Origin: Myxococcota bacterium
GTDB lineage: Bacteria; Myxococcota; Polyangia; GCA-2747355; JAKLHH01
Assembly (NCBI GenBank): GCA_022710245.1
Contig: JAKLHH010000252.1
Coordinates: 1 to 8,717, forward strand
Reading direction: 5' to 3'
Length of the DNA stretch: 8,717 nt
In this document: positions 1 through 8,717 of the stretch, piece after piece
Layout of the letters: every line of letters begins with the position of its first letter
How positions within the stretch are numbered: position 1 is the first letter of the stretch
Translations under genes and position numbers: made by a program
Notes under the pieces: model-generated
Database searches by the model: none
Seen by the model: the letters and a program-made list of their open reading frames with translations, nothing else
Told to the model about the DNA's origin: nothing

Positions 1-807
1 CGCGACCTTGGCGCCGATGAAGCCCCGGTCGATCTTCATCTGCCGCACCGTCGAGAGCAGCGTGTCGGCCGCGTACTTCGCGCGGACGAAGTCGCCCTTG
101 GCCACGCCGTGCCGCACCTCGGTGACGAGGCGGTCGGCGCCGGCCGGGAGGTCGGCGGTGAGGATGCCCTTGCTCTGCATGGCGGCGAGCGCGGCCTTGT
201 AGACGGGCTCCACGTCCTTGCGGGTGGCGCCGCCGCCGCCGCCGCTCGGCGGAGGCGCAGCGGCCATGAACACCGGCGCGGCACGACAGCCCTTGGCCTG
301 CCGATCCGCGAAGGCCTGCTCGCGCGCGGCCAGGATCTTCTCGCGCCGCGCGAGCTCGGACTCGCGCGAGGCGAGGTCCTTCTCCCGCACCGCCACGCTC
401 GACTCGCGGCGCAGCACGAGGACCTCCTTGCCGGCGCCGGTGGGGAGCCCCTCGCGCTGGCCGAGCAGCGAGTCGAGCCGCTTGTTGAGCGCGAGCTCCT
501 GGTTGGCGAGCTTGGCCTCGACGCTGGCGAGCTCGGAGGCCTCCTTGTCGATGGCGGCGCGCCCGGTCGCGTCGGTCTCCGGCAGCGCCTCCTTCTTGGC
601 GAGGAGCTCGGCGCGCTTGTCGCGCGCCACGGAGCGCTCGCGCTGCAGGTTGCCGCGCTGAGCGAGCGCGTTGCTCTCCTCGCGGGCGATCTTGCCTTCG
701 TTCTCGATGATGACCTTCACGTCCTCGTCGCTCTGCACCTTCTTCTTGCACGCGGCGAGCGGGAGCAGGCAGGCAGCCAGACCGAGCACGGCGAGATGAC
801 GACCCAT
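1..807 (-). CDS. Coiled-coil lipoprotein, 3' end outside the window
   Basis: Reading leftward from the ATG at 807, the frame stays open to base 1 (269 codons), so the C-terminus is missing. Residues 1-20 form a lipoprotein signal: a short basic start, a Leu/Ala core and a lipobox L-A-A-C with Cys20 followed by three lysines. A second LAAC at residues 10-13 is less likely to be the site because the hydrophobic core would be too short. Residues about 22-170 are Glu/Lys/Arg/Ala/Leu rich with heptad-like spacing and no proline clusters, read here as a long coiled coil. A PPPSGGGGG linker near residues 186-193 leads to a helical C-terminal part containing a YKAALAAM segment. An AGGAG ribosome site lies 5 bases before the ATG, behind an extended -10 box. 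I do not recognise the family. It is probably membrane-anchored in the periplasm, possibly a spacer or scaffold protein. It shows no link to the Rsr cassette beyond divergent orientation. Confidence 0.85.
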   Translation of the reverse strand, partial: MGRHLAVLGLAACLLPLAACKKKVQSDEDVKVIIENEGKIAREESNALAQRGNLQRERSVARDKRAELLAKKEALPETDATGRAAIDKEASELASVEAKLANQELALNKRLDSLLGQREGLPTGAGKEVLVLRRESSVAVREKDLASRESELARREKILAAREQAFADRQAKGCRAAPVFMAAAPPPSGGGGGATRKDVEPVYKAALAAMQSKGILTADLPAGADRLVTEVRHGVAKGDFVRAKYAADTLLSTVRQMKIDRGFIGAKVA

Positions 808-829
808 GGGCTCTCCTCAGGACTGGCAC

Positions 830-838
830 ATTATACCA
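830..838 (-). promoter_or_regulatory. Extended -10 promoter for the coiled-coil lipoprotein gene
   Basis: On the minus strand the sequence reads TGG followed by TATAAT (the hexamer occupies 835-830), a perfect sigma-70 -10 box with the TGn extension. No recognisable -35 lies 16-18 bases upstream, which suits an extended -10 promoter. The predicted start near 823 gives a leader of about 15 bases that carries the ribosome site GGAGAG just before the ATG at 807. Confidence 0.6.
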
Positions 839-859
839 CGCTGATCGTCGCCGCCCGTA

Positions 860-871
860 CACGGCGCCGTG
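860..871. promoter_or_regulatory. 12-bp perfect palindrome, possible operator
   Basis: CACGGCGCCGTG is a perfect 12-bp palindrome about 25 bases upstream of the extended -10 box that drives the leftward lipoprotein gene, where a regulator could act. In DNA this GC-rich a short GC palindrome can arise by chance, so the operator role is only a suggestion. Confidence 0.25.
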
Positions 872-965
872 GTGGGCGCCGCGTGGTGCGCGTCCGCTGC
901 TCCTCGTCGGTGACGGACGCTGCGGGAGACGTTTCTACTTTTTTGGGGGGCCCGAACTTCGTCGC

Positions 966-993
966 TTGACGCTCCGAGGGTCGCCGTCACAAT
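966..993 (+). promoter_or_regulatory. Candidate sigma-70 promoter for the Y RNA region
   Basis: TTGACG (966-971), a 16-base spacer and CACAAT (988-993) give five of six and four of six consensus matches. The predicted start is near base 1000. Transcription from here would cover the alternative hairpins at 1065-1146 and the tRNA-mimic RNA, ending at the T7 run at 1327-1333. That implies a primary transcript of about 330 bases from which the shorter Y RNA would be processed. A closer promoter could exist; I saw no good one between 1100 and 1170. Confidence 0.35.
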
Positions 994-1064
994 GGCAGCA
1001 TCATGAACGCCACGACGCTACATAGAACCTCCTCCACGCCGCGACCCAAGTGCGCGCGGTCGTC

Positions 1065-1146
1065 GGTGGCTCCGGTGCCCTGAGCAGCACACCAGACAGT
1101 GCTCGGGCCGTCGCGGAGCCACCCAGGGAGAACTCGGGTGGCTTTC
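1065..1146 (+). other. Three-part alternative hairpin upstream of the Y RNA
   Basis: Segment A (1065-1074, GGTGGCTCCG) is the exact complement of segment B (1114-1123), making a 10-bp stem. Inside it an 8-bp stem (1079-1086 with 1100-1107) is capped by a 13-base loop. Segment B also pairs with segment C (1136-1143, GGGTGGCT) through 8 bp plus flanking G-U pairs. The A-B and B-C helices cannot coexist. This could be an attenuator-like switch, a second structured RNA beside Rsr (several bacteria carry more than one Y RNA), or part of a longer precursor. I do not see the Ro60-binding strand motif in it. Confidence 0.4.
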
Positions 1147-1215
1147 GTGTATCTGGGGGATGACGCACAGACGAACTGAGACGGCGTCCGGCCGACAAGG
1201 CCCAACACGCATTAT

Positions 1216-1290
1216 GTTGGTTCAACTCCAACCGCCTCCGCTCCATGGGGGCGTAGCCTAACTGGAAAAGGCACTCGACTTCGGATCGAG
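1216..1290 (+). other. Circularly permuted tRNA-Arg(UCG)-like domain of the Y RNA
   Basis: In standard tRNA numbering, bases 49-65 are at 1216-1232: stem GTTGG/CCAAC with T-loop TTCAACT. Bases 66-72 are at 1233-1239 (CGCCTCC) and position 73 is G1240. A six-base linker CTCCAT (1241-1246) leads to bases 1-7 at 1247-1253 (GGGGGCG), which pair with 66-72 in seven pairs including one G-U. Then come T8 A9, a D-stem GCCT/AGGC around an AACTGGAAA loop (A14, G18, G19, A21 kept), A26, anticodon stem CTCGA/TCGAG, and a seven-base loop CTTCGGA with T33 and anticodon TCG at 1281-1283. The break falls in the variable region, exactly where the Ro60-binding stem is inserted. Nearly every conserved tRNA base is present. 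A linear tRNA search would miss it because the halves are swapped. Confidence 0.92.
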
Positions 1291-1311
1291 CAATCCTCGT
1301 GGCTTTTTCAC

Positions 1312-1333
1312 TCGGGCGCCGTCTCGTTTTTTT
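1312..1333 (+). terminator. 3' end of the Y RNA: stem strand plus T7
   Basis: The 3' strand of the long closing stem (1312-1326) is followed at once by seven T residues (1327-1333). There is no strong local hairpin, so if this is an intrinsic terminator the helix must be the long-range one closed with 1177-1191. Y RNAs elsewhere also end in a U run after the closing stem. Confidence 0.6.
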
Positions 1334-1409
1334 GCTCCTGATGCATTTGTTGGTCGCGGCAGCTACGCCCGACCGCCCGACCTGGGCGGCGCCGCGACGA
1401 TTCGCCCTG

Positions 1410-1444
1410 CTCGCCTCCTCCGAAGGCTCCGCGAGGCAGGCGAG
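1410..1444 (+). promoter_or_regulatory. Leader stem-loop before rsr
   Basis: CTCGCCT-CCTC (1410-1420) pairs with GAGG-C-AGGCGAG (1433-1444) to give 11 base pairs with one bulged C and a 12-base loop. It lies about 30 bases before the rsr ribosome site. There is no T run after it, so it is not an obvious terminator. The bases CCGAAGG (1420-1426) at the loop junction recall the Ro60-binding strand of Y RNAs, so Rsr could bind its own leader; that is speculation. Confidence 0.4.
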
Positions 1445-1474
1445 ATGGTCTATCATCGTTCCCTCTCTCCGACC

Positions 1475-1479
1475 GGAGG
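1475..1479 (+). promoter_or_regulatory. Ribosome binding site that decides the rsr start
   Basis: GGAGG stands 5 bases before the ATG at 1485. The reading frame is open further upstream to a GTG at 1299, but that start has no ribosome site and would translate through the 3' strand of the Y RNA stem. The ATG at 1485 is therefore taken as the true start. Confidence 0.75.
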
Positions 1480-1484
1480 CGCTC

Positions 1485-3278
1485 ATGACGACCACCGTGC
1501 AGACCACGCCGCAGGCCACGCTCCCCGAGGCGCAGCGCGGCCCGGCCGAGATGCTGCTCGACCTCATCCTCCGCTCCGGCGCGCACCTCTGGCACAACCG
1601 GCCCGGCGTCGAGGAGGGCGGCGAGTGGCGCGCGGCGACGCGCGAGGACCGCGCGGGGCGGCGGACCCTGCTCAAGCCGGGGCTCTACCTGCCGTCGGCG
1701 ATCCGCCTCTACCGCGGGCTGCTCGAGATCCACCGGCTCAACGCGGAGCTGATGGCGCACTTCGCGAGCTACGCGATCGTCGGCACCGAGTGGCGCGACC
1801 TCAAGGTCGCCTGCGCGGCGCTGATGCTGGTGCAGCCGCTCGCCGGGCAGCCGGTGAAGGGCGAGGACGGCCGCGTCGAGTTCAACGAGGACGACCACCG
1901 CTCGATCGGTGAGGCGATGCTGCTCCACTACGAGCGCAAGTCGACGAAGAGCATGACGCCGAAGGGCGTGCTGCGCGTGGCGGAGCTGCTGGAGACGCCG
2001 GGGATCGCCCGGCTCAACCGCGAGGCCGGCTTCGCCGACCCGACGGCGCGCAAGCCGCCGCTCGGGCGCTGGCGCCAGGCGGCGACGGCGTGGCTCGAGG
2101 TGCGCGAGAAGAACCTCCCGCTCCTCGAGGGGCTGGTCGCGGCCGGCTACAAGGAGACGATCAAGAAGATCGCGCGCAAGGCCGGCTACAAGCCCGCCTC
2201 GCCGGTCTTCTTCGAGGTGCTCGGCTGGAAGCAGAAGCAGAGCCCGGCGGGCCACCGCGAGGTGGGGCTCGGCGAGCTCACGCTGCGCAAGCACGCGCGC
2301 TTCGACGGCCTCAGCGAGGCGGAGATCTGCGAGCGCATCGTGGACGGCCGCCTCTCCTTCAAGGACGTCACCGGGCGTCTGCCGAAGGAGATCGGCCTGA
2401 CGCCGGCGATCATGGCGACCTGCCTGCCGTCGCTGTCGGACCGCGACCTCAGGCAGCTGACCCCCACGCTCGAGGAGCTCGGGCTCCTCTCGGTGCCCGA
2501 GGTGCGCGCGCGCTGGGAGAAGGCGATCGAGGCGGCGACCGATCAGCGGGCGCTCAACGTGGCGCGCCGCGTGCGCAGCAAGGAGGTGAAGGAGAAGCTC
2601 GAGGAGGCGGCCGACCACGCCGCGCGCAAGGCGGTCAGCGAGTCGAGCGGGGACGACCTGCACGTGATGTTCCTGGTCGACAAGTCGGGCTCCATGCAGG
2701 GCGCGATCGAGCGCTCGAAGGAGGCGCTCGCGCGCATCCTCGCGGGCTTCCCGCTCGAGCGGCTGCACATCGCCAGCTTCGACACGATGGGGACGCGGCT
2801 CGTCCCCAAGGCGGCGACGCGGACGGCGGTGCAGCACCTGCTGGCGAAGCTGGAGGCGGCCGGCGGCACCATCCACGGCTCGGCGGTGCGCGCGCTGGCT
2901 CAGGCGGGCGTGCGCGTGCCGGCGGGCGAGCGGCTGATCGTGATCGTGGTCGGCGACGAGGCGGGCGAGGACGGGGCCAAGCTGGCGGAGACCTTCCGGC
3001 AGTGCGGCTACCAGCCGGCGGCGCTGGCGCTGATCGTCAGCGTCGCGGGCGGGCAGTTCTCGCGCGGGATGACCGTGCGGCAGTGCGCGGCGGCGCTGCA
3101 GGCGCCCTTCGCCGAGGTGGAGGTCGCGCAGTTCGACGACCCCTACCAGGTGCCACGCGTGCTGCGTGCGCTCCTCGACGCGCCGCCGCCGTCGGCGGCG
3201 GTGACGGCGCCGGCGCCGGTGCGGGCCACCTGGGTCGACCGCGTGATGCAGACGCCGCTCCTCGCGCGGGCGCGATGA
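1485..3278 (+). CDS. rsr: Ro60-like protein Rsr (TROVE + vWA)
   Basis: This 597-residue protein matches the Ro60 plan: a helical-repeat TROVE ring that binds 3' ends of misfolded RNA and Y RNA, then a von Willebrand A domain. Residues about 1-385 are helical and Lys/Arg rich, with TROVE-like segments such as WRDLKVACAALML and a block containing TPAIMATCLPSL. The vWA domain starts near residue 390: the metal site DKSGS is D399-K-S401-G-S403, the third-loop GGT has T462, and V-V-G-D491-E-A follows a hydrophobic strand, so all three metal-site elements are kept. Length is somewhat above typical Rsr (about 520-540 residues). No signal peptide, so it is cytoplasmic. The gene follows its Y RNA by about 150 bases and overlaps the next gene by four bases (ATGA), leading a five-gene operon. 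The TROVE call is by pattern; the vWA and the adjacent tRNA-mimic RNA support it strongly. Confidence 0.88.
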   Translation: MTTTVQTTPQATLPEAQRGPAEMLLDLILRSGAHLWHNRPGVEEGGEWRAATREDRAGRRTLLKPGLYLPSAIRLYRGLLEIHRLNAELMAHFASYAIVGTEWRDLKVACAALMLVQPLAGQPVKGEDGRVEFNEDDHRSIGEAMLLHYERKSTKSMTPKGVLRVAELLETPGIARLNREAGFADPTARKPPLGRWRQAATAWLEVREKNLPLLEGLVAAGYKETIKKIARKAGYKPASPVFFEVLGWKQKQSPAGHREVGLGELTLRKHARFDGLSEAEICERIVDGRLSFKDVTGRLPKEIGLTPAIMATCLPSLSDRDLRQLTPTLEELGLLSVPEVRARWEKAIEAATDQRALNVARRVRSKEVKEKLEEAADHAARKAVSESSGDDLHVMFLVDKSGSMQGAIERSKEALARILAGFPLERLHIASFDTMGTRLVPKAATRTAVQHLLAKLEAAGGTIHGSAVRALAQAGVRVPAGERLIVIVVGDEAGEDGAKLAETFRQCGYQPAALALIVSVAGGQFSRGMTVRQCAAALQAPFAEVEVAQFDDPYQVPRVLRALLDAPPPSAAVTAPAPVRATWVDRVMQTPLLARAR

Positions 3279-4300
3279 GCCTCGACTATCGCGCGCTCCT
3301 CGGCAAGGTCGAAGAGCTCACGCTGCCCTGGCTGCAGGGCGACGCGGTGGACGCCCGGGAGCGGCGGCTGCGGCTGCGCGCGCGGCCGGCGGCGCCCGGG
3401 TGGTGGCGGTTTCGCGTCGACGGGCGCTGGGCGAGCCCGCTCGCGCCCGCCGAGCCCGAGCCGGAGCTGCTCCAGGGGCTCGAGCGCGCGAGCGGGCACC
3501 TCGTGGGGGGGCGGCTGGTGCTGGCGGGCGGGGCGGTGGAGCCGGTCTGGCTGCTCCCCGAGGAGGAGCCGCCGCGCTTCGCGCCGTGCCGCGCGCGGCG
3601 GTGGTGGTCGGGAGAGCTCCTCTTCGAGGAGCTGCCCTTCGAGGGCGAGGCGGAGGAGGCGGTGCGGCGGGCCTTCGAGGACGGCCTCGCGCTCGAGGGT
3701 GTGGTCGGGGTGCCGGCGACGCTGCGCGCCGCGTTCGGCCTCACGCTGGTCGAGGCCGCGGCCCGCGCGCAGGGGGCGCGGGTCGCGCCGCTCGAGGTGC
3801 GGCAGCGCCTGGGCGAGGTGGCCGAGGGCGGGCCTGCGCTGGCGGCGGAGGTGGTGCGGGCGCTCCTCGCCGAGCGGGCGCGCGCGACGGCGGAGCGAGA
3901 GGCGGCGCGGCGGGCGGCGGAGGCGGCGCGGCTCGAGGAGCAGCGCCTCTCGGAGCGGCGGGAAGTGGTGGAGCGGCAGCGGGGCAGGGGCCCGGCTCGG
4001 CGCCGCGATCCGCGCGGCGGGAGCGACCCGCGCGAGCGGGTCGAGGAGGCGCTGCGGGGCGCCGGGGCGGCGCTCCTGGATCTGCGCCGGCTCGGCGGCG
4101 ACCAGCTCGAGGTGCGCTGGCGCTTCCTCGGGGAGCGCTTCGTCAGCCTGGTCGAGGCGGGGAGCCTGCGGGTGATCGACGCGGGCATCTGCCTCTCGGG
4201 GACGGACGCGGAGGTGAACCTGGCCAGCCTGCCCGGGGTGGTGCGCGAGGGCGCGGAGCGCGGGCTGCTGGTGATGACGAGGCACGACGAGTATGACTGA
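3275..4300 (+). CDS. Rsr-cassette protein of unknown function, possible E2-like partner
   Basis: The 341-residue product starts inside the rsr stop (ATGA), so the two are translationally coupled. I do not recognise the whole protein. Residues 1-190 are Trp-, Leu- and Glu-rich with a GWWRFRVDG strand near the N-terminus. Residues about 197-255 are a charged Arg/Glu/Ala helix, probably a coiled coil, passing into a basic low-complexity RGRGPARRR stretch that could touch RNA. Residues 256-341 form a compact domain: strands LEVRWRFLG and RFVSLVEA, then VIDAGICLSG with the only cysteine of this domain, Cys306, then helix LPGVVREGAERG. The G-I-C-L motif after a strand hairpin recalls the active-site segment of E2 conjugating enzymes (G-x-ICL). 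An E2 would be the expected missing partner among JAB, Ubl and E1. No HPN motif is visible, and the domain is shorter than a classical E2, so this remains a hypothesis. Confidence 0.8.
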   Translation: MSLDYRALLGKVEELTLPWLQGDAVDARERRLRLRARPAAPGWWRFRVDGRWASPLAPAEPEPELLQGLERASGHLVGGRLVLAGGAVEPVWLLPEEEPPRFAPCRARRWWSGELLFEELPFEGEAEEAVRRAFEDGLALEGVVGVPATLRAAFGLTLVEAAARAQGARVAPLEVRQRLGEVAEGGPALAAEVVRALLAERARATAEREAARRAAEAARLEEQRLSERREVVERQRGRGPARRRDPRGGSDPRERVEEALRGAGAALLDLRRLGGDQLEVRWRFLGERFVSLVEAGSLRVIDAGICLSGTDAEVNLASLPGVVREGAERGLLVMTRHDEYD

Positions 4301-4730
4301 GGCCGCGAAGACCCCGGACGTCGCGACTCGCTCCCGGCTGCGTGAGGTCTGCTTCCTCCTCGACGGGGAGGGGCGGGTGCTCTGGTCGGACGCGTCGGCG
4401 AGCCCGCACGGCCTCCCCGACTCGCGCCAGCGCTGGGAGGCGATCTGGTCGCGGCGCGAGGAGCTCGCGGAGATCGCGCACAGCCACCCGCTCGGGCCGC
4501 TCGCCTTCTCGAGCGAGGACGAGACGACGATGGCGGCGCTGGTGGCGGCGCTCGGGCGGCGGCCGGCGTTCAGCGCGGTGGCGCCGGAGGGCAGCATCCG
4601 GCGCGGGCCGGACGGCCTCGACCGCGTGCTGGCGCGGGGCGAGGAGCCCGCCTGGGCCGAGGAGCTGCGGCGGGCCTCGGGGATGATGCTGGACGACAGG
4701 TTGCAGAACGAAGAGAGAGAGGAGGCTTGA
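4293..4730 (+). CDS. JAB/JAMM-family metallopeptidase (deubiquitinase-like)
   Basis: The 145-residue product carries the JAMM zinc motif H-x-H-x7-S-x2-D exactly: H63-S-H65, then PLGPLAF, S73, S-E and D76. Members of this family are zinc isopeptidases that trim the tail of ubiquitin-like proteins or remove them from targets. The preceding strands LREVCFLLD and GRVLWSDA fit the JAB core. The distal catalytic glutamate is not certain; E26 is the best placed candidate. The C-terminus is helical and charged. The gene overlaps the upstream frame by eight bases (ATGACTGA) and ends one base before the ubiquitin-like gene, which places it with its likely substrate. It is cytoplasmic, with no signal. 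It is close in size to the small prokaryotic JAB proteins of E1/Ubl cassettes. Confidence 0.88.
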   Translation: MTEAAKTPDVATRSRLREVCFLLDGEGRVLWSDASASPHGLPDSRQRWEAIWSRREELAEIAHSHPLGPLAFSSEDETTMAALVAALGRRPAFSAVAPEGSIRRGPDGLDRVLARGEEPAWAEELRRASGMMLDDRLQNEEREEA

Positions 4731-4731
4731 G

Positions 4732-4983
4732 ATGGCGATCCTGAACATCACCTGGAACGGCGTCTCCGCGGAGGCGAAGATCGACGTCGACTACTCGCTC
4801 GGCGACGACGACGTGAAGCACGTGGCGGTGGAGATGATCCGCTCCGGCGACGTGCCGGGGCTGCACGTCGCCGCGCTGCCGGCGAACACCTTCGCCCACT
4901 ACGTGGTCGACCGCTTCGCCACGCCGGACGGCGGGCAGCGCATCTTCCTGCGGCCCAAGGTCCCCTTCGGCGGCGGGCTCTAG
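4732..4983 (+). CDS. Small ubiquitin-like (beta-grasp) protein ending in GGGL
   Basis: An 83-residue protein with a strong ribosome site (GGAGG at 4721-4725, six bases before the ATG). The N-terminus MAILNITWNG followed by AEAKIDVDYSL looks like the first beta hairpin of a beta-grasp fold. A helix (DDDVKHVAVEMIRSG) and further strands (HYVVDRFA, QRIFLRPKV) complete it. The tail is PFGGGL: glycines 80-82 and one final leucine. Ubiquitin-like proteins are activated at a C-terminal Gly-Gly, so either the leucine is removed first, plausibly by the neighbouring JAB protein, or GGGL is the native end. It resembles the prokaryotic Ub-like proteins found in PRTRC-type cassettes next to E1 and JAB genes, as far as I recall that family. 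Its stop codon abuts the E1 start. Targets are unknown; Rsr or Rsr-bound proteins are candidates by context only. Confidence 0.83.
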   Translation: MAILNITWNGVSAEAKIDVDYSLGDDDVKHVAVEMIRSGDVPGLHVAALPANTFAHYVVDRFATPDGGQRIFLRPKVPFGGGL

Positions 4984-5574
4984 ATGCCCCGGCGGATCCT
5001 CTTCTGCGGGGTGGGCGCGCTCGGGTCCACCGCGGCCGTGCTCTGCCGCAACCTGCCGGCCGAGGCGGACGCCGAGCTCGCCTTCGTCGACCTCGACCGC
5101 GTCGAGGCGAAGAACCTCCGCGCCCAGGCCTTCACCAGGCCGGCGGTCGGCAAGAACAAGGCGGAGGCGCTCAAGCTCCAGCTGCACAACCTCTGGGGCG
5201 TGCGCAGCGAGGCCTTCCCGGTGCGGCTCACGGCGGACAACGTGGCCGCGCTCTGCGCGGGCGCGGCGCTCCTCGTCGACTGCTTCGACAACGCGGCCAG
5301 CCGCGAGCTGCTCTCGGCCCACGCGCGGGCGGCCGGCCTGCCGCTCGTCCACGCGGCCCTCTCCGGCGACGGCAGCTTCGGCCTGGTCCGCTGGGACGAG
5401 CGCTTCCGCGCCGACCCCGAGGACCACGAGGGGCAGGCGACCTGCGAGGGCGGCCAGCACCTGCCCTTCATCGGGCTCCTGGCCGCGGGCCTCGCCCGCG
5501 TGATCCAGGACCACCTGCGCGACGGCCGCCGGCGCGACCTGCTGGTCACGCTGAGCAGCGTGCGCGAGACCTGA
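4984..5574 (+). CDS. E1/ThiF-like adenylating enzyme
   Basis: E1-like enzymes use ATP to adenylate the C-terminal glycine of a ubiquitin-like or sulfur-carrier protein. The 196-residue product shows the Rossmann nucleotide loop G9-V-G11-A-L-G14-S, the strand end FVDLDRV (D36, D38), N44-L-R-A-Q48 in place of the usual NLxRQ, VGKNK with K59, and the D-C-F-D102-N103 motif of the family. Cys154 in the segment GQATCEGG is the best candidate for a catalytic cysteine carrying a thioester or acyl-disulfide. No zinc-binding CxxC pairs are seen, and the protein is shorter than ThiF or MoeB (about 245-250 residues), so this is a minimal E1. It follows the Ubl gene with no gap (TAG then ATG), and has no ribosome site of its own, which implies coupled translation. 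Its stop abuts the stop of the convergent peptidase gene. Confidence 0.92.
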   Translation: MPRRILFCGVGALGSTAAVLCRNLPAEADAELAFVDLDRVEAKNLRAQAFTRPAVGKNKAEALKLQLHNLWGVRSEAFPVRLTADNVAALCAGAALLVDCFDNAASRELLSAHARAAGLPLVHAALSGDGSFGLVRWDERFRADPEDHEGQATCEGGQHLPFIGLLAAGLARVIQDHLRDGRRRDLLVTLSSVRET

Positions 5575-6753
5575 TCAGCGAGGGCGAGCCGCGAACGGGC
5601 TCAGCGACGGCAGCTGGGGGCGCCGCTGGTAGACGTAGCCCATGCCGTGAGCGAGGCCGAGCAGGTACTCGCGCAGCTCGTCGGGGGACGGCATCACCGC
5701 GCGCACCGCGGCGGCCTCGGCCGACCCGAGGTAGACCGGGCCCGCGCCGGGACGGTGGACCCCATCGTAGAGGAGGCGGGGCTTGTTCTCGCGGCTCATG
5801 ATCATGCGGTAGAGGAGCTCGTAGCGCGGGAGCCCGCGCGGGTGCGTGGTCGGCCGCGGCGCGTTCATCTGCCCCGTCTGGGCCTCGAGCACCGCGCGGT
5901 AGAGGTAGAAGGCGAGGATGCCGGTGGGCGAGAAGCCGCTGCGCAGCGCCAGCTCGCCGCCCGCCGCGTCGGCGACGAGCTCCTGACCGCGCGTCTGCGC
6001 GGAGTCGGGACCCATCGGCGTCTGCCGCACGTCCGGCAGGGTGCCGCGCATCAGGTCCTTCTTCAACGCGTGGCCCATCTCGTGGCCTGTCGTCAGGGCG
6101 AGGATCCCGTCCGCGATCGCGCGCGCCTCGCGGGAGCGGTCCTCCGGCGGCACCCGGTCGAACGCGAGCGAGAGGACGTTGCCCATCAGCTCGCGCTTGG
6201 TGCGGCTGCTGAGGATCGCCGCGGCGATGCGGTCAGCCATCTCGAGGGAGGCCTGGTGCACGATGATGGAGCCGTTCGTCAGCGTCACCGCGCCGGGCGC
6301 CTCGGCGCGGCCACCCTCGAGCACCAGCGCGGGGCCGACGCCGCTCTTGCGGACGCCGAGCTCGCGCCGGAGCCTGCTGGCGAGGCGCCAGTAGATGCTG
6401 TGCACGCGGCGCTGCGAGGCCGGGTCCGCAGGCCGGATGGCCGGGTCGTGGTAGGGCGTGTAGTCCCCCTCCACGGCAGCCCTGGTGCGCGCCGAGATCG
6501 TGGACTCATCGTAGACGGGGCGACCCACCAGGAACGGGCGCGTGCGCAGCGCTCGCAGCGCCTCACCCATCCCGGGCCTCGCGGCCTGCGGGCGCGAGCG
6601 CAGCCGGCTCGCCTCCTTGGCCGAGAGGAAGCCGGGCTCGAGCCCCAGGCCCCGCAGGATCCGGTCGTGAGTGCGGGCGGGCTCGCCGGCTGGCTCCGCG
6701 GCCGCGCTCGCAGCGCCGAGAACGAGGCAGAGTGCGAGGAAGGTGGTGCGCAT
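5575..6753 (-). CDS. Exported M48-like zinc metallopeptidase
   Basis: The start at 6753 is chosen because it places a clean signal peptide at the N-terminus: MRTTFLALCLVLGAASAAAEP, with a likely cleavage after A-S-A-A-A. An upstream GTG at 6801 would bury it. The mature protein is about 370 residues. The zinc motif H224-E-M-G-H228 is followed by E258-L-V-A-D262, giving the third ligand and aspartate of the M48 (Ste24/HtpX/BepA) pattern, and by THPRGLPRYELL, which matches the conserved S/T-H-P segment of that family. No membrane segments follow the signal, so it is probably periplasmic, or anchored only through partners. BepA-like quality control of outer-membrane proteins is one possible role. 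No TPR repeats are visible. It converges on the Rsr cassette with no gap and is not part of it. Confidence 0.85.
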   Translation of the reverse strand: MRTTFLALCLVLGAASAAAEPAGEPARTHDRILRGLGLEPGFLSAKEASRLRSRPQAARPGMGEALRALRTRPFLVGRPVYDESTISARTRAAVEGDYTPYHDPAIRPADPASQRRVHSIYWRLASRLRRELGVRKSGVGPALVLEGGRAEAPGAVTLTNGSIIVHQASLEMADRIAAAILSSRTKRELMGNVLSLAFDRVPPEDRSREARAIADGILALTTGHEMGHALKKDLMRGTLPDVRQTPMGPDSAQTRGQELVADAAGGELALRSGFSPTGILAFYLYRAVLEAQTGQMNAPRPTTHPRGLPRYELLYRMIMSRENKPRLLYDGVHRPGAGPVYLGSAEAAAVRAVMPSPDELREYLLGLAHGMGYVYQRRPQLPSLSPFAARPR

Positions 6754-6868
6754 GCCCCGGAGCGATGCAATGGAGGTGCCGGCCGGAGTGTGCGAGATCA
6801 CAGTGCTCGTCGGTCGGTCGAGGTCGCGGCCTCGGAGGGGGGCCTCGCAGGGTGGCTGCGGCGCGAGC

Positions 6869-6895
6869 CCCTCCGGTGCGCGGCCATCCGGAGGG
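6869..6895 (-). other. 8-bp inverted repeat in the gap between two minus-strand genes
   Basis: CCCTCCGG (6869-6876) and CCGGAGGG (6888-6895) are exact complements around an 11-base loop. It lies about 50 bases after the stop of the downstream lipoprotein gene as read leftward, so it could end that transcript or stabilise its 3' end. No T run follows, so an intrinsic terminator is not convincing. Nearby, GGACGGCCGC occurs twice (within 6908-6935), a short imperfect tandem. Confidence 0.35.
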
Positions 6896-6946
6896 CCGGC
6901 CGCTCCGAGGACGGCCGCGCCGGGGACGGCCGCTCCCGGCCGCGAC

Positions 6947-7663
6947 TCAGAGCGGCTTCAGCCTCGTCAGCGCCACGAAGTAGACCTTGCCGATGCTGTT
7001 GTAGGTGCCGGTCGTCGCGGCGGGCCAGCGCGTGCTGCGGCCGAGCGCGGGCCGCGGCACCGGGAGCTGGAAGTTGGTCCCTCGCCTGAGCTGATCGTCG
7101 ACGATCATCGCCTCGATCATCGCCAGCGCGCCGCCGTGGTAGCCGAGCGCGAGCGCGTGGCGAAAGGGCGCGGGCTGCTGCGGGGCCAGCTCGTCGGCGG
7201 TGGGGTCGTAGGCGCGGAGGCCGACGCCGGGCGCGCACTCGAGCGGCGCCTCCAGGGTGAACGGCGCGGGGATCTCCGCCGGTCGCTCCTCGGAGCGGCA
7301 GTCGATCGCCTCCTGCACCGCGCGGCTGACGCCGAAGTAGCGCACGTCGAGCTGGGCCGCCCGGTACGCGGCGGGCCCGTGCCCCTTCGCCTCGTAGGCG
7401 AGCACCACGTGATCGACGAAGGTCTGGCTCGCCTCGGGCGGGAGCCCGAGCCTCAGCGTCGTTCCGTCGGTGAGCGCGTCGATGGCCAGCATCGGCAGGG
7501 TGACGCCGAGCTCGTAGACCTGCCCCTCGGTGTCGACGTTCACCCAGCTCCAGACCTCGGCGCCGCCGAGCAGCACCGTCTCGCCCCTCACCGTGTGCGG
7601 GGCGTTGCCGTGGCAGCCCGCCAGCGCCAGCGCGGCGAGCAGCAGCCTCCCATGTCTCAGCAT
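6947..7663 (-). CDS. Lipoprotein of unknown function
   Basis: The 238-residue product starts at an ATG preceded by GGAGG six bases away; a longer frame to 7936 would run antisense through the neighbouring ATPase gene and is rejected. The first 17 residues (MLRHGRLLLAALALAGC) are a lipoprotein signal with lipobox L-A-G-C, Cys17. The mature part has strand-rich segments (AEVWSWVNVDTEGQVYELGV) and a TFVDHVVLAYEAKGHGP block. It ends with a region where FRHALALGYHGGALAMIEAMI is followed by FQLPVPRP and KVYFVALTRL. This last region faintly recalls TTHB210-like/DUF5602 domains, a weak guess from memory. Two cysteines about 20 residues apart (in IDCRSE and LECAP) might form a disulfide. It probably sits in the envelope. 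No function is assigned. Confidence 0.82.
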   Translation of the reverse strand: MLRHGRLLLAALALAGCHGNAPHTVRGETVLLGGAEVWSWVNVDTEGQVYELGVTLPMLAIDALTDGTTLRLGLPPEASQTFVDHVVLAYEAKGHGPAAYRAAQLDVRYFGVSRAVQEAIDCRSEERPAEIPAPFTLEAPLECAPGVGLRAYDPTADELAPQQPAPFRHALALGYHGGALAMIEAMIVDDQLRRGTNFQLPVPRPALGRSTRWPAATTGTYNSIGKVYFVALTRLKPL

Positions 7664-7744
7664 GATCCCCCTCCGCTGAAGAAGCTTGGTCCACGGGCCT
7701 CGCCCGGGCAACCGGAGCGAGCGGTGGCTCACCCCGCCGCAGCG

Positions 7745-7753
7745 TGATAGATT
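7745..7753 (+). promoter_or_regulatory. Possible extended -10 promoter for the ArsA-like gene
   Basis: TGA followed by TAGATT (hexamer 7748-7753, four of six consensus) sits 10 bases before the ATG at 7764. The predicted start near 7760 leaves almost no leader. That agrees with the absence of a ribosome site before this ATG. The -35 region is weak. The 100-base gap 7664-7763 must hold promoters for both divergent genes. Confidence 0.35.
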
Positions 7754-7763
7754 CGCCCACTGC

Positions 7764-8717
7764 ATGAGCGAGAGCGCGGCCAGCCCCGCCCGCAGCGCGC
7801 CAGACCTGCTGAGCCTGGTGCAGACGCGGCGTGTCCTCGTCACCCTGGGCTCGGGCGGCGTCGGCAAGACCACCACCGCCGCGGCGCTCGGGCTCCTCGC
7901 CGCCCGCCGTGCGCGCCGCACCCTGGTGATGACCATCGACCCGGCGCGGCGCCTCGCCAGCTCGCTCGGGCTGCAGCGCCTCGACCACGAGCAGCGCGCG
8001 GTGCCGGCCGAGCTGCTGGCGCCGGTCGGGGTGGCCCCGGGTCACCTCTACGCGATGATGCTCGACATGAAGCACGCGTTCGACGAGATGATCCGTCGCT
8101 ACGCGCCTGACCCCGGGACCGCCGAGCGGCTGCTGCAGAGCCGCATCTACCGGCAGCTCTCGGCGCGGCTCGCGGGCTCGCAGGAGTACGCGGCGATGGA
8201 GAAGCTCCACGCGCTCTGGCGCGGGGACGCCTACAGCCTCCTCGTCCTCGACACGCCGCCGACCGCGAACGCGCTCGACTTCCTCGAGGCGCCGCACAAG
8301 ATGGTCGACGCGGTGGAGAGCCCGGCGGTGCACCTCTTCGTCAGCGCCTACCGCAAGGCGGGCCGGCTGAGCCTGAGCAGCCTCGGCTTCGGCACCGCGT
8401 ACCTGGTGCGGCGGCTCGCGCGCTTCACGGGCGGCGAGTTCCTCGACGACATCGCGGGCTTCCTCACCGAGCTCTCCACGCTCCTCGGCGGGCTGCACGA
8501 CCGCGCGGCCGAGGTGATCGAGCTCTTCAAGCGGCCCGAGGTGGGGTTCGTCGTGGTGACCGCTCCCGACGCGAGGGCGATCGACGAGGCGATCGACCTC
8601 GCGCACCGCCTGGCGCAGTCGGGGATGAGGCCCTCGGCCTTCATCATCAACAAGGTGCACCCGGTGGCGCCGGTGCAGCTCTCCCTCGAGGAGGTGACCG
8701 GGCAGGTCCTCGGCGCC
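7764..8717 (+). CDS. ArsA/GET3-family ATPase, 3' end outside the window
   Basis: 318 codons are present and the frame is open at the right edge. The P-loop G29-S-G-G-V-G34-K35-T36-T-T is the deviant Walker A type of the SIMIBI ATPases, followed by TIDPARRLASSLGL (switch I, the ArsA/GET3 DPA motif) and LVLDTPPTANALDFLEAP (switch II/Walker B). The A-loop region lies beyond the window. These dimeric ATPases handle arsenite, tail-anchored membrane proteins or, in many bacteria including myxobacteria, unknown cargo. The signature lysine before the glycines, present in classic ArsA, GET3 and MinD as K-G-G-V-G-K, is serine (S30) here, so it belongs to a variant subgroup. The first 20 residues are a Ser/Ala-rich extension. 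No ribosome site is visible and the start is chosen by the conserved distance to the P-loop. It is divergent from the lipoprotein gene. Confidence 0.9.
   Translation, partial: MSESAASPARSAPDLLSLVQTRRVLVTLGSGGVGKTTTAAALGLLAARRARRTLVMTIDPARRLASSLGLQRLDHEQRAVPAELLAPVGVAPGHLYAMMLDMKHAFDEMIRRYAPDPGTAERLLQSRIYRQLSARLAGSQEYAAMEKLHALWRGDAYSLLVLDTPPTANALDFLEAPHKMVDAVESPAVHLFVSAYRKAGRLSLSSLGFGTAYLVRRLARFTGGEFLDDIAGFLTELSTLLGGLHDRAAEVIELFKRPEVGFVVVTAPDARAIDEAIDLAHRLAQSGMRPSAFIINKVHPVAPVQLSLEEVTGQVLGA

Follow-up and report, generated by a model that had tools for sequence, protein, structure and literature searches.

The window, that is, the whole 8,717-nucleotide stretch of Myxococcota DNA analysed here, carries on its forward strand an RNA gene that is encoded about 150 bases upstream of a gene for a Ro60-fold protein, with four further protein genes behind it. 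These genes are as follows (neighbourhood counts refer to the 89 loci with enough sequence, some genomes being counted twice):

1178-1333, forward strand: Y-RNA-like RNA gene, from the basal stem through the T-run (descriptor, ARAGORN, stem check and covariation)
1485-3278, forward strand: Rsr-like protein of 597 aa with a VWA domain and a predicted Ro60 fold (structure model and structural matches)
3275-4300, forward strand: ORF2, 341 aa (3' of rsr in 84 of 89 loci)
4293-4730, forward strand: JAB-domain protein (domain match; 82 of 89 loci)
4732-4983, forward strand: 83-aa protein ending in FGGGL (12 of 89 loci)
4984-5574, forward strand: ThiF/E1-like protein (domain match; 11 of 89 loci)

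The Rsr-like protein has diverged so far that Pfam's TROVE model misses it: no TROVE match was found up to E 10, VWA models or weak unrelated ones appearing instead, and a PDB sequence search returned no Rsr among its matches. Its structure model (pLDDT 77, pTM 0.58) has structural matches to 9kop, 2nvo and 1yvp and shows a Ro60 fold plus VWA domain over the full length. The original prediction had placed the RNA beside an Rsr gene, and this is borne out both by the fold of the adjoining protein and by co-occurrence: among 195 genomes from the phylum, the RNA gives a strong match in 75 of the 76 with an Rsr-like gene, compared to 1 of the 119 without. That prediction had also regarded the upstream extension of the downstream frame (ORF 1299-3278) as spurious, which fits the alignment of relatives to the 1485 start codon, with 11 of 24 aligning from residue 1 or 2 and 12 from residues 3 to 13 (L024, also among the 24, is a partial match). 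Twenty of these 24 relatives in named genomes have myxobacterial titles, and the organism-named entries among the 120 protein relatives listed are mostly myxobacterial. At one locus titled Comamonas sp. (L022), rsr and the Y RNAs resemble those of Myxococcus, and its label or assembly may therefore be wrong.

The Rsr-like gene, ORF2 and the JAB gene form a common neighbourhood. Family searches with ORF2 found no family, and its structural search gave no significant PDB match (best E 0.05). The 83-aa FGGGL protein, for which there was no family match, is probably ubiquitin-like. In PADLOC, the E1-like protein weakly matches E1-E2 models and the other four window proteins match none.

The RNA gene itself is composed of the following elements:

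1178-1190, forward strand: basal (Y) stem, 5' strand, 13 pairs with 1313-1325, one of them U-G
1191-1196, forward strand: Y-stem internal loop, 5' side, GCCGAC, of which GA may pair with 1308-1309 (A3 alignment and RNAalifold)
1197-1202, forward strand: second Y helix, 5' strand, 6 pairs with 1301-1306 (pairing and covariation)
1205-1210, forward strand: ACACGC-type conserved element, present by a loose pattern in 190 of 194 relatives among the matches listed
1216-1232, forward strand: T arm, 5 pairs (1216-1220/1228-1232), loop UUCAACU
1233-1239, forward strand: acceptor stem, 3' strand, 7 pairs with 1247-1253, one of them U-G (1237-1249)
1240-1246, forward strand: linker of 7 nt capping the acceptor stem, 2 to 34 nt long in the 148 window-like relatives among the matches listed
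1247-1253, forward strand: acceptor stem, 5' strand (pairing and covariation)
1254-1255, forward strand: positions 8-9, U8 and A9 (read from the sequence)
1256-1272, forward strand: D arm, 4 pairs (1256-1259/1269-1272; the pairing check covered the first 3, and the fourth, U1259-A1269, was read from the sequence), loop with A14, G18G19 and A21
1274-1290, forward strand: anticodon arm, 5 pairs (1274-1278/1286-1290), 7-nt loop CUUCGGA with the triplet UCG at 1281-1283
1301-1306, forward strand: second Y helix, 3' strand (pairing and covariation)
1307-1312, forward strand: Y-stem internal loop, 3' side, UUCACU (alignment)
1313-1325, forward strand: basal (Y) stem, 3' strand (pairing check)
1327-1333, forward strand: T7 run after the basal stem, a probable terminator (read from the sequence)

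The 5' and 3' ends of the RNA pair in a long basal stem, as in bacterial Y RNAs, and inside this stem lie, in order, a T arm, a capped acceptor stem, a D arm and an anticodon arm. The four tRNA stems with swapped halves described previously are thus in place (T 5, acceptor 7, D 4 and anticodon 5 pairs), as are U8, A14, G18G19, A21, U33, the T loop UUCAACU, G53-C61 and the T7 run at the end, the tRNA numbering of these bases being our own assignment; A26 stands between the D and anticodon arms. A single closing stem of 15 bp had also been described, and here the structure differs: there are 13 contiguous pairs, an internal loop and then a 6-pair helix. RNAalifold adds two pairs inside that internal loop (1194-1195/1308-1309), the motif CACUCGG at its 3' side (1307-1312) is found in 179 of 194 relatives among the matches listed, and 1191-1196 is a candidate binding site of the Ro60-fold protein. 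A scan for short-loop terminators did not pick up the T7 run (1327-1333). Just 5' of the RNA lies an inverted-repeat-rich stretch (1053-1155) which, read by eye, ends in the hairpin GCCACCC/GGGTGGC followed by TTTCGTGT, and which was left unmatched by the Y RNA model search. Further upstream (966-993, about 185 bases 5' of the RNA) is a promoter-like TTGACG-16-CACAAT that exceeds the shuffled expectation.

How far can this tRNA-like arrangement be due to chance? A permuted-tRNA search, as proposed in the original prediction, was made with a descriptor that matches the window at 21 of 21 pairs. In 353 kb (both strands) of the window plus 24 loci, which are not independent because they include close relatives, it gave 21 matches, of which 16 form either 20 or all 21 pairs; in 2.82 Mb of first-order Markov sequence (both strands) it gave 8, none with more than 19 pairs. 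ARAGORN finds no tRNA in the window in native order and calls none of the 17 modules (descriptor matches with at least 19 pairs), whereas after swapping the halves it calls the window tRNA-Arg(tcg) and 16 of the 17 modules tRNA. When the loop letters were shuffled and the stems kept, calls fell to 21 of 1020 modules (0 of 60 copies for the window module), and to 0 of 1020 when all letters were shuffled; thus the loop bases, beyond the stems alone, are tRNA-like. The claim that a linear tRNA search would miss the module stands for ARAGORN but not for Rfam, whose tRNA model (RF00005), taking Y-stem sequence for a T arm, scores 31.0 bits over 1247-1324 (cut-off 29) and exceeds its cut-off in several relatives too. 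Given that ARAGORN finds nothing in native order and that the Rfam match ignores the real T arm, we rejected a linear tRNA reading of the window. Of 92 Y-stem sequences, ARAGORN called 1.

The fold is carried by covariation. In an alignment of 32 sequences including the window (A3), on which the window structure was imposed, 87.0% of cells pair compared to 70.0% in shuffles, and two-sided changes occur at 31 of 40 pairs, among them every one of the 7 acceptor and 5 anticodon-stem pairs; covariation scores 0.476, compared to 0.166 when shuffled and at most 0.143 when the structure is slid along. Compensatory change had been anticipated in both the acceptor and the closing stem: it is seen throughout the former, while in the basal stem the inner 7 pairs are kept nearly always but the outer 6 are often unpaired in relatives. 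Among the tRNA stems, pairing is least kept in the D stem (77.3% of cells), and it is the D stem that RNAalifold, run unguided on the alignment, fails to recover, while it does find the Y helices and the stems of the T arm, acceptor and anticodon arm. Conservation in the alignment is among the highest in the inner Y stem and the internal loop. A covariance model (R1) built from this alignment, which the window matches by construction, gave 89 matches outside the A3 loci, and these covary to a similar degree (0.490 compared to 0.153), in an alignment fitted to R1. Single-sequence folding favours another structure over the cloverleaf (-64.5 vs -59.5 kcal/mol), with pair probabilities of 0.17-0.19 for the D pairs and 0.22-0.27 for the anticodon pairs; for a cloverleaf predicted from sequence, we take the comparative evidence to outweigh these single-sequence thermodynamics, which speak against it, and to decide the matter.

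The tRNA-mimic RNA is present in multiple, dispersed copies. At E 1e-9, R1 gave 108 matches in 88 rsr loci, spread over 66 of them, with no match in the other 22 within the stretch examined, and at least 89 matches in 75 further loci, most away from rsr (66 of the 75 are genome matches beyond those covered with the rsr loci, among the matches listed). All matches kept span the whole model. Weak R1 matches were discarded. Five of them proved on reading to be pairs of ordinary tRNAs, and the 1e-9 limit is not perfectly clean, because one such pair scored E 9.8e-11. Together there are at least 194 distinct RNAs: 148 are window-like, meaning that the D arm is followed by a hairpin with 4 or more pairs, and 23 are of YrlA topology, with the anticodon stem opening into the basal stem. 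The other 23 are unclassified; several lie just outside the thresholds or have no tRNA module. In 12 loci among the matches listed (L139, L147, L166, L168-L170, L180, L182, L186, L210, L091 and L099, the partner in L186 and L210 being unclassified by our thresholds), a window-like copy and a copy of other topology lie 1 to 5 nt apart, so that one transcript may carry both mimics. L014 holds the same Y scaffold with its tRNA in linear order (2187-2342; ARAGORN tRNA-Ile(tat), Rfam tRNA 47.8 bits) beside a permuted copy (1982-2145). By eye, L157 (1501-1635) also has a Y scaffold with an anticodon-arm-like hairpin and then a T arm in linear order, without a clear D arm. Short Y-stem RNAs without a recognisable tRNA-like module were seen upstream of rsr in L004 (2879-2989), L074, L079 and L129.

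The window RNA had been assigned to the YrlA-type Y RNAs, an assignment that holds for its permuted T arm, acceptor stem and D arm but less so for its sequence. Rfam's YrlA model (RF02553) is the second-best match to 1100-1400, spanning T arm to D arm, at 21.9 bits with a cut-off of 69, and because this match is weak we consider the RNA a variant and not a plain YrlA. In relatives, YrlA scores reach 45.6 bits, always under the cut-off, and the top genome-wide YrlA match is at the rsr locus in 8 of the 11 relatives searched. YrlA (including the Salmonella module, PDB 6CU1) and the window RNA have in common a basal stem, a nearby Ro60-type gene and the permuted T arm/capped acceptor/D arm. Rfam's YrlA structure, in contrast, opens the anticodon stem into the basal stem via a closing helix; in the window RNA the D arm is followed by a hairpin of 5 bp with a 7-nt loop, a closing helix of at least 4 pairs is absent, the backbone break lies in the variable region and the basal-stem sequence differs. 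The full anticodon arm, singled out previously as unusually complete, is hence a real difference from Rfam's YrlA. Of the 148 window-like RNAs among the matches listed, 113 have a 5-pair hairpin, combined with a 7-nt loop in 93; after the D arm, none of 10 parsed YrlA copies from Pseudomonadota has one (398 genomes searched, 3 above the cut-off; one of 11 rows dropped as not YrlA). If 4 pairs are allowed, a weak hairpin is possible in 4 of 10 such copies (two of 12 rows dropped likewise), but its loop is never 7 nt long. R1 itself, run at E 1e-10 on these 398 genomes, matched in the genome of L014 and at two marginal places.

That YrlA Y RNAs mimic tRNA in permuted form was known before; the window family differs in its break in the variable region and its kept anticodon arm. 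An excerpt of one study describes YrlA as a circularly permuted tRNA fold in PDB 6CU1 (PMC11472068), and an excerpt of another describes it as resembling the D, T and acceptor arms and as tethering Rsr to PNPase via its tRNA-like domain (PMC8394870). In an excerpt of a third, the tRNA-like domain is suggested as a possible competitive inhibitor of an anticodon nuclease, and Salmonella YrlA is stated not to be cleaved by the induced nuclease (PMC7790460). In the literature searched, a scope outside which the primary YrlA papers lie, we recognised no description of anticodon-bearing YrlA copies. The Deinococcus Y RNA and its RYPER machine (Rsr-Y RNA-PNPase) are described in review and paper excerpts as joining a Ro60-type protein to a Y RNA that acts as a tether; the window protein differs in escaping Pfam TROVE and in standing with ORF2 and JAB genes. 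Circularly permuted tRNA genes exist in algae and archaea, where the product is a working tRNA. The 3' half precedes the 5' half there as it does here, but the window module lies in a Y scaffold, its triplet varies among relatives and its break is in the variable region. To our knowledge, neither tmRNA nor viral tRNA-like structures have a Ro60-type partner or a full permuted cloverleaf with an anticodon loop. Their likeness to the window RNA is that they use the tRNA shape outside decoding (excerpt of PMC11472068). Taken with the covariation and the link to the Ro60-fold gene, we hold with high confidence that the window RNA is a tRNA mimic of Y-RNA type, belongs with a Ro60-fold protein and has its backbone opened at a new place. 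One scaffold can open the tRNA backbone at different places, and such RNAs escape ARAGORN and either score too low for Rfam's YrlA cut-off or in part receive the label tRNA, just as their partner protein escapes Pfam's TROVE model.

In light of this identity, what is kept in the anticodon loop? Among the matches listed, the loop has 7 nt in 125 of the 148 window-like RNAs, 6 nt in 20 and 8 nt in 3, and the position counts rest on the 125 seven-nucleotide loops, the 23 others being left out. Within these 125, position 32 is a pyrimidine in 123, U33 is present in 94, position 37 is a purine in 113 and A38 is present in 94, while positions 34-36 are nearly free (36 triplets, including 7 stop anticodons and 11 with A34, again among the matches listed). 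One orthologous group near rsr is mostly without U33 (3 of 25). With 36 triplets in 125 loops, the decoding of one codon was rejected. The triplets occur in the host tRNA set slightly more often than in shuffles (102 of 125 compared to 95.8, p 0.028), a weak bias towards real anticodons measured against 97 distinct tRNAs that come from the genomes of four relatives (the sets being incomplete and one genome non-myxobacterial by title); exact loop sharing with these host tRNAs is not above column shuffles (21 of 125 compared to a mean of 19.6). Descent from one host tRNA was also rejected: with 14 of the 17 modules set against the 97 tRNAs, long matches are about 72-77% identical (75.7% over 74 nt in one example), an identity that we judge ordinary between tRNAs.

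In one clade, turnover of the triplet outpaces that of synonymous and intergenic sites, whereas U33 and the stem are kept. Counting parsimony steps on the rsr tree of 16 close genomes, in a test chosen after the pattern had been seen, the triplet positions take 5, 6 and 4 steps, positions 32, 33, 37 and 38 take 2, 1, 4 and 3, and the stem takes 0; the rest of the RNA averages 0.36. The 291 four-fold sites, which are not strictly neutral in GC-rich genomes, average 0.75 steps, and none of 20,000 random triples reach the triplet's 15. The triplet is also above the 135 upstream intergenic columns, which average 1.99 (P 0.006). Pairwise diversity is 0.592 for the triplet compared to 0.131 for four-fold sites, yet among the 2738 triplets of the locus it ranks only 12th, because part of the intergenic DNA is equally diverse (9 of the 11 higher triplets lie in upstream intergenic DNA). 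Positive selection is not claimed from pairwise diversity alone, the upstream intergenic DNA being nearly as diverse (P 0.019), and the tree count is the stronger support for a fast triplet. Five other orthologous groups also combine a varying loop with a fixed stem, whose diversity is 0 in four of the groups and 0.056 in the other, although in the smallest, of five sequences, the variation is at two loop positions only.

What might such an RNA do? Since the tRNA shape is kept while the anticodon changes, the module probably serves as a docking platform or bait rather than as a working tRNA. We propose that the window RNA is the RNA half of a Ro60-type ribonucleoprotein in myxobacteria and relatives, in which the basal stem with its conserved internal loop would hold the Rsr-like protein and the distal tRNA mimic, opened in the variable region, would display a T arm, a capped acceptor, a D arm and a complete anticodon hairpin. 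The module would then act as a bait that holds a tRNA-handling enzyme on the Rsr ring, with the anticodon loop as the contact that diversifies; the enzyme might be PNPase, as in RYPER, or a nuclease directed at anticodons. We infer that the RNA is transcribed, binds protein and serves as bait; we would give this reading, a tethered tRNA-mimic bait on Rsr with a diversifying anticodon loop, a probability of roughly 0.5. Its appeal is that a bait or sensor for anticodon-directed enzymes accounts for both the kept loop rules and the fast triplet. Speaking against it are the alternative single-sequence fold, the orthologous group poor in U33, the loops of 6 or 8 nt, the stop anticodons and A34, a rate test picked after the fact with the triplet ranking only 12th by pairwise diversity, the 22 rsr loci that gave no match, the RNAs devoid of a tRNA module and the uncleaved YrlA of Salmonella. 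As the anticodon arm and loop rules are kept while the triplet varies by species, the purpose of the tRNA mimicry becomes testable.

A serious contender, which we rate only a little lower, is a plain tether whose loop drifts. Here the D and T arms would recruit PNPase or another elbow binder, as in RYPER, and the anticodon hairpin would be a brace whose loop drifts freely; this follows the reported role of YrlA as an Rsr-PNPase tether through its tRNA-like domain (excerpt of PMC8394870), and it suits the classical-topology copies that stand without an anticodon hairpin beside window-like ones, which indicate that the hairpin is not always needed. In its favour, too, the diversity of the triplet lies within the range of the fastest intergenic DNA. 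A purely structural loop should drift at positions 32, 33 and 37 too, yet the tRNA rules are mostly kept there, and on the tree the triplet exceeds the intergenic columns (P 0.006). It is far less probable that this is a permuted tRNA gene from which processing yields a tRNA-Arg(UCG) active in translation. ARAGORN does accept the rearranged module, and the algal and archaeal genes offer a precedent, but the break lies in the variable region, the triplets are unconserved and include stop anticodons, conservation is among the strongest in the inner Y stem and internal loop, and the RNA tracks the presence of the Ro60-fold gene. Moreover, the acceptor end is capped by the linker, leaving no free end for CCA addition and charging, and with no free 3' end and both ends inside the Y stem the module is no ordinary tRNA without processing. 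Least credible, to the point that we scarcely entertain it, is a chance cluster of hairpins or, as the RF00005 match might suggest, a decayed linear tRNA: the 2 bits by which that model passes its cut-off in the window, its passing in several relatives and the folding energy that prefers another structure are set against the descriptor and shuffle controls, the covariation and the 194 distinct matches in relatives and window among the matches listed.

A broader proposal built on the bait reading is more speculative, and we put it forward as a tentative idea that may well prove wrong: that myxobacteria hold a dispersed, multi-copy repertoire of Ro60-tethered tRNA mimics that display complete anticodon loops and serve as baits or sensors for anticodon-directed enzymes, with triplets under diversifying selection on a scaffold with varied backbone openings (in the anticodon loop, in the variable region and in one clear linear case).

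One further neighbourhood was observed. In L001 (1994-2698), the distal Y RNA lies directly before a gene for a calcineurin-like phosphoesterase. This enzyme resembles ApaH/PrpE as well as the phosphatase portion of bacterial Pnkp, each match being under the curated NCBIfam cut-off, and the arrangement is possibly a link to RNA repair.
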